Assembly: GCF_000696095.1 (NCBI RefSeq)
Contig: NZ_BAYX01000002.1
Location: 434,001-498,000, forward strand
Source of the DNA: Rhizobium rhizogenes NBRC 13257
GTDB taxonomy: Bacteria; Pseudomonadota; Alphaproteobacteria; Rhizobiales; Rhizobiaceae
Length of the DNA stretch: 64,000 nucleotides
Direction: 5' to 3'
In this document: in pieces, positions 1 to 64,000 of the stretch
How positions within the stretch are numbered: position 1 is the first letter of the stretch
Layout: each line of letters opens with the position of its first letter
Position numbers and translations under genes: made by a program
The notes under the pieces: model-generated
Told to the model about the DNA's origin: nothing
Database searches by the model: none
Seen by the model: the letters and a program-made list of their open reading frames with translations, nothing else

Positions 1-527
1 ATGCCGATCTCGCTCTCGATACGCTTGACGAATTTGGCGAGGATCCGCGCCGGCGGATCATGATGCAGGCGCTGCGTGCCCTCAAGCTCGAGAAAGGCCT
101 CGTCGATCGAAAGCGGCTGCACCAGCGGCGTCAGTTCCTGCATCAGCGTGCGTACCTCGCGGCCGACGCGGACATATTTCTCCATGTTCGGGCGAATGAC
201 GACCGCCTGCGGACAGGCCTCCAGCGCCTTGAACATCGGCATGGCCGATCGGACACCATGGATGCGGGCGATATAGCAGGCAGTGGATACGACACCGCGC
301 TTGCCGCCGCCGATGATGACTGGCTTGTCGACCAACTCCGGATTGTCACGCTTCTCGATTGAGGCATAGAAGGCGTCACAATCGATATGCGCCAGCGTCA
401 GGTCGTAGAGTTCGCGGTGATAGACGAGGCGCGGACTGCCGCAGGCACGACAGCGCGCACGCTCGCTCAATTGCTCGCTCAAGCAATCGCGGCAAAAACC
501 GGAAATTTTGTCGGGCGCGCTGGTCAT
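1..527 (-). CDS. dinB: DNA polymerase IV, Y-family (N-terminal part; runs off the window edge)
   Basis: Error-prone translesion polymerase; only the first 175 codons lie in the window. The minus strand from the ATG at 527 reads a Y-family palm: [12 protein letters not shown] at about residues 47-58 (metal-binding Asp49/Asp51, steric-gate region) and SIDEAF at 140-145 (catalytic Asp142-Glu143). Before the catalytic domain is an extension of about 40 residues with two CxxC pairs (Cys12/15 and Cys26/29), which looks like a zinc ribbon absent from E. coli DinB. It is divergent from the GNAT gene at 609. The polymerase assignment is secure from the motifs; the choice of this paralogue name among rhizobial dinB copies is less so. 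Confidence 0.9.
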
Positions 528-608
528 GAAACGAGAACAAAAATTGAACATCGCTACCTTATGTTCTAAGCTCGCGAGTCTCAAGGCGGAAAAACGCCAA
601 AGGAGGGG

Positions 609-1190
609 ATGTTGGAGGAATTGAAAGTGCTGCCCCTGACGTCGGATCGCTGGGGTGATTTCGAGACGCTCTTCGGCCCGAGCGGCGCCTGCTATGGTTG
701 CTGGTGCACCCATTTCCGCATTCCGACATCTGAGCGGAAGACGATGGATGGTGATGGCAAGAAGGCGTTCATGCAGGCAAGGGTCGCTGCCGGTCCGTCG
801 CCCGGCATTCTCGGCTATATCGGCGAACGCCCGGTCGCCTGGGCACAGGTCGGCCCGCGCTCGGAACTGCCGAAATGGAATTCCCCGAAAACCGTGTCAC
901 GGCCGCTCGATCCCGCCGATGCCGAAGACGACTCGGTCTGGGCCGTGAGCTGCTTCTTCATGAATTCACGCGATCGCGGCAAGGGATATAGCCACCGCAT
1001 GCTGTCGGAGGCGGTGAATTTCGCCAAGGCATCCGGCGCGCGCATTCTTGAAGGCTGTCCCATCGAACGGACGAAACAGTCGAAATCCGTCGGCCTCTAT
1101 GTCGGATCGCTGCGGATATTCGAGGCGGCCGGATTTTCCGAGGTGGCAAAACGAAAGGATGGGCGACCCTTGATGCGCCTTGTTCTCTGA
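609..1190 (+). CDS. GNAT family N-acetyltransferase
   Basis: Predicted 193-residue acetyltransferase of unknown substrate. The acetyl-CoA loop of the GNAT fold is visible as RDRGKGYSH at residues 121-129, followed by a helix, and a typical FEAAGF segment at 171-176. An unusual CYGCWC cluster at 28-33 near the N-terminus is a feature of a GNAT subgroup but has no assigned role that I can state. The start is an ATG only two bases after an AGGAGG-like ribosome site; a TTG one codon later has better spacing. It stands alone between dinB (divergent) and the minus-strand HAD gene (convergent). Confidence 0.8.
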
Positions 1191-1207
1191 TGGCGCCGCA
1201 GCGGGGC

Positions 1208-1855
1208 TCAGCGGGCGATGTGGGCGTGGATCAATGGCGCGGCCTCAGCCCAGTCGTTCGTCTGGGGAATATCGGCGGCCACGGTCGGGGCCATGCGATG
1301 CACGATCGAATCCGGCCTCAGATTGATCAGCAGGCAGCTTTCGACATGATCGCGAACCGAATGCAGATTGTGCGCCATATCGTCGACGAAGGCGACGGGA
1401 AGAGGGCGGCCGCCATGCAGGGTTTGCAGGATCGGCCCCTTCGGCTGCAGCGAGGCTATGAGCGGATAGACAAGGCCGAGCCTGTCGAGAAGGCGGCGGC
1501 GCTGGGCCGAGAATTGCGGCGGCATGGCGGTGAGAAAAACGACATCGGCGTTCTTGGAAAAGTCACCGAGGGCATCGACGACGCGGTCCAGAGGCGTCTG
1601 CCACTGTTCCTGCGCTTCGAAAAAGGCCTCGATCAGGCGATGGACGTCCTTTTCCTCCAAAGCGGTGCCGTTGGCCTTCGAAATGATATTGCCAGTCAGC
1701 CGGAAGGAACGCGGCAGGAATTCATGGCCCTCGGCATCAAGAAAGACCAGGAAAGGCGCGAAGAAATGCAGCACGACATCATCGACGTCGCAGACGACCA
1801 GCGGCCGGTCTCCCAGGCGCACATGCGACATATCAAGTTCGAGCGGGGCGTCCAT
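1208..1855 (-). CDS. HAD-superfamily hydrolase-like protein
   Basis: Predicted 215-residue HAD-fold phosphohydrolase of unknown substrate. The order of motifs fits the superfamily: VCDVDD (Asp23, Asp25) as motif I, FLTA with Thr109 as motif II, a Lys at about 139 (QPKG) as motif III and VDD (Asp158/159) as motif IV. The ATG at 1855 is chosen over an in-frame TTG at 1861. It lies 2 nt downstream of the stop of the DUF3572 gene, so the two are probably co-transcribed and translationally coupled. Such proteins are commonly annotated only as hypothetical in rhizobia. Confidence 0.75.
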   Translation of the reverse strand: MDAPLELDMSHVRLGDRPLVVCDVDDVVLHFFAPFLVFLDAEGHEFLPRSFRLTGNIISKANGTALEEKDVHRLIEAFFEAQEQWQTPLDRVVDALGDFSKNADVVFLTAMPPQFSAQRRRLLDRLGLVYPLIASLQPKGPILQTLHGGRPLPVAFVDDMAHNLHSVRDHVESCLLINLRPDSIVHRMAPTVAADIPQTNDWAEAAPLIHAHIAR

Positions 1856-1857
1856 GG

Positions 1858-2166
1858 TCAATATTCCCCCGAGGAGAGGCCAGGTGGCGAGAAATGCGCA
1901 GCGGCCGCCATAACGGTTTCCGGTGCCATCCCGCTTGCCTCGCAGAAGGCAAGCAAGGTCGGCTCATGGTTCATCAGGAAATCCAGCATGCCCGCGAGAA
2001 AGGCCGGTTCGTTGATGGCGTTGCGCACCTGTGCCGGCTCGACGCCGGTCAGTGCCAGGAAACGACCGAACATATCCGGCTCGTTGGCGAGCCAGCCAAG
2101 TACCGCGATCGCAGTCTCTTGCGGGTCGGCGGCGGCCTTCTTCGAGTTCTTGAAGTTACTTTGCAT
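1858..2166 (-). CDS. DUF3572 family protein
   Basis: A 102-residue, mostly helical protein resembling the DUF3572 family of alphaproteobacteria (family recalled from the pattern of an AIxVLGWLA segment near residues 20-27 and a FLMNHEPxLLAF segment near 63-74). No signal peptide or membrane segment. Function unknown. It is the first gene of a two-gene minus-strand unit with the HAD-like gene and is divergent from divK; the 131 bases between 2167 and 2297 therefore should hold both promoters. Confidence 0.75.
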   Translation of the reverse strand: MQSNFKNSKKAAADPQETAIAVLGWLANEPDMFGRFLALTGVEPAQVRNAINEPAFLAGMLDFLMNHEPTLLAFCEASGMAPETVMAAAAHFSPPGLSSGEY

Positions 2167-2297
2167 TTTGAGAGGTAAGTTACCTATTTTTCAACCAAAT
2201 GCCGCTAAAGTCCGATTCAAATATTTTTGGAATCGATTTGTCGCGACCTTATATTTTCAGCAAGTGGATGCAATACCGAATGCAGGGACAGCTCTCC

Positions 2298-2669
2298 ATG
2301 CCTAAGCAAGTGATGATTGTAGAAGACAACGAGCTGAATATGAAGCTCTTTCGCGATCTGATCGAGGCGTCAGGCTACACGACGATCCAGACGCGGAACG
2401 GTATGGAAGCCCTTGATCTGGCTCGCAAACATCGCCCGGACCTGATCCTCATGGATATCCAGCTTCCCGAAGTTTCGGGACTGGAAGTGACGAAATGGCT
2501 GAAGGAGGATGACGATCTGCATGTCATCCCAGTGATCGCGGTCACCGCCTTTGCGATGAAGGGGGACGAAGAGCGCATTCGTCAGGGCGGCTGCGAAGCC
2601 TATGTCTCGAAGCCGATCTCCGTTCCGAAATTCATCGAGACCATCAAGACTTACCTGGGCGACGCGTGA
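2298..2669 (+). CDS. divK: Single-domain response regulator DivK
   Basis: A 123-residue stand-alone receiver domain. DivK in alphaproteobacteria is phosphorylated by DivJ/PleC-type kinases and controls cell-cycle progression and polarity. The acidic pocket (Glu9-Asp10), phosphoacceptor Asp53 (LMDIQLP), the conserved Thr in VTAFAM and the Lys in VSKPIS are all present. The reading frame is open further upstream, but the ATG at 2298 begins the canonical [11 protein letters not shown] and gives the usual length. pleD follows after 16 nt, the standard divK-pleD arrangement, which makes the specific assignment firm. Confidence 0.95.
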
Positions 2670-2685
2670 GCGTGGGGAACGACTG

Positions 2686-4059
2686 ATGACGGCGCGCATC
2701 CTGGTAGTTGACGATATCCCGGCCAATGTGAAGCTTCTAGAAGCGCGGTTGCTGGCCGAGTATTTCGAGGTGCTGACCGCCGAGGACGGCTTGAAGGCGC
2801 TGGCCATCTGCGACAGCACGCAGGTCGATCTGGTCCTGCTCGATATCATGATGCCCGGCATGGACGGTTTCGACGTCTGCGAACGGCTGAAATCCGATCC
2901 GCGCACCTCGCATATCCCCGTTGTCATGGTCACGGCGCTGGATCAGCCCGCCGATCGCGTGCGCGGCCTGAAAGCCGGTGCCGACGATTTCCTGACCAAA
3001 CCGGTGAACGACCTGCAGCTCATCTCACGCGTCAAGAGCCTGTTGCGGCTGAAGACGCTGAGCGACGAGCTGCGCATGCGCAATGAGACGGCCCGCAATC
3101 TCGGCATCGAGGATCTGCTGCGCCTGGGGGATGGCCGTATTGACGAAACCGGCCATGTCCTCCTGGTCGACGGCCGCGCCAATTCGCAGGAGCGCATCGT
3201 CCGCGCCCTGAAACCGATCGCCCAGGTGACGGCGACGTCCGATCCGCAGGCGGCCCTGTTCGAGGCCGCGGAGAAGCCGTTCGAGCTCGTCATCGTCAAT
3301 TCCAATTTCGAAGACTATGATCCGCTGCGGCTCTGCTCGCAGCTTCGTTCGCTGGAGCGCACGCGCTTCCTGCCGGTGCTGCTGGTGACGGAGCAGGGGG
3401 CCGACGAGATGATCGTCCGGGCGCTCGATCTCGGCGTCAACGATTACATTGTCCGGCCGCTGGATCCGAACGAGTTGGTTGCCCGCAGCCTGACGCAGAT
3501 CCGCCGCAAGCGCTACAACGACCGTCTGCGCGCCAGCGTGCAACATACGATCGAGCTTGCCGTCACCGACGCGCTTACCGGGCTGAACAACAGGCGCTAT
3601 CTCGACAATCACTTGAAGATCCTCTTCAACCGCTCGCTGGCGCGTGGCCGGCCGCTTTCAATCCTGATCACCGATATCGACCGCTTCAAGCTGGTGAACG
3701 ATACCTATGGTCATGATGCTGGCGACGAGGTGCTCAAGGAATTTGCCGCTCGTATCCGCTCCACCGTTCGTGGCGCCGATCTGGCCTGTCGCTATGGCGG
3801 CGAGGAATTTGTCGTGGTGATGCCGGATACGCCTCCGGAGGTTGCTGCCGCCGTTGCCGAGCGTCTGCGCGCCGCGGTGGAAACCGCGCCCGTCACGCTG
3901 CGGGAAGCGGGAGCCGCGCTTAATATCACCGCCTCTTTCGGCATTTCGTCCCGCCTGGAATCCATAGAGACGCCCGAGCAGTTGATGAAGCAGGCCGATC
4001 TCGCCCTTTACGAAGCTAAGAAGGCAGGCCGCAATCGCGTTGTTGCTGCGGCAGCCTGA
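2686..4059 (+). CDS. pleD: Response regulator/diguanylate cyclase PleD
   Basis: A 457-residue REC-REC-GGDEF protein that makes cyclic di-GMP when phosphorylated. REC1 (about 1-125) is intact with Asp9/Asp10, Asp53 and Lys105. REC2 (about 155-275) is degenerate: Asn205 occupies the phosphoacceptor position, consistent with its known role as a dimerisation adaptor. The cyclase domain (about 290-457) carries the catalytic GGEEF at 371-375 and an inhibitory RxxD site, RGAD, at 362-365, so product feedback inhibition is expected. Start chosen at the ATG at 2686, 16 nt after divK. Confidence 0.96.
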   Translation: MTARILVVDDIPANVKLLEARLLAEYFEVLTAEDGLKALAICDSTQVDLVLLDIMMPGMDGFDVCERLKSDPRTSHIPVVMVTALDQPADRVRGLKAGADDFLTKPVNDLQLISRVKSLLRLKTLSDELRMRNETARNLGIEDLLRLGDGRIDETGHVLLVDGRANSQERIVRALKPIAQVTATSDPQAALFEAAEKPFELVIVNSNFEDYDPLRLCSQLRSLERTRFLPVLLVTEQGADEMIVRALDLGVNDYIVRPLDPNELVARSLTQIRRKRYNDRLRASVQHTIELAVTDALTGLNNRRYLDNHLKILFNRSLARGRPLSILITDIDRFKLVNDTYGHDAGDEVLKEFAARIRSTVRGADLACRYGGEEFVVVMPDTPPEVAAAVAERLRAAVETAPVTLREAGAALNITASFGISSRLESIETPEQLMKQADLALYEAKKAGRNRVVAAAA

Positions 4060-4559
4060 TCCGAACGGATCCAGTGCTCAATTCCTTGGCCTCTTTCAAT
4101 ATCCAAGGGCTTTTCTGAGTTTTGAGCAGCGATCTAAAATTTATAACCATGGGTCCACAGCTATATGCGAACGGATCAGTACTGCAGAATAAACGCTATA
4201 ATTGTCGTATAATTTGACGGAAATACCCGCCTGCCGGCAATGATCAAATGTACAATAGTGTATTGCGCGCGATATTCTTGATGGCTCGGAGTTTGAGTTG
4301 ATAGAGAACCATGAGTATGCCACTCATAATATGGCTGTCATTATAGTATGAAATCGTCTTTAAATATCTCTCGCTTGAATTTGCTATGCATACGCTAATT
4401 ATCTCTTCGTTTTTTGCGATGTACTCGCTTGGGGATTGTTATCTTTTCAAGGGATAAAACTGGGCGAAACCGGGAATTTTAACCATTCGGCCAGACGAGA
4501 ATTTTTTATCATTAAGAATTTGTTGATTTTCTTTCGATTTCGGGCAAATTTAGTCCCGT

Positions 4560-4740
4560 ACAGAGATAGCCCGCAAGGGTTTGAGAATACCCCATGATGC
4601 TCAGGTCCGCCGCATCTCCTGGGTCGTGGGGTCGGTCGGCTGGCAGGCAATTTCAAGCGGTTCCTCGTGCCGTTTTGCAGGCTAGCCGGCCCCCGATTTA
4701 AAACGCCGCTCTTCCTATGGAAGGCGGCGTTTTTCTTTGC
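4560..4740 (+). ncRNA. Candidate small RNA ending at an intrinsic terminator
   Basis: The plus-strand terminator at 4701-4732 lies more than 600 nt after pleD and points away from rpmG, which is on the other strand, so it needs its own transcript. The preceding 140 bases are GC-rich with several short self-complementary words (for example GGCTAGCC at 4680-4687). The 5' end given is a guess; a TTGATT/ATTTAG pair near 4520-4550 is a weak promoter candidate. I do not recognise it as tmRNA, 6S, SRP or RNase P RNA. Inference only. Confidence 0.35.
4701..4738 (+). terminator. Strong intrinsic terminator
   Basis: AAACGCCGC at 4701-4709 pairs perfectly with GCGGCGTTT at 4724-4732, extended by CTTCC/GGAAG around a TAT loop with one bulged T; a T-rich tail follows. 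Confidence 0.85.
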
Positions 4741-4821
4741 TCATAAATATCAGTGGGATGCGTTTTAGATTTTGCTGATCAGCGGCGTCTTCGCGAAGTT
4801 TTGCACAGGGAAGAAGGGCTG

Positions 4822-4857
4822 AAAAAGAAAAAGGCGCTAACCTTGCGGTTGCGCCTT
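4822..4857 (-). terminator. Intrinsic terminator downstream of rpmG
   Basis: On the minus strand an AAGGCGC/GCGCCTT stem (4831-4857), extended by AACC/GGTT around a four-base loop, is followed by a TTTCTTTTT tail. It lies 27 bases after the rpmG stop and would end the long minus-strand run. Confidence 0.85.
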
Positions 4858-4883
4858 TTGCTGTAACCAGAAGTTTAGGAAAC

Positions 4884-5051
4884 TTACTTGATCTTCGTTT
4901 CCTTGAATTCGACGTGCTTCTTAGCAACCGGGTCGTACTTCGTCTTCGTCATCTTGTCAGTCATCGTACGGCTGTTCTTCGTCGTGACGTAGAAGAAACC
5001 GGTGTCGGCCGTCGACAGCAGCTTGATCTTGATAGTGGTAGCCTTGGCCAT
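4884..5051 (-). CDS. rpmG: 50S ribosomal protein L33
   Basis: A 55-residue basic protein of the large ribosomal subunit, beginning [18 protein letters not shown]. The sequence contains no cysteine, so it is the zinc-independent form of L33. The frame is open upstream, but the ATG at 5051 gives the standard N-terminus and length. It is the last gene of the minus-strand run, 96 nt after the MFS gene, and is followed by its own terminator. Confidence 0.97.
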
Positions 5052-5147
5052 GGTCGTCCTGCCTTTAAGAAAAATGAAAGCCGTGGACGGCCAGTGCGGA
5101 GGTCCACGGCAAATTCTGGCGCGAAAATACAAATCGCGCCCGAAAAG

Positions 5148-6332
5148 TCAACCTCTGTTGCCCATGAAAAGCAGCCGTATCCCCGAAAGCAGGACATAAA
5201 GGCCAAAGAAAAAGGCGATCGCCCAGGCAAAACCGCTGGGGCTGGCAATATCCATGGCTGTGCCGACGGTCGGCGGGCCGAGGACCATGCCGATCGCGTA
5301 ACAGAAAACGAAGGCGGCGTTGGCGGCGACCAGATCAGAGCCCGTCAGGCGCGTTCCCAGGTGGCTGAGGCCCACCGTATACATGCCGGAGACGCAGCCG
5401 CCCCAGAACAGCAGGATGACCGCCAGAAGCATCCAGTTCGAGGCCAGCGAGGGCAGCAGAAGCGCGCCAACGAACCCGATCGTTGCCATGATCGACAGCA
5501 ATGGCCGCTTGTCGCGCATACGGTCGGCAAGCAGCCCAAGCGGGATCTGGAAGATGAAGTTGCCGACGCCCATGACGGTCAGCAGCAGGGCTGCCTGTGA
5601 TTCGTTGAAACCGAGGCGCGTCGCATAGCTGGTGAACAACGATCCGCCGCCGACCGTCACTGCGCCGAACACGAAGACGGCGGCCGTGGCTGTCGGCACC
5701 AGGAAGATGTAGCGAACGAAGTGCAGTTCCGGCTTTTCGTCAACGATCGGGCTCTCGTTGCGGGCGATGAAGATCGGGATGGCTGCGGCGAGAATGATGC
5801 AGGCGCCGATGGCAAACGGCATCAGTCCCTCGCTGCCGACCAGCGAGAACAGCAGGGGACCGGCGGCAAAGCCGAGCGAGAAGACCGTGGAGTAGATGCC
5901 GAGCACGAAGCCGCGCTTGGAGGGTGGGGAGGCCGCGTTGATCCAGAATTCCGACAGGATGAACAGGGTCGTCGTCGAGCCGTGAAAGATCAGGCGCAGC
6001 GGAAACCAGAGGACCAGGCTCTCGGCGTAATAGAAGCCGAGCGAGCTCAATGCGGAGAGCACGACGGCCCAGATCATCGTCTGCACCACACCGAAGCGGT
6101 GGGCGAGCTTGGTGGTGATCAGGGCCGCTATCATCGCAGCGACCCCCATCATCGCCGTGTTCAGCCCGATCAGGCTTGAGGGAATACCGCGTTTTTCCAG
6201 GATGATGCTGAGAAGCGGAAGGCCGAGGCCGATGGCGATGCCGACAGCGGAAACGGACGAAATAGCGGCGACGAGCGAAGGCCAATGAATTTCTTCGACA
6301 TGGCCGGCCTTGCCGTTCGTCGGTTCAGTCAT
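5148..6332 (-). CDS. Major facilitator superfamily transporter
   Basis: A 394-residue integral membrane protein with about twelve hydrophobic segments in two halves. The cytoplasmic loop between segments 2 and 3 reads TKLAHRFG, and a matching LADRMRDKR loop sits in the second half, the usual MFS signature pair. Sequence style suggests the YcaD/sugar-drug efflux type, but the substrate cannot be read. Start chosen at the ATG at 6332 (MTEPTNGKAG) because the open extension upstream lacks membrane character. Lies between DUF983 and rpmG, an order shared with other Rhizobiaceae as I recall it. Confidence 0.85.
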   Translation of the reverse strand: MTEPTNGKAGHVEEIHWPSLVAAISSVSAVGIAIGLGLPLLSIILEKRGIPSSLIGLNTAMMGVAAMIAALITTKLAHRFGVVQTMIWAVVLSALSSLGFYYAESLVLWFPLRLIFHGSTTTLFILSEFWINAASPPSKRGFVLGIYSTVFSLGFAAGPLLFSLVGSEGLMPFAIGACIILAAAIPIFIARNESPIVDEKPELHFVRYIFLVPTATAAVFVFGAVTVGGGSLFTSYATRLGFNESQAALLLTVMGVGNFIFQIPLGLLADRMRDKRPLLSIMATIGFVGALLLPSLASNWMLLAVILLFWGGCVSGMYTVGLSHLGTRLTGSDLVAANAAFVFCYAIGMVLGPPTVGTAMDIASPSGFAWAIAFFFGLYVLLSGIRLLFMGNRG

Positions 6333-6639
6333 GAATTGATCCTTAGAGCATTTGGCGAACAAATCATTCGCGACGCGGGGGGATAGAAAGGCACGGCACG
6401 GCCAAATCCAGGTGACGGTTCGGCTTTCATGGGATCGGTCGTACCCTCCAGAATGATCCTTTCGACGCCCGGCATGTTCAGACAAGAAACGCCGCCGATG
6501 TCAAGCCGTGGGAGATCCGGCAATTCGCGCGAATCACCAATATGGGATGATTCGATACCGATCATGGCTGAAGGGCGTAGCGGCACATGCCGACCCTGGC
6601 CGGCCGACAAGGCTGGCAATATCCGATCGAATACGATGT
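6333..6639. other. Gene-free spacer between DUF983 and the MFS gene
   Basis: About 307 bases without a convincing gene. A minus-strand open frame of 112 codons spans it and overlaps the MFS start by ATGA, but its translation is proline/arginine-rich with no family pattern, so I treat it as non-coding. The spacer probably holds the MFS promoter. Confidence 0.5.
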
Positions 6640-7095
6640 TCAAGAGCGGCCGTTCCCCTGATCCCACTCATCCGGGCTGTCGTCATGGCCGCCGAAGCCA
6701 TGCATCCTGAGCGCCCATTGCAGACCGATGACGCCACCCTTGATCGGTTGGATGATCGCCAGCGCGGTGATCACCGTGATCGGTGCCCAGATGGCGAGAT
6801 GGACCCAGACGGGCAGATGAAAAACCATGTCCGTCATCATAAAGCCGCCGACCACGACATGCCCGAGCACAAGGATCACCAGATAGGGCGGCAGATCGTC
6901 GGCGCGCTGGTGGAATATCTCCTCGCCGCAGGCCGCGCACTGGTCGACCGGTTTCAGGAAGGCACGGAAGAGCTTGCCCGTGCCGCAGCGTGGACAGCGG
7001 TTCAGTAAACCGCGCATGATGGAGCGTCCCAGCGGTCGTTCAGCCTCGTCGGGACCGCCGTAGCGGATTGTGGAATCGGACGGGCTGCTCGTCAT
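6640..7095 (-). CDS. DUF983 family membrane protein
   Basis: A 151-residue small membrane protein. Two CxxC pairs near the N-terminus (CPRCG about residue 34 and CAACG about 53) form a likely zinc ribbon, followed by two hydrophobic segments (about 68-92 and 97-120) and a charged tail: the standard DUF983 layout. Function unknown. It follows rnr by 30 nt on the minus strand and probably shares its transcript. Confidence 0.85.
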   Translation of the reverse strand: MTSSPSDSTIRYGGPDEAERPLGRSIMRGLLNRCPRCGTGKLFRAFLKPVDQCAACGEEIFHQRADDLPPYLVILVLGHVVVGGFMMTDMVFHLPVWVHLAIWAPITVITALAIIQPIKGGVIGLQWALRMHGFGGHDDSPDEWDQGNGRS

Positions 7096-7125
7096 GAACG
7101 TTTCCTTCCTGCCGGCAGCCGCCGT

Positions 7126-9504
7126 CTATCGGCGGCCGCGCGGTGGTCTCGTTCCCGGTGCCTTGCGCGCCGGGCTCTTGTTGCGGCGGGTCGCCTTGTG
7201 GAAGGAGCGCACCGCTGTCGGCATGGCGCGGCCGTCGCTCAGCATTTCGAAGCGCAGGGCGCCGGCAAGCGGGATCGCTTCCGCCAGCCGCACCGTCACG
7301 CTATCGCCAAGGCGAAAGCCGAGCCCCGTCTTTTCACCCGTCAGCGCCTGATGTGCCTCGTCATAGATGAAATAGTCGGAGCCGAGTGTGGATATAGGGA
7401 TGAAACCATCGGCGCCATAGTCGGGCAGGGTGACAAAAAGTCCCGACTTGGTCACACCGCCGACGCGGGCCTCGAATTCCTCGCCGACGCGCCCGGCAAG
7501 ATGATGGGCGATCAGCCGATCGACCGTCTCGCGCTCGGCGGCCATGGCGCGGCGCTCGAAGGTGGAGATCTCGGCGGCGATATCGTCGAGCGCTGCTTCC
7601 TCGTCCGGAGTGATGCCGCCTTCGCCCAAGCCCAGCGAGCCGACGAGGGCACGATGCACGATCAGATCTGCATAGCGGCGGATCGGCGAAGTAAAATGCG
7701 CGTATTTCATCAGGTTCAGGCCGAAATGGCCGATATTGTCGGGGCTGTAGATCGCCTGGCTCTGCGAGCGCAACACCATCTCGTTGACCATGGTCTGGTG
7801 CGGCGTGCCCTCGGCCTTGGCCAGAATGCCGTTGAAACTGTTGGCGCGGACATTGCCGCCCTTGGCAAGCGAGATGTCGAGCGTTGCGAGGAATTCGCGC
7901 AGCACTTCCTGCTTGGCAAGCGACGGGCCGTCATGGATGCGATAGATCAGCGCCTGCTTCTTCTTCTCCAGCGTCTCAGCGGCGGCCACGTTCGCCTGGA
8001 TCATCATTTCTTCGATGAGCTTATGAGCATCGAGGCGCGGCGGCACGATGACGCGATCGACCGTGCCGTCCGGCTTCAGCTGGATCTTGCGTTCGGGCAT
8101 GTCGAGTTCGAGCGGCTGACGCCTGTCGCGGCCACGCTGCATGATCCTGTAGGCGTGCCAGAGCGGCTTCAGGATGGGCTCCAGCATCGGTCCGGTCTTG
8201 TCGTCCGGCTGGCCGTCGATCGCTGCCTGCGCCTGCTGATAGGACAGCTTGGCGGCACTCCTCATCATGATGCGATGGAAGGTGTGGCCAGCTTTGCGGC
8301 CTTCCTTGGAAAAGATCATCCGCACGGCAAGGGCAGGGCGGTCGACACCTTCCTTGAGGGAGCAGAGATCGTTGGAGATGCGCTCGGGCAGCATCGGCAC
8401 GACGCGGTCCGGGAAATAGACCGAATTGCCGCGCTTCAGGGCCTCGCGGTCGAGCGGAGAATTGGGGCGCACATACCAGGAGACATCGGCGATGGCGACG
8501 GTGACGATCACGCCGTCGGGATTATCGGGCGAGGGATCCATTTCGGCATAGACGGCGTCGTCATGGTCCTTGGCGTCGGCCGGATCGATGGTGATCAGCG
8601 GCAGGCTGCGCCAGTCCTCGCGATGCGACATGGTGGCGGGCTTGGCCGCATCCGCCTCGGCGATGACGGCCGGCGGGAAGACATGCGGAATGCCATGTGC
8701 ATAGATCGCGATCATCGAGATCGCCTTTTCCGAGGCGACGGAGCCGACGATCGAGAGAACCTTGGCGCGGGGCAGGCCGAAACGGCCAAGGCGCGCCACT
8801 TCGACTTCGACCAAATCGCCATCCTTGGCGTCGCCGGTATAGTCCGGATCGATCACCATTTCCTCGCCGCGTCGCTGGATCGGCATCAGCCGCCCACCGC
8901 CGCCCGGCGTTTCGCGGAAGACGCCCATGGACGCGCCCTGGCGCTTGTCGATGACCTTGATGATACGCGCAGTATAGGCAGGGCCGCCGCGATCGACGGC
9001 CGAAAAGATCTTGGCGAGGATGCGGTCGCCCATGCCGGCGACGGGCGCCTTGCCCTTGCCGTTGCGGCCGGCGGGCGAAGAGGACTGCTTGATCATCACG
9101 GCCGGGGCCACGCCGTTTTCTTCCGGCCATTCGGTCGGTCGGCCGATCAGGCTGCCGTCCTTGTCACGCGTGGTGATGTCGAGCACGGCGATCGGCGGCA
9201 GTGCGCCGGGGCGGATGAGCGACTTGCGGTTCTTCTGCACCATACCGTCCTGTTCAAGCTCGCGCAGGAGGCTCTTGAGTTCGATGCGGGCCTCGCCCTT
9301 CAGCCCGAAGGCCTTGGCGAGTTCACGCTTGGACGCCTGCTGCGGATGATCGGCGATAAAGCGCAGGAGAACTTCGCGCGGCGGCAGGACGCCGTGAATG
9401 ATCGCTGCCATCGGCTCCGCATCGCCGCTGTTCTTTGTCACGCGGCCAACCTTGCCGGAGCGGTGCTCCGGCGATGAATTCCTGCCGCGTGGTTCTCTGC
9501 TCAC
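7126..9504 (-). CDS. rnr: Ribonuclease R
   Basis: 3'-to-5' exoribonuclease that degrades structured RNA. The 792-residue frame has a winged-helix-like N-terminus (about 40-95), cold-shock OB domains, and an RNB catalytic domain with the ligand motif DPADAKDHDD (Asp307, 313, 315, 316). An S1 domain (about 655-740) and a basic tail ending RPPRGRR follow. The GTG at 9504 overlaps the topA stop as GTGA; an alternative GTG at 9441 (MTKNSGDAEP) would give 771 residues and may be the real start. DUF983 lies 30 nt downstream. Confidence 0.95.
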   Translation of the reverse strand: MSREPRGRNSSPEHRSGKVGRVTKNSGDAEPMAAIIHGVLPPREVLLRFIADHPQQASKRELAKAFGLKGEARIELKSLLRELEQDGMVQKNRKSLIRPGALPPIAVLDITTRDKDGSLIGRPTEWPEENGVAPAVMIKQSSSPAGRNGKGKAPVAGMGDRILAKIFSAVDRGGPAYTARIIKVIDKRQGASMGVFRETPGGGGRLMPIQRRGEEMVIDPDYTGDAKDGDLVEVEVARLGRFGLPRAKVLSIVGSVASEKAISMIAIYAHGIPHVFPPAVIAEADAAKPATMSHREDWRSLPLITIDPADAKDHDDAVYAEMDPSPDNPDGVIVTVAIADVSWYVRPNSPLDREALKRGNSVYFPDRVVPMLPERISNDLCSLKEGVDRPALAVRMIFSKEGRKAGHTFHRIMMRSAAKLSYQQAQAAIDGQPDDKTGPMLEPILKPLWHAYRIMQRGRDRRQPLELDMPERKIQLKPDGTVDRVIVPPRLDAHKLIEEMMIQANVAAAETLEKKKQALIYRIHDGPSLAKQEVLREFLATLDISLAKGGNVRANSFNGILAKAEGTPHQTMVNEMVLRSQSQAIYSPDNIGHFGLNLMKYAHFTSPIRRYADLIVHRALVGSLGLGEGGITPDEEAALDDIAAEISTFERRAMAAERETVDRLIAHHLAGRVGEEFEARVGGVTKSGLFVTLPDYGADGFIPISTLGSDYFIYDEAHQALTGEKTGLGFRLGDSVTVRLAEAIPLAGALRFEMLSDGRAMPTAVRSFHKATRRNKSPARKAPGTRPPRGRR

Positions 9505-12167
9505 TCTGCACTCTTCTTCGTTGTCTTCGCCTTGGTGGCCGCTTTGGCCTTCGACTTGGCGGTGGTCTTCGTCGTCTTGCTGGCGGCCGCTGCCGTCTTG
9601 GTTTTCGCCTTCGCGGGCGCTCTGACAGGCTTCCCGCCGCCGGACTTGCCGGCCTTGGCAACGATCAGCGCCAGGGCTTCCTCGACCGTGATGGCCTGCG
9701 GATCAGAGCCCTTCGGCAGCGTGGCGTTGACCTTGCCCCAGTTGACATAGGGTCCGTATTTGCCGTCGCGAACGGTGATCGAGCCGCCGCCGTCGGGATG
9801 CGCGCCAAGATCCTTCAAGGCCGCGGGCGTGCCGCGTCCGCCGCCTGCCTTGCTCTGCTTTTCAGCAAGCACGGTCACGGCGCGGTTGAGGCCGACGGTG
9901 AAGACGTCTTCCACGGTCTCGAGATTGGCGTAGCTGCCGTCGTGCAGCAGGAAAGGCCCGTAACGGCCGATGCCGGACGAGATCATCTTGCCGCTTTCGG
10001 GATGCTTGCCGATATCGCGGGGAAGCGAGATCAGCGCCATGGCCTTTTCATAGTCGATATCTTCCGGCTTCCAGCCCTTCGGCAGCGAGGCGCGCTTGGC
10101 TTCTTTGCCGTCGCCGCGCTGGATATAGGGTCCGAAACGGCCCGAACGCAGCGTCAGCTCCTCGTTGGTCACCGGATCGGTGCCGAGCGCCTTCGGCTCG
10201 TTGAGCCCCGAGGCCTCCGCTTCCGTGCCGCCTTCCGAGGAAAGCTGGCGCGTATAATTGCATTCCGGATAGTTCGAGCAGCCGACGAAGGCGCCGTATT
10301 TGCCGAGCTTCAGCGACAGGTTGCCCGTGCCGCAGACCTGGCAGATACGCGGATCGCTGCCATCCTCGCGCTTCGGGAAGACCAGCGGCGCCAGCGCCTC
10401 GTTCAGCGCGTCGAGCACATTGGTGACGCGCAACTCCTTGGTGTCCTCGATCTGGGCGAAGAAGTCGCGCCAGAAGTCGCGCAACACGTCCTTCCAGTTC
10501 AACTCGCCGGCCGAGATGCGGTCGAGTTTTTCTTCGAGATCGGCGGTGAAGTCATACTCGACGTATTTGGTGAAGAAGCTTTCGAGGAAGGCGGTCACCA
10601 GCCGGCCCTTGGCCTGCGGCAGCAGCTTGCGCTTGTCGATCGTCACATAATCGCGGTCGCGCAGCGTCGCCAGCGTCGCCGCATAGGTCGACGGGCGGCC
10701 GATGCCGAGTTCTTCCATCTTCTTGATCAGCGACGCTTCCGAATAGCGCGGCGGCGGTTCGGTGAAATGCTGCGTCGAGTTGATCTTCTGCTTGGCGAGG
10801 TTTTCGCGCGCATTGATCTCCGGCAGACGACCATCCTCGTCGTCGGCATCGTCGCTCTGCTCGCCGTCTTCCTTCTGGTCGGTATAGGCGGCAATGAAGC
10901 CGTCGAAGCGGATCACGGAGCCGACGGCGCGCAGTCCGGCCTTCTGGCCGCCATTGTCGGCGAGGATCTCGACGGTGGTGCGTTCGATCTCGGCCGAGGC
11001 CATCTGGCTGGCGATGCCACGCTTCCAGACGAGATCGTAAAGCCGCAGCTGGTCGGCATCCAGGTACTTGCGGACGCGATCCGGCGTACGATCAAAATCG
11101 GTCGGACGGATTGCTTCGTGCGCTTCCTGGGCGTTCTTCGCCTTGGTCGAGTACAAGCGTGCCTTTTCCGGCAGGTAGCGGTTGCCGAATTGATCGGCGA
11201 TGGCGGTGCGTGCCGCGTCGATCGCTTCCGGCGCCATCTGCACGCCGTCCGTACGCATATAGGTAATGAGACCGACGGTTTCGCCGCCGATGTCGACGCC
11301 TTCATACAGCTTCTGCGCCACCTGCATGGTGCGCGAAGCCGAGAAGCCGAGCTTCGAGGAAGCGGCCTGCTGCAGGGTGGAGGTGGTGAAGGGAGGGCTC
11401 GGATTGCGCTTGACCGGCTTTGCCTCGACGGTGTCGACGACATAGGAGGCACCTTCCAGAAGCGCCTTCAGATTGCCGGCCTCTTCGCCGTTGCCGATAG
11501 CGCGCGGCTGCAGCCGCTTGCCGTTGGCAGCCACCAGCCGGGCCTCGAATTCGTCACCACGCGGTGTCTTCAAGATCGCCGAGAGATTCCAGTATTCTTC
11601 CGAGATGAAGCGTTCGATCTCGGATTCACGGTCGCAGACGAGGCGAAGCGCCACCGACTGGACGCGGCCAGCCGAGCGGGCGCCGGGCAGCTTGCGCCAG
11701 AGCACGGGCGACAGGTTGAAGCCGACGAGATAGTCGAGCGCGCGGCGGGCGAGATAGGCGTCGACCAGCGGCACGTCGATGTCGCGCGGATCGGCCATCG
11801 CATCGAGCACAGCCTTCTTGGTGATGGCGTTGAAGACAACGCGCTTGACGGGCTTGCCGTTGATGACGCGCTTCTTGTTGAGAAGATCGAGAACATGCCA
11901 GGAAATCGCTTCGCCTTCGCGATCCGGGTCGGTCGCGAGAAACAGGCCGTCGGAGGATTTCACCGCGTCGGCGATGTCCTTCATGCGTTTTTGCGAGGCG
12001 GGGTCGACTTCCCACAGCATTTCGAAGTCTTGATCGGGCAGGACCGAGCCGTCCTTGGCGGGCAGGTCTCGCACATGGCCAAAGGAAGCAAGAACCGTAT
12101 ATCCGGGTCCCAGATATTTGTTGATTGTCTTGGCCTTGGCAGGCGATTCCACCACTACAACGTTCAT
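9501..12167 (-). CDS. topA: DNA topoisomerase I
   Basis: Type IA topoisomerase that relaxes negative supercoils. The 888-residue product begins MNVVVVESPAKAKTI (TOPRIM domain), with the metal site DPDREGE at 80-86 and the catalytic Tyr303 in ITYMRTDG. The C-terminal third has a four-cysteine zinc element (CQVCG and CSNYPEC) followed by repeated GxYGPY/F-type modules that often replace zinc fingers in alphaproteobacteria, and ends in a Lys/Ala-rich tail. Two adjacent ATGs (12170 and 12167) are possible starts. Its stop overlaps rnr, so the two are translationally coupled. Confidence 0.97.
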   Translation of the reverse strand: MNVVVVESPAKAKTINKYLGPGYTVLASFGHVRDLPAKDGSVLPDQDFEMLWEVDPASQKRMKDIADAVKSSDGLFLATDPDREGEAISWHVLDLLNKKRVINGKPVKRVVFNAITKKAVLDAMADPRDIDVPLVDAYLARRALDYLVGFNLSPVLWRKLPGARSAGRVQSVALRLVCDRESEIERFISEEYWNLSAILKTPRGDEFEARLVAANGKRLQPRAIGNGEEAGNLKALLEGASYVVDTVEAKPVKRNPSPPFTTSTLQQAASSKLGFSASRTMQVAQKLYEGVDIGGETVGLITYMRTDGVQMAPEAIDAARTAIADQFGNRYLPEKARLYSTKAKNAQEAHEAIRPTDFDRTPDRVRKYLDADQLRLYDLVWKRGIASQMASAEIERTTVEILADNGGQKAGLRAVGSVIRFDGFIAAYTDQKEDGEQSDDADDEDGRLPEINARENLAKQKINSTQHFTEPPPRYSEASLIKKMEELGIGRPSTYAATLATLRDRDYVTIDKRKLLPQAKGRLVTAFLESFFTKYVEYDFTADLEEKLDRISAGELNWKDVLRDFWRDFFAQIEDTKELRVTNVLDALNEALAPLVFPKREDGSDPRICQVCGTGNLSLKLGKYGAFVGCSNYPECNYTRQLSSEGGTEAEASGLNEPKALGTDPVTNEELTLRSGRFGPYIQRGDGKEAKRASLPKGWKPEDIDYEKAMALISLPRDIGKHPESGKMISSGIGRYGPFLLHDGSYANLETVEDVFTVGLNRAVTVLAEKQSKAGGGRGTPAALKDLGAHPDGGGSITVRDGKYGPYVNWGKVNATLPKGSDPQAITVEEALALIVAKAGKSGGGKPVRAPAKAKTKTAAAASKTTKTTAKSKAKAATKAKTTKKSAE

Positions 12168-12407
12168 CATAATTCTCTGAATAAGAGGTCGCGCCGGAAA
12201 AAGGCGCGGGAGAGACCGGGTATTTTCGCTCCCCGGCCTTTCGACATGGACAGGGAATTCGTCGCGGTCAAGAGGCGATGTCGATTTTTGCCGTCGGCTC
12301 GATGCCACGATCCGTGCCGGATGGCATCTGTGTTACATCCCGAAAGAATGTCTGTGGTCGCTTCCGGAAGCGGTGTAGCCATCATATCGGGATGATCGAG
12401 CATGCTT

Positions 12408-13559
12408 TCAATCCAGCATTGATATAGACACCAGCCCGCCAGGATGCCGATGCAGCCGGCCGGCCATGTCCAGTTCGAGCAACACGGAATGAACCGATGA
12501 CACCGACAGGCCGGTATGCCGGATAATATCGTCGATTTCCACGGGCGTCGGCCCGAGCGCGTCGACGATCTGGTCGCGGTCGGTATCGTCGGGTGGAGGC
12601 GACAGCGCTTTGTCGTTCTTTTCAACCGGGGCCTCGGCAAGCTGTGGGCGGAAGAGGTCGGGTTCGGCCAGCGGCCGCAGCGCGTCGACGATATCCTCCG
12701 GGCGGGTGACGATGATCGCGCCGTCCTTCAGCAAGCCGTTGGTGCCTTCGCAGCGCGGATCGAGCGGGGAGCCCGGGACGGCAAAGACCAGCCGGCCGAA
12801 TTCGCCGGCAAGGCGCGCGGTGATCAGCGAGCCGGAGCGCGTCGCCGCCTCGACCACGACGAGGCCGAGGGAAATGCCTGCGATCAGCCGGTTGCGGCGC
12901 GGGAAATCGCGGGCGCGCGGTTCCCAGCCGAATGGCATTTCACTGACGACAAGGCCGTTGCCGTCCCATATCTCATTCAGCAGGCCGACATTTTCGGGCG
13001 GGTAGGGCTGGTCGAGCCCACCGGCCATGGCGGCGATGGTGCCGGTCTGAAGGCTAGCGCGATGCGCCGCCGTATCGATGCCGCGAGCAAGGCCGGAGAT
13101 GACGGCATAGCCCGCCTCGCCACAGGCGCGGGCGATCATGGCCGCAAATTTGGCGCCGCTGATCGGGGCGTTACGCGAGCCGACGATGCCGATGGCTGGC
13201 CGAACCGCCGTCGATAGATTGCCTTTGACAGTCAGAAGCGGCGGCGCACCGTCGATCTCTTTCAGGGCCTGCGGATAGCCCGGTTCGCCGATGCCGACGA
13301 AGCGGGCGCCGAAACGGTGCACCGCCTCCAGCTCACGCAGCGCATCCTGCTCGCTGGCGATGCGGATTACTCGCGTCGCGCCACCGCATTGCGAAAGGTC
13401 CGGCAAAGCGGCGAGCGCGGCTTCGGCGGAGCCATAATGCTGGATGAGATCGCGAAAGGTCGAGGGGCCGACATTGTCGGAGCGGATGAGCCTGAGCCAG
13501 GCGATCTTTTGTTTTTCCGTCAGCGCAATTCCGGTTCGTCCTGCGCTGCCTGCGACCAT
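12408..13559 (-). CDS. dprA: DNA-processing protein DprA
   Basis: Single-stranded DNA-binding protein that loads RecA onto incoming DNA during transformation. The 383-residue product has an N-terminal helical domain (IAWLRLIRSDNVGP), the Rossmann-like core with GIVGSRNAPISG and SGLARGIDTAAH, and a C-terminal winged helix (about 325-383). The start ATG at 13559 shares one base with the plsY stop (TAATG), indicating coupling. The 240-base gap to topA leaves room for a separate topA promoter. Natural transformation is not established for rhizobia in general. Confidence 0.95.
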   Translation of the reverse strand: MVAGSAGRTGIALTEKQKIAWLRLIRSDNVGPSTFRDLIQHYGSAEAALAALPDLSQCGGATRVIRIASEQDALRELEAVHRFGARFVGIGEPGYPQALKEIDGAPPLLTVKGNLSTAVRPAIGIVGSRNAPISGAKFAAMIARACGEAGYAVISGLARGIDTAAHRASLQTGTIAAMAGGLDQPYPPENVGLLNEIWDGNGLVVSEMPFGWEPRARDFPRRNRLIAGISLGLVVVEAATRSGSLITARLAGEFGRLVFAVPGSPLDPRCEGTNGLLKDGAIIVTRPEDIVDALRPLAEPDLFRPQLAEAPVEKNDKALSPPPDDTDRDQIVDALGPTPVEIDDIIRHTGLSVSSVHSVLLELDMAGRLHRHPGGLVSISMLD

Positions 13560-14176
13560 TACCCCTTCGCTCCGATCTTGGTTTCCGTGCCGGCAGTCAG
13601 CCTGACGATATTGGCCCGGTGCTTGTACCAGGAAATGACGGTCATCAGCGCCATGACGGCGGCGATCTTGTCGGCGCCCAGTATCCACAATGCAACCGGA
13701 ATGACAAGGGTTGCAACCAGTGCGGAAAGAGAGGAGTAGCGGGTGGTGAAGGCGATGACCAGCCAAATGATGGCGAAGATCAAAGCCATGAATGGAGCAA
13801 GACCAAGGAGAATACCCAGGTAGGTCGCAACGCCCTTGCCGCCCTTGAAGCCAATCCAAACCGGGAAAATATGACCGATGAAGGCGGCAAAACCGGCAAG
13901 TATGGCCGCGTCTTCACCGAAAAAATGCCAGACGATCAGCACGGCCGCCGTGCCCTTGAAGGCATCGAGGAGCAGCGTTGCCGCCGCCAGACCCTTGTTG
14001 CCGGTACGCAGCACATTCGTTGCGCCGATATTGCCCGAGCCGATATTGCGGACATCGCCCAGACCGGCCATGCGCGTCAGAATCAAACCGAAAGGAATGG
14101 AGCCGAGCAGGTAGCCGATGACGGCTGCTGCGAGTGCGGTCTGCGGGGAGAGCTGCCATGTCCAGAATTGCGCCAT
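13559..14176 (-). CDS. plsY: Glycerol-3-phosphate acyltransferase PlsY
   Basis: Inner-membrane enzyme that transfers the acyl group from acyl-phosphate to glycerol 3-phosphate, the first committed phospholipid step. The 205-residue protein is strongly hydrophobic and carries the family motifs GSIPFG (about 26-31), [12 protein letters not shown] (about 44-55) and FKGGKGVAT (about 110-118). The ATG at 14176 is preferred over an adjacent GTG. Overlaps dprA by one base. Confidence 0.96.
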
Positions 14177-14208
14177 CACGTCTTATTCTCCATAAGCCCC
14201 AGCTTTGC

Positions 14209-15498
14209 CTACAGACTGTGAACCAGCTTGCCCGCGACATAGGTCGCAACGGCCCGGCCGCTCATTCTTGCGTCTTCGAACGGTGTATTCTTCGAGCGCG
14301 ACAGAAGCATGTCTTTGGCGACAAGCCAAGGCTCGTCGAGATCGATCAGGGCAATATCCGCCTTCGCGCCCGGCTTCAGCGTGCCGGCATCGAGGCCGAA
14401 GATCTGCGCCGGCCGCGTCGACAGGGCGTCGATGAGCCGCATCAGGCTGACCTGGCCGCTATGATGCAGGCGAAGTGCGGCAGCGAGCAACGTTTCGAGC
14501 CCGACCGCACCGTCTTCCGCCTCTCCGAACGGAAGACGCTTCGTGTCCACATCTTGCGGATCATGCGACGAGACGATGATGTCGATAGTGCCGTCCGCCA
14601 GTGCCTCGATCATCGCCGAGCGGTCGTCTTCCGAGCGCAGCGGCGGGTAAAGCTTGAAGAAGGTGCGGTATTCGCCGATGTCGTTTTCGTTCAGCGCCAG
14701 ATTGTTGATCGAGATGCCACAGGTAACCTTTACGCCGCGCGAGCGGGCGAGGCGGATGGCCTCCGCCGATTCCGGCACGGAGATCATCGCCGCGTGATAA
14801 TGGCTGCGGGTCAGGGCGGCGATCCTCAGATCGCGCTCGAGCGGAATGAGTTCGGCTTCCTTCGGAATGCCGGAAAGACCGAGCCAGCTGGCAAACAGTC
14901 CCTCATGCATGACACCGTTGGCGCCGAGATATTTGTCGCGGGTCTCGCAGGAGATGACGGCACCGAATTCGCGCGCATAGGTCATGATCCGACGGAGAAC
15001 CTGCGTGTCGTGGACGCCGGAATGCGCGTCGGTGAAGACGACGGCGCCGGCTTCGCGCAGGAGTCCCACTTCCGTCATTTCCTCGCCGGCAAGACCCTTG
15101 GTGAGTGCCGCTGCCGGATAGACATTGACGACAGCCGTGTCGCGCGCCGTCTTCTTGACGAATTCGACCAGCGCGATGTCGTCGATGATCGGATCGGTGT
15201 CCGGCATCATGATAAAGGAAGTCACGCCGCCGGCCGCGGCCGCGCGGCTTGCCGAGGCGATGGTCTCGCGATGCTCGCCGCCGGGCTCGCCGACATGCAC
15301 GCGGGCATCGACCAGGCCGGGAACGGCGACAAGGCCGGTGCAATCGCGCACCTCGGCACCCTTCGGAGCGGCCTGAATTTTCGCATCCTTGCCGGCGGAG
15401 ACGATGAGACCGTTTTCGACGATGATCGTGCCGACCTCGTCGAGATTGCGCGAAGGGTCGATGATGCGAACGTTCTGGAGGACGATCGAGTTGCTCAT
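14209..15498 (-). CDS. pyrC: Dihydroorotase-like protein, probably catalytically inactive (PyrC')
   Basis: A 429-residue member of the type I dihydroorotase family, usually annotated pyrC. The fold is recognisable throughout, but the metal site is eroded: the HxH motif is Arg66-Val-His68 ([10 protein letters not shown]), the Arg after it is Gly70, the His of the AHCE motif is Ser183 (ISCET), the His of the CHVS motif appears to be Met, and the Asp of the TDHAPH motif is Ser311 (SSHDPQ). This matches the non-catalytic PyrC' that supports aspartate transcarbamoylase in pseudomonads. The ATG overlaps the pyrB stop (ATGA). A functional dihydroorotase should be encoded elsewhere. Confidence 0.85.
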
Positions 15499-16451
15499 GC
15501 GCCAGCTCCCTCGGTGCGCGGCCCCTGGTTCTGCGAGACCAGCAGCGTCTCCATGACCGCCATACGCACCGCGACACCCATTTCCACCTGCTCGGCAATG
15601 ACGCTTTGCGGGCCATCGGCGACTTCCGAGGCAATCTCGACGCCACGGTTCATCGGACCGGGATGCATGACCAGCGCATCCTCCTTGGCCGCCTTCAACG
15701 TCTCGGCGTCGAGACCATAGAAATGATAATATTCGCGCACGGACGGTACGAAGGCGCCGGACATGCGCTCGCGCTGCAAGCGCAGCATCATCACTACGTC
15801 AGCGTCCTTCAGCCCTTCCTTCATCGAATGGAAGACCTCTACGCCCATATCGGCGATCCCAGCGGGCAAGAGCGTTGCGGGCGCGACGACCCGGACGCGC
15901 GCGCCCATGGCGTTCAGCAGCAGAATGTTGGAACGGGCGACGCGTGAATGCAGCACGTCGCCGCAGATCGCGACGATGATGCGCGACAGCTTGCCTTTGG
16001 CGCGGCGGATGGTCAGTGCGTCGAGCAGCGCCTGTGTCGGATGTTCGTGCTGTCCGTCGCCGGCATTGACCACCGAGCAGGAGACCTTTTGCGCCAGCAG
16101 TGCCGCCGCGCCGGCGCTGGAATGGCGGATGACCAGCACGTCGGGGCGCATGGCATTCAGCGTCATCGCCGTGTCGATCAGCGTCTCGCCCTTTTTCACC
16201 GAGGAGTTGCCGACCGACATGTTCATCACGTCGGCGCCAAGCCGCTTGCCGGCCAGCTCGAAAGAGGCTTGCGTGCGGGTCGAGGCCTCGAAAAAGAGAT
16301 TGATCTGCGTCAGCCCGCGAAGCGTCGATGTCTTCTTTTCGCGCTGACGGCTGATCTTCACCGCCTCGTCGGCCTTGTCGAGAAGATAGGTGATATCCTG
16401 CTCGGTGAGGCCCTTGATGCCGATGAGATGGCGGTGGGGAAAGAAGACCAT
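15495..16451 (-). CDS. pyrB: Aspartate carbamoyltransferase catalytic subunit
   Basis: Joins carbamoyl phosphate and aspartate in pyrimidine synthesis. The 318-residue product shows the carbamoyl-phosphate loop STRT at 57-60, HPTQ at 137-140, an aspartate-binding RLQRER region near 229 and MHPGPMNRG near 268. No pyrI-type regulatory gene is nearby; instead it overlaps the degenerate pyrC by ATGA, which fits a PyrB-PyrC' dodecamer as in Pseudomonas (inference). It is the first gene of the minus-strand run; its promoter should lie in the 182-base space shared with the divergent gene at 16634. Confidence 0.97.
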
Positions 16452-16633
16452 GAAGCTGCCCTCTGAATTTCGTCAGGGGGTCTATAAAGAGGGAGCGCCC
16501 CAGGGGCAAGCGCGGGCTTTGGATAAGCGCATTTGTTCCCCATGCAATTTGATTCGAATCTCGTTACAGCGCTAATCTTAAAAGCCGAAACTTCAGGTTT
16601 CCTTTTGCAATCCTCTTGCTCTAAAAGCGAAAT

Positions 16634-18292
16634 ATGACCCAATCGACCCGGAATGACGATACGTTTGCCGAACTGAACCAGCCGAGCCTCTGGTCCGGTA
16701 TCAATGCCTATCGTTCCGATCCGCTGATCGTCGATCTGACCTCCACCCTGCCGCGCTCGACGCGCGAAGACCTGGAGCAGCTGGGCCGCTACGTCACCTC
16801 GCACGAGGCGCAGGAACTGGCGCGCATGGCAAACCAGGGTGCGCCACAGCTACGCACGCATGGGCCGCGCGGCGAGCGGCTGGACGTGGTCGAATTCCAT
16901 CCCGCCTGGCATGCGCTGATGCGCCGCTCGATGTCGGCGGGCCTGCATTCCTCGATCTGGGATGCCCAGGCCGATCCGGACGCGAAAGGCCAGTCGCACA
17001 AGGTCCGCGCCGCGCGCTTCTACCTGACGGCGCAGCTCGAATGCGGCCATCTCTGCCCGCTCACCATGACCAGTGCCTCGGTCGCGGCGATGATGGCGTC
17101 TCCGGCCGTCCAGAAGGATTGGGCGCCGAAGGTTCTGTCGCGCAAATATGATTCGTCCAACAAGCCGGCCATGCAGAAGTCCGCCGTCACCATCGGCATG
17201 GGCATGACGGAAAAGCAGGGCGGCACGGATGTACGCGCCAACAGGACGACCGCAGACAAGGTCAGCGACGGCATCTATCGGCTCTCGGGCCACAAATGGT
17301 TCATGTCGGCGCCGATGAGCGATGCCTTCATCATGCTGGCGCAAACCAAGGACGGCATGGGCTGCTTCCTGGTGCCGCGCCTGCTCGAAGACGGCTCCGC
17401 CAACGGCTTGCAATTCCAGCGGCTGAAGGACAAGCTTGGCAATCGCTCTAACGCCTCTTCCGAAGTCGAGTTCAGCGATACCTTCGGCTTCCTGCTCGGT
17501 GCGCCCGATGGCGGCATCCGCACCATTCTCGATATGGTGACGCTGACGCGCCTCGATTGTGCGCTGGCCTCTGCCGGCATCATGCGGGCATCGCTCGCCG
17601 AGGCCGTGCATCATACGCGCGGCCGCAGCGTCTTCGGCAAGACGCTGGTCCAGCAGCCGATCATGACGCGTGTGTTGGCCGATATGGCGCTCGATGTCGC
17701 GGCCGCGACCGCGCTCGCCTTCCGCCTGGCCGAATCCTTCGACAAGGCCAGCAGCAGCAGCGAAGACGCCGCCTATGCCCGCGTCATGACGCCGGTCGCC
17801 AAATACTGGTGCTGCAAGATTGCGCCTGCGCTGATCTACGAGGCGATGGAGTGCATCGGCGGCAGCGGCTATATCGAGGAACGCCCGATCGCTCGGCATT
17901 ACCGCGAGGCGCCGGTCAATGCGATCTGGGAGGGCTCCGGCAATGTCATGGCGCTCGACGTGCTTCGCGTGCTGAACCGGGGCAGGGACCTGTTCGAAAC
18001 CGTCTTTGCCGGCCTTGCCCGCGATCTCGGCCCGGCCGGCAAGAAAACCATCGACGTGCTCCGCGCCGCCATGGCGCTGTGTGAACAGGACGAGGGTGCT
18101 GCCCGCCTGCTGATCGAGCAGATGGCGCTCGCCGCCGGTGCCGCCGAACTCTATCGACTGGGCGCAGGCAAGATCGCCGACGCTTTCATCGAAACCCGCC
18201 TGGCAGGCGGCTGGCGTTCCACCTACGGCATGCTCGATGCGCGCTTCGATGCGAGCTACATCGTCGATCTGCTGTATCCGCCGGCGACTTGA
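16634..18292 (+). CDS. AidB-like acyl-CoA dehydrogenase
   Basis: A 552-residue flavoprotein of the acyl-CoA dehydrogenase superfamily, closest in style to AidB/isovaleryl-CoA dehydrogenase. The FAD-binding region MTEKQGGTDVRAN (about 193-205) and GHKWFMSAP (about 219-227) are visible, as is the C-terminal ECIGGSGYIEE and the EAPVNAIWEGSGNVMALD segment typical of this clade. AidB is part of the adaptive response to DNA methylation in E. coli, but no ada/alkB gene is nearby, so a DNA-protection role is only inferred. A 10-bp perfect hairpin follows the stop. Confidence 0.88.
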   Translation: MTQSTRNDDTFAELNQPSLWSGINAYRSDPLIVDLTSTLPRSTREDLEQLGRYVTSHEAQELARMANQGAPQLRTHGPRGERLDVVEFHPAWHALMRRSMSAGLHSSIWDAQADPDAKGQSHKVRAARFYLTAQLECGHLCPLTMTSASVAAMMASPAVQKDWAPKVLSRKYDSSNKPAMQKSAVTIGMGMTEKQGGTDVRANRTTADKVSDGIYRLSGHKWFMSAPMSDAFIMLAQTKDGMGCFLVPRLLEDGSANGLQFQRLKDKLGNRSNASSEVEFSDTFGFLLGAPDGGIRTILDMVTLTRLDCALASAGIMRASLAEAVHHTRGRSVFGKTLVQQPIMTRVLADMALDVAAATALAFRLAESFDKASSSSEDAAYARVMTPVAKYWCCKIAPALIYEAMECIGGSGYIEERPIARHYREAPVNAIWEGSGNVMALDVLRVLNRGRDLFETVFAGLARDLGPAGKKTIDVLRAAMALCEQDEGAARLLIEQMALAAGAAELYRLGAGKIADAFIETRLAGGWRSTYGMLDARFDASYIVDLLYPPAT

Positions 18293-18304
18293 GCTGTCGT
18301 TCCG

Positions 18305-18333
18305 CTGACGCCGCGGGTCTGCGGCGGCGTCAG
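18305..18333 (+). terminator. Hairpin after the AidB-like gene
   Basis: CTGACGCCGC at 18305-18314 pairs perfectly with GCGGCGTCAG at 18324-18333 around a 9-base loop. No T-run follows, so termination strength is uncertain. Confidence 0.55.
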
Positions 18334-18363
18334 TTGATGTGATGCCAATAATTATTATATAAT
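18334..18363 (+). promoter_or_regulatory. Probable promoter of the toxin-antitoxin module
   Basis: A TTGATG at 18334-18339 and a perfect TATAAT at 18358-18363 are 18 bases apart, in an AT-rich stretch with alternating ATTATTATATAAT that could also be the antitoxin's operator. The antitoxin ATG lies 23 bases downstream. Confidence 0.5.
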
Positions 18364-18385
18364 GGTATCAGCAAGGGAGCTGCTC

Positions 18386-18631
18386 ATGGCCCGTAACACA
18401 TCTGTTTCGCTTGGTGACCACTTCAATACCTTCATCGATGCTCAAGTGCAGACGGGCCGATATGGCTCCGCCAGCGATGTCGTTCGGGCAGGGTTGCGTT
18501 TGCTGGAAGAGCACGAAGCCAAGGTCAAGGCTCTTCAGGGCGCATTGATCGCCGGAGAAGAGTCCGGGAAGCCTACTCCATTCGACAATGCCGCATTCCC
18601 GAAGCGGATGCGCGCTACATATGGCGAGTAA
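18386..18631 (+). CDS. ParD-type antitoxin (CopG/ribbon-helix-helix family)
   Basis: An 81-residue antitoxin of the ParD/CC2985 family. The N-terminus (TSVSLGDHFNTFIDAQV) forms the ribbon-helix-helix DNA-binding part, followed by GRYGSASDVVRAGLRLLEE, the signature of this family, and a tail that would wrap the toxin. The ATG at 18386 follows a GGGAGC site; an upstream extension is open but not family-like. Overlaps the downstream toxin gene by 11 bases in another frame, the normal parDE arrangement. It should autorepress the promoter at 18334-18363 (family knowledge). Confidence 0.9.
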   Translation: MARNTSVSLGDHFNTFIDAQVQTGRYGSASDVVRAGLRLLEEHEAKVKALQGALIAGEESGKPTPFDNAAFPKRMRATYGE

Positions 18632-18920
18632 GTCGGGCCGGTATGTCTTATCACCTCTTGCAGAGGCGGATCTTGAGGAGATCTGGCGCTACACCGCTGA
18701 AAACTGGTCGGTAAAGCAGGCGGAGACCTACCATGCCGGTATCCTCGATGCCTTTGAGGGCCTTGCGTCTGGTCTCAAGGTTGGTCGTTATGCTGACATT
18801 CGCGAAGGCTATTTCAAATACGCCATCAGTTCCCATGTGATCTACTATCGATAGCAGGATACGGAGATTGCCGTCATTCGTATATTGCATCAGCGAATGG
18901 ACGTGGGCCTTCATCTCTGA
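18621..18920 (+). pseudogene. ParE-type toxin gene interrupted by an in-frame amber codon
   Basis: The frame from ATG 18621 encodes a RelE/ParE-fold protein (SGRYVLSPLAEADLEEIWRY and KVGRYADIREGYFKYAISSH). It hits TAG at 18852-18854, leaving 77 residues. Translation past the TAG continues as a perfect family C-terminus, QDTEIAVIRILHQRMDVGLH, to TGA at 18918-18920, giving the normal length of about 99 codons. The missing final strand and helix are generally needed for ParE toxicity, so the toxin is probably inactive unless the amber is read through. The truncated product may still bind ParD. Confidence 0.85.
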
Positions 18921-18984
18921 CGGAGCTCATCGGCCCCGATCGATCCGTCGCGCGCATAATTTAAGACCTATGGAAGAGGCCTCC

Positions 18985-19602
18985 ATGATCAACCTCCGCT
19001 CCGTCCAACCCGACGACATCAACCAGCTCTACATCATCTCGCTGGTCACCGGCGATGCCGGCAAGGATGCCACAGCGCTTCATCGCGATGGGCGGATGAT
19101 TGGGCATATTTATTCTGTGCCCTATACGGTCCTCAGCCCGCAGACCGTCTTTATTGCCGAGGACGATGAGGGTGTTTGCGGTTATATCGCCGGCGTCTTC
19201 GACACGGTTGCTTTCGAGGAAAGGCTGGAGCGCGAATGGTGGCCGGAGTTGCGTGAGCGCTATCCGGATCCATCGGGCGATCCTTCGACCTGGAATGCAG
19301 ATCAGCGGCGCAGTTATGCGATCCACCATCCGAAACGCGTGCCGGCCTTTCTCACCGACCGGTTTCCCGCCCATATCCATATGAACCTTCTGCCGCGCAC
19401 GCAGGGGCAGGGCATCGGCAGCGCTCTTCTCGACAAATGGCTGTCGAACGCCCGCGACAAGGGTGTCAAAGGCGTTCATCTCGGCGCGAGCGCGGGCAAT
19501 CACAGCGGGATTCGATTCTGGGCGTCGCGTGGGTTTACTCAGGTGGAGTTGCCGCCGGAACTTACCTCGCCGAGTACCGTCTGGTTCGGCCAATATCTCT
19601 AA
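18985..19602 (+). CDS. GNAT family acetyltransferase
   Basis: A 205-residue acetyltransferase resembling the group of putative acetyltransferases related to the C-terminal domain of O-GlcNAcase. The acetyl-CoA loop is RTQGQGIGSAL (about 138-148), and an LGASAGNHSGIRFWASRGF segment (about 165-183) corresponds to the end of the fold. The ATG at 18985 is preferred because GGAAGAGG lies at good spacing before it; an in-frame ATG at 18970 is within that site. Substrate unknown. It stands alone after the broken toxin gene. Confidence 0.82.
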   Translation: MINLRSVQPDDINQLYIISLVTGDAGKDATALHRDGRMIGHIYSVPYTVLSPQTVFIAEDDEGVCGYIAGVFDTVAFEERLEREWWPELRERYPDPSGDPSTWNADQRRSYAIHHPKRVPAFLTDRFPAHIHMNLLPRTQGQGIGSALLDKWLSNARDKGVKGVHLGASAGNHSGIRFWASRGFTQVELPPELTSPSTVWFGQYL

Positions 19603-19705
19603 TCTGTGGATTCCCGAGTTTAAGACACCTCCACGGTCGTCGCGTCATTGTTCGCGTGTGCTTGGCTTGTTATTCACCGACCGGTGACTGACTGGAGCCG
19701 ACACG

Positions 19706-20365
19706 ATGCCGAGCGCAAACGCCGTTCTGAAAAAACCGATCGAAACACCCGTCGAGCCGGAAAAGCGAATCCGTAATCGCGCCGCGACCGAGCAGGCGAT
19801 TCTGGATGCCGCCAAACAGCTGCTGGCGGAAGAGGGGTTTCAGAATTTCGGCATCAACGCGGTCGCCCGCGGCGCCGGCTGTGACAAGCAACTGATCTAC
19901 CGCTATTACGGCGGCCTCGACGGGCTGGTGGAGGAGATCGGCACGGATCTCGGAAGCTGGGTGAAGGATCGTATCCCCGACGATACCGGCGGCATGTTCC
20001 TGCTGACCTATGGTGACCTCATGGAGCGGCTGGCCTTGCTTTTCCTCGATGCGCTGCGCGCCGATCCGCTGATGCGCCGCATCGTCGCCTGGGAAGTGTC
20101 CGAGAACACCGAGCAGGTGCGCCGGCTTTCGGAAGCGCGTTCGAAAGCGCTTGGCGGTTGGATCGAGCGCATGCGCGGCTCGCTGGTCCCGCCGAAGGGG
20201 ATCGATGCGGTCGCCGTCAATGCTCTCATTTTTTCGGCCATACAGCATCTCGTTCTCTCCGCTGCCGTCGGTGACCAATGCGCCGGTCTTGCGCTGAAAA
20301 CATCTAGGGATTGGGAGAAGGCGGCCACGGCACTGCGACGTATCGTGCGCGGCGTCTACGGCTGA
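19706..20365 (+). CDS. TetR/AcrR family transcriptional regulator
   Basis: A 219-residue repressor-type protein with an N-terminal helix-turn-helix at about residues 25-72: ATEQAILDAAKQLLAEEGF followed by FGINAVARGAGCDKQLIYRYYGG. The rest is a helical ligand-binding domain with no recognisable specificity. There is no adjacent transporter or enzyme gene on the same transcript to point to a target; the flanking GNAT and the small membrane proteins are the only neighbours. The ATG at 19706 follows TGGAG. Confidence 0.9.
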   Translation: MPSANAVLKKPIETPVEPEKRIRNRAATEQAILDAAKQLLAEEGFQNFGINAVARGAGCDKQLIYRYYGGLDGLVEEIGTDLGSWVKDRIPDDTGGMFLLTYGDLMERLALLFLDALRADPLMRRIVAWEVSENTEQVRRLSEARSKALGGWIERMRGSLVPPKGIDAVAVNALIFSAIQHLVLSAAVGDQCAGLALKTSRDWEKAATALRRIVRGVYG

Positions 20366-20494
20366 TGTTCTGATCGTGCGGGAGATATCCACAGCCCCGC
20401 CCGGCCGTTAACCTTAACAATTGGTTTACATTGCGCCGCATCGGTTAACTCGCCACTGTACGCACACTGATTGTTAACCAATAAGCGTGCAGCC

Positions 20495-20668
20495 ATGGGG
20501 TCCAGACCCGCAAAAATCGCGTTTCTCATCGCGGCGATGATGTTCTTCGCCATTCTGGCACTAGATATAACGGTGCCGGCGCTGGTGTTGAGCGCCATGG
20601 CACTGACGAACTGGCTAGTCCTTTCGACTGGAACGACGCATTATCAGCGTCGAAGGGGAACCGCATGA
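20495..20668 (+). CDS. Small membrane protein of unknown function
   Basis: A 57-residue protein with one or two hydrophobic segments (about 8-45: IAFLIAAMMFFAILALD and ALVLSAMALTNWLVLS) and a basic C-terminus. No family recognised. It ends in an ATGA overlap with the following membrane gene, which supports real translation of both. The ATG at 20495 is chosen because it begins the compact membrane-protein reading; an open extension exists upstream. Moderately sure it is real, function unknown. Confidence 0.55.
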   Translation: MGSRPAKIAFLIAAMMFFAILALDITVPALVLSAMALTNWLVLSTGTTHYQRRRGTA

Positions 20669-20997
20669 AGTGGGTGCTGATCTTCTGGGCCGCGCCTGTC
20701 TCGTTCCTCGGGGCGTGGTATTACCTGTCATACTACGACATGAGCTTCGGCATCTTCATGCTCACGCGCCAGATGCACGACCTCGTTTTCCATATCTATG
20801 GCAATATCCTCGGCATCCCGCCGGAGAGCATTCCGCCGTTGGTAGCCCGCGCCATTGCCTTCGACACTCTGCTGGTTTTCTCGATCCTCGCCTTTCGCAA
20901 GCGCGCCGAGATTCTGGCGTGGTGGAAGCGCCGTCAGGAATCGAGGTCTGGAAAGGCCGGCCTGCCGAGAGCAGAGAGCCTGTCCAAGGCACCCTGA
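20665..20997 (+). CDS. Small conserved membrane protein (DUF6105-like)
   Basis: A 110-residue protein with an N-terminal hydrophobic segment ([20 protein letters not shown]), a conserved-looking [21 protein letters not shown] core and a second hydrophobic segment (about 64-76), then a basic tail. It resembles a short rhizobial family I recall as DUF6105; the number should be checked. The start overlaps the preceding gene by ATGA. The 3' end overlaps the convergent ruvX by 64 bases, so the last 21 codons are antisense to the C-terminus of RuvX. Confidence 0.7.
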
Positions 20998-21428
20998 AGA
21001 ATGAAGCTTGCGGCGGCCGAGTCGATGCGCTCGGCTCGCTTGGCGCGCGAAACGTCCATTTCCAGTAGCGCCCGTTCGGCTGCGACCGTTGACAGCCGCT
21101 CATCCCAGTAGACGAAGGGCAGGGCGGTCTTGTCGGCCATGCTGCGCACGAAGGCTCGCGTCGCCTGGACGCGCGGCCCCGTCGACCCATCCATGTTCAT
21201 AGGCAGTCCAATAACGAAGGCGGCGACCTTTTCCTTCTCGGCGAAAGCAAGCAGCGTCTGGGCGTCTTGGGTGAATTTCACCCGCTTGATGACCGGGCGC
21301 GGCGTGGCGAACCGGCGACCGAGATCGGACATGGCAAGGCCGATCGTCTTGGTGCCGAGATCAAGCCCAGCAATCGCCTGTCCGGGCAGCAGCATCACGG
21401 CAAGGTCTTCGATGGTCAGTGTGGTCAT
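20934..21428 (-). CDS. ruvX: Holliday junction resolvase-like protein RuvX (YqgF)
   Basis: A 164-residue RNase H-fold protein; YqgF/RuvX acts in processing the 5' end of pre-16S rRNA and was named as a putative resolvase. The first strand has [16 protein letters not shown] (catalytic Asp near residue 22), then [15 protein letters not shown] and [14 protein letters not shown], and a final acidic residue in [12 protein letters not shown]. The ATG at 21428 begins [10 protein letters not shown]; longer open sequence upstream is not family-like. Its 3' end overlaps the membrane gene on the other strand. Confidence 0.92.
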
Positions 21429-21544
21429 AGGCTCTTGTCTCCCCGTCAAAACAAAGTGAAGTCCATGCTGCTTTTCTTTGTGACGGTTTCGGATATGTCC
21501 TAACACCAGTCTTGCATTTCAAATCAAGTATTAAGGAGAAATCC

Positions 21545-22255
21545 ATGAAGATCACTTGGCTCGGCCACTCTGCTTTCCGTCTTGAAACGGCCAAGGCTAA
21601 AATCCTTATCGACCCATTCCTCAGCTATAACTCCTCCTTTGCCGCCGCCGGGATCGACCTTAAGGAGGCCACGGCGGGCGTCACGCATATCCTGCTCACC
21701 CATGGCCATGGCGACCATGTCGGCGATACCGTTCAGATCGCCAAGGATACCGGCGCCGTCGTTCTCGCCAACGCCGATCTCGCCGCCTGGCTCGGCAGCA
21801 AGGGTGTCGAGAAGCTGGAAATGGGCAATACCGGCGGCACCGTCTCCCTCGGCGGCTTCACCGCGACCTTCACCAACGCGCTGCACTCCTCTGCCCAGAT
21901 CACCGAAGACGGCGTGTCGCACGCGCTCGGCAATCCGAACGGCCTGATGCTGCATTTCGACGACGAGCCGTCGCTGTTCCACATGGGCGATACGGACATC
22001 TTCTCTGACATGGGCCTGATCAACGAACTGCATCAGCCCGATATCGGCATCGTGCCGATCGGCGACCGCTTCACCATGGGTGGCGCTGTTGCGGCGCTCG
22101 CCTGCCAGCGCTTCTTCAATTTCAAGACCGCCATTCCATGCCACTACGGCACCTTCCCGATCATCGACCAGACCCCGGAAAAGTTCATCGCCGGCCTGGA
22201 AGGTTCGAAGACGGCCGTCGCGGCGCCGAAGCCGGGCGAGAGCATTTCCGCATAA
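21545..22255 (+). CDS. UPF0173 metal-dependent hydrolase (metallo-beta-lactamase fold)
   Basis: A 236-residue member of UPF0173. It starts [11 protein letters not shown] and has the zinc-binding HGHGDH motif at 53-58, a further His in ALHSSAQI, an Asp in [11 protein letters not shown] and the C-terminal [11 protein letters not shown] His, i.e. a complete metallo-beta-lactamase metal site. Physiological substrate unknown. The ATG at 21545 follows an excellent AAGGAGA site. It is divergent from ruvX and sits 67 nt upstream of gatC. Confidence 0.92.
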
Positions 22256-22322
22256 CGATACCCGTTGCGTATGGCGGACATGGCCTTTATAGCGATAGGA
22301 AAAATCCTATCCGGAGAATGCC

Positions 22323-22610
22323 ATGTCCGTCGATCTTGCCACCGTTAAACGCGTCGCCCATCTTGCCCGCATTGCCGTCAATGAAGACGAAGCGCAGCGG
22401 ATGGTGGGCGAGCTGAATGGCATGCTGGGCTTCGTCGAGCAACTCTCTGAAGTGAATGTCGATGGCGTCGAGGCCATGACTTCCGTCACACCGATGGCGA
22501 TGAAGAAGCGGACGGACGAAGTCACCGACGGCAGCAAGGCCGACGACATCGTCGCCAATGCGCCGAATACCGATCAGAATTTCTTCCTGGTGCCCAAAGT
22601 CGTCGAATAA
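22323..22610 (+). CDS. gatC: Aspartyl/glutamyl-tRNA amidotransferase subunit C
   Basis: The 95-residue small subunit of GatCAB, which converts Glu-tRNA(Gln) or Asp-tRNA(Asn) to the amide form. It starts with [19 protein letters not shown] and ends with [12 protein letters not shown], the expected family ends. GatC stabilises GatA. gatA follows after 60 nt on the same strand. gatB is not adjacent here; it lies about 3.5 kb further on. Confidence 0.97.
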
Positions 22611-22670
22611 GGGCTCGCTTCGAGCCTGTTCCGACCCGTTGCCCTTTTTAAAGATCTGAAGCGAAACAAG

Positions 22671-24152
22671 ATGAGCGAACTGACCAGCCTGACCATTGCC
22701 GAAGCCCGCGACAAGCTGCGCGCCAAGGATATCACCGCTACCGAACTCACCGAGGCCTATCTCTCGACGATCGATGCGGTTAATGATCAGCTCAATGCCT
22801 ACATCAAGGTGACGCCGGAAAAGGCGCGCGATATGGCGAAGGCTTCCGACGCCCGTCTCGCCGCCGGCAAGGCCGGTGCGCTGGAAGGCATTCCGCTGGG
22901 GATCAAGGATCTCTTCGGTACCGAAGGCATCCACACCCAGGCCTGCAGCCACATTCTCGACGGTTTCGAGCCGCGCTACGAATCGACCGTGACCCAGAAC
23001 CTCTGGAACGACGGCGCTGTCATGCTCGGCAAGCTCAACATGGATGAGTTCGCCATGGGCTCCTCCAACGAGAGCTCCTATTACGGCCCGGTGATCAACC
23101 CTTGGCGCGCCAACGGCTCGAACCAGCAGCTCGTTCCGGGTGGTTCTTCGGGTGGTTCGGCCGCTGCGGTTGCCGCGCACCTTTGCGCAGGTGCGACTGC
23201 CACCGACACCGGCGGCTCCATCCGCCAGCCCGCCGCCTTCACCGGCACGGTCGGCATCAAGCCCACCTATGGCCGCTGCTCGCGCTGGGGCATCGTCGCC
23301 TTCGCCTCGTCGCTCGACCAGGCCGGCCCGATTGCTCGCGATGTCCGCGACGCCGCCATCCTCCTGAAGTCGATGGCAAGCGTCGACGCCAAGGATACGA
23401 CCTCGGTCGATCTGCCGGTGCCGGATTATGAAGCCTCGCTCGGCCAGTCGCTGAAGGGCATGAAGATCGGCATTCCGAACGAATACCGCGTCGACGGCAT
23501 GCCAGACGAGATCGAAACGCTCTGGCAGCAGGGCATTGCCTGGCTGAAGGAGGCCGGCGCGGAGATCGTCAACATCTCGCTGCCGCATACGAAATATGCC
23601 CTGCCGGCCTATTACATCGTCGCCCCCGCCGAGGCATCGTCGAACCTCGCCCGTTATGACGGCGTGCGCTACGGCCTGCGCGTCGACGGCGAGAACATCG
23701 CCGACATGTACGAGAAGACCCGTGCTGCCGGCTTTGGCAACGAGGTCAAGCGCCGCATCATGATCGGCACCTACGTGCTCTCCGCCGGCTATTACGACGC
23801 CTATTACCTGCGCGCCCAGAAGGTTCGCACGCTGATCAAGCGCGACTTCGAACTCGCCTTCCACGCCGGTGTCGATGCCATCCTGACGCCCGCCACACCA
23901 TCCTCCGCCTTCGGCATTGCCGACGAGGACCTCGCCTCCGATCCGGTCAAGATGTACCTCAACGACATCTTCACGGTGACGGTCAACATGGCCGGTCTCC
24001 CCGGCATCGCCGTTCCCGCTGGCCTTGATTCCAAGGGCCTGCCGCTCGGCCTGCAGCTCATCGGCAAGCCGTTCGACGAAGAAACGCTGTTCAAGACAGC
24101 ACATGTCATCGAACAGGCCGCCGGCAAGTTCACGCCGACGAAGTGGTGGTAA
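22671..24152 (+). CDS. gatA: Aspartyl/glutamyl-tRNA amidotransferase subunit A
   Basis: The 493-residue glutaminase subunit of GatCAB. It belongs to the amidase-signature family, and the catalytic triad is readable: Lys79 (GIKDLFG), cis-Ser159 in [14 protein letters not shown] and the nucleophile Ser183 in [11 protein letters not shown], with the expected 24-residue spacing between the two serines. Ammonia released here is passed to GatB. Forms an operon with gatC. Confidence 0.98.
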
Positions 24153-24414
24153 GCAACCTCACTCGAGATCCATGACCGTCGCCGACCATGAAGCGGTCGG
24201 CGCGGTTGGCTTTGCCGGCTGACTGAGCGGCGATGTGCTGGATGCGAATTTCAGGAATGCCAGCGTCATAGACGCAGCCCGTAATGAATTCTTTGCCTGT
24301 CCGAACATGCCAATATTCCGCCCGGGCAGGATCATACTTTGGACCGAAATTCGATCATAAATTGCAATGAGCCGCTTGGTCTTATCATTTGCAACCGATT
24401 CGGAAGGTCTCTTC

Positions 24415-26424
24415 ATGCTCAAGCAAGTTTCGGCGATCCTGCTTCTCAGTGTGGCAATTCCAGTGGTTTCGCTGGCGGCCGACAATGGGGCCATTCGTGC
24501 CATTACCTTGTCGTCGGGCGGCCTTGCCGAGGTCTCTCGATCAGCAGTGGTCGATAGCGACGGCGTAGCCCGGCTCGAGGTGCCGCTCGATCAGGTCGAC
24601 GACATGCTCAAGAGCCTTGTGGTCAATGGGACCGAGGGCTCGGTGGCGGGCATTTCGCTGGCAGGGCCGCAGCCGTTGCAGGAGACCTTCAAGGGCCTGC
24701 CGTTCACGCCGGAAGCGCTCTCATCTGTGCCGTCGCTTCTGACATCGATACAGGGCGCCAGGGTCTCGGTAACCAGCGGCGGAAAAACCGTCGAGGGAGA
24801 CATTCTCGGGATCGAGATCAGGAAGGCCGGCGAGAATGCGACAATTCACTTGCTGACCGTTCTTGACAAGGATGGTGCGGTGGAGACGCTGGCCCTTGGT
24901 GAGGATGCGTCCGTCCGGATTGACGATGCCGACATGAGAGCAAAGGTTGCCAAAGCGGCAGGAGCCATTGCCCGTGCCAAAAACGACAGCACCCGCACCA
25001 TCGATATCAGGGTGAACGGTGCGAAGAGCGCCGGCGATATCGGTCTAACCTATGTCGTTCCGTCACCGATCTGGAAAACAGCTTATAAGGTTGTGACCGA
25101 AGGAAATGGCAAAGCGCGTTTGCAGGCATGGACTGTGCTGGAAAACGCCAGTGGCGAAGATTGGAAGGGCGTAAAACTTACGTTGACTTCTGCCGAGCCG
25201 GTGACGTTGAAGCAGGGCCTGCACCAGCTCTATTGGCGAGAGCGGCAAGAGGTGCCGGTCGACACGGCTTCGAACAATGTCCCTGATCCCGATAGTGGAG
25301 ACCTGTCCAACAGGCAGAGTCTATCCTCGGATGTCGAGGGACGAGCAGCGCCCGCGCCTGCCGAGGTCACGATGGGGGGTGTCCGCAGAAAGGCACAGGC
25401 GTCGGCATATATGGCTGACGAGTTGGGAAGGCCGGCGGTGCCAATGCAAATGGCTGCAGCCAATCCGACCGCTGCGACCGAAAGCGATATCTCGGCGACT
25501 TTTGAACTTCCAGGGACTTACGATCTGGCAAATGGCGACTCCTTGTCGGTGCCGATCGTGGATGTGGAACTGGATGCGGATATGGTGGACATGTATCGAG
25601 CGGGCAGCTCCTTCCGCAATCCGATCGCCGCCGTGATGCTCAAGAACACCGCGGGTGTCAGCATGCCGGCGGGAATTCTCACGTTGTACGACAGCAAGAT
25701 CGGCTACGTCGGTGATTCCCAGCTATCCGCGCTGCCCAAGGGTGACACGCGTCTCGCCAGTTTTGCGACCGATCGAAAGGTATCGATCAGCGAGCAGCAG
25801 ACGCCGACGGAGGAGATTGCTTCTCTGAAGGTTTCGGATGGCGTGATGCAAGCGGTCGTCAAATATCGCCAGACGACGACATACACCGTTTCGGGGGCGC
25901 TTGACGGCGATAGGACTGTCATTGTCGAGCACCCGATCAGGGACGGTTGGTCATTTTCGTCGAGCGAAAGCTTCGGTAAGACGGCAACACACCAGCGGCT
26001 CAAGACGGTTGTTCCGGCGGCTACGGAAAAAACTCTGACGGCGGTCGACGAGCAACTTCAGAGCAACAGTTATGCCCTGGTCGATGCGCAGCCGGACATG
26101 CTGCTTGGATGGTCGGCCTCGGCCCATGACAAGGCACTCACGGACAAGCTCGCAAACCTGGCGGAGGTGCGTAAACAGCAGGTCGCCGCCCAGAACGATC
26201 TGGAGAGTTTTGATAACGAAATAGAGAAACTCACCAATGACCAGGAGCGGATAAGACAGAATATCGGCGCTGTGCCGGAGAATAGCGATTTGAAGAAGCG
26301 CTATTTGAAGGCTCTGGCGGACAGCGAAGACCAAATCGCTGCCGTTGGTGAAAAACGCGCCGGGGTGCAGAAGGACAGCGATCGTTTGGGCAGCCAGGTG
26401 GCGGAGATCATCAGGGCGTTCTAA
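24415..26424 (+). CDS. DUF4139 domain-containing exported protein
   Basis: A 669-residue protein with a signal peptide (MLKQVSAILLLSVAIPVVSLAA, cleavage near 21-22), then a long beta-rich region resembling DUF4139 (YVVPSPIWKTAYKVV near 220 and WTVLENASGEDWKGVKLTL near 250-268) and a C-terminal coiled coil (about 575-668, rich in Lys/Glu/Gln). Proteins with DUF4139 are exported and of unknown function; some are called mucoidy-inhibitor-like. The ATG at 24415 is chosen because it begins the signal peptide and has a GGAAGG site. It separates gatCA from gatB. Confidence 0.8.
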   Translation: MLKQVSAILLLSVAIPVVSLAADNGAIRAITLSSGGLAEVSRSAVVDSDGVARLEVPLDQVDDMLKSLVVNGTEGSVAGISLAGPQPLQETFKGLPFTPEALSSVPSLLTSIQGARVSVTSGGKTVEGDILGIEIRKAGENATIHLLTVLDKDGAVETLALGEDASVRIDDADMRAKVAKAAGAIARAKNDSTRTIDIRVNGAKSAGDIGLTYVVPSPIWKTAYKVVTEGNGKARLQAWTVLENASGEDWKGVKLTLTSAEPVTLKQGLHQLYWRERQEVPVDTASNNVPDPDSGDLSNRQSLSSDVEGRAAPAPAEVTMGGVRRKAQASAYMADELGRPAVPMQMAAANPTAATESDISATFELPGTYDLANGDSLSVPIVDVELDADMVDMYRAGSSFRNPIAAVMLKNTAGVSMPAGILTLYDSKIGYVGDSQLSALPKGDTRLASFATDRKVSISEQQTPTEEIASLKVSDGVMQAVVKYRQTTTYTVSGALDGDRTVIVEHPIRDGWSFSSSESFGKTATHQRLKTVVPAATEKTLTAVDEQLQSNSYALVDAQPDMLLGWSASAHDKALTDKLANLAEVRKQQVAAQNDLESFDNEIEKLTNDQERIRQNIGAVPENSDLKKRYLKALADSEDQIAAVGEKRAGVQKDSDRLGSQVAEIIRAF

Positions 26425-26465
26425 TCGCCACGAGCGCTTCGCCAGATGCGTCGCATCAGCAGGAA

Positions 26466-26490
26466 AGAGCCGCCCCGATCGGGCGGCTCT
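26466..26490. terminator. Palindromic terminator between convergent genes
   Basis: AGAGCCGCCC at 26466-26475 pairs perfectly with GGGCGGCTCT at 26481-26490 around a five-base loop. It lies between the stops of the DUF4139 gene and the YjhX-like gene and can serve both strands. Confidence 0.75.
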
Positions 26491-26500
26491 CACGTTTTCT

Positions 26501-26758
26501 CTACCGATTATCCAACTGCGCCCTCACCAGCCTCAGCCCTCGTTCGGTAATCCGATAGGGATGCCCGCCGGAGGACTTGATGGCCTTCAAGTGTTTGAGC
26601 TTGCGGAAGAGCGTGAGGTCGAAGCCGGGATAGAGCCAGCCGTCGCGGGTGAAGCAGCTCGCCGCCTCGATCTTCTTGGTTTCGGAACGAATGATTTCGA
26701 TGCGCCCGCCCTGGGCGAGCAGATGCAGGATGCGCTGTTCTGCGCGGGAAATGTCCAT
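26501..26758 (-). CDS. YjhX family protein (UPF0386)
   Basis: An 85-residue basic protein matching the YjhX/UPF0386 pattern: DISRAEQRILHLLAQGGRI at the N-terminus, RDGWLYPGFDLTLFRKLK in the middle and SGGHPYRITERGLRLVRAQLDNR at the end. The pattern suggests a winged-helix-like fold. E. coli YjhX has been described as a toxin paired with YjhQ, a GNAT-like antitoxin; here a GNAT gene lies divergently at 27056, an arrangement worth testing. The ATG at 26758 is chosen over an open upstream extension. Confidence 0.85.
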   Translation of the reverse strand: MDISRAEQRILHLLAQGGRIEIIRSETKKIEAASCFTRDGWLYPGFDLTLFRKLKHLKAIKSSGGHPYRITERGLRLVRAQLDNR

Positions 26759-27055
26759 GGTTTTCAAGATCCGGAAAGCGCCGCAAGGCGCAACAAAACG
26801 ATCCGGCGCTCCCTTTAGGGAAGCCGGGGCTTCGTTTTCTGGCCCAGCGCACAAGAAGACTTGCGGGCGGGGCCTTTACCGGGACTCAGACGAGTTGGAC
26901 ATTAAAACTCCATTGATGCCGCATTTTTAAAACAGGTTGCAGCCGGCGGTCAAGTTGCACTCTCGTGGGGCACGGGCTGCTATGGTGCGCCTGCTCACAT
27001 ATGGCTGGCAAAAGCTGCGGGCCGGTGTTTTACTGCTGAAAACATCGGGGGCTCG

Positions 27056-27565
27056 ATGATCCATATTCGCAATGCGCGCGAGGGCGAAACGGAGGTATTG
27101 ACCAATATCGGCCTGCGGTCGTGGCGCAAGGCCATGGGCTCGATCGGCGGCTCCGAGGCGATGCTGGAAAGCGCCAGCGAAGCCTTTTCGAATTTCACCC
27201 GCGATGTCTGGTTGACGATCACCGTCGTCGAACTGAACGGGGAGGTCGCCGGCTGGGCGGCGCGCGAAGCGCTGGATGAGACCATTTCCGATTTCTGGAT
27301 CGATCCCGACTATCTGCGCCAGGGGCTCGGCTCGGCGTTGCTGGCGCGCATCGAAGAGGATGTTCTGGAGCAGGGGCTGGAGAGGGTCTCGTTGCAGACC
27401 CATGCCGACAACGGCGAGGCGATCGGTTTCTTCAAGGCCCATGGCTATGCCATCCATTGGCTCTCCGTCGTCTATTCTCCGAAGCTCGATCGCGACGTGC
27501 CGACGATCGGACTTTCGAAAGCGTTGGTTGACGGCAGCGACGGGACATATGGTTCGGGCTTATAG
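27056..27565 (+). CDS. GNAT family N-acetyltransferase
   Basis: A 169-residue acetyltransferase with the acetyl-CoA loop LRQGLGSALLAR at about 87-98 preceded by DFWIDPDY, and NGEAIGFFKAHGY at about 119-131, the usual C-terminal half. Substrate unknown. The ATG at 27056 starts directly with MIHIRNAREGETEVL. It is divergent from the YjhX-like gene (297-base gap) and 87 nt upstream of gatB. Confidence 0.85.
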   Translation: MIHIRNAREGETEVLTNIGLRSWRKAMGSIGGSEAMLESASEAFSNFTRDVWLTITVVELNGEVAGWAAREALDETISDFWIDPDYLRQGLGSALLARIEEDVLEQGLERVSLQTHADNGEAIGFFKAHGYAIHWLSVVYSPKLDRDVPTIGLSKALVDGSDGTYGSGL

Positions 27566-27652
27566 CGCCGGAGCGGTGCCGAAAGTCTTGCGCCGCCCCG
27601 CCAATTGCTCTACCTCACAAAGTTCAGAAGAACAGCATTTCAAGAGCTTCCC

Positions 27653-29158
27653 ATGACCCTTGTCGACGTCCGTACCCCAGATCCGAAGCGCTTCATTCCC
27701 GGTGCCACCGGCGATTGGGAGATTGTTATCGGGATGGAAGTCCATGCCCAGGTGTTGAGCAAATCCAAGCTCTTCTCCGGCGCTTCGACCGAGTTCGGCA
27801 AGCCGCAGAATTCCAACGTCTCGCTGGTCGATGCCGCCATGCCTGGCATGCTGCCCGTCATCAACGAGGAATGCGTCAAGCAGGCCGTGCGGACCGGTCT
27901 TGGCCTGAAGGCGCAGATCAACAATCGTTCGATCTTCGACCGCAAGAACTATTTCTATCCTGACCTGCCGCAGGGCTATCAGATCTCGCAGTTCAAGGAT
28001 CCGATTGTCGGCGAGGGCAAGATCGTCATCTCGCTCGGCCCAGACCGCCAGGGCCAGTTCGAGGATATCGAGATCGGCATCGAGCGCCTGCATCTGGAGC
28101 AGGATGCCGGCAAGTCGCTGCACGACCAGCACGCTACCATGTCCTATGTTGACCTCAACCGGTCGGGCGTGGCGCTGATGGAGATCGTCTCCAAGCCGGA
28201 CATGCGCTCGTCGGATGAGGCCAAGGCCTACATGACCAAGCTGCGTTCGATCGTGCGCTATCTCGGCACGTGCGACGGCAACATGGACGAAGGCTCGATG
28301 CGCGCCGACGTCAACGTCTCCGTGCGCCGTCCCGGTGGCGAATTCGGCACGCGCTGCGAAATCAAGAACGTCAACTCCATCCGCTTCATCGGCCAGGCGA
28401 TCGAATACGAAGCCCGTCGTCAGATCGCTATTCTGGAGGATGGCGGTTCCATCGATCAGGAAACCCGCCTGTTCGACCCGGGCAAGGGCGAGACCCGCTC
28501 CATGCGCTCCAAGGAAGACGCGCATGACTATCGCTATTTCCCCGATCCGGATCTGCTGCCGCTCGAATTCGACGATGCCTTCGTCACCGAGCTTGCGGCA
28601 CATCTGCCGGAACTGCCGGACGACAAGAAAGAGCGCTTCGTGCGCGACCTCGGCCTGTCGATCTATGACGCCTCCGTGCTGGTCTCGGAAAAGGCGATTG
28701 CCGATTATTTCGAGACGGTCGCGGCTGGCCGTGACGGCAAGATGGCTGCAAACTGGGTTATCAACGACTTGCTGGGCGCCTTGAACAGAACCGGCAAAGA
28801 CATTGAAGAGACTCCGGTTTCGCCTGCCCAGCTCGGCGCGATCATCGACCTCATCAAGGCCGAAACCATCTCCGGCAAGATCGCCAAGGACCTGTTCGAG
28901 ATCGTGCTCACCGAAGGCGGCGATCCCACCGAGATCGTTGAAGCTCGCGGCATGAAGCAGGTCACCGACACCGGTGCGATCGAAAAGGCCGTCGACGAGA
29001 TCATCGCCGCCAATCCGGATCAGGTCGCCAAGGTCAAGGCCAAGCCGACGCTTGCCGGCTGGTTCGTCGGCCAGGTGATGAAGTCGACCGGCGGCAAGGC
29101 CAATCCGCAGGCCGTGCAGGCCCTCGTCAAGGCCAAGCTCGGCATCGAAGAGGAATAG
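27653..29158 (+). CDS. gatB: Aspartyl/glutamyl-tRNA amidotransferase subunit B
   Basis: The 501-residue subunit that phosphorylates and amidates the mischarged tRNA. It shows [13 protein letters not shown] near 22-34, the cradle-domain segments [31 protein letters not shown] and [14 protein letters not shown], and the C-terminal tail (YqeY-like) domain from about 350 to the end. The ATG at 27653 is chosen over an open extension. It completes GatCAB with the gatCA pair about 3.5 kb upstream; use of the indirect pathway for Gln- and/or Asn-tRNA follows from the family. Confidence 0.98.
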
Positions 29159-29162
29159 TCGG

Positions 29163-29666
29163 GTGTATTTCGTCCGCACTGCCGGCGAGCAGGATCTCGA
29201 AAAGGTCCGTGCTCTGCTGCGCGAAACCTGGCATGCGACCTACGACCGGCTCTACGGCGCAGACAAGGTCAGCGAACTGCATGGTTCCTGGCATTCTCTT
29301 CAGTCTCTGAGGACGCGGCTCGCCGGAAAGAATTCCGAGTTTCTCGTGGCGGACGACGGCAAGAACATCGGCGGCATGGCCTATGCCGCCATGTCGACCG
29401 AGCTGGCGAAGACCGTCATGCTCTACATGCTCTATGTCAGCCCGCGCTGTCAGCGACAGGGCATCGGCCGCGACATCTTCGCTGAACTGGAAACCTGCTT
29501 TCCGGATGCCGAGGTTATGCGGCTCGAAGTCGATCCCCAGAACGATCCGGCGATCGCCTTCTATAAAGCGCATGGCTTCATCGAAGTCGGCCGCACGGAA
29601 AACTGCGGGAATGAACAATCGGGCATCCCGGCGCTGATATTCGAGAAGCCTCTCGAAAACCACTGA
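29163..29666 (+). CDS. GNAT family N-acetyltransferase
   Basis: A 167-residue acetyltransferase with the loop RCQRQGIGRDIFAEL at about 95-109 and NDPAIAFYKAHGF at about 127-139. It begins with GTG only 4 bases after the gatB stop, so it is probably translated from the gatB transcript. Its substrate cannot be read; the coupling to gatB may be positional only. It is followed closely by another GNAT gene. Confidence 0.85.
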   Translation: MYFVRTAGEQDLEKVRALLRETWHATYDRLYGADKVSELHGSWHSLQSLRTRLAGKNSEFLVADDGKNIGGMAYAAMSTELAKTVMLYMLYVSPRCQRQGIGRDIFAELETCFPDAEVMRLEVDPQNDPAIAFYKAHGFIEVGRTENCGNEQSGIPALIFEKPLENH

Positions 29667-29685
29667 AAGCTTAGGCAGGTCGATC

Positions 29686-30153
29686 ATGAACAGCGCCGAT
29701 TTGATCATTCGTGAAGCCCGTGAGTCTGACCTTCCCGCCTTGATCGCGCTCTTCGCCGCCGATGCTGTCGGCGGCCACGGCGATACCATCGATCCATCCG
29801 CCTATGACGATTACCTCCGGGCTTTCCGCACGATCGACGCCTCGTCCGACCAGACACTTTACGCCGCCGAACTGGCCGGCGAAGTCGTCGGCACGTTCCA
29901 GACGATGATCACGACGTCGCTGACCGGTCGTGGCTCCAGCGCAATGATCATTGAAGCCGTACAGACGCGCGGCGATCTACGCGGGCAGGGGATCGGCGCC
30001 GCGATGATCAATTTCTGCATTGGCGAGGCAAAAAGTCGCGGTATGCGGCTGGTGCAGCTGACATCGAACGCCGTGCGCAAGGACGCCCATCGTTTCTATG
30101 AGAGACTGGGTTTCAAGCCGAGCCACCTCGGCTTCAAGATGGCTTTGAAATGA
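29686..30153 (+). CDS. GNAT family N-acetyltransferase
   Basis: A 155-residue acetyltransferase with a clear acetyl-CoA loop (TRGDLRGQGIGAAMINF, about 94-110) and KDAHRFYERLGFKPS at about 132-146. The starting ATG at 29686 is 20 bases after the preceding GNAT stop; the two are probably co-transcribed from gatB. The two GNATs are not obviously recent duplicates, since their N-terminal halves differ strongly. Confidence 0.87.
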   Translation: MNSADLIIREARESDLPALIALFAADAVGGHGDTIDPSAYDDYLRAFRTIDASSDQTLYAAELAGEVVGTFQTMITTSLTGRGSSAMIIEAVQTRGDLRGQGIGAAMINFCIGEAKSRGMRLVQLTSNAVRKDAHRFYERLGFKPSHLGFKMALK

Positions 30154-30172
30154 CCGCTTTTCCCGCTGGAAT

Positions 30173-30194
30173 CACTGGACAAGCAAGTCCAGTG
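30173..30194. terminator. Perfect hairpin before the NDUFA12 gene
   Basis: CACTGGAC at 30173-30180 pairs with GTCCAGTG at 30187-30194 around AAGCAA. It has no T-run; a possible end or processing site for the gatB transcript. Confidence 0.4.
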
Positions 30195-30257
30195 GCGGCA
30201 TAAGCGAAGGATCGAATTCTGGTATCGCTCGCCTTTTTGCGGGCACAAGGAAAAGAC

Positions 30258-30656
30258 ATGTGGAATTTACTCCTGCAAACCTTCACTTGGTGGAATGGTC
30301 AGACGATGGGCACCCGCTTTGCGACATGGCGGTTCGGCAAGCGCGTCGGCGAGGATGAATTGGGCAATGTCTATTACGAGGGCGGCATGTCGTCCTATGG
30401 TCTTCCCAAGCGTTGGGTGATCTACAAGGGTTATGCAGAGGCTTCCTCCATTCCTCCGGGCTGGCACGGCTGGATGCATCACCGTACCGACGTTCCACCG
30501 ACCAAGGACAATTACGTCGCCAAGGAATGGCAGATCTCGCATCGCGCCAATCCGACTGGCTCGCCGCAGGCCTATCGTCCTCCGGGCTCGCTCGCCGTTG
30601 CCGGCGAACGCCCGCGCGTGACGGGCGATTATGACGCCTGGACGCCGGGCAACTGA
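30258..30656 (+). CDS. NADH:ubiquinone oxidoreductase subunit NDUFA12
   Basis: A 132-residue accessory subunit of respiratory complex I, homologous to the mitochondrial 17.2 kDa (NDUFA12/B17.2) subunit and found in alphaproteobacteria. The family core is visible: GTRFATWRFGKRVGEDELGN at about 16-35, then YYEG, RRWVIYKG-like KRWVIYKGYAEAS, and PPGWHGWMHHRTD. The start ATG at 30258 follows AAGGAAAAGAC. It is separate from the nuo operon. A DUF2155 gene follows, as in other Rhizobiaceae. Confidence 0.94.
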   Translation: MWNLLLQTFTWWNGQTMGTRFATWRFGKRVGEDELGNVYYEGGMSSYGLPKRWVIYKGYAEASSIPPGWHGWMHHRTDVPPTKDNYVAKEWQISHRANPTGSPQAYRPPGSLAVAGERPRVTGDYDAWTPGN

Positions 30657-30760
30657 GCATAGGTAGCCGGCTCGTCCTTTGGCCACAATTGGCCTATAGG
30701 CGCAGAACATGCCGGCTCGTGCTCGGCGCTTTGACCGAGACCAAGCGGAGATTGGCGGAT

Positions 30761-31201
30761 ATGACGTTTTTCACGCGGAGCGCTACTTTGCGTGCGATAT
30801 CGGCAGCAGTTCTTGCCCTTGCCGCTGGAGCCGTGTTGCCACAGGCCGCCGAAGCCGCGCGTATTTCCAATCCCGTCGCCGTCTTCTCCGGCCTCGACAA
30901 GATCACCGGCCGCATCACCACCTTCGATGTTTACGTGAACGAGACCGTGCAGTTCGGCGCCCTGCAGGTGACGCCGAAGGCCTGCTATTCGCGCGATGAC
31001 ACCGAGCAGCAGAAGGTCGACGGGTTCGTTGAAGTAGACGAAATCACCCTCGACCGCCGCATTCGCCGCATCTTCACCGGCTGGATGTTCGCCGACAGCC
31101 CCGGCCTCAACGCCGTCGAGCATCCGATCTATGACGTTTGGCTCAAAGAGTGCAAACAGAAGTCGGATATCCCGCCGCCGGATAATGCTGGCGCGAAGTA
31201 A
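30761..31201 (+). CDS. DUF2155 domain-containing exported protein
   Basis: A 146-residue protein with an N-terminal signal peptide (about 1-32, ending in PQAAEA) and the DUF2155 core: NPVAVFSGLDKITGRITTFD, VQFGALQVTPKACYSR and IFTGWMFADSPGLNAVEHPIYDVWLKEC. Two cysteines (in KACYSR and KECKQ) could form a disulfide. Function unknown; the family is almost restricted to alphaproteobacteria and is usually next to NDUFA12. The ATG at 30761 is chosen because it begins the signal peptide. Confidence 0.9.
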   Translation: MTFFTRSATLRAISAAVLALAAGAVLPQAAEAARISNPVAVFSGLDKITGRITTFDVYVNETVQFGALQVTPKACYSRDDTEQQKVDGFVEVDEITLDRRIRRIFTGWMFADSPGLNAVEHPIYDVWLKECKQKSDIPPPDNAGAK

Positions 31202-31240
31202 AGCGCTTTGATTCAAACATCGATAGTGCCGTTAGTCTCA

Positions 31241-31264
31241 CCCGCAGAAGTGACCTTCTGCGGG
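31241..31264. terminator. Hairpin between convergent DUF2155 and DUF1062 genes
   Basis: CCCGCAGAAG at 31241-31250 pairs perfectly with CTTCTGCGGG at 31255-31264 around TGAC. Placed between two convergent stops; probable bidirectional terminator although T-runs are short. Confidence 0.6.
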
Positions 31265-31272
31265 TTATGTCG

Positions 31273-31911
31273 TTAGTCATTCTCTCGCGGCGACATGGCA
31301 GCTTGCCCGATCGGAAGCCGGTCGGTGTCGTCCGTGAGGTCAAGGGCAATACGTATGCCGTCCTTGACCCTTCGCCGCATGGCATCGGCGCGATCCGGAT
31401 GGATTTGTAGCTTCGCGCCTTCGTGCAATGCCTGAAGCCGGGAGCGCGAGATGCCGAGTTCGAAAGCGAGAAGACGGTCCATGCGCATGTTGATGGGAAC
31501 CGTGAGCACCAGCTCGATTTCCAGCCTTCTCCAGCCGTCCGTTTCGCCCAACACGTCCTTTCGAACATCGGCATCGGCGAATTCGTCGATGCGCTGAGCC
31601 TTGTGTCTCAATGCATCGAGATCGAATTCCTGAGTCCGTATCCAGTTGGGATCGTTGCTTTGCAGTGCCTCAAGCGTGGCTGGGGCAATGCCACGAACAT
31701 TTTGGCGCTCGAAGAGCGTTCGGTTCCATGTCTTGTCGCAGGCCGAGCATTTGTAGACGAGCCAGGCGTCGAGTTTCTTGCCGTTGGCGTTGAGCCTGAT
31801 CTTGCTGCTGGATCTGAAGGGCTTGAGACCTCCGCAACCGCTGCAGGCGATCCATGGCTGAGGCGCAGTTCGAGGATTAATGGTCCAGCGGACCTTTAGA
31901 ATAGTGCACAT
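31273..31911 (-). CDS. DUF1062 domain-containing protein
   Basis: A 212-residue protein matching the DUF1062 pattern. The N-terminus carries CSGCGG (Cys23, Cys26) and CSACDKTWNRT (Cys55, Cys58), a probable zinc ribbon, followed by a helical region with ELGISRSRLQALHEG near 150 that looks like a short RNA- or DNA-binding S4-like motif. Function unknown. Start at ATG 31911 (MCTILKVRWTINPRT). It lies between conserved blocks (DUF2155 and DUF2167/aat) and is convergent with DUF2155. Confidence 0.8.
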   Translation of the reverse strand: MCTILKVRWTINPRTAPQPWIACSGCGGLKPFRSSSKIRLNANGKKLDAWLVYKCSACDKTWNRTLFERQNVRGIAPATLEALQSNDPNWIRTQEFDLDALRHKAQRIDEFADADVRKDVLGETDGWRRLEIELVLTVPINMRMDRLLAFELGISRSRLQALHEGAKLQIHPDRADAMRRRVKDGIRIALDLTDDTDRLPIGQAAMSPREND

Positions 31912-32280
31912 ACCGTCTTGGTCTTCCGTTCGGAAGTTCACCAAGCTGGCGGCAAGACAAGCCCTTCACGGGCGCGGTGTGGCGATGTCTAGGACAGATG
32001 AAGAGCTGAGACAGCAATGGCTGCGCAAGGCGCATGTCAACAATGCCAAACCGGTCTCAGGCCACCACCCGATGAACATGATCATACGCCGGGCGGCGAT
32101 GCGCTGCCCTGACATACGGGGTGAAATTGGATGAGACCGGTATTTATGAAGGCAAAGTGAAACCTCGACGCGCCAACACTCTTCGCGTCGAGCGATAGCA
32201 GATCACAACCATAATTTGAAGTCGTGAAGGCGCAGAATGGCCGGCTGTCCTTCTGTGGACGAAACCGGACGGAAGCGTTC
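31912..32280. other. Spacer between DUF1062 and DUF2167 genes
   Basis: No gene is clearly supported in these 369 bases. A 49-codon plus-strand frame from ATG 31985 to 32134 (MSRTDEELRQQWLRKAHVNN) lacks a ribosome site and I cannot place it in a family. A 9-bp perfect hairpin, CTCGACGCG/CGCGTCGAG at 32164-32192, lies downstream of the minus-strand DUF2167 stop and may end its transcript. Confidence 0.4.
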
Positions 32281-33237
32281 TTACGCGTCGGTGTTCTTGT
32301 TGCGGCGAAATAGGCCGAGGAGTTTACGCCCGGCTGCAACGACGCCGGCGACGACGACGATCAAGCCCTTCTTCAGCGCCAGAAGCGCCACGCCGAAGCT
32401 CTTGAAGAAGCCGAGGACGACGGCGAGGAAGCCGAGCTTTGCCGCGATCTTCACACCGGCACCGGCAGCAATCATGCCCGCCATGCTGTAGGCGGCAATC
32501 TTGTCGCCGTTGACGAAATCGACATAGCGTTTGCCGCTGTCATACTGCACCGTATTGATGACGCTGGGGATGGCCGCGTTGATTTCCGGCAGCTGCTCGA
32601 GCCCGGCGACGAAATCAAGCTCCGTCACGCCCTCGCGGCCAAGGACACGCACGGAATAGTTCAGTGTGTGCGGAGCGTTCGGATCCTTACCGAAGATCAG
32701 GTCGCGCGCCCAGTGGAGGGCGTGGGTCGCCTTGTCATAATGTGGCGGCTCGGCCCAGCCGACCAGCGTGATTGGATCGTAGCCTGCCTTCTCGCGCTCC
32801 GGATTGCTCTCCTGGATCCCGTCCTGGATCTGTTTCAGCAGCGCTGTGTAATCCGTCGAGGCGGCATCGTCGTCGGAGACATGGCCACTGCCGTCATAAT
32901 CGATAACCGCGCCCCAGGAGCGCGGATCGATCGGCGAATACTTCGCCGGGAAGATCATGCCGAACGTGTTGCTGGCAGCGCTATCCGGGTTGCCCCAGAG
33001 CTGGACCAGCACCTTTCGCGTATCCTGCGGATTGAGATAGTAGAACTGATCAGAAACATTCAGCGTGGCATTGGCGCCGGAAAGCTTGATCGCGCCTTGT
33101 TGGAAATCGAGTCCCTTCAGCACGGTGCCCGCGTCGCCCTCAGGCACATCGGCGCCGAACATGTCGTGAAAGGATTTCGCCTCGGCCTGCGTTGCGGTCA
33201 GTGCGGCGAGAAAAGCGATTGCAAGATATTTCTTCAA
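32281..33237 (-). CDS. DUF2167 domain-containing membrane protein
   Basis: A 318-residue protein with a signal peptide (about 1-20, ending TQAEA), a large exported domain with the DUF2167 pattern (LNVSDQFYYLNPQDTRKVL, WGAVIDYDGSGHVSDDDA, GWAEPPHYDKATHALHWA) and a C-terminal membrane region of two hydrophobic segments (about 248-300), ending in basic residues. Function unknown. No ATG fits; a TTG at 33237 preceded by GGGGGTAG is the likely start. It is downstream of aat on the same strand, after a 70-base gap. Confidence 0.85.
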   Translation of the reverse strand: MKKYLAIAFLAALTATQAEAKSFHDMFGADVPEGDAGTVLKGLDFQQGAIKLSGANATLNVSDQFYYLNPQDTRKVLVQLWGNPDSAASNTFGMIFPAKYSPIDPRSWGAVIDYDGSGHVSDDDAASTDYTALLKQIQDGIQESNPEREKAGYDPITLVGWAEPPHYDKATHALHWARDLIFGKDPNAPHTLNYSVRVLGREGVTELDFVAGLEQLPEINAAIPSVINTVQYDSGKRYVDFVNGDKIAAYSMAGMIAAGAGVKIAAKLGFLAVVLGFFKSFGVALLALKKGLIVVVAGVVAAGRKLLGLFRRNKNTDA

Positions 33238-33307
33238 GATACTACCCCCGGCTGTCGAGCCGAAACTAGCGGACTGATGGTTTAAATCAATGCTTAAATG
33301 GAGATTC

Positions 33308-33931
33308 TTAACTGTCGGAGAAGCTCAAATTGGGCGATTCCATCGCCTTTTCCAGCATCCTTGCATATTCGTCCTTCGGCATATCGATCGCGCCGAATGT
33401 CTTCAGGTGCTCGGTGGTAAATTGGGTGTCGAGCAGGGTGAAGCTCCGCTCTCTCAGGCGCTCGACCAGATGTACCAGGCAGATCTTCGAGGCATCCGTG
33501 CGGCGTGAGAACATGCTCTCGCCGAAGAAGGCCGAACCGAGCGATACGCCGTAGAGCCCTCCGACCAGCATGTCGCCGTCCCATGCCTCGACGGAATGGG
33601 CGTGGCCGATATGGTGGAGGGTCGAATAGAGCGCTCGGATCGTCTTGTTGATCCAGGTGCTGGGCCGGCCGCTGGTCTGCTCGGCGCAGGCGGCGATGAC
33701 GGCGTCGAAATCCGTGTTGAAGCGGATATCGAAGGGCTTTTGCCGGATGGTCTTCGCCAGGCTTTTGGAAATATGGAAGGCGTCGAGCGGCAGGACACCG
33801 CGCAGTTCCGGCTCGACCCAGAAGATTTCCGGGTCATCGGCCGATTCCGCCATCGGGAAGAGTCCGATGGAATAGGCGCGCAGCAGAATTTCCGGAGTAA
33901 TGCCGGGATTTCTGCCGCGCGGCCGTGCCAT
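33308..33931 (-). CDS. aat: Leucyl/phenylalanyl-tRNA--protein transferase
   Basis: A 207-residue enzyme that adds Leu or Phe to proteins with N-terminal Arg/Lys, marking them for ClpS-ClpAP. The family motifs are present: [10 protein letters not shown] near 20-29, [12 protein letters not shown] near 37-48, [31 protein letters not shown] and LLDTQF. It is the last gene of the aroQ-accB-accC-aat series, 6 nt after accC. Confidence 0.96.
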
Positions 33932-33937
33932 GGGCGA

Positions 33938-35284
33938 TTAGACCGAGGTCTTCGCCAGGTAGTCTTCCAGCCAATGGATATCGTAATCGCCATTAGCGAT
34001 ATCCTGATTGGAAACCAGATCCTGGAACAGCGGCAGGGTGGTCTTGATGCCATCGACCACGAATTCATCCAGCGCGCGGCGCAGGCGCATCATGCATTCG
34101 ACGCGGGTGCGGCCGTGCACGATCAGCTTGCCGATGAGGCTGTCGTAGTAGGGCGGAATCTTGTAGCCCTGATAGGCACCGGAATCGATACGCACGCCAA
34201 GGCCGCCGGGGGCATGGAAATGCGTGATCGTGCCGGGGGAGGGTACGAAGGTGCGCGCGTCCTCGGCATTGATGCGGCATTCGATGGCATGACCATGGAA
34301 ATGCACTTCGTCCTGCGTCACCGAAAGACCACCGCCGGAGGCGACGCGGATCTGTTCGTGCACGAGATCGATGCCAGTGATCGCTTCCGTGACCGGATGC
34401 TCCACCTGCAGACGGGTGTTCATTTCGATGAAATAGAACTCGCCGTTTTCGTAGAGGAACTCGATCGTGCCGGCGCCGCGATACTTCAGCTTCATCATGG
34501 CGTCGGCGCAGATCTGGCCGATCTTCATGCGCTGCTCGACGTTGAGCGCCGGTGAATTGGCTTCTTCCCAGACCTTCTGGTGACGGCGCTGCAGCGAGCA
34601 GTCGCGTTCGCCGAGATGGATGGCATTGCCTTCGCCGTCGCCGAACACCTGGATTTCGATGTGGCGCGGCTTGCCGAGGTATTTTTCCATGTAGACGGAT
34701 TCGTTGCCGAAGGCGGCAGCCGCCTCGGTACGTGCCGTCGACCAGGCTTCGAGGACGTCCGCTTCCGTGCGGGCAACCTTCATGCCGCGACCACCACCAC
34801 CGGCGGTCGCTTTGATCAGCACGGGATAGCCGATTTCCTTGGCCGTCTTCAGCGCTTCCTCTTCGGTCTTCACTTCGCCGTCCGAACCCGGAACGACGGG
34901 AATACCGAGCTGCTGCGCGGTCGTCTTGGCGGTGATCTTGTCGCCCATGATGCGGATATGGTCCGCCGTCGGGCCGATGAAGGTGATCCCATGTGCATCG
35001 AGGATGTCGGCGAACTTGGCGTTCTCCGACAGGAACCCATAGCCCGGATGCACGGCGTCGGCGCCGGTGATCTCGCAGGCGGCAACGATCTGATGGATGT
35101 TGAGATAGCTCTCGCGTGACGGCGGCGGGCCGATGCACACGCTTTCATCCGCCAGACGCACATGCATCGCGTCGGCGTCGGCTGTCGAGTGCACGGCAAC
35201 GGTCGCGATGCCAAGCTCCTTGCAGGCGCGCAGCACCCGAAGGGCGATCTCTCCGCGATTGGCTATGAGTATCTTCGAAATCAT
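33938..35284 (-). CDS. accC: Acetyl-CoA carboxylase biotin carboxylase subunit
   Basis: ATP-grasp enzyme that carboxylates biotin on AccB, the first half of malonyl-CoA synthesis. The 448-residue product starts [17 protein letters not shown] and has the ATP loop [13 protein letters not shown] near 159-171, the [10 protein letters not shown] segment near 75-84, [12 protein letters not shown] near 234-245 and the catalytic [14 protein letters not shown] near 288-301. An ATG two codons upstream is possible. It follows accB by 10 nt. Confidence 0.98.
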
Positions 35285-35294
35285 GGGCATGGGC

Positions 35295-35762
35295 TTACTC
35301 GATGACCACCAGGGCTTCGCCGTATTCGACCGGGCTTCCATCCTTGATGAGGATTTCGGTCACGGTTCCGGACTTCGGCGCGGGGATCTGGTTCATCGTC
35401 TTCATCGCTTCGATGATGAGCAGCGTCTGGCCTTCCTTGACGACGGAGCCGACCTGGATGAAGGCGGCGGCACCCGGCGCGGACGCCAGATAGACTGTAC
35501 CGACCATCGGAGCGCTGATGACGCTATCAGGATTGCGCACCTTACCAGCCGGAGCGGCGGCTGCGGGGGCGGCAGCAGGAGCCGCTGCGGCATAGGCCGG
35601 GGCTGCGATCGGCGCCTGAACATACTGCGTCGTGCCAGCGCGGGAGACGCGGATACGCAGATCTTCCTGCTCGACTTCGATCTCGGTCAGATCGGTTTCG
35701 TTGAGAATATTGGCGAGGTCGCGGATCAGCGCCTGGTCGATACCCGTTTTCTTTTCAGCCAT
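35295..35762 (-). CDS. accB: Acetyl-CoA carboxylase biotin carboxyl carrier protein
   Basis: A 155-residue carrier subunit. The C-terminal biotinyl domain has the biotinylation site [11 protein letters not shown] with Lys121 (a Thr-Met follows rather than the commoner Met-Asn, a normal variation), preceded by an Ala/Pro-rich linker (about 52-73). Forms an operon with accC; aroQ is just upstream (24-nt gap), an arrangement common in bacteria. Confidence 0.97.
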
Positions 35763-35786
35763 GGATCTTGTGCCCTGTAATTCTTG

Positions 35787-36224
35787 TCATTGTGTGATGG
35801 ATTTCAGCGCGTGCAGCGCCAGGATGTAACTGTGAGGCCCGAAACCGCAGATCATGCCCTTGGCGGCGGGCGCGATCATCGATTTGTGCCGGAATTCTTC
35901 GCGTGCGTGGATGTTGGAAATATGAACCTCCACCACTGGAACCGAGATGGCTCGGATTGCATCATGAAGCGCGATCGACGTATGGCCGTAGGCTCCAGGA
36001 TTGATCGCGACGCCGACGGCAGTGTCGCCGGCTTCGTGCATCCAATCGATCAGCACGCCCTCATGATTACTTTGGCGGAAATCGATGACGAAGCCCAGAC
36101 TTTCGCCCACGGACTTACAATCGGCTTCGATATCCTTGAGTGTCTTGCCGCCATAGATGCCCGGCTCGCGCTTGCCAAGGGCATTCAAATTGGGTCCGTT
36201 CAGGACGAAAATGGTTTGCGCCAT
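35787..36224 (-). CDS. aroQ: 3-dehydroquinate dehydratase, type II
   Basis: A 145-residue type II dehydroquinase, the third step of the shikimate pathway. It starts MAQTIFVLNGPNLNALGKRE with the catalytic Tyr24 in GIYGG, an INPGAYGHTS substrate loop near 75-84 and the general-acid His in VHISNIHAREEFR. The open frame extends upstream but the ATG at 36224 gives the family N-terminus. It is the first gene of the aroQ-accB-accC-aat unit; the 211 bases before it should hold the operon promoter. Confidence 0.97.
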   Translation of the reverse strand: MAQTIFVLNGPNLNALGKREPGIYGGKTLKDIEADCKSVGESLGFVIDFRQSNHEGVLIDWMHEAGDTAVGVAINPGAYGHTSIALHDAIRAISVPVVEVHISNIHAREEFRHKSMIAPAAKGMICGFGPHSYILALHALKSITQ

Positions 36225-36435
36225 CAGAGGTTCCGTCAAAGTGCAGCGCAACCTATAGACTCCCGAGGGCCTAGAGGAAAGCCCCCAGATAAGAGGGTGT
36301 GCATGTCTGATGTGGAAACGCCCCGATTTTGGCGATTTTGCGCTCAATTCGGAAGCGGTTCGGTTTCGTGAAGGCCCGAGCGTCCTTCAGCATGCTGCCT
36401 GCCTGAGGTCGCTCGGGATGGTCAGGCCAATTGGT

Positions 36436-37203
36436 TCAGCAGGTGGTCTTGCCGCAACTGCGGACATTGGCAATCTTCTGCTGGATGGCCTCCAGGCCAA
36501 TGGCGCCCGAGATCGTCTCGTTGCCGATGACATAGGCCGGCGTACCGGTGACGTTGAGATCGGTGGCGAGCTGGTAGGTGGCCTTGACCGAATCGGTGTT
36601 CGGGCTCTTGGCCATCTCGGCGCGGATCGCTGCCTCGTTGACGCCGAGCGAACCCGCGACTTCAATGGCGCTGTCTTCCGATGCTCGGCCGTCGCTGCCC
36701 AGCAGGGCGCGATGGAATGCGGCATATTTCTCAGGCGCGAGCTTTCGGAAAGCATCGGAGACCCTTGATGCCGCAACGGAATCCGGTCCGAGGATCGGGA
36801 ATTCCTTCAGCACGAAGCGCACGTTCGTGTCCTGCTTCAGCAGGGTATCCATGTCGCCAAGCGCGTGGCGGCAATAGGTGCAATTATAGTCGAAGAACTC
36901 GACGACGGTGATGTCGCCCTTCGGATTGCCGATCGAGACATCGTTCTTGGAGTTGAAGATGGCGTCCTTGTTCTGGGTGACTGCCTGGCTCGACTGGGCG
37001 AGGCGCGCTGCCTCCTGTTTCTTCTCAAGCGCCGCCTGTGCATCCAGCAGGACTTCCGGGTGCTCGACGAGATACTCCTTGATGAATTCCCCGAACTCCT
37101 TCTTCTGCTGATCATCCAGCGCGGCGGCGGGCTGGACGAAGGCGAGCGATGCGGCAATGGCGACCGCCGAAACCGTCAGCAGGGTTTTCGAAAAAAGGGT
37201 CAT
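36436..37203 (-). CDS. DsbA-family thiol-disulfide oxidoreductase
   Basis: A 255-residue periplasmic thioredoxin-fold protein. A signal peptide (about 1-28, ending PAAA) is followed by a charged helical linker (about 30-80) and a DsbA-like domain with the active site Cys108-Thr-Tyr-Cys111 (FFDYNCTYCRHAL) and a cis-proline loop TGTPAYVIG near 218-226. It resembles the DsbA/ScsC/BdbD group with an N-terminal helical extension. Two more cysteines lie at the C-terminus (SCGKTTC). Whether it oxidises or isomerises disulfides cannot be told. Confidence 0.88.
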   Translation of the reverse strand: MTLFSKTLLTVSAVAIAASLAFVQPAAALDDQQKKEFGEFIKEYLVEHPEVLLDAQAALEKKQEAARLAQSSQAVTQNKDAIFNSKNDVSIGNPKGDITVVEFFDYNCTYCRHALGDMDTLLKQDTNVRFVLKEFPILGPDSVAASRVSDAFRKLAPEKYAAFHRALLGSDGRASEDSAIEVAGSLGVNEAAIRAEMAKSPNTDSVKATYQLATDLNVTGTPAYVIGNETISGAIGLEAIQQKIANVRSCGKTTC

Positions 37204-37398
37204 TGGGTCCTCGTTAGAGTCGATGCTAAGACTTCATCGTCGCGTGCGACATAGCACCGGCAGGTTAAAGTCTGCAAATAGGTATCGGCAATTTACGGTG
37301 CATGCTTATTTCCAGAAACAGGAATTTTCACGGCGAAGCCGCAATCGCGGGATTGTGAACAGGCCGATATTGCGGCAATTGTCACACGCCAATCCGAT

Positions 37399-38574
37399 AT
37401 GAAGAGAGAATTGACCTTGTTTTCCCTATCCAAACGCAGCGATGTCGAACCCTTCCATGCCATGGACGTGCTGGCGGAGGCGACGCGACGCCGGCAGGCG
37501 GGGCACGCGGTCATCTCCATGGCCGTCGGCCAGCCGTCGCATCCTACACCTCGCGCAGCGCTTGAGGCGGCACGCACGGCGCTCGATCATGGCCGCATCG
37601 GCTATACCGATGCGCTCGGCACGCTCGCGCTGAAGCAGGCGCTCGCCGGCCATTACCGGACGCGGCATGGGCTGGAGATCGATCCCGCGCGGATCGCCAT
37701 TACCACCGGTTCCTCGGCCGGCTTCAATCTCGCATTCCTGACGCTGTTCGATCCCGGCGACAGTGTGGCAATCGCCCGACCCGGCTATCCGGCCTATCGC
37801 AACATCCTTGCCGCCCTCGGGCTCGATGTCGTCGAGGTGCCTGTCACGGCCGAGACGCAATTCACGCTGACGCCGGAGAGCCTGGAGGCGGCGCAGGTGG
37901 CCAGCGGCAAGCGGCTGAAGGGCGTGCTGCTCGCAAGCCCCGCCAACCCGACCGGTACGGTGACGGGCAGGGCGGCGCTGAAGGCGCTTGCCGATTATTG
38001 CGCCGATCGCTCGATCGCATTCATCTCCGACGAGATCTATCACGGCCTGACCTTCGTCGGCGAGGAGACGAGCGCGCTGGAACTGACCGACGAGGCGATC
38101 GTCATCAATTCCTTTTCGAAATACTATTGCATGACCGGCTGGCGCATCGGCTGGATGGTGCTGCCGGAGCGGCTGGTGCGACCCGTCGAGCGCGTCGCCC
38201 AAAGCCTTTACATCTCGGCGCCGGAACTGTCGCAGATTGCTGCCACGGCAGCGCTCGGGGCAGGGGCCGAGCTGGACACCTATCGCGAAAGCTATCGCCG
38301 CAACCGCGATTTCCTGACGCAGCGCCTGCCCGAAATTGGCTTCTCCATCGCCTCGCCGATGGATGGCGCCTTCTACGCCTATGTCGACGTGACCAGGTTT
38401 ACCAACGACAGCATGGCCTTTGCCCGCAAGATGCTGGCAGACATCAACGTCGCCGCCACGCCCGGCCTCGATTTCGATCCGATCGAGGGACACCGTGCGA
38501 TGCGCCTATCCTATGCCGGCTCGAATGCGGAGATCGAGGAAGCCGTGGAACGCATGGCGGCCTGGCTGAAATAG
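37399..38574 (+). CDS. Aminotransferase class I/II (PLP-dependent)
   Basis: A 391-residue fold-type I aminotransferase. Visible elements: SMAVGQPSHPTPRAAL near 41-56, YTDALGTLALKQALAGHY, the PANPTG substrate motif near 186-191, SDEIYHGLTF near 211-220 and the Schiff-base lysine in NSFSKYYCMTGWRIGW near 236-251. The style is that of the broad aspartate/alanine-type aminotransferase group; the substrate cannot be stated. It is divergent from the DsbA-like gene and convergent with rne. Confidence 0.9.
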   Translation: MKRELTLFSLSKRSDVEPFHAMDVLAEATRRRQAGHAVISMAVGQPSHPTPRAALEAARTALDHGRIGYTDALGTLALKQALAGHYRTRHGLEIDPARIAITTGSSAGFNLAFLTLFDPGDSVAIARPGYPAYRNILAALGLDVVEVPVTAETQFTLTPESLEAAQVASGKRLKGVLLASPANPTGTVTGRAALKALADYCADRSIAFISDEIYHGLTFVGEETSALELTDEAIVINSFSKYYCMTGWRIGWMVLPERLVRPVERVAQSLYISAPELSQIAATAALGAGAELDTYRESYRRNRDFLTQRLPEIGFSIASPMDGAFYAYVDVTRFTNDSMAFARKMLADINVAATPGLDFDPIEGHRAMRLSYAGSNAEIEEAVERMAAWLK

Positions 38575-38671
38575 AATCCTATATCAGTCACTTGCGATGG
38601 GTTTTGAAGGTATTTCAGGAAGCTCTTGAATCAAACTGTGAGGAGCGGGAGGCCCGCCAATCGGGCCGCAT

Positions 38672-38697
38672 CGCCCTTCGACAAGTTCAGGGTGAGG
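38672..38697. repeat. REP-like inverted repeat, left arm
   Basis: A 26-bp arm beginning CGCCCTTCGACAAG and ending GGTGAGG. It is complementary to 38806-38831 at 25 of 26 positions. This word type is common as dispersed intergenic palindromes in rhizobia and relatives (from memory). Confidence 0.8.
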
Positions 38698-38805
38698 CTG
38701 GGAGAGTGTTCTGGCTTGTCCAAAAGAGCTTCATTTCCAAGCTTGAAGATCAGCAGTCACCTGAGCTTGAAGGTTAGCCCGTCGCCCTCAGCTCGAAAGA
38801 CTAAC

Positions 38806-38831
38806 CCTCACCCTGAACCTGTCGAAGGGCG
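38806..38831. repeat. REP-like inverted repeat, right arm
   Basis: The partner of 38672-38697, in inverted orientation with one mismatch, 108 bases away. The DNA between the arms also holds two similar GAGCT(T/C)GAA words (38763 and 38789), so the element may be a pair of small repeat units forming a long hairpin, perhaps a mobilisable REP doublet. Confidence 0.8.
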
Positions 38832-38870
38832 AGGGCGGGTTTGGGAAAAGAGCAGTCTTTCAAAACAAAA

Positions 38871-38901
38871 AACCGGCCGTGTCACCACGGCCGGTTTTTT
38901 T
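38871..38901. terminator. Bidirectional terminator between the aminotransferase and rne
   Basis: AACCGGCCGTG at 38871-38881 pairs perfectly with CACGGCCGGTT at 38886-38896 around TCAC; T-runs follow on both strands. It lies 23 bases after the rne stop. Confidence 0.88.
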
Positions 38902-38923
38902 AATTCGTTCCGAACAGCAGCGT

Positions 38924-41806
38924 TCAGAAGAAGCCGCGGCGCTGCCACCAGCCAGCCTTCTTCGGCTTGCCGTCGCTATCAGTGCCCTCGTTGGTGCGGG
39001 TGGACTTGACCACCGGCTCGGAGGAGGAAGAGACGTTCGATTCGCGGTTGGCACGTGCCGGCTTGGCCGCTTCTGGTTCCGCGGCTACGACCGGTTCGGC
39101 CGGGGTGTCGAGAGCGACTGCGATTTCGGTAACCGTTTCAGCTTCGGCGTCAGCGACAGGTGCGGCTTCGACAACTGGAGCTTCAACAGGCGATGCTTCC
39201 GCCTTCGGCTTGCGACGGCTGCGGCTCTTGGCGGGCTTTACGTCTTCGGTGACGGTGGATGCCGTTTCGACAGCGGCCATGGCCGGCTGGCTTTCGACGG
39301 CAGCTTCGCCTTCGGCGATGACGATTTCGGCGACTGTCACAGCGACGTCGTTTTCGCCATCATCCTCACCGTCAGCGCCTTCGTCGGAACCGGATTCTTC
39401 GCCGGCAGCCAATTCATTGCCTTCGCCTTCGCCATCACGATTGCGGCGACCACCACGCTTGCCACGGCGGCGGCGCTTGCGCTTCTGCTGAGCGTCTTCG
39501 TCGCTGCCGGAAACGGCCGAGACTTCACTGTTCTCGTTGTTATCGTCCTCGTCGCCTTCATCTCCATCCTCATCGCCGTCTTCGGCGGAGGTGTCTCCGG
39601 GCTGGGAGGCTGTCTGGACTTCGTTGCCGCGACCACCGCGACGACGGCGGCGGCGCTTGCGCTTGCGGTTGCCGTCATTGGTCTCGGAAGACCGGGCAAC
39701 GGGCGCCTGCTCGACGCTGGCTGCCTTTTCTTCCAGTTCTTCGTCTTCGTCCTCATCGGCCTCGATGACGATATCGTCGTCATCATCCTCCGGAATGGCG
39801 GCGAAGTTGAACAGGGTTTCGATCTTCACCGGATTTTCCACCGGCTCGCCACGGTCGATCGCGAAATGCTGTGCACCGACGGCATTGTCTGCGCCGATGA
39901 TGATGGCAACGCCGAAGCGGCTCTCATAATCGACGATCGTCTGACGCTTGTGGTTGAGCAGGTAAAGCGCGATTTCAGGCGTCGTGCGGACGGTGATGTC
40001 GTGCGTCGTGTTCTTGAGCAGATACTCTTCGATCCCGCGCAGAACATGCAGCGCGACCGAGGACTGCGAGCGCACATGGCCGGAGCCGCCGCAATGCGAG
40101 CAGACCTGCGTGGTGCTTTCCAGAACCGATGCACGGATACGCTGGCGCGACATTTCCAGAAGACCGAAATGCGAGATGCGGCCGACCTGGATGCGGGCGC
40201 GGTCGTTCTTCAGGCATTCCTTCAGCTTCTTCTCGACAGCGCGGTTGTTGCGCTTCTCTTCCATGTCGATGAAGTCGATGACGATCAGGCCTGCAAGGTC
40301 GCGCAGGCGAAGCTGGCGAGCCACTTCATCGGCGGCTTCGAGGTTGGTCTGAAGCGCCGTATCCTCGATCGAATGTTCGCGGGTCGAGCGGCCGGAGTTG
40401 ACGTCGATCGAAACCAGCGCTTCCGTCTGGTTCATGATCAGGTAACCGCCGGACTTCAGCGTGACCTGCGGCTGCAGCATGCGGTCAAGCTGCGCCTCGA
40501 TGCCGGAGCGGGAGAAGATCGGGTGGATGTCGCGATAGGGCTGAACCACCTTGGCATGGCTCGGCATCAGCATCTTCATGAAGTCTTTTGCTTCACGGTA
40601 GCCTTCCTCGCCGGAGACGATGACTTCGCTGATGTCCTTGTTGTAGAGGTCGCGGATCGAGCGCTTGATCAGGCTGCCTTCTTCATAGACGAGGCAGGGA
40701 GCGGTCGAAGCGAGCGTCAACGTACGGACGTTTTCCCACAGGCGCATCAGATATTCGAAGTCGCGCTTGACTTCGACCTTGGTGCGGTTAGCGCCAGCGG
40801 TACGCAGGATGACGCCCATGCCCAACGGCACTTCGAGCATCTTTGCGATTTCCTTGAGGCGCTTGCGGTCCTGCGGATTGGTGATCTTGCGGGAAATGCC
40901 GCCGCCGCGCGCCGTGTTCGGCATCAGAACCGAATAGCGGCCGGCAAGCGACAGATAGGTGGTGAGAGCCGCACCCTTGTTGCCACGCTCTTCCTTGGCA
41001 ACCTGCACCAGCAGGATCTGCCGGCGCTTGATGACTTCCTGGATGCGATACTGCTTGCGCGGCTTGCGCTGCACACGGTCCGGAACCTCTTCCATCGCGT
41101 CTTCGGCGCCGACGGATTCGATCACTTCCTCTTCATGGTCGTGATCATCATCGTCGTCATCATCATGACGGCGCTTGGAAACGTCGACATCTTCGGAGAT
41201 CGAGTCGGTTTCGACCATCGCGGCCATTTCGCCGGAGGGGCCTTCCTCGTCTTCGCCGGGAGCATCGACCTTTGCCTCGGCAACGGGCGCGTCGTCGGCA
41301 GGAGTTTCCGCGACCACTTTCTTGCGGCTGCGGCGCGGCTTGGCCTTCTTGACCGGAGCTTCCGCTTCTTCGGCAGGAGCAGTTGCCTCGAGGGCAGGGG
41401 CTTCTTCCGCGATGGCGGCTGGGGCTTCATCCTTCTCAACGATGCCGATATCCGGCTGGTCCTGCTGCGAAAGATCGAGCGCCGTTTCGACGTGCTCGAC
41501 GTCGTCGTCGCGGCGATGCTCTTCGGCTTCCGCCCTCAAGAGCGCCTGCCGGTCGGCGAGCGGAATCTGGTAATAGTCGGGATGGATTTCGGCAAAGGCC
41601 AGGAAGCCGTGCCGGTTGCCGCCGTAATCCACGAAAGCAGCCTGTAGCGAGGGTTCTACCCTGGTTACCTTGGCGAGATAGATGTTGCCGCGGATTTGCT
41701 TCTTGTGCTGCGACTCGAAGTCAAATTCTTCTATGCGGTTCCCGCGAACGACAACAACGCGCGTCTCTTCCTCGTGAGACGCGTCGATAAGCATTTTGTC
41801 TGCCAT
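38924..41806 (-). CDS. rne: Ribonuclease E
   Basis: Endoribonuclease and scaffold of the RNA degradosome. The 960-residue product has an S1 domain interrupted by a long acidic insertion (about 95-255, with seven Asp at 215-221), typical of alphaproteobacterial RNase E. The catalytic metal site is SIDVNSGR (Asp468) and VIDFIDMEEKRNN (Asp511), and the zinc-link is CSHCGG (Cys569, Cys572). The C-terminal third is low-complexity with alternating acidic and Arg/Lys-rich blocks (for example RKRKRRRRRR), the RNA- and partner-binding part. The ATG at 41806 has a GAGGAGC site upstream; expression may be autoregulated through the leader. Confidence 0.97.
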   Translation of the reverse strand: MADKMLIDASHEEETRVVVVRGNRIEEFDFESQHKKQIRGNIYLAKVTRVEPSLQAAFVDYGGNRHGFLAFAEIHPDYYQIPLADRQALLRAEAEEHRRDDDVEHVETALDLSQQDQPDIGIVEKDEAPAAIAEEAPALEATAPAEEAEAPVKKAKPRRSRKKVVAETPADDAPVAEAKVDAPGEDEEGPSGEMAAMVETDSISEDVDVSKRRHDDDDDDDHDHEEEVIESVGAEDAMEEVPDRVQRKPRKQYRIQEVIKRRQILLVQVAKEERGNKGAALTTYLSLAGRYSVLMPNTARGGGISRKITNPQDRKRLKEIAKMLEVPLGMGVILRTAGANRTKVEVKRDFEYLMRLWENVRTLTLASTAPCLVYEEGSLIKRSIRDLYNKDISEVIVSGEEGYREAKDFMKMLMPSHAKVVQPYRDIHPIFSRSGIEAQLDRMLQPQVTLKSGGYLIMNQTEALVSIDVNSGRSTREHSIEDTALQTNLEAADEVARQLRLRDLAGLIVIDFIDMEEKRNNRAVEKKLKECLKNDRARIQVGRISHFGLLEMSRQRIRASVLESTTQVCSHCGGSGHVRSQSSVALHVLRGIEEYLLKNTTHDITVRTTPEIALYLLNHKRQTIVDYESRFGVAIIIGADNAVGAQHFAIDRGEPVENPVKIETLFNFAAIPEDDDDDIVIEADEDEDEELEEKAASVEQAPVARSSETNDGNRKRKRRRRRRGGRGNEVQTASQPGDTSAEDGDEDGDEGDEDDNNENSEVSAVSGSDEDAQQKRKRRRRGKRGGRRNRDGEGEGNELAAGEESGSDEGADGEDDGENDVAVTVAEIVIAEGEAAVESQPAMAAVETASTVTEDVKPAKSRSRRKPKAEASPVEAPVVEAAPVADAEAETVTEIAVALDTPAEPVVAAEPEAAKPARANRESNVSSSSEPVVKSTRTNEGTDSDGKPKKAGWWQRRGFF

Positions 41807-42490
41807 GAAAGTTGTGCTCCTCGGCGCCGGCATGCGGAAAGGGTCCGGCCTGTCATTGAGACAGGCTGGATGCAATCCACCACTGCTGCACCGGATAATG
41901 AAAGTCGCGATTGGTTGTTTTGCGATGACAACAGCCAGACAGCAGCCGGGACGTTAGTTCCCCGGGGTCTGTTCACTTCTTGAGAAAGCTGCTGCGGTAA
42001 CATCCGTAACCAAGCGAGATCGACAATGCCTTAGACCCACAATCGGGTCCGATGAATGTGCTCTCTAAAGAGCGTTTGGTGGCTATCCACCGATGAATTT
42101 CCCGCGCAAAACCGGAAACCCAGATATCCAGTATGGGGGTAGAAGCACTGGAGACGGCGGATGACGGCCGCGGATGGCGCCTAGTACTCTAAGGCGGCTG
42201 CCTTTGCGGCGACTCTATCCCGTCAACACTTATACCCTAATATGCGTTGTATGTTTTATCTGTCACAATAGCAAGGGGAAAGCCAAGTATGCCATAATAT
42301 TGATGGATTCGTCGGATGATGAAGGTGCGGAGACTGCGTTTCCGATTCCTCAACCGGCGCGCGTCACATCACAAATATCGCGCCACCGATGGCTTTCGCG
42401 TCGTTTTGGGACTTCAAAAACAACGTCGGAATCAATATGGGGCGCGACGGACAGTTGTTAAAGGGATAGCGGCATGCAGCGGAGAGTGGC
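41807..42490. other. Long divergent spacer between rne and amiC
   Basis: About 684 bases without a supported gene. The left part should be the 5' leader of rne: on that strand it contains a perfect 7-bp hairpin (41848-41866, GCCTGTC/GACAGGC) and a GC palindrome close to the ribosome site, consistent with a structured leader, which in E. coli mediates rne autoregulation. The right part (about 42220-42320) is AT-richer and probably holds the amiC promoter. Short plus-strand open frames there show no family pattern. Confidence 0.5.
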
Positions 42491-43705
42491 TTGAGGGCCT
42501 TGCGAATTGCATTAGCGGCTTTCGCTGTGACGGCTCTTTCAGTCGTTTCGCCGCTTGCGGCGGCTAAGGCCGCTGCCGATCCTGTGCTTGCCTATGGTGC
42601 CCGCATTGCCGGAGATGATGCTCGCAGCCGCATCGTCATCGACATGGACCGCGAGCCAAGCTTTTCCGTGCACTATCTCGACAACCCCGTGCGCGTCGTC
42701 ATCGATCTTCCGGCAACCGCCTTTGGCTTTCCGGCTGCCGACCTGAAGCCGGTCGGTCTCTTCAAGGATATCCGCTACGGCACCATGGATCAGGACAGCG
42801 CCCGCATCGTGCTGACGGCAACCAAACCCGTAAAGCTGGTGATGGCCAAGGTGCAGCCCGACGAAAATGGCAAGGGGCATCGTCTTGTACTCGATGCGGA
42901 AATGCTGCCGGCCGGCCAATTCGCGGAACTCGTCAAGCAGCAGAGCTGGACCAATGATGATACCGCCAAGGATGTCGGCCCGGTGGTTCCAATGGAAAAG
43001 CCTGATCCGAGCGTCTTCCTCGTGGCCGTCGATGCGGGCCATGGCGGTATCGACACCGGCGCGACCGCCAGCGATGGTGTCACGCAGGAAAAGGAAATCA
43101 CGCTCGCCTACGCCAAGCTTCTGGCTGACAGGCTGAATGCCCAGCCCGGCATCAAGGCGTTCCTCACGCGCGACAAGGATGAATATCTGTCGCTGTCGCA
43201 ACGGGTGACCATCGCCCGGCAAAACCACGCCTCGCTCTTTATATCCTTGCATGCCGATACGTTGAAACAGAAGGATATTCGCGGCGCGACGGTCTACACC
43301 ATCTCCGACAAGGCGTCCGACAAGCTCGCCAGCGAAGTGGCCGACCGCGAGAACAATTCCGATCAGCTCGCCGGCGCCGAGACACAGACCCAGCCCGCCG
43401 CCGTCGCTGATATCCTCATGGATCTGACCCGGCGAGAGACGCAGGCTTTTTCCATATCCCTGGCGCAGGATGTGCTGACCTCCTTCAACGGCCAGATCGC
43501 CATGATCAACAATCCGCATCGTCACGCCGGATTCCGCGTATTGCAGGCGCCGGACGTGCCTTCCATTCTGCTCGAACTGGGTTTCCTGTCGAACAAGGAC
43601 GACGAGAAGCTGCTGCTCGATCCCGATTGGCGGCAGAAGCTGGTGGGTCAGTTGACCAATGCGGTCAAACAATATCGCGCTTCGATCGTTGCGAATGGCG
43701 GTTAA
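42491..43705 (+). CDS. amiC: N-acetylmuramoyl-L-alanine amidase (AmiC type)
   Basis: Periplasmic zinc amidase that cuts peptide side chains from peptidoglycan at cell division. The 404-residue product has a signal peptide (about 1-29), an AMIN domain (about 31-145) and an Amidase_3 domain (about 175-398) with ligands His184 (DAGHGG), Glu200 (QEKEIT) and His254 (SLHAD) and the catalytic Glu in LLELGFLSN. The frame opens only at 42470 and has no ATG before the signal peptide, so the TTG at 42491, with GGAGAG five bases upstream, is the probable start. mrcA follows 262 bases later. Confidence 0.93.
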   Translation: MRALRIALAAFAVTALSVVSPLAAAKAAADPVLAYGARIAGDDARSRIVIDMDREPSFSVHYLDNPVRVVIDLPATAFGFPAADLKPVGLFKDIRYGTMDQDSARIVLTATKPVKLVMAKVQPDENGKGHRLVLDAEMLPAGQFAELVKQQSWTNDDTAKDVGPVVPMEKPDPSVFLVAVDAGHGGIDTGATASDGVTQEKEITLAYAKLLADRLNAQPGIKAFLTRDKDEYLSLSQRVTIARQNHASLFISLHADTLKQKDIRGATVYTISDKASDKLASEVADRENNSDQLAGAETQTQPAAVADILMDLTRRETQAFSISLAQDVLTSFNGQIAMINNPHRHAGFRVLQAPDVPSILLELGFLSNKDDEKLLLDPDWRQKLVGQLTNAVKQYRASIVANGG

Positions 43706-43967
43706 AAGGGTATGGACGGCGGGCGCGGTTCGTGTCTTCCATGTAACAGCCGCTGCTAATAGGCCGGGATGAAATGGCAAATACCGGCAGGAGCCCTATT
43801 TTGCTCACATTCCCGCCGTTACAGCGAAGTATCGTTAGCCCACGGACGGCATGCACGGCTTTGTGTTGTTGCCGTCTTGCATTAACACCGTCAGCGTGCA
43901 AAACGCCCGTAAATATGCGATGGTTTCGTATATGTGCCGCATGAAGAAGAAGCACCGGTAGCATCAT

Positions 43968-46430
43968 ATGGTCAGACTGATAGGATATTTCTTTGGACTG
44001 GGCTGCATCCTGTTCCTGGGTGTTGCGGCTGCGGCGGCCATTTATCTGAGCGTCGTCTCCAAGGATCTGCCGGACTACGAGGTCCTGGCGAAGTACGCGC
44101 CGCCGGTAACGACGCGCATCCACGCCGGCAACGGCGCGCTGATGAAGGAATATTCGCGGGAAAATCGGCTGTTTATCCCGATTCAAGCCATTCCCGACCG
44201 CCTCAAGGCTGCTTTCCTCTCGGCTGAAGACAAGAATTTCTACAATCATCCCGGCGTCGATGTCGGTGGTTTGCTGCGCGCCGTTGCCGTCAACCTGCAG
44301 AATATCGGTTCCGGCCGCCGCTTTGTCGGCGCGTCGACCATCACGCAGCAGGTTGCCAAGAACTTCCTGCTTTCGGCCGACCAGACTTTCGACCGCAAGA
44401 TCAAGGAAGCGATCCTGTCCTTCCGCATCGAGCAGGCCTACAGCAAGGACAAGATCCTCGAGCTCTATCTCAACGAGATCTATTTTGGCCTGAATTCCTA
44501 CGGTATCGCCGGTGCCGCGCTCACTTATTTCGACAAGTCGGTCAACGAACTGACCATTGCCGATTCGGCCTATCTCGCCTCGCTGCCCAAGGGGCCGGCC
44601 AATTACAATCCTTTCCGCCATCCCGAAGCTGCGATGACCCGCCGCAACTGGGTGATCGACCGCATGGTCGAGAATGGCTATGTCAGCCAGAGCGATGGGG
44701 AAGAGGCCAAGAAGCAGTCCCTCGGCGTCGTGCCGCCGAAGAATGGGCCGTCGCTTGCCGCCTCGGATTTCTTTGCCGAGGAAGTTCGCCGCCAGTTGAT
44801 CGACCAATACGGAGAGAAGGCTCTTTATGAGGGCGGCCTTTCCGTCCGCACCTCGTTTGATCCGCAATTGCAGCTCGAAGCGCGCAAGGCGCTTCAGGAC
44901 GGCCTCATTGACTATGACGAGCGCCGTGGTTTCCATGGCCCGATCAAGCAGATCGCCACGTCGCAGGACTGGGGTCCGGAGCTTGCCAAGATTCCGACGT
45001 TGAATGACGTTCCGGAGTGGCAGCTTGCCGTGGTGCTTTCCGTATCCGACCAGGCGGTGGATATCGGCTTGCAGCCGAGCGTCGATGCCGCCGGCAGGGT
45101 TGCGACCGAGCGCAAGCGTGGTGTCATAGCTGCCGCCGATATGCGTTGGGCGTTTCGCCTGGCGGGCGGCAAGACGGCGAAATCGCCGAGCGGCGTGCTG
45201 AGCCCCGGCGATGTGATCTTCGCCCAGAAGACCGGCGGCGCGGATTCCAGCACCTATCGCCTGCGCCAGCCGCCGAAAGTGCAGGGTGGCCTCGTCGCGA
45301 TGGATCCGCATACCGGCCGCGTGCTCGCTATGGTCGGCGGCTTCTCCTATTCGCAATCCGAATTCAACCGCGCCACCCAGGCCAAGCGCCAGCCCGGCTC
45401 GTCCTTCAAGCCCTTCGTCTATGCCGCGGCTATGGACAATGGCTACACGCCGGCTTCGGTCATTCTCGATGACCCCTTGCAGATCACCCTCAGCAATGGC
45501 GACGTTTGGAAACCGACGAACTATGAAGGCGAGGGCGGTGGTGCCCATACGCTTCGCTTTGCCATTGAGCATTCGCGCAACCTGATGACCGTGCGCCTCG
45601 CCGCCGATATGGGCATGCCGCTGGTTGCCGAGTACGCCAATCGCTTCGGCATCTACGACCGTATGAATCCGGTGCTTGCCATGTCGCTCGGCGCTGGAGA
45701 AACGACGGTGCTGCGCATGGTTTCGGCCTATTCGGTCATTGCCAATGGCGGCAAGCAGATCAAGCCGACATTGATTGACCGCATTCAGGACCGCTATGGC
45801 GCCACCATCTTCAAGCATGAAGAGCGCGTCTGCGAAGCCTGCAATGTCAGCGAATGGAAAAACCAGGACGAGCCCGTGATCGCCGACAATCGCGAACAGG
45901 TGCTCGATCCGATGACGGCCTATCAGGTCACGTCGATGATGCAGGGCGTGATCCTTCGCGGCACAGCTGCCGGCAAGATCAAGCTGAACACCGATGTCGC
46001 CGGCAAGACCGGTACGACCAATGACGAGAAGGACGCCTGGTTTGTCGGCTACACGCCGAGCCTCGTTGCAGGCCTCTATATCGGCTACGATACGCCGAGC
46101 ACGCTCGGCCGCGGCGGTACCGGCGGCTCGCTCGCCGCGCCGATCTTCAACGAATTCATGCAGGCCGCCACCCAGGGCCAGCCGCCGCAGAAGTTCCAGG
46201 TTCCGGCGGGCATGACGATCACGGCGGTCAATCGAGGAACCGGCATGGCCGCTCAGCCCGGCGATCCGAACGCCATCATGGAAGCCTTCAAGCCCGGCAC
46301 CGGCCCGGCCACGACCTTCACGGTCATTGGCGGCGGCGATGCTTCGGCACAGGTTGCGCCCGAGGAGATTCTCAGAACCTCGCCGCAGGCCAACCAGGCG
46401 GTCACATCAGGTTCTGGCGGCCTCTTCTGA
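43968..46430 (+). CDS. mrcA: Penicillin-binding protein 1A (bifunctional)
   Basis: Inner-membrane glycosyltransferase/transpeptidase for peptidoglycan. The 820-residue product has a membrane anchor (about 5-29), a GT51 domain with the catalytic Glu87 in AEDKNFYNHPG and GASTITQQVAKN near 121-132, an OB-like insertion (about 320-430) and a transpeptidase domain with Ser478-Ser-Phe-Lys481, SRN at 536-538 and KTGTT near 673. All catalytic motifs are intact. It follows amiC and precedes prfB on the same strand. Confidence 0.97.
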   Translation: MVRLIGYFFGLGCILFLGVAAAAAIYLSVVSKDLPDYEVLAKYAPPVTTRIHAGNGALMKEYSRENRLFIPIQAIPDRLKAAFLSAEDKNFYNHPGVDVGGLLRAVAVNLQNIGSGRRFVGASTITQQVAKNFLLSADQTFDRKIKEAILSFRIEQAYSKDKILELYLNEIYFGLNSYGIAGAALTYFDKSVNELTIADSAYLASLPKGPANYNPFRHPEAAMTRRNWVIDRMVENGYVSQSDGEEAKKQSLGVVPPKNGPSLAASDFFAEEVRRQLIDQYGEKALYEGGLSVRTSFDPQLQLEARKALQDGLIDYDERRGFHGPIKQIATSQDWGPELAKIPTLNDVPEWQLAVVLSVSDQAVDIGLQPSVDAAGRVATERKRGVIAAADMRWAFRLAGGKTAKSPSGVLSPGDVIFAQKTGGADSSTYRLRQPPKVQGGLVAMDPHTGRVLAMVGGFSYSQSEFNRATQAKRQPGSSFKPFVYAAAMDNGYTPASVILDDPLQITLSNGDVWKPTNYEGEGGGAHTLRFAIEHSRNLMTVRLAADMGMPLVAEYANRFGIYDRMNPVLAMSLGAGETTVLRMVSAYSVIANGGKQIKPTLIDRIQDRYGATIFKHEERVCEACNVSEWKNQDEPVIADNREQVLDPMTAYQVTSMMQGVILRGTAAGKIKLNTDVAGKTGTTNDEKDAWFVGYTPSLVAGLYIGYDTPSTLGRGGTGGSLAAPIFNEFMQAATQGQPPQKFQVPAGMTITAVNRGTGMAAQPGDPNAIMEAFKPGTGPATTFTVIGGGDASAQVAPEEILRTSPQANQAVTSGSGGLF

Positions 46431-46556
46431 TCCCATCGGATTTGTTTAATGAACATGCCGCGGGGCTTTACAGCCGCGGCATGTGTATCTATGTCACCAG
46501 CACTCTTTGAATTGAACAGCGGTTCACATCGAACAGCCGAATAAAGAAGCAGGAAC

Positions 46557-47688
46557 ATGCGAGCGGAAATCGAGAAAATTGTCGACGAAACCAAGCAGGC
46601 CATAAGCCTGCTGAGGAGGCATCTTTGACTGGGATCAAGCGGTAAGACGACTGGACTGGTTGAACAATAAGTCAGAGGATCCGAACCTCTGGAACGATGC
46701 CACCGAAGCACAGAAGCTGATGCGCGAGCGTCAGCAGCTTGACGATGGCATCAGCGGTGTGCGCGCGCTTGAGCAGCAGGTTGCCGACAATGTCGAGCTG
46801 ATCGAGCTTGGCGAAGAAGAGGGCGATGCCGACGTCGTCCGCGAGGCCGAAGAGGCACTGAAGGCGCTGAAGACCGAGGCTGCGCGGCGGCAGGTGGAAG
46901 CCATGCTGTCAGGCGAAGCCGACAGCAACGACACTTACGTCGAAGTCCATTCCGGCGCTGGCGGCACCGAGAGCCAGGACTGGGCGAACATGCTGCTGCG
47001 CATGTACACACGCTGGGCCGAGCGCCAGCGTTTCAAGGTGGAGCTTCTGGAAGTTCATGACGGCGAAGAAGCCGGCATCAAGTCCGCGACGCTTCTGGTC
47101 AAGGGCCACAATGCCTATGGCTGGCTGAAGACCGAATCGGGCGTTCATCGCCTGGTGCGTATCTCGCCCTATGACAGCAACGCGCGCCGTCACACGTCCT
47201 TCTCGTCGATCTGGATCTATCCCGTTGTCGACGACTCGATCCAGATCGATATCAATGAAGGCGACTGCCGCATCGATACCTATCGTTCGTCCGGCGCCGG
47301 CGGCCAGCACGTCAATACGACCGATTCGGCCGTGCGTATCACGCACATCCCGACCGGCATCGTCGTGCAGTGCCAGCAGGAACGCTCGCAGCACAAGAAC
47401 CGCGCCAAGGCGTGGGACATGCTGCGCGCCCGCATGTATGAAGCGGAGTTGATGAAGCGGGAAGAGGCGGCCAACGCCGAAGCCGCGTCGAAGACCGATA
47501 TCGGTTGGGGCCACCAGATCCGCTCCTACGTCCTGCAGCCTTACCAGCTCGTCAAGGACCTGCGCACCGGCGTCACCAGCACCGCTCCGGACGACGTCCT
47601 CGACGGCGATCTCAACGAGTTCATGGAAGCAGCGCTTGCCCACCGCATCAGCGGCGCAGCCGATGCCGTCGTCGACGACGTGGATTGA
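46557..47688 (+). CDS. prfB: Peptide chain release factor 2 (programmed +1 frameshift)
   Basis: Recognises UGA and UAA stop codons. The gene is split: ATG 46557 reads 23 codons ([20 protein letters not shown]...) to an in-frame TGA at 46626-46628, and the main frame continues from 46627 (join 46557..46625, 46627..47688), giving 376 residues. The slip site is CTT TGA C with AGGAGG three bases upstream, the E. coli-type autoregulatory frameshift. The product has the GGQ motif at 248-250; the codon-recognition tripeptide, SPF in E. coli, reads Ser203-Pro-Tyr205 here. A perfect 9-bp terminator follows. Confidence 0.97.
46614..46629 (+). promoter_or_regulatory. prfB +1 frameshift signal
   Basis: AGGAGG (46614-46619), CAT, then CTT TGA C (46623-46629). 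The Shine-Dalgarno-like word is three bases before CTT, the spacing found in the E. coli signal. Low RF2 slows reading of TGA and favours the shift, so RF2 controls its own synthesis. Confidence 0.95.
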
Positions 47689-47711
47689 GATCAGGATTTG
47701 TTTGATCAAAG

Positions 47712-47738
47712 AAAAGCCCCGGAGACGGGGCTTTTTTT
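47712..47738 (+). terminator. prfB intrinsic terminator
   Basis: AAAAGCCCC (47712-47720) pairs perfectly with GGGGCTTTT (47727-47735) around GGAGAC, followed by T's. It lies between convergent prfB and nadK and can also work for nadK. Confidence 0.9.
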
Positions 47739-47748
47739 ATAGCAATCC

Positions 47749-48522
47749 TCAACCCGAAAACTGTTCCGCCAGGATCCTGTCGGACCATGACCTGTCCGGA
47801 TCGGACAGGATGCGCGCCGTCGTGTCTTCGCTCTGGGTGATCCGAACGCCGACGACCGATTTGACCTCGGTATTATCGGCGGCGGCGTTGACCGGGCGCT
47901 TTTCCGCTTCGAGCACGGTGATATCGACCGTTACCTTGTTCGGCAGGAGGGCACCGCGCCAGCGGCGGGGGCGGAAGGCGCTGACCGGCGTCATGGCGAG
48001 CAGCGGCGCTTCCAGGGGCAGGATCGGGCCATGGGCGGACAGATTATAGGCGGTGGAACCGGCCGGCGTCGTCACCATCAGCCCGTCGCAGATCAATTCC
48101 GGCAGGCGGACGCGGCCGTCGATCTCGACCTTCAGCTTTGCGGTCTGATAGGACTGGCGAAACAGCGACACCTCGTTGATGGCGAGCGCGACGCAGCTGC
48201 TGCCATCCGCATTGCGCGTGGTCATTTGCAGCGGATGAAAAGCGTTCTCGACCGCGGCCTCAATGCGCTCCAGCAGGTTTTCCGTGCGATAATCGTTCAT
48301 CAGGAAACCGATGGAGCCGCGATTCATGCCATAGACACGCTTGCCGGAGTTCATCGTCGTGTGCAGCGTCTGCAGCATGAAGCCATCGCCGCCGAGCGCC
48401 ACGACAATATCGGCATTCGCCTGCGGCGTCTGGCCATAGAGGCGAATCAGCTCCTCTTGTGCGGCCTGGGCTTCCGGCGCGGTCGAGGCGAGAAAACAAA
48501 CAGATTGAAAAGCGCGTGACAT
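47749..48522 (-). CDS. nadK: NAD kinase
   Basis: Phosphorylates NAD to NADP. The 257-residue product, of the short alphaproteobacterial type, has the GGDGFML motif at 44-50, a NDYR segment near 76, LAINEVSLFRQ and the TTPAGSTAYNLSAHGPILP motif near 151-169 that binds NAD. The start ATG at 48522 is preceded by AAAGGACG. It is convergent with prfB. Confidence 0.96.
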   Translation of the reverse strand: MSRAFQSVCFLASTAPEAQAAQEELIRLYGQTPQANADIVVALGGDGFMLQTLHTTMNSGKRVYGMNRGSIGFLMNDYRTENLLERIEAAVENAFHPLQMTTRNADGSSCVALAINEVSLFRQSYQTAKLKVEIDGRVRLPELICDGLMVTTPAGSTAYNLSAHGPILPLEAPLLAMTPVSAFRPRRWRGALLPNKVTVDITVLEAEKRPVNAAADNTEVKSVVGVRITQSEDTTARILSDPDRSWSDRILAEQFSG

Positions 48523-48693
48523 GCAACGTCCTTTAAACGGTCATACTAGGTAAATGATATTCCCCCTATGCGACAAGACGTTTTGCAAAGACTGGTGAAT
48601 CCACAAGGGGATGGCCGATCTGCCGGATCGAGGCGGAAGAGCCGATTTTCCTCTTTACAGGAGATCAAAATCTGCTACTTGGCATGCCGTTGT

Positions 48694-48769
<76 letters not shown>

Positions 48770-48921
48770 CATTTTCCCAGTGACGAAACATCTCATGAGT
48801 TGGCTGCCAGATCGCCCAGCGCGAGAAGGCATTTGCGCCGGCATGATTGGAAATGTCATCCTTTGGGTATTCATGATGATCGCCGACATGCGATTCTATT
48901 TTTTGCTAGGTGTGAAAAAAT

Positions 48922-49191
48922 ATGACCGGTAAGCCCAAGAAGCCCAAACTTGAACATTCCGAACTCTCAGGCGAATTCACCGAGGACGGGATGACCGTGC
49001 TCGTGGATATCTTCCGTCCGGCGGGCACCCAGCAGGACTGGCGGATGGAAGTGATCACGCCTGATGAAGACCTGATCGAATGGGAAGAGCCTTTTGCGAC
49101 CGATCGCGAGGCGTTTGACGAGTTCCTGGCGACGGTCGCCCGCGACGGCATCAAGACGTTCTTTGACGATTCCGATCCGGCGGTTCACTAA
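48922..49191 (+). CDS. Hypothetical protein
   Basis: An 89-residue acidic protein (MTGKPKKPKLEHSELSGEF) without signal peptide or membrane segment. The middle, TVLVDIFRPAGTQQDWRMEV, and DEDLIEWEEPFATDREAFDEFLA look like a compact alpha/beta fold. I recognise no family. The coding look (regular codon use, high-GC third positions) and a plausible start support a real gene. It stands between tRNA-Thr and a small exported protein. Confidence 0.65.
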   Translation: MTGKPKKPKLEHSELSGEFTEDGMTVLVDIFRPAGTQQDWRMEVITPDEDLIEWEEPFATDREAFDEFLATVARDGIKTFFDDSDPAVH

Positions 49192-49310
49192 CCGGGCATC
49201 GCAAGCCCGATACGGCCTACGCAGCGCGAATCCGCTACGAATGTGGGCGTATTTACAATGCCTGAAATGGGCATACACTTTCTCTTCCGACTGCGGACGA
49301 GGGAATGGCC

Positions 49311-49604
49311 ATGCACAAGGCATTCAGGCATATCGTCTTGGGACTGCCGCTCGTTGTGAGCGCGATGATTGCGAGTGTGCCGGCACTGGCCGGCCAGGAT
49401 TGCTACTGCAAGAACAGCGATGGAAAACAGCATGCCATCGGGGAGATCGCCTGCATGACCGTCGACGGCAAGAGCTATCTTGCCCAGTGTGAGATGAACC
49501 TCAACGTCACCTCCTGGTCGAAGCTGCAGGAGGGATGTCCGGTCACCCAGCGATCCCTTTGGCAACAATCGGCCTGGCATCCGCAGCCGATTGTGCTTCG
49601 CTAA
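49311..49604 (+). CDS. Small exported cysteine-containing protein
   Basis: A 97-residue protein with an N-terminal signal peptide (about 1-27, ending VPALA) and four cysteines in the mature part (CYCKNSDGK, IACMTVDG, AQCEMN and GCPVT make five in total). Reads as a small periplasmic or secreted protein of unknown function. The ATG at 49311 has AGGGA at good spacing; an ATG two codons earlier overlaps that site. It is convergent with the methyltransferase at 49617. Confidence 0.65.
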   Translation: MHKAFRHIVLGLPLVVSAMIASVPALAGQDCYCKNSDGKQHAIGEIACMTVDGKSYLAQCEMNLNVTSWSKLQEGCPVTQRSLWQQSAWHPQPIVLR

Positions 49605-49616
49605 GCGAGACCTTGT

Positions 49617-50411
49617 TTAATGGCAGCGGTAGGCGCGCTCCGATAGGGCGCCCATGCCTGAGCGGGTCATGAGTTCATAGAGAATACGCCGGCCGAAGGG
49701 ATTATGCAGGCGGATGGCGTCGGATCCCAGGAAGTGCGTTTCAGCCCGTTCGAAGGCTCTGAGATGCGGCGCCCGCAGGATTGCTGCGCGGTAGAAGTCG
49801 TAAAATTCGCGCCGGCAGACGTAGGTCTTGTATTTCGTCATGCAGAAGGCCGAGAAGCCCTGATCGTTGTTGCGCAGGAAATCGGCGACACCGACGGTCA
49901 CTTCCGGCCAGGCGGGATTGAAGGTGTCGTCGAAGACTATGACGCCATGATCGGCGATCGTCTCTTTTGCCAGTCTGCAGTCGGCTTCCAGATTCGCCAA
50001 TGTATGGCCGCCGTCTATGCTGAAGAAGCGCACCTTGCCAACCTTGTCCAATACGTCCTGCGGTGACAGTTCCGCGCTATCGCCGACGACCAGCAGATCC
50101 TTGTCGACTGACAGGCCAAGACGGTCGCCATTCCGTAGGAACGAGCGGTATTGCTCGGAGGTGCCGTTCGACATTTCGCCGATGTCGAAGAGATCGATGC
50201 CGAGTACGCGGTCGTCCGGCGAGGTGATCTTTTTCAGGAGAAAATAGGAGCGGCCGAAATATACGCCGATTTCTGCGACGCCGCCTTCCAATCCATGCTC
50301 GCGCTGGCGCTCCAGGATGGACAGATAAACAAGGGCATCGGGCGGATCGATATATCCTTCAACACTTCGCAAATCGTGGAAGATGAATTTACGGATATTC
50401 GATGGAATCAT
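49617..50411 (-). CDS. Class I SAM-dependent methyltransferase-like protein
   Basis: A 264-residue protein with the fold of the Methyltransf_24/TylF-like group: GGVAEIGVYFGRSYFLLKK near 42-60 (SAM-binding glycine loop), LGIDLFDIGE (acidic residue at the end of strand 2), FFSIDGGHTLANLEADC and GVIVFDDTFNPAWPEV. These are often linked to surface-polysaccharide or natural-product methylation, but no such genes adjoin it. The final third is less conserved. Substrate unknown. Confidence 0.75.
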   Translation of the reverse strand: MIPSNIRKFIFHDLRSVEGYIDPPDALVYLSILERQREHGLEGGVAEIGVYFGRSYFLLKKITSPDDRVLGIDLFDIGEMSNGTSEQYRSFLRNGDRLGLSVDKDLLVVGDSAELSPQDVLDKVGKVRFFSIDGGHTLANLEADCRLAKETIADHGVIVFDDTFNPAWPEVTVGVADFLRNNDQGFSAFCMTKYKTYVCRREFYDFYRAAILRAPHLRAFERAETHFLGSDAIRLHNPFGRRILYELMTRSGMGALSERAYRCH

Positions 50412-50520
50412 GCACGCCGCGCCCGTTTTGCGATATGTCTTATCTCACTCAGTTTTAGATTTATCTAATGTTAGATAGTCATATTGCGGGGATTTCAACC
50501 CGTAGCTGGGTATCGGATTT

Positions 50521-51219
50521 TTAGCCGCCTTGCTTGCGCACCAGCAGCATCGGTTCTCCCTCTTCCTCGTCGGATGTCTTGAAGCTGCCGTCCGGCTGCA
50601 TATCGAAGGAGAGTGAGGAGCCGTCGCCTCCCATCAGCACCAGCCCGAAACCTTCCATGGCCCAAAGGGAAAGTTTGAGATCGGCAATGTTGGCGGGGCA
50701 GTCTTCGCCTGGTGACATTTTCGGCGTGCCGTCCTTGTCGGTCTCGCTGGTCAGCGTGACATCGCACATGGCCTTGCCATCCGGCTGCCGGACCTGCCAG
50801 ACGCCGCTCAGGCTTGCGGTGGTGGGCACATGGTCGACATCGCCAAGCGCCGGCAGCAGCCACATCGGATCACTCCCTTCGCTTTCCCAGGGCGAGCCTT
50901 CCTCTTCCTGAAGGCGAAGCAGCACCTTCTGCGTGGCATCGCTGATGGTGAGCGAGCCGTCGTCGGTGAAATTCCAGGCGCTCGCCTTGGCAAGCGCGGG
51001 CAGGGCGGTTGCGCAGGCATCCGCGCCGCTGATGGCATAGCCACCGGCCGTTTTCGCGGTCTCGAAGGTGAGGCGGCAGCCCTTGGCGCCGCTCTCGGGC
51101 GCTAGCAGCCAAGTGCCCGCCTGTGCCTGCACAAGCTCGTCATCGGCAGCGCTAGCCGGTTGGCCGACGGCGAGGATGACGGCGGAAAAGGCCGCCGCGA
51201 GACCAAAACTACGGATCAA
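50521..51219 (-). CDS. AprI/Inh-family metalloprotease inhibitor-like protein, two domains
   Basis: A 232-residue exported protein with a signal peptide (about 1-24, ending PASA) and two tandem copies of an Inh-like beta-barrel: GTWLLAPESGAKGCRLTFE near 33-51 and GVWQVRQPDGKAMCDVTLT near 142-160. Each copy has a conserved-looking cysteine pair (for example GCRLTFE with DACATAL). Inhibitors of this family protect against serralysin-type proteases; here no protease gene is adjacent. There is no ATG; the TTG at 51219 with GGGGGAA upstream is preferred over a TTG at 51234. Confidence 0.72.
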   Translation of the reverse strand: MIRSFGLAAAFSAVILAVGQPASAADDELVQAQAGTWLLAPESGAKGCRLTFETAKTAGGYAISGADACATALPALAKASAWNFTDDGSLTISDATQKVLLRLQEEEGSPWESEGSDPMWLLPALGDVDHVPTTASLSGVWQVRQPDGKAMCDVTLTSETDKDGTPKMSPGEDCPANIADLKLSLWAMEGFGLVLMGGDGSSLSFDMQPDGSFKTSDEEEGEPMLLVRKQGG

Positions 51220-51259
51220 GGCAAATTCCCCCAAAATCTGCTGCGACAGCGTCGTGCCG

Positions 51260-52168
51260 CTAGCTTCTCAGATAGGACCGTGCCGCATAAAGCGCGATCG
51301 CGGCCGCGTTCGAGACGTTGAGTGACTTGATCGCGCCCGGCATGTCGAGGCGCGCCAGCGCATTCACGGTTTCCCGCGTCTTCTGGCGCAGCCCCTTACC
51401 CTCCGAACCGAGGACAAGAGCGACCTTCTCGCCCGAAAACGTGCCTTCAAGCGGCGCCGGTCCTTCCGAATCAAGGCCGATGCTGACGAAGCCGAGGCGA
51501 TGCAGCTCGCCGAGCGCGTCGGCAAGGTTGGTGATCTGTATATAAGGGATGAGTTCCAGCGCGCCGGAGGCGGATTTCGCCAGCACGCCTGATTCGGTCG
51601 GGCTGTGACGCTGCGTGGTGATGACGGCGGCGGCGTCGAACGCGACGGCCGAGCGCATGATCGCGCCGACATTGTGCGGATCGGTCACCTGGTCGAGCAC
51701 CAGCAGCAGCGGGCTGTCTTTCAGCGCTTCAAGGCGGCGAACGGGCAGGGGGCGGGTTTCCAGCATCACGCCCTGATGGATGGCTTCAGGACCGAGCACC
51801 TTGTCGATATCCTGCGGCGAGACGATCTCGAAGGGAATGCCGAGTGCGTCGACGGGGCCGATCTCCAGCCGTACCAGCGCATTCTGCGTCGTCGAAAGCT
51901 TGATATTTTTCCGCTCGGGATTGGCAAGGGCCGCGCGAACCGTGTGCAGGCCATAGAGATAGACCTGATCGGGAGCGAGCGCCGGCGGCTTCCAGTCGTC
52001 CGCGCCGGGCCGTTTGCGTTTCTGCGGCACAGGTGTCGGAATTTCGCCGCGCTCGCGCTTGGCGTCGCGATGCGCCCGCCGCAGGGTGGCGTAGTGTGTG
52101 TCCTTGGCCGATTTGTCGTCAGCGGTGTTTTCTGGGCCTGAAGGGCCGGAGGTTCTGTCTTTGCTCAT
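51260..52168 (-). CDS. rlmB: 23S rRNA 2'-O-ribose methyltransferase (RlmB/SpoU family)
   Basis: A 302-residue SPOUT methyltransferase, likely modifying G2251 of 23S rRNA. A basic N-terminal extension (about 1-60) precedes the substrate-binding domain and the knotted catalytic domain with DQVTDPHNVGAIMRSAVAF (motif 1), LVLGSEGKGL (motif 2) and IKSLNVSNAAAIALY (motif 3). RlmB rather than TrmH is supported by length and by the YLYGLHTVRAALANP segment. It is divergent from the tRNA-Tyr gene. Confidence 0.92.
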   Translation of the reverse strand: MSKDRTSGPSGPENTADDKSAKDTHYATLRRAHRDAKRERGEIPTPVPQKRKRPGADDWKPPALAPDQVYLYGLHTVRAALANPERKNIKLSTTQNALVRLEIGPVDALGIPFEIVSPQDIDKVLGPEAIHQGVMLETRPLPVRRLEALKDSPLLLVLDQVTDPHNVGAIMRSAVAFDAAAVITTQRHSPTESGVLAKSASGALELIPYIQITNLADALGELHRLGFVSIGLDSEGPAPLEGTFSGEKVALVLGSEGKGLRQKTRETVNALARLDMPGAIKSLNVSNAAAIALYAARSYLRS

Positions 52169-52365
52169 GCGGCTTTATAGCGGCAGCGCCTCGGAGCGCA
52201 TAGTCCTCTTTCATCCACGGGTTTTTCCCAAGGCTGAAATTTTTTCGTCATTTTTGGCAATTCCTTGTGTTGACAGACGGAAACGGGCCGGTCATATACG
52301 CGGCGCAGATCGCAGCGGCGACGCCCGGTCTAGCAAGCTTGGTCGCAAGATCCAGTCGGAATACT

Positions 52366-52450
52366 GGAGGGATGCCCGAGTGGTTAAAGGGGACGGACTG
52401 TAAATCCGTTGGCTCAGCCTACGTTGGTTCAAATCCAACTCCCTCCACCA
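52366..52450 (+). tRNA. tRNA-Tyr (anticodon GTA)
   Basis: An 85-base tRNA with acceptor GGAGGGA/TCCCTCC, anticodon stem ACGGA/TCCGT around CTGTAAA, a long variable arm (class II), T-arm GTTGGTTCAAATCCAAC and encoded CCA. It is followed 24 bases later by tRNA-Gly, an order also seen upstream of tuf in other proteobacteria. Confidence 0.97.
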
Positions 52451-52474
52451 TTCCGGACCGGATCTTGACCACCC

Positions 52475-52548
52475 GCGGGTATAGCTCAATGGTAGAGCAG
52501 CAGCCTTCCAAGCTGAATACGCGGGTTCGATTCCCGCTACCCGCTCCA
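52475..52548 (+). tRNA. tRNA-Gly (anticodon TCC)
   Basis: A 74-base tRNA with acceptor GCGGGTA/TACCCGC, D-arm AGCTCAATGGTAGAGC, anticodon loop CTTCCAA and T-arm CGGGTTCGATTCCCG; CCA is encoded. It is probably co-transcribed with tRNA-Tyr. Confidence 0.97.
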
Positions 52549-52799
52549 GAATTTTCAATCAATTGGTTATATCGCGTATCGTCGTATGTCGGCTGCGACT
52601 TTTGACAATGCTGCTGCCTTCAGTGGACAGCCGTTCAAATCACGCGCCGTCGTAGCGTTGGTCTTGTGCGTTTTGAGCGATGGGATCGTATTCCCGAATA
52701 GGGTCTCGGCCTCGGGTCGGTCAACGACAACCAGCCCGGGTCACGTCGATCCGGTGATGCCAGATGAGATCAAGCTCGTGCCGAAGGTATCCGCCGCTA
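52549..52799. other. Spacer after tRNA-Gly, possible gene remnant
   Basis: No intact gene is supported. An 83-codon plus-strand frame from 52586 has no ribosome site and overlaps the minus-strand gene at 52800. Short protein-like stretches are readable on the minus strand (about 52565-52740) but are broken by stops, as in a decayed gene. The position directly after a tRNA 3' end is a common integration site, but I find no repeat of the tRNA end nearby. Confidence 0.35.
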
Positions 52800-53021
52800 T
52801 CAAGCGGGAGCGAGCACTTTGCCCATGGCAATGTTGAGCTTCTGCCTCACTTGCTCGACGCTATCAGCGACATACAGCAGAAGCGGCACGCCGTTTGGAT
52901 TGGACACCGTTGTGGCGAGAACGGTGTATTTCTGTCCGGCTGCAACGTACACCACATTATGTGGATTTACGTAGATCGTGCCAATGCTCACGTCCGCACT
53001 TGTCAGTTGAGCTAATGCCAT
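52800..53021 (-). CDS. Hypothetical small protein
   Basis: A 73-residue protein (MALAQLTSADVSIGTIYVNP) without signal peptide or clear membrane segment, reading like a small beta-rich domain (VVYVAAGQKYTVLATTVSNP) with a C-terminal helix (VEQVRQKLNIAMG). I recognise no family, although short proteins beginning this way occur widely (from memory, uncertain). A GGAG site seven bases before the ATG supports translation. It lies in the variable region between tRNA-Gly and tuf. Confidence 0.55.
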   Translation of the reverse strand: MALAQLTSADVSIGTIYVNPHNVVYVAAGQKYTVLATTVSNPNGVPLLLYVADSVEQVRQKLNIAMGKVLAPA

Positions 53022-53349
53022 CTCAAATCTCCAAACGGTCGATGTCTCATCAATGCACGTTCTGTTTGTAAATTCGATAGCGGAGTAATCGCAATGCGGA
53101 TCTTTGCTGCCGTGGCCCCGGGGCGATATCTGCCGTATCCAGGGCAGATATCCCGCGGTCGGCCCCTAGGGCCATCGCCGTGGTTTTAACGCGGATGAAT
53201 CCGGCGTAACTGGCAGATCTTGCAAGAACCGGTCCTGATGAATCTTCAGAGGTCATAAGATATTCAGCTATGCATCTTTGACGTGAGGGGTTGCTTATAT
53301 TTTAATGAGCGGTAGATATTTGTGAGCCAACCGAAAAGGGGGAGTGCAC
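53022..53349. other. Spacer before the DUF3597 gene
   Basis: About 328 bases with no supported gene. Two copies of the word GATATCTGCC or its relative GGCAGATAT occur near 53128 and 53142, giving an imperfect inverted pair, TATCTGCC at 53127-53134 and GGCAGATA at 53143-53150. The DUF3597 promoter is expected at the right end. Confidence 0.4.
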
Positions 53350-53769
53350 ATGGGTATCTTCGACAAGATCAAGAATGCAATCTGGGGAGAGGCAAAGGCT
53401 GCCGAAGTTTCTCCCACGGCAACGCCAACCACCACAACTGGCACGGCACCTTCATCTTCCGCGCCGACGACGCCAGCTGCAACCGCGCCGGCCTCAACGA
53501 CATCGGCGTCCCCTGTGGATATCGCTTCGATCCTCGACGCGGCCGTGAAAAAGAGTGGTCAGAAACTCGATTGGAAACATTCGATCGTGGATCTGATGAA
53601 GGCGCTCGGGATGGATGCGAGCCTTACGGAACGCAAGGAGCTCGCACAGGAGCTGGGCTATACCGGCGATGCGGGCGATTCCGCCAAGATGAACATCTTC
53701 CTGCACAAGGCACTGCTGAAGAAGCTTTCGGACAATGGCGGCAAGGTGCCGGCCGATCTGCTCGATTGA
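53350..53769 (+). CDS. DUF3597 family protein
   Basis: A 139-residue protein starting MGIFDKIKNAIWGEAKA, with a low-complexity Thr/Ala/Ser/Pro linker (about 20-56) and a conserved C-terminal domain: DIASILDAAVKKSGQKLDWKHSIVDLMKALGMDASL and ERKELAQELGYTGD. This is the DUF3597 layout. It has been compared with LysM-less BON-like proteins by position only; function unknown. The ATG at 53350 follows GGGGGAG; a GTG two codons earlier is possible. Confidence 0.85.
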   Translation: MGIFDKIKNAIWGEAKAAEVSPTATPTTTTGTAPSSSAPTTPAATAPASTTSASPVDIASILDAAVKKSGQKLDWKHSIVDLMKALGMDASLTERKELAQELGYTGDAGDSAKMNIFLHKALLKKLSDNGGKVPADLLD

Positions 53770-54192
53770 TTGCAGCAGGCTTATGGCGCGCTGCATCTGG
53801 AGCGGCGCCATAAGTTTACGTTGTAGACAAGCGATCACTGAGATCGTGGCTTTCAGCGCCCTTTCCCTTTATCGGAGAGGGCGCTTTGCGTTGGCGGGGC
53901 GCCATCGGCTTGATAAGCGCGGGTGCAATCCCGCTGCCGGCATCTGGAACTATTTCCTCGGCATCCCTATCTAAGCTGCTGAACCGGCAAATGCTTTTAC
54001 GTCTTTCCGGATCGGCCGGCGAAACCTTCGCGGTGAATCTGTGCCGAGGGCCGCTCACTGCCCGTCATCGGCCATACTTCACCAAGAACAGGGCCTGCAA
54101 TTAAGTCTTGCGCAAATGCGATGAAAGCCTTAAACGGCGGCACTAAACCGGTTCGCCGGGGTCACTCATTTACGTTCACAGGAAGCATTCAA
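53770..54192. other. Spacer between DUF3597 and tuf
   Basis: About 423 bases without a supported gene. A hairpin, AGCGCCCT at 53855-53862 with AGGGCGCT at 53878-53885, may end the DUF3597 transcript, although no T-run follows. The rest should contain the tuf promoter and leader; I could not identify it confidently. Confidence 0.45.
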
Positions 54193-55368
54193 ATGGCAAA
54201 GAGTAAGTTTGAGCGCAATAAGCCGCACGTTAACATCGGCACGATTGGCCACGTTGACCACGGCAAGACGTCTCTGACGGCAGCGATCACGAAGTACTTC
54301 GGTGAGTTCAAGGCGTATGACCAGATCGACGCTGCACCGGAAGAAAAGGCCCGCGGCATCACGATTTCGACGGCACACGTTGAATATGAGACGCCTGCTC
54401 GTCACTACGCCCACGTCGACTGCCCCGGCCACGCTGACTATGTCAAGAACATGATCACGGGTGCGGCACAGATGGACGGCGCGATCCTGGTTTGCTCGGC
54501 TGCTGACGGCCCGATGCCGCAGACGCGCGAACACATCCTGCTCGCCCGCCAGGTTGGCGTTCCGGCGATCGTTGTGTTCCTGAACAAGGTCGACCAGGTT
54601 GACGACGCCGAGCTTCTCGAGCTCGTCGAGCTTGAAGTTCGCGAACTTCTGTCGTCCTACGACTTCCCGGGCGACGACATCCCGGTCATCAAGGGTTCGG
54701 CACTTGCTGCTCTTGAAGATTCGGACAAGAAGATCGGCGAAGACTCGATCCGCGAGCTGATGGCTGCTGTTGACGCCTACATTCCGACGCCTGAGCGTCC
54801 GATCGACCTGCCGTTCCTGATGCCGATCGAAGACGTGTTCTCGATCTCTGGCCGTGGTACGGTTGTGACGGGCCGCGTTGAGCGTGGTATCGTCAAGGTT
54901 GGCGAAGAAGTCGAGATCGTCGGCATTCGTCCGACCTCGAAGACGACGGTTACCGGCGTTGAAATGTTCCGCAAGCTGCTCGATCAGGGTCAGGCTGGCG
55001 ACAACATCGGCGCACTGGTTCGCGGTGTGAACCGTGACGGCGTCGAGCGTGGCCAGATCCTGTGCAAACCGGGCTCTGTCAAGCCGCACAAGAAGTTCAT
55101 GGCAGAAGCCTACATCCTGACGAAGGAAGAAGGCGGCCGTCATACGCCGTTCTTCACGAACTACCGTCCGCAGTTCTACTTCCGTACGACGGACGTGACG
55201 GGCATCGTCACGCTTCCGGAAGGCACGGAAATGGTTATGCCAGGCGACAACATCACTGTTGAAGTCGAGCTGATCGTTCCGATCGCAATGGAAGAAAAGC
55301 TGCGCTTCGCTATCCGTGAAGGCGGCCGTACCGTCGGCGCCGGCATCGTTGCCAGCATCGTTGAGTAA
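54193..55368 (+). CDS. tuf: Elongation factor Tu
   Basis: GTPase that brings aminoacyl-tRNA to the ribosome. The 391-residue product starts [20 protein letters not shown] with P-loop GHVDHGKT at 19-26, the switch II region [16 protein letters not shown] and a SAL-type base-binding motif (GSALAAL). Domains 2 and 3 follow. The codon choice is noticeably biased, as expected of a highly expressed gene. The frame is open upstream but the ATG at 54193 is the family start. Most alphaproteobacteria carry two tuf copies; only this one is in view. Confidence 0.98.
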
Positions 55369-55392
55369 TCCTCGGATTATTCCTTGATTACG

Positions 55393-55422
55393 AAGGCCCC
55401 GCTGGAAACAGCGGGGCCTTTC
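55393..55422 (+). terminator. tuf intrinsic terminator
   Basis: AAGGCCCCGCT (55393-55403) pairs perfectly with AGCGGGGCCTT (55410-55420) around GGAAAC, followed by a short T-run; 24 bases after the tuf stop. Confidence 0.88.
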
Positions 55423-55472
55423 GCATTTCGGGACGGAGGAGGCGTAGGCCTCTATCTGGTGACCACGGCGGG

Positions 55473-55979
55473 CTACGTCAGAGCAGCAAAAGCTCGGCGA
55501 AGGATATCGGCAACGAAGTCACTCTTGCCGCCGGTATAGTGATCCCAATCGCCATTCGCTTCTTCAGCCAGCCGTCGCTTCAGCGTTGCATAGTTTTCGG
55601 CCATTTCAGGATGGGCGCAAAGGTAATCGCGAAAGAGGACGCGATCACGATGGGCGGGATTATCAGACAGGCATAGATAAAGACGAGTTCCGTAGGGTGC
55701 TTCATCCTTGGTGAACGCCCATCTGTCGGCTCCGTACGGATCGCCGTGAAAGACATAACCATCCTTCTTAAGATGTTCGGTGGCGTTGATCCTGGCTTCA
55801 TTCGATGAGAGCACTGCGTCGATATCGAGCTTTGGCTTGGCGCAAAGTCCCGGAACGGATGTGCTGCCGATATGATGGATGTCTGCGGGATGGCCGAGCA
55901 GGGTGGCGATAGCCGCGCTCCTGCTCTGGAAGAGAGCAGGCCATGCGGGATCGTAGTCGACAAGCCTGATCGGACGCAT
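55473..55979 (-). CDS. GrpB family protein (UPF0157)
   Basis: A 168-residue member of the GrpB/UPF0157 family, with a nucleotidyltransferase-like fold. The typical DYDPAWPALFQS start, IHHIGSTSVPGLCAKPKLDIDAV near 35-57 (acidic pair in the LDIDAV strand) and FRDYLCAHPEMAENYATLKRRLA are all visible. Function unknown, although relatives include the GrpB domain fused to CoaE. The ATG at 55979 is preceded by GGTGAGG; an upstream ATG at 56006 is possible. Convergent with tuf. Confidence 0.9.
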   Translation of the reverse strand: MRPIRLVDYDPAWPALFQSRSAAIATLLGHPADIHHIGSTSVPGLCAKPKLDIDAVLSSNEARINATEHLKKDGYVFHGDPYGADRWAFTKDEAPYGTRLYLCLSDNPAHRDRVLFRDYLCAHPEMAENYATLKRRLAEEANGDWDHYTGGKSDFVADILRRAFAALT

Positions 55980-56115
55980 GCGCCTCACCCTTGAACGTTC
56001 CACCACTGCTCAGGGATCTTTAATCCGCCGGCTGAGACAATCCGACTGCTTCACCCGTCTTGCGAAACGCCGGAAACGGTCTATCTATCGCTCGATTTTA
56101 CCAGGAGGAGATTTC

Positions 56116-57009
56116 ATGAAGAAGCGTATTTTGTTCACCGGCGGCAGCGGCAAGGCCGGGCGTCACACGGTTCCCTGGCTGGTCGAAGCCGGCTACGAGG
56201 TCCACAATATCGATCTCGTGCCGCTGAACAGCCCCGGCGTCACCAATTTGCAGGCCGATGTCACTGATGCGGGACAAGTTTATAACGTCCTCACCATGCA
56301 TCGTGATTTCCCCGATCTCAATCAGGGCAAGGGCGTGCAACCCTATGACGCCGTGGTGCATTTCGCCGCCGTGCCGCGCATCCTCTTAAAGCCGGACAAC
56401 GAGACCTTCCGCATCAACACGATGAGCACCTATAACGTCATCGAAGCGGCGGCGAAGCTCGGCGTCAAGAAGATCATCGTCGCCTCCAGCGAGACCACCT
56501 ATGGCGTCTGCTTCGCCGAGGGCCATCGCGATTTCCACCAGTTTCCGCTGGAGGAGGACTATGATGTCAATCCGATGGATTCCTACGGCCTCTCCAAGGT
56601 CCTGAATGAAAAGACGGCCCGCGCCTTTGCCGAACGCTTCGGCATCGACATCTATGCGCTGCGCATCGGCAACGTTATCGAGCCGCATGAATATGAGCGC
56701 TTCCCGGAATTTTTCGCCGATAGCGAAATCCGCAAGCGCATCGCCTGGAGCTATATCGACGCCCGCGATCTTGGCCAGATCGTCCATCTCTGCATCGAAA
56801 AGAGCGGCCTCGGCTTCCAGGTGTTCAACGCCGCCAATGACACGGTGTCGGCCAACACGCCGTCGCGCGAACTCGCGGCCAAGCACTTTCCGAACGTGCC
56901 TTTCACCCGCGAGATCGGCGAATATGAAGGCCTGCTCTCCAACCGCAAGATCCGCGAGGTCCTCGGCTTCAAGGAGGAGCATGACTGGCGGCGTTATGTG
57001 AAGGTTTGA
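56116..57009 (+). CDS. NAD-dependent epimerase/dehydratase (SDR family)
   Basis: A 297-residue extended SDR. The nucleotide-binding motif TGGSGKAG is at 7-14, a DLV acidic residue follows strand 2, and the catalytic SSETTYG and YGLSK motifs (near 118 and 157) are present. The length and SETTYG pattern fit sugar-nucleotide or uronate-type epimerase/dehydrogenase enzymes, but the substrate cannot be read. The ATG at 56116 has a perfect AGGAGGAG site. Two probable sugar transferase genes follow 325 bases later, hinting at a glycan role (inference). Confidence 0.85.
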   Translation: MKKRILFTGGSGKAGRHTVPWLVEAGYEVHNIDLVPLNSPGVTNLQADVTDAGQVYNVLTMHRDFPDLNQGKGVQPYDAVVHFAAVPRILLKPDNETFRINTMSTYNVIEAAAKLGVKKIIVASSETTYGVCFAEGHRDFHQFPLEEDYDVNPMDSYGLSKVLNEKTARAFAERFGIDIYALRIGNVIEPHEYERFPEFFADSEIRKRIAWSYIDARDLGQIVHLCIEKSGLGFQVFNAANDTVSANTPSRELAAKHFPNVPFTREIGEYEGLLSNRKIREVLGFKEEHDWRRYVKV

Positions 57010-57334
57010 GGCGAAGCGATACCGGGCGCGGCAATCGCGTCCGGTCGAACCTGCGGCAAGGGGAGGGCGCGCCTCTCCATTTGTTACGGCCGAAAACCAA
57101 AAATGCTTCCGCAAACACTCGACAAATATCTGGGTTAAAGTAAGTAGGTTTGCATTCGCAAGGCGTATCGGGGAAATTGCAATGGCATTTGACGATACAG
57201 TCGCGATCGGTGTTCGGAGCGGGCATGGTATGGCTCATGCGCCGGCACGATGTCCGGCAGCGCGACCTGCGCTGCGACGGAAAGATGTTTTTAGTCGGCT
57301 GATCTCCTAGGCGGTCGGCCGTTTAGGAGGGACC
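57010..57334. other. Spacer between epimerase and glycosyltransferase genes
   Basis: About 325 bases without a supported gene. A GC hairpin (CCGGGCGCG near 57023 with CGCGTCCGG near 57037) may end the epimerase transcript. A minus-strand open frame across it shows no family pattern. The right end has a strong TTAGGAGG site for the next gene. Confidence 0.45.
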
Positions 57335-58021
57335 ATGAACGACGGTGTTGCACGTATTTTTGTCGGCTTCGACTCTAAGGAAGTTGTCGCCTATCACGTT
57401 CTCGCACAAAGCATAATCGAGCGCTCCTCGATCCCGGTGGTGTTTTCGCCGATCGTGCTCAGCAATCTCGAGGGCGTTTTCACGCGCGAGCGCAATCCGT
57501 TGCAATCGACCGAGTTCTCCTTCTCCCGCTTCCTGGTTCCCTACCTCAGCGATTTCGAGGGCTGGAGCATCTTCATGGATTGCGACATGCTCGCCCGCGC
57601 CGATATTGCCGAGCTCTGGAAGCTGCGCGACGATCGCTATGCCGCCATGTGCGTCAAGCACGATTACCAGCCGAAGGTCGAAACCAAGTTCCTCGGCCAG
57701 ACCCAGACCAAATATGAGAAGAAGAACTGGTCGAGCATGATCCTGTTCAACAATGCCAAGTGCAAGGCATTGACGAAGGATTTCGTTAACACAGCCACCG
57801 GCCTTCAACTCCATCAGTTCAAGTGGCTGGAAAGCGACGATCAGATCGGCGAGGTTCCCGTGACTTGGAATTATCTCGTCAACGAGTACGATCGCCGTGA
57901 AGACGCCAAGCTCGTGCACTTCACCGATGGCGGGCCGTATTTCGACGAGTATCGCAACGACGATTATGCCGACGAATGGTTCGCCATGCGCGACCGCCTA
58001 TTGCACGTCCAGCAGAAATAA
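57335..58021 (+). CDS. Probable glycosyltransferase (GT-A, GT8-like)
   Basis: A 228-residue protein that reads as a small GT-A-fold glycosyltransferase. It begins RIFVGFDSKEVVAYHVLAQS, has SFSRFLVPYLSDFEG and the metal-binding DxD at 82-84 (FMDCDMLARADI), and a conserved-looking NWSSMILFNNAKC and TWNYLVNEY segment with a late HFTDGGPYF, similar to the acceptor region of GT8 enzymes. No signal peptide or membrane segment. The ATG at 57335 has TTAGGAGGGACC. It is 18 bases from the next gene, so they form one unit. Confidence 0.78.
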   Translation: MNDGVARIFVGFDSKEVVAYHVLAQSIIERSSIPVVFSPIVLSNLEGVFTRERNPLQSTEFSFSRFLVPYLSDFEGWSIFMDCDMLARADIAELWKLRDDRYAAMCVKHDYQPKVETKFLGQTQTKYEKKNWSSMILFNNAKCKALTKDFVNTATGLQLHQFKWLESDDQIGEVPVTWNYLVNEYDRREDAKLVHFTDGGPYFDEYRNDDYADEWFAMRDRLLHVQQK

Positions 58022-58039
58022 CAAGAACAGGATCAGGGC

Positions 58040-58924
58040 GTGACATCGGAAACAGCGACCGACAAGCCTGCTTTCCCGGCAGCGGGAGCCGCGGCAGGTC
58101 TGACGACTGCCGAGGAGTGGCGCTCCATACTGACTGCGTTTTCCCATATCGTCCTTGTCGCCAACAGTGACACGGTCGATATCGGGAGCCTTCAGGCGCA
58201 GTATCCGTCGACCGCCCTCTTCGTCTTCTTCAATAAAGTCTACAAGGTGCTGGATCGCCCCTTCCTCGGGCACTCGCTGCTGATCTCGCGCGGCCAGCCG
58301 CGCGGTGCCAACATCGTCTATCGGGGCGAGGTGGGCGAGGTGGTAAAGTTTTTCCCCAGGGAATATTTCCTCGGCATCATGAACATTCGCCTCGGTCTCG
58401 AGGAGAAGCTCAATCCCGCCGCTGATTTCCAGGGCGCGCCGACCGGCCATCTCGATCTCGTCGGTTTCTGCGGTGATCTCTACACGGAGGCCAAGACGCC
58501 AACCAGCGGCTTTGCCCTGGCGCTTTGGCTGAGCGATCTGAAATTGCCCGGCGCCATCGTGCTGGCCGGCTTCTCGGCCAAGCGCAGTGAAAAGTGGAGG
58601 GTGGTCTCGGTCCACGACTGGAGCTTCGAGCAGACCTTCCTGCGTCTCTTCGCTCGGCTGGGCAAGATCACTATCCATGGTGGCGTTTCCGCCAATGCCT
58701 ATACCCGGCTTGCCGAGCGCTTCTCGGAGGTTCCGCCCGCCGAAATTTCGTTGGCGGTGGCGGAAGTGCTGTCCGAGCGGCTGGGCAATACCGATGCCCA
58801 GGTCGACAAGCTGATTTCACTGACCAACGTGATTCGCTCCACGGACAATTTCCTGCGCCGTTTGCGGCCGAAATTTCTGAAGGGGAAGCCCAAGGGGACG
58901 CCCGGCGAGCAGAAGGAAGGCTAA
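58040..58924 (+). CDS. Possible sialyltransferase-like (GT29-type) sugar transferase
   Basis: A 294-residue protein without signal peptide. I cannot assign a family confidently. Its order of motifs resembles GT29 enzymes (including LPS Kdo transferase WaaZ-like proteins): LVANSDTVDIG near 39-49 with FFNK at 63-66 (motif L-like), PTSGFALALWLSDLKLPG near 154-171 ending in AGFS (motif S-like) and HDWSFE at 192-197 (HxxxxE). GTG start at 58040, 18 bases after the GT8-like gene. A basic tail (RRLRPKFLKGKPKG) suggests membrane association. Inference from motif order only. Confidence 0.45.
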   Translation: MTSETATDKPAFPAAGAAAGLTTAEEWRSILTAFSHIVLVANSDTVDIGSLQAQYPSTALFVFFNKVYKVLDRPFLGHSLLISRGQPRGANIVYRGEVGEVVKFFPREYFLGIMNIRLGLEEKLNPAADFQGAPTGHLDLVGFCGDLYTEAKTPTSGFALALWLSDLKLPGAIVLAGFSAKRSEKWRVVSVHDWSFEQTFLRLFARLGKITIHGGVSANAYTRLAERFSEVPPAEISLAVAEVLSERLGNTDAQVDKLISLTNVIRSTDNFLRRLRPKFLKGKPKGTPGEQKEG

Positions 58925-59138
58925 AACCTGCCGATGCATCGCCGCTGATAGATCGCGAGACGCCCGCAATTCCCTACCACCGGTGGCACGGCGACGGTTT
59001 GCGCCGGACGAAGCGGTGGACCCGATTGGGAAAAAACAAAAAACGCACTTGCCAATCGTTTCATCCCGTCTTAAAGGAGCGCCATGTTTCCGAAAGGCAC
59101 TGGCGGGCAACCGCACGGAGCCGGTTATTGAAACATGA

Positions 59139-59214
<76 letters not shown>

Positions 59215-59308
59215 TTTTCCTTAATTTGACTGGCGCGTCGTTTCGCTGCTTCTTGGGTTGGGGATATGCCGGTTTGGCGGCAAATTTTCGAAAGCATCGA
59301 ATTCTCTC

Positions 59309-59337
59309 TTGTTAAATCGGGAATCGGTGTTTATGTA
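59309..59337 (+). promoter_or_regulatory. Candidate promoter upstream of secE-nusG
   Basis: TTGTTA at 59309-59314 and TATGTA at 59332-59337 are 17 bases apart, about 70 bases before the secE ATG. It fits a sigma-70-type promoter only loosely; transcription may also run in from tRNA-Trp. Confidence 0.4.
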
Positions 59338-59409
59338 GGGGTTCAACAGACACGCGGTGCGTGGGGCTGATATGTTCAGCTTTACGCGCCGTAATTGCGT
59401 GGGCAGTCA

Positions 59410-59610
59410 ATGGCATCCAAATCGAATCCACTAGCGTTTCTGCAGCAGGTCCGCTCCGAGACGTCGAAAATCACTTGGCCGTCCCGCCGCGAGACGATGA
59501 TCTCGACGGTTATGGTGCTGGTCATGGTCGTTTTTGCTTCGCTGTTTTTCTTTGCCGCTGACCAGCTCATCGGCTGGATTCTCGGCTACGTGCTGAACAC
59601 CGGCAATTGA
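59410..59610 (+). CDS. secE: Preprotein translocase subunit SecE
   Basis: A 66-residue inner-membrane subunit of SecYEG. It has the short single-helix form: cytoplasmic LAFLQQVRSETSKITWPSRRET followed by one membrane segment (about 30-56). Start at ATG 59410; an upstream in-frame extension is not family-like. nusG follows 18 bases later, the standard secE-nusG pair. Confidence 0.95.
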   Translation: MASKSNPLAFLQQVRSETSKITWPSRRETMISTVMVLVMVVFASLFFFAADQLIGWILGYVLNTGN

Positions 59611-59628
59611 TATCGAGTGGAGATGAAC

Positions 59629-60159
59629 ATGGCGGCACGTTGGTACATCGTCCACGCTTATTCTAATTTCGAAAAGAAAGTGGCTGAATCCATCGAGGAG
59701 AAGGCCAAGCAGAAGGGTCTCGGACATCTGTTCGAAAAGATCCTCGTGCCGACCGAGAAGGTGGTTGAAGTGCGTCGCGGCCGTAAGGTTGATAGCGAGC
59801 GCAAGTTCTTCCCGGGTTATGTGCTGGTTCGCGCCAACCTGACGGATGAAGCCTATCACCTGATCAAGAATACGCCGAAGGTCACTGGCTTCCTCGGCTC
59901 TGACAATAAGCCTGTTCCGATTCCGGATTATGAAGCTGATCGCATTCTCGGTCAGGTCCAGGAAGGTGTCGAGCGGCCAAAGGCTTCCGTGTCCTTCGAG
60001 ATCGGCGAACAGGTCCGCGTTTCGGATGGTCCGTTCGCTTCGTTCAACGGCACGGTTCAGGATGTGGACGAAGAGCGTTCGCGCCTGAAGGTGGAAGTTT
60101 CGATCTTCGGCCGCGCTACGCCGGTCGAGCTGGAATACAGTCAGGTCGAAAAAGTCTGA
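59629..60159 (+). CDS. nusG: Transcription termination/antitermination protein NusG
   Basis: A 176-residue transcription elongation factor. The N-terminal domain begins WYIVHAYSNFEKKVAESI and includes FPGYVLVRANLTDEAYHLIKNTPKVTGFLG; the C-terminal KOW domain has GEQVRVSDGPFASFNGTVQDVDEERSRLKV. The ATG at 59629 is chosen because GTGGAG lies seven bases before it; ATG 59623 and GTG 59617 are in frame. Confidence 0.97.
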   Translation: MAARWYIVHAYSNFEKKVAESIEEKAKQKGLGHLFEKILVPTEKVVEVRRGRKVDSERKFFPGYVLVRANLTDEAYHLIKNTPKVTGFLGSDNKPVPIPDYEADRILGQVQEGVERPKASVSFEIGEQVRVSDGPFASFNGTVQDVDEERSRLKVEVSIFGRATPVELEYSQVEKV

Positions 60160-60380
60160 TTGTCTATTGATTGGAAAGATCAGTCATTGCTGGCTGGTCT
60201 TTCGTTCGGGTTTTGATGTAAGTAAGTAAATACTTATTTACATCTCGCGGCTTCGCCGCAATCCGCGTGGAAGGGTAGGGGTCTTAGCCGGACTTTCTGA
60301 CCCGCACCACGCAACCGCAGCCGCCGGAGCAATCCGGCAGAAGAGGCCGGGCAACCGGTCAGTTAGAAAGGCAGAGAGAA
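60160..60380 (+). promoter_or_regulatory. Leader of the rplK-rplA unit with two dyads
   Basis: Two hairpin-forming sites are visible: GAAAGATCAG/CTGGTCTTTC at 60174-60203 (one G-T pair; could terminate nusG) and GATGTAAGTAAG/CTTATTTACATC at 60215-60244 (one mismatch), an AT-rich dyad that may be an operator or promoter region. In other bacteria L1 represses the L11 operon through its leader; I cannot identify that element here with certainty. Confidence 0.5.
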
Positions 60381-60812
60381 ATGGCTAAAAAAGTTGCAGG
60401 CCAGCTCAAGCTGCAGGTAAAGGCCGGCTCGGCGAATCCGTCGCCGCCGATCGGTCCTGCGCTTGGTCAGCGTGGCATTAACATCATGGAATTCTGCAAG
60501 GCGTTCAATGCCGCCACGCAGGAAATGGAAAAGGGTATGCCGATCCCGGTCGTCATCACCTACTACCAGGACAAGTCCTTCACCTTCGTCATGAAGCAGC
60601 CGCCGGTCAGCTACTTCCTGAAGAAGGAAGCGAAGATCCAGTCCGGCTCGAAGACGCCCGGCAAGGGCGCCAAGGCCGGTACCCTCACCAGGGCTCAGGT
60701 GCAGTCTATCGCCCAAGCCAAGATGAAGGATCTGAACGCCGCCGATATCGAAGGCGCAATGGCCATGATCGAGGGCTCTGCCCGCGCCATGGGCCTGGAA
60801 GTGGTAGGTTAA
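60381..60812 (+). CDS. rplK: 50S ribosomal protein L11
   Basis: A 143-residue protein of the GTPase-associated centre. It starts [20 protein letters not shown], has [24 protein letters not shown] and the C-terminal rRNA-binding domain ending [12 protein letters not shown]. rplA follows 4 bases after its stop, the standard pair. Confidence 0.98.
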
Positions 60813-60816
60813 GATC

Positions 60817-61515
60817 ATGGTTGCAAAGCGTATTCAGAAGATCCGCGAAGGCGTTGATCCCACAAAGCTCTATGCTCTGACCCAGGCCATCGGCATGGTC
60901 AAGGAACGGGCTATCGCAAAGTTCGATGAAACCATCGAAGTTTCCATGAACCTCGGTGTTGACCCGCGTCACGCTGACCAGATGGTTCGCGGCGTCGTCA
61001 ACCTGCCGAACGGCACTGGCCGCTCGGTTCGCGTTGCGGTTTTCGCACGCGGCGCCAAGGCTGATGAAGCCAAGGCTGCCGGTGCTGACATCGTCGGTGC
61101 GGAAGAGCTGGTAGAAATCGTTCAGGGCGGCAAGATCGACTTCGATCGTTGCATCGCGACCCCGGACATGATGCCGCTCGTCGGTCGTCTCGGTAAGGTT
61201 CTCGGCCCGCGCGGCATGATGCCGAACCCGAAGGTCGGCACGGTTACCATGGACGTCAAGGGCGCTGTTGAAGCCTCCAAGGGCGGCGCAGTTGAGTTCC
61301 GCGTCGAGAAGGCTGGTATCGTCCATGCCGGTATCGGCAAGGCTTCCTTCGACGCCAAGGCGCTGGAAGAAAACATCCGCGCTTTCGCCGACGCCGTCAT
61401 CAAGGCGAAGCCGGCTGGCGCCAAGGGCAACTACGTCAAGCGCGTAGCTATCTCTTCGACCATGGGTCCGGGCGTCAAGATCGAGCTTGCCTCGGTCACG
61501 GCTCCGAACGCCTAA
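60817..61515 (+). CDS. rplA: 50S ribosomal protein L1
   Basis: A 232-residue protein of the L1 stalk. It has [20 protein letters not shown] at the N-terminus, [40 protein letters not shown] and the C-terminal [18 protein letters not shown]1 often represses its own operon. Start at ATG 60817, four bases after the rplK stop. Confidence 0.98.
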
Positions 61516-61847
61516 TGATTTTGGCCGGGCGTTAAGCCCGGCTTATTAAGAATTCCCGGCCTTTCGAGGCCGGGATATCCGGAGAAATCCGGAATTCCTG
61601 TCCGAGATTGCAGGTGGTTATCCCTTAATCACTTAAGCCTGCATGAGACGGGTAAGACCCGAATTTTGATGAAGCTTTGCTTCGATGAACTCGGTTCGAG
61701 CCTTGGATGCCTTGTGCCTTGGAGCCTTACGGCTCGAGCGCGAGGGGACAGGATCCTCAAGCGTCGCTTGGGATCTCTTTTGATCCCAGGAGGCAAAAGG
61801 CAACCCGGCAGGCCCGTTAACCCGGTCCTGTCAACTGGAGAAAAGCA
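61516..61847 (+). promoter_or_regulatory. rplJ-rplL leader (probable L10 regulatory leader)
   Basis: A 332-base spacer with many hairpins: GCCGGGC/GCCCGGC at 61524-61542; CCCGGCCT-TTCG-AGGCCGGG at 61555-61574, a perfect stem with a stable UUCG loop; and CAAGC/GCTTG (61758-61770) overlapping a TGGGATC/GATCCCA stem (61769-61788) shortly before the rplJ start, so these two are mutually exclusive. Such a leader is where the L10(L12)4 complex regulates translation in other bacteria. Confidence 0.65.
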
Positions 61848-62366
61848 GTGGAAAGAGCGGAAAAACGCGAATTCGTCACGGAACTGAACGAAGTCTTCAA
61901 GGCTTCGGGCTCGGTTGTCGTGGCCCACTATGCTGGTGCTACAGTCGCACAGATGAACGATTTTCGTTCGAAGATGCGCGCTGCAGGCGGCACCGTCAAA
62001 GTCGCGAAGAACCGCCTGGCCAAAATTGCTCTTCAGGGCACGGATGCGGAAGGGATTTCCAATCTCTTCACCGGTCAGACGCTGATTGCATACAGCACTG
62101 ATCCGATTACCGCTCCGAAGGTCGTCGTGGATTTCGCCAAGGGCAACGATAAGATCGTTGTTTTGGGCGGCGCCATGGGAACAACAACGCTCAACGCCGA
62201 TGGTGTGAAGTCGCTCGCGACCCTGCCGTCGCTGGACGAGCTGCGTGCGAAGCTGCTGGGCATGATCCAGACGCCAGCTACCCGCATCGCAGGTGTTGTT
62301 GCAGCACCGGCAAGCCAGCTTGCTCGTGTGTTCTCGGCCTACGCCAAGAAGGACGAAGCCGCTTAA
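61848..62366 (+). CDS. rplJ: 50S ribosomal protein L10
   Basis: A 172-residue protein that anchors the L7/L12 stalk. It has [24 protein letters not shown] near 7-30, [14 protein letters not shown] near 49-62 and the C-terminal helix that binds L12 dimers ([17 protein letters not shown]). The start is a GTG at 61848 with CTGGAGAAAAGCA before it. L10 is the autoregulator of this unit in other bacteria. Confidence 0.97.
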
Positions 62367-62423
62367 GGCGGTTTTTCGCTGTTCATAATCAACCAGTTCG
62401 AACCGAACAAAAGGAACAAAAAA

Positions 62424-62801
62424 ATGGCTGATCTCGCAAAGATCGTAGACGACCTCTCCTCGCTGACCGTTCTCGAAGCCGCAGAACTGTCCAAGCTTCT
62501 CGAAGAAAAGTGGGGCGTTTCTGCCGCTGCTCCGGTAGCTGTTGCTGCTGCTGGCGGTGGTGCCGTTGCTGCTGTCGTTGAAGAAGAAAAGACCGAGTTC
62601 GACGTCATCCTCACGGATGCCGGCGCGAACAAGATCAACGTCATCAAGGAAGTCCGCGCCATCACCGGCCTCGGCCTGAAGGAAGCTAAGGACCTCGTCG
62701 AAGCTGCTCCGAAGGCTGTCAAGGAAGCTGTTTCCAAGGCTGAAGCCGCTGACATCAAGAAGAAGCTCGAAGACGCCGGCGCCAAGGCTGACGTTAAGTA
62801 A
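62424..62801 (+). CDS. rplL: 50S ribosomal protein L7/L12
   Basis: A 125-residue acidic stalk protein. The N-terminal dimer domain ([29 protein letters not shown]), an Ala/Val-rich hinge (about 34-55) and the C-terminal domain [39 protein letters not shown] are present. It follows rplJ by 57 bases with an AAGGAAC site. Two strong hairpins lie after its stop, before rpoB. Confidence 0.98.
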
Positions 62802-62816
62802 GCTTGAAACTGCTTT

Positions 62817-62856
62817 GGGAGGTGGCATTTTGCCCCCTCCCATTTGCCGTTTTTTT
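62817..62856 (+). terminator. Attenuator-like hairpin after rplL
   Basis: GGGAGG at 62817-62822 pairs with CCTCCC at 62836-62841, extended by GGC/GCC around ATTTT; seven T's follow at 62850-62856, eight bases beyond the stem. Partial termination here would lower rpoBC relative to ribosomal protein genes. Confidence 0.6.
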
Positions 62857-62862
62857 GAACAA

Positions 62863-62901
62863 ATTACCCAAAAGCCGCAGGTAAAACGGCTTTTGGGTAA
62901 T
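62863..62901 (+). promoter_or_regulatory. 15-bp perfect hairpin between rplL and rpoB
   Basis: ATTACCCAAAAGCCG (62863-62877) pairs without mismatch with CGGCTTTTGGGTAAT (62887-62901) around a nine-base loop. A long perfect helix here is a plausible RNase III processing site, as exists at this position in E. coli. Confidence 0.65.
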
Positions 62902-63063
62902 GGGTTCTTCAAGAGGATGGTCTCAAACCGAACCGCGACGCAATCCGTGCTGAGCGGTTTTCGGTTAGTTAGACGAGATTGAACTACTCATTGATTGACG
63001 GGATCGCCTGGCCAGCGGTTCCCGTCCGTTGCAGGCCCGGGTGCAGGATTTAGAGGAGCGACG

Positions 63064-64000
63064 ATGGCTCAGACCCTTTCGTTCAATGGTCGTAGGCGCG
63101 TACGCAAGTTTTTTGGTAAGATTCCCGAAGTCGCAGAGATGCCGAACCTCATCGAGGTTCAAAAGGCATCCTACGATCAGTTCCTTATGGTTGAAGAGCC
63201 GAAGGGCGGCCGCCCTGACGAAGGTCTTCAGTCCGTCTTCAAGTCGGTTTTTCCGATCACCGATTTCTCCGGCGCTTCGATGCTGGAGTTCGTATCCTAT
63301 GAATTCGAGCCGCCGAAGTTCGACGTTGATGAGTGCCGCCAGCGCGACCTGACCTACGCTGCGCCGCTGAAGGTCACTCTCCGTCTGATCGTGTTCGATA
63401 TTGACGAGGATACCGGCGCGAAGTCCATCAAGGACATCAAGGAACAGAGCGTTTACATGGGCGACATGCCGCTCATGACGAACAACGGTACGTTCATCGT
63501 GAACGGCACCGAGCGCGTTATCGTGTCGCAGATGCACCGTTCGCCGGGCGTCTTCTTCGATCACGACAAGGGCAAGAGCCATTCTTCCGGCAAGCTGCTC
63601 TTTGCTGCCCGCGTCATTCCGTATCGCGGTTCCTGGCTCGACATCGAATTCGACGCCAAGGACATCGTCTACGCCCGTATCGACCGCCGCCGCAAGATTC
63701 CGGTGACGTCGCTGCTGATGGCGCTTGGCATGGATGGCGAAGAAATCCTGTCGACCTTCTACACGAAGTCGCTTTATGAGCGTTCCGGCGACGGCTGGCG
63801 CATTCCCTTCAACGCGGAAACGCTGAAGGGCGCCAAGACCGTTACCGACATGATCGACGCCGACACCGGCGAAGTCGTGGTCGAAGGCGGTAAGAAGCTG
63901 ACCCCGCGTCTGCTGCGTCAGCTGCAGGACAAGGGCCTCAAGGCTCTGAAGGCCACCGACGAAGACCTCTACGGCCTCTTCCTGGCGGAAGACATCGTCA
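63064..64000 (+). CDS. rpoB: DNA-directed RNA polymerase subunit beta (N-terminal part; runs off the window edge)
   Basis: The first 312 codons of the beta subunit. It begins [20 protein letters not shown] and contains the expected [13 protein letters not shown], the [12 protein letters not shown]-like segment, the protrusion/lobe part with [24 protein letters not shown] and [16 protein letters not shown]. The rifampicin-binding region lies beyond the window edge. It is downstream of rplL through a spacer with strong hairpins; rpoC is expected next. Confidence 0.98.

Follow-up and report, generated by a model that had tools for sequence, protein, structure and literature searches.

Gene pair and surroundings

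The window (the whole 64-kb stretch of DNA analysed here) carries an intact, complete open reading frame with a GTG start that encodes a protein of 294 aa. The protein has a catalytic-type domain (approximately residues 21-216) and, C-terminal to it, a helical extension whose tail is basic. A GT8-like gene on the same strand ends 18 bases before the GTG. The features of the locus, including the motifs within the 294-aa protein, are as follows.

56116..57009, + strand: NAD-dependent epimerase/dehydratase (PF01370, by Pfam), context
57335..58021, + strand: GT8-like glycosyltransferase, 228 aa, conserved partner (sub-threshold match to PF01501; phrog_28018, E 5.6e-46)
58040..58924, + strand: putative GT29-like glycosyltransferase (relatives, predicted model, fold neighbours, profile match)
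58157..58171, + strand: L-like motif, first part, VANSD, residues 40-44 (N42 and S43 in 59/59 aligned members; placed on GN of bacterial GT29 by a forced full-length alignment)
58226..58237, + strand: L-like motif, second part, FFNK, residues 63-66 (R-x-N of GT29 is here F-F-N; N65 in 47/59)
58499..58510, + strand: S-like motif, first part, PTSG, residues 154-157 ([TS][TS]G in 59/59)
58568..58573, + strand: S-like motif, second part, GF, residues 177-178 (G in 58/59, F in 59/59)
58613..58630, + strand: VS-like motif, HDWSFE (HX4E), residues 192-197 (H, W and E in 59/59)
59139..59214, + strand: tRNA-Trp, 3' of the gene pair, context

By our reading of the frames, the pair is flanked by tuf and nusG, and a frame 5' of the pair is presumably GrpB-like. 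In loci L001-L024 and L077 the epimerase/dehydratase gene lies close to the pair; all other loci compared lack it there. No recognised Kdo gene adjoins the 294-aa gene within the 64-kb window, and a promoter and terminator scan around the gene gave results at about chance level. A role in anti-phage defence was rejected, as the 294-aa protein had no match to the PADLOC defence profiles at E 1.

Searches of genome contigs found 99 relatives, of which 80 were kept, each matching at least 253 of the 294 residues. The host has a Rhizobium-type genome, and the closest named relatives found are from Rhizobium sp. ICMP 5592 (98%) and R. rhizogenes OV677 (97%); by record names, the 80 extend to Rhizobium, Sinorhizobium/Ensifer, Agrobacterium vitis, Aureimonas, Jiella and others. 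Plasmid relatives were present in 73 records, 63 of them from Sinorhizobium, and added Paracoccus to this range. The gene is carried by 55 of 297 genomes of the host's family, and in a class-wide draw of 289 genomes the host's own genome was the sole carrier. No relative was found among the phages and viral contigs searched, and a phage or mobile origin was rejected on this basis. Five of the 55 carriers have two family copies within a few kb of each other (L113, L114 and L127; G390:C18 and G462:C346) while genome G497 has two on different contigs; such paired copies suggest duplication and specialisation.

The GT8-like partner falls just short of recognition by Pfam (PF01501, E 1.6e-4, 21.8 bits against a cut-off of 24.3), as does an Ensifer homologue at 23.2 bits. 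It is present at 79 of the 80 loci and is on the same strand and within 300 bases of the 294-aa gene in 62. GT8-like matches at E 1e-20 occur in 80 of the 297 genomes of the host's family; the linkage counts took in the 42 genomes with a copy at least 75% identical, plus one divergent adjacent copy. Of these 42 close copies, 40 lie within 5 kb of the 294-aa gene and 35 within 300 bases, and 41 of the 42 genomes carry the 294-aa gene (Fisher p 4e-37, uncorrected for shared ancestry). A close GT8-like copy is missing from 14 of the 55 carriers. The linkage is thus near-obligate for the GT8-like gene, strongly confirming the pairing that had been proposed from the window alone. As the order and strand of the pair vary between lineages, the link is not merely one inherited operon.

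Sequence family, motifs and predicted fold

The curated libraries searched do not recognise the 294-aa family. The window protein gave nothing significant against Pfam or NCBIfam. Among 35 family members searched against Pfam, only three families were matched, by one member each (E 0.04-0.16); PF00777 (GT29) matched none of the 35, the window protein included, and the GT42 family was absent from their matches (E 10, filters on). The best NCBIfam match of any member was at E 0.015. Searches of the PDB by phmmer and by profile gave no significant sequence match (best E 1.2), and a search with one 62-aa piece found nothing.

A first alignment (A1, 35 members) combined the window protein and its relatives from 34 kept loci out of 80; we then added 24 further relatives, mostly distant, to give a 59-row alignment in which identity to the window protein ranges from 20.7 to 88%. 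Residues N42, S43, F63, F64, G157, F178, H192, W194 and E197 are invariant in all 59 members, position 155 is T or S in 59/59, the pattern [TS][TS]G is found in 59/59, G177 in 58/59 and N65 in 47/59. As these residues persist while identity falls to about 21%, the positions singled out by the original prediction are under strong constraint. That prediction had read an L-like motif (VANSD...FFNK), an S-like motif (PTSGF, 154-158, and AGFS, 176-179) and HDWSFE in the order of GT29 enzymes, and this order is borne out by both the positions and the conservation. Two of the sialylmotifs of GT29 are recognisable as such: motif VS (HX4E), with H192 and E197 in 59/59 members and in register with GT29, and motif S (P-S/T-T-G...GF). 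At the position of the motif-L arginine, however, the family has F in 59/59 members, followed by F-N in 47 (F-F-N) and by F-T or F-G in the other 12 (F-F-T/G).

Profile comparisons required a set of bacterial GT29 proteins. PF00777 is matched above cut-off in 9 of 398 genomes of the phylum, including the host's own, which has a second, Pfam-recognised GT29 gene (G000:C47:300988-301455; L107, L129) at 24.7 bits against a cut-off of 23; by our reading of the frame, this paralogue lies near a GT25-like frame. Eight homologues of the paralogue were added from rhizobial and methylobacterial plasmid records (8 of 25 records). For comparison with the 59-row family, L105 and L106 were left out of the nine PF00777 matches; a 13-member set, A2, left out L103, L105, L106 and L138. 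PF00777 is matched at E <= 0.1 by eleven of the 13 A2 proteins (best 9.3e-13), with the first member at 19.8 bits and so below the cut-off of 23, and the A2 profile matches ST3Gal1 (E 6.2e-11), ST6GalNAc2 (E 5.7e-7) and ST6Gal1 (E 2.1e-6) in the PDB. The identification of this bridging set as GT29 is therefore well supported at the profile level.

GT29-like proteins also turn up under other names. In S. meliloti Ak57, one annotated as a 'urease accessory protein' (L134:2063-2713) is encoded among the urease genes: ureC lies on one side, and the gene for the beta subunit, accompanied by an LprI-like gene, on the other. Other rhizobial GT29-like proteins bear the name 'Urease operon accessory protein', which looks like either a wrong name or an unexplained operon link.

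The 59-row family matches the ten rhizobial-type GT29 proteins at E 9.7e-8 (probability 94.3) and all 15 bacterial GT29 proteins at E 8.4e-8, and A1 matches A2 at E 1.7e-6 (probability 89.9) and the nine PF00777 genome matches at E 1e-4 (probability 57.7). Against the five other bacterial GT29 proteins alone, four of which come from one same-class family, the value was E 0.0092. As controls we used 13 other families from the same loci, each with at least four near-full-length members, although three of these (memb, hyp13083 and GT9617) may share the fold; the best gave E 0.0036, while the best of 100 column-shuffles gave E 0.014 and the reversed alignment 0.63. The profile alignment places PTSG on PSTG, AGF on CGF and H192 and E197 on the histidine and glutamate of motif VS, and in a forced full-length alignment VANS falls on GN and FFN on RFN of motif L. 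The C-terminal half alone matches at E 1.5e-10 while the N-terminal half, with the L motif, is not significant alone (0.0093 and 0.019), so that the profile homology to GT29 is a matter of the S and VS motifs.

These results support homology of the 294-aa protein to bacterial GT29 at the level of sequence profiles, which are the deciding evidence on the relationship. A profile-profile search against GT29, proposed with the original prediction as a check, has thus given a significant match to bacterial GT29 proteins, and the sialyltransferase-like reading is supported by this match, by the invariant histidine and glutamate of HX4E and by the fold neighbours described below. As the family fails PF00777 and has F at the motif-L arginine, we call it GT29-like and stop short of placing it within GT29.

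The AlphaFold2 model of the 294-aa protein (pLDDT 82, pTM 0.74) is good enough to use, with weak stretches at residues 1-9, 184-189 and 281-294. In a Foldseek search of the PDB, the first four rows are GT29 enzymes (6apl, E 2.4e-3, probability 1.00; 2wnb, probability 0.91), although TM-scores for these rows are low (0.35-0.40) and no PDB match falls below E 0.001. Comparison by VIA gave CstI of family GT42 (2p2v; Z 10.4, rmsd 3.9, 184 aligned), ST6GalNAc2 (Z 10.3, rmsd 3.6, 180 aligned), ST8SiaIII (Z 10.1, rmsd 3.8, 182 aligned), ST3Gal1 (Z 9.8, rmsd 3.5, 173 aligned) and ST6Gal1 (Z 9.5, rmsd 3.8, 174 aligned), with GT29 structures overall at Z 9.1-10.3. In a library of viral structures, the best match was an uncharacterised protein (E 8.2e-7) and a 'Glycosyltransferase family 29' protein was third (E 2.0e-3). 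The predicted fold is that shared by GT29 and GT42, though the pterin pyrophosphokinase HPPK ties with them at Z 10.0. Superposition, likewise proposed as a check, has therefore placed GT29 and GT42 enzymes at Z of about 10 without separating them from HPPK. The 'GT-B-variant' fold originally expected was wrong, as GT29 and GT42 enzymes are described as having a GT-A-like variant fold (PMC11288761, PMC5811610).

Because HPPK (8sd5; Z 10.0, rmsd 3.5, 159 aligned) and SteA (9hmz; Z 9.4, rmsd 4.0, 156 aligned) lie in the same Z range as the sialyltransferases, fold alone cannot tell a glycosyltransferase from these proteins, and the 294-aa protein could instead be one of the pyrophosphokinase-like proteins with this fold (HPPK/MptE, thiamin pyrophosphokinase, SteA). 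We regard this as very improbable given the profile match to GT29 with PTSG, GF and HX4E in register, the placing of GT29 first by Foldseek, and the neighbours in Sinorhizobium, which are glycosyltransferases and a sugar-phosphate isomerase. We regard the 294-aa family as a variant within the sialyltransferase superfamily, one that goes unrecognised by the curated libraries searched.

Donor sugar and the Sinorhizobium cluster

Our preferred reading, to which we would give a probability of about 0.6, is that the 294-aa protein, distantly related to the sialyltransferases of animals, attaches an acidic sugar (probably Kdo) to a glycan on the surface of root bacteria. The donors of GT29 and GT42 sialyltransferases are sugars activated with CMP, and in GT29 the site for the CMP-sugar is framed by the equivalents of N42, of the TSG turn and of HX4E. 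We infer the enzymatic activity, the residue roles, the CMP-Kdo donor, inversion, the acceptor, the product and the choice of capsule or lipopolysaccharide in the following scheme. The protein would have a single domain, be either soluble or attached peripherally to the membrane, and act as a glycosyltransferase of the GT29/GT42 type within the sialyltransferase superfamily, with the GT-A-like variant fold. N42 and the TSG turn (155-157) would bind a CMP-activated 3-deoxy-ulosonic acid, with CMP-beta-Kdo as the most likely donor. The HX4E histidine, H192, which we take to be the catalytic base from the role of its counterparts in GT29 and GT42 enzymes, would act as general base. Transfer would be inverting, and the acceptor would be a surface glycan reached from the cytoplasm. 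The adjacent GT8-like enzyme may act in the same pathway by adding a neighbouring hexose. A Kdo-containing capsule is as good a target as lipopolysaccharide.

The fold and motifs are those of sialyltransferases, and a nonulosonic donor (sialic, legionaminic or pseudaminic acid) has therefore to be weighed. NeuB is found in 59 of 297 Rhizobiaceae genomes, 10 of which are carriers of the 294-aa gene. However, the host's own genome, which is 100% complete by table, has no match to NeuB at E 0.01 by a search that was positive in 9 of 14 control genomes, and so should make none of these acids by the known route. NeuB is also absent from 45 of the 55 carriers, and its frequency in carriers (10/55) and in non-carriers (49/242) indicates that carriage is independent of NeuB (Fisher p 0.85, uncorrected for ancestry). 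A nonulosonic donor is thus quite improbable. The sugar had originally been proposed as 'Kdo or sialic-acid-like': the lack of NeuB in the host narrows this towards Kdo.

The host genome does have genes for the use of Kdo, with one clear KdsB (contig C32, E 7.9e-45), one clear WaaA and KpsC/KpsS-type genes (PF05159; six matches listed, several of them pieces of one frame). We favour CMP-Kdo because NeuB is absent, because KdsB, WaaA and Kps genes are present, because a KpsF/GutQ gene lies near the Sinorhizobium orthologue and because the plant enzyme RCKT1 offers a precedent; if the protein does use a CMP-sugar, CMP-Kdo is likely to be the one.

Several Sinorhizobium, Ensifer, Rhizobium and Paracoccus plasmid records give orthologues the product name of CMP-Kdo synthetase (3-deoxy-manno-octulosonate cytidylyltransferase). 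This identity is hardly credible and was rejected: neither the window protein nor any of the 35 family members matches CTP_transf_3 (PF02348), the whole of S. meliloti 1021 pSymB, orthologue included, has no PF02348 match at E 0.01, and the clear KdsB of the host genome is elsewhere (C32). The second PF02348 match in the host genome is, by our reading, in a GlmU-like frame, and the third is under the cut-off.

It is also conceivable that the fold and active-site frame have been kept for another donor, such as CMP-Dha or a UDP- or GDP-sugar. The replacement of R-x-N in motif L by F-F-N (47/59) or F-F-T/G (12) would fit such a change. The donor may also differ within GT29: Arabidopsis GALT29A has galactosyltransferase activity. 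It is named as belonging to GT29 (PMC11288761). However, little or no variation is seen at N42, in the TSG turn or in HX4E, and we consider a different donor unlikely.

The Sinorhizobium orthologue lies in a glycosyltransferase cluster near a gene for a KpsF/GutQ sugar-phosphate isomerase, which is the type of enzyme that starts Kdo synthesis. KpsF is present in 7 of 11 Sinorhizobium-type clusters; the other four show none in the fetched stretch. The next gene encodes a second SIALYLTRANSFERASE-like fold, in a protein named 'membrane-anchored protein' (L093:8829-9551). Its model (pLDDT 87.3, pTM 0.87) matches CstII by Foldseek (E 6.0e-6) and CstI at Z 14.0 (rmsd 4.1, 197 aligned), followed by SteA at Z 12.1 (rmsd 4.3, 167 aligned) and HPPK at Z 11.8 (rmsd 4.3, 161 aligned). 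An alignment of 17 of the 24 listed members of its family (A3) gave no significant match to the GT29 set A2 (E 0.0041), and we do not claim this protein as a sequence relative of GT29. The host genome has one copy, at C53:52224-52943, away from the 294-aa gene; tests for the remaining cluster genes gave nothing in its vicinity, apart from one distant family that cross-matched the same gene. Two further proteins of the same Ensifer cluster (L093:9617-10522 and L093:13083-13814) contain GSGPS/GSAPG strings, the first with a weak MptE-like match (E 3.1e-4), and may be further members of the sialyltransferase-like fold.

In S. meliloti 1021 the orthologue is at 588354-589187 of pSymB. The NCR247 competitiveness of capsule-gene mutants is reportedly a finding for which PMC5539429 cites Muller 2009. 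Mutations in rkpA, kdsB2, smb20804 and smb20805, affecting the Kdo-homopolymer capsule, raise competitiveness under NCR247, SMb20804 and SMb20805 each being named once in that paper (PMC5539429). Capsule genes SMb20823-SMb20841 span 21.2 kb (PMC4468178), and we read frames at about 609-637 kb of pSymB as RkpZ/Kps-like. With roughly one gene to each kb, the expected place of SMb20804 and SMb20805 would be near 588-592 kb and, by this interpolation, the orthologue and its GT42-like neighbour lie where these two genes would fall.

A tentative and somewhat doubtful extension of the preferred reading is that the family is an unrecognised Kdo-transferring branch of GT29, that the S. meliloti orthologue and its GT42-like neighbour belong to the kdsB2/smb20804/smb20805 set and that 'kdsB2' is a transferase rather than a CMP-Kdo synthetase. 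An inverting enzyme of GT29 type would give alpha-Kdo, but the capsule is reported to have a beta-(2-7) linkage, and this mismatch speaks against the orthologue as the chain polymerase. As GT29 enzymes invert, a role in a linker or in adding alpha-Kdo would be likelier than one in the beta-(2-7) chain if the orthologue is in this set.

Two other placings on pSymB were considered. The msbA2 operon was rejected as a neighbour, as SMb21188 is at 938 kb (PMC3687685) and the copy at 588 kb. The polysaccharide cluster that protects against phazolicin is smb21252-smb21271 (PMC10128002), and nodP2 borders the smb21248 cluster (PMC5498481); the NodP-like string SGGKDS occurs in no listed frame of at least 180 aa between 540 and 638 kb, and we found no tie between the copy and smb21252-smb21271.

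Comparison with known systems

The bacterial GT29 (PF00777) proteins share with the window family the S-like PTSG...GF and HX4E in register and the GT-A-like variant fold. The window family differs in having no PF00777 match, F-F-N for R-x-N, a spacing of 14 residues from F to H where bacterial GT29 proteins have 8, and a helical extension at the C-terminus that ends in a basic tail. CstI and CstII of Campylobacter (GT42) are in the same fold range (CstI, Z 10.4), but no GT42 Pfam match is found in the window family. The 'membrane-anchored protein' shares the sialyltransferase-like fold and often the same cluster; it is nevertheless a separate sequence family with GSAP...CSNG...GHxYN motifs.

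LpcB is a rhizobial core Kdo transferase. Along with WaaA (GT30), KpsC/KpsS, WbbB (GT99) and WaaZ, it shares the proposed donor, CMP-Kdo, with the window protein; no family of such enzymes is among the Pfam matches of the 35 members searched. Kdo transferases of the GT30 and GT99 families are grouped as such in PMC5811610.

Public records give the family a misleading or empty name, so that a likely rhizobial Kdo transferase of surface glycans is easily overlooked. If our reading is correct, the 294-aa protein would be a small equivalent, in bacteria, of RCKT1, the GT29 Kdo transferase of plants, and would offer a testable route to how enzymes of the sialyltransferase fold pick Kdo or sialic acid. 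Arabidopsis RCKT1/MGP2 is a GT29 protein described as a putative CMP-Kdo transferase for RG-II, with predicted Golgi localisation; mutant callus lacks RG-II Kdo, the plant has little if any sialic acid, and the in vitro assay is called challenging (PMC11288761). Both are sialyltransferase-like proteins for which Kdo is the probable sugar, and both come from organisms in which sialic acid is scarce or absent. They differ in that RCKT1 is a plant enzyme with 32% identity to ST3Gal1 (PMC11288761), whereas the window protein has no sequence match in the PDB.
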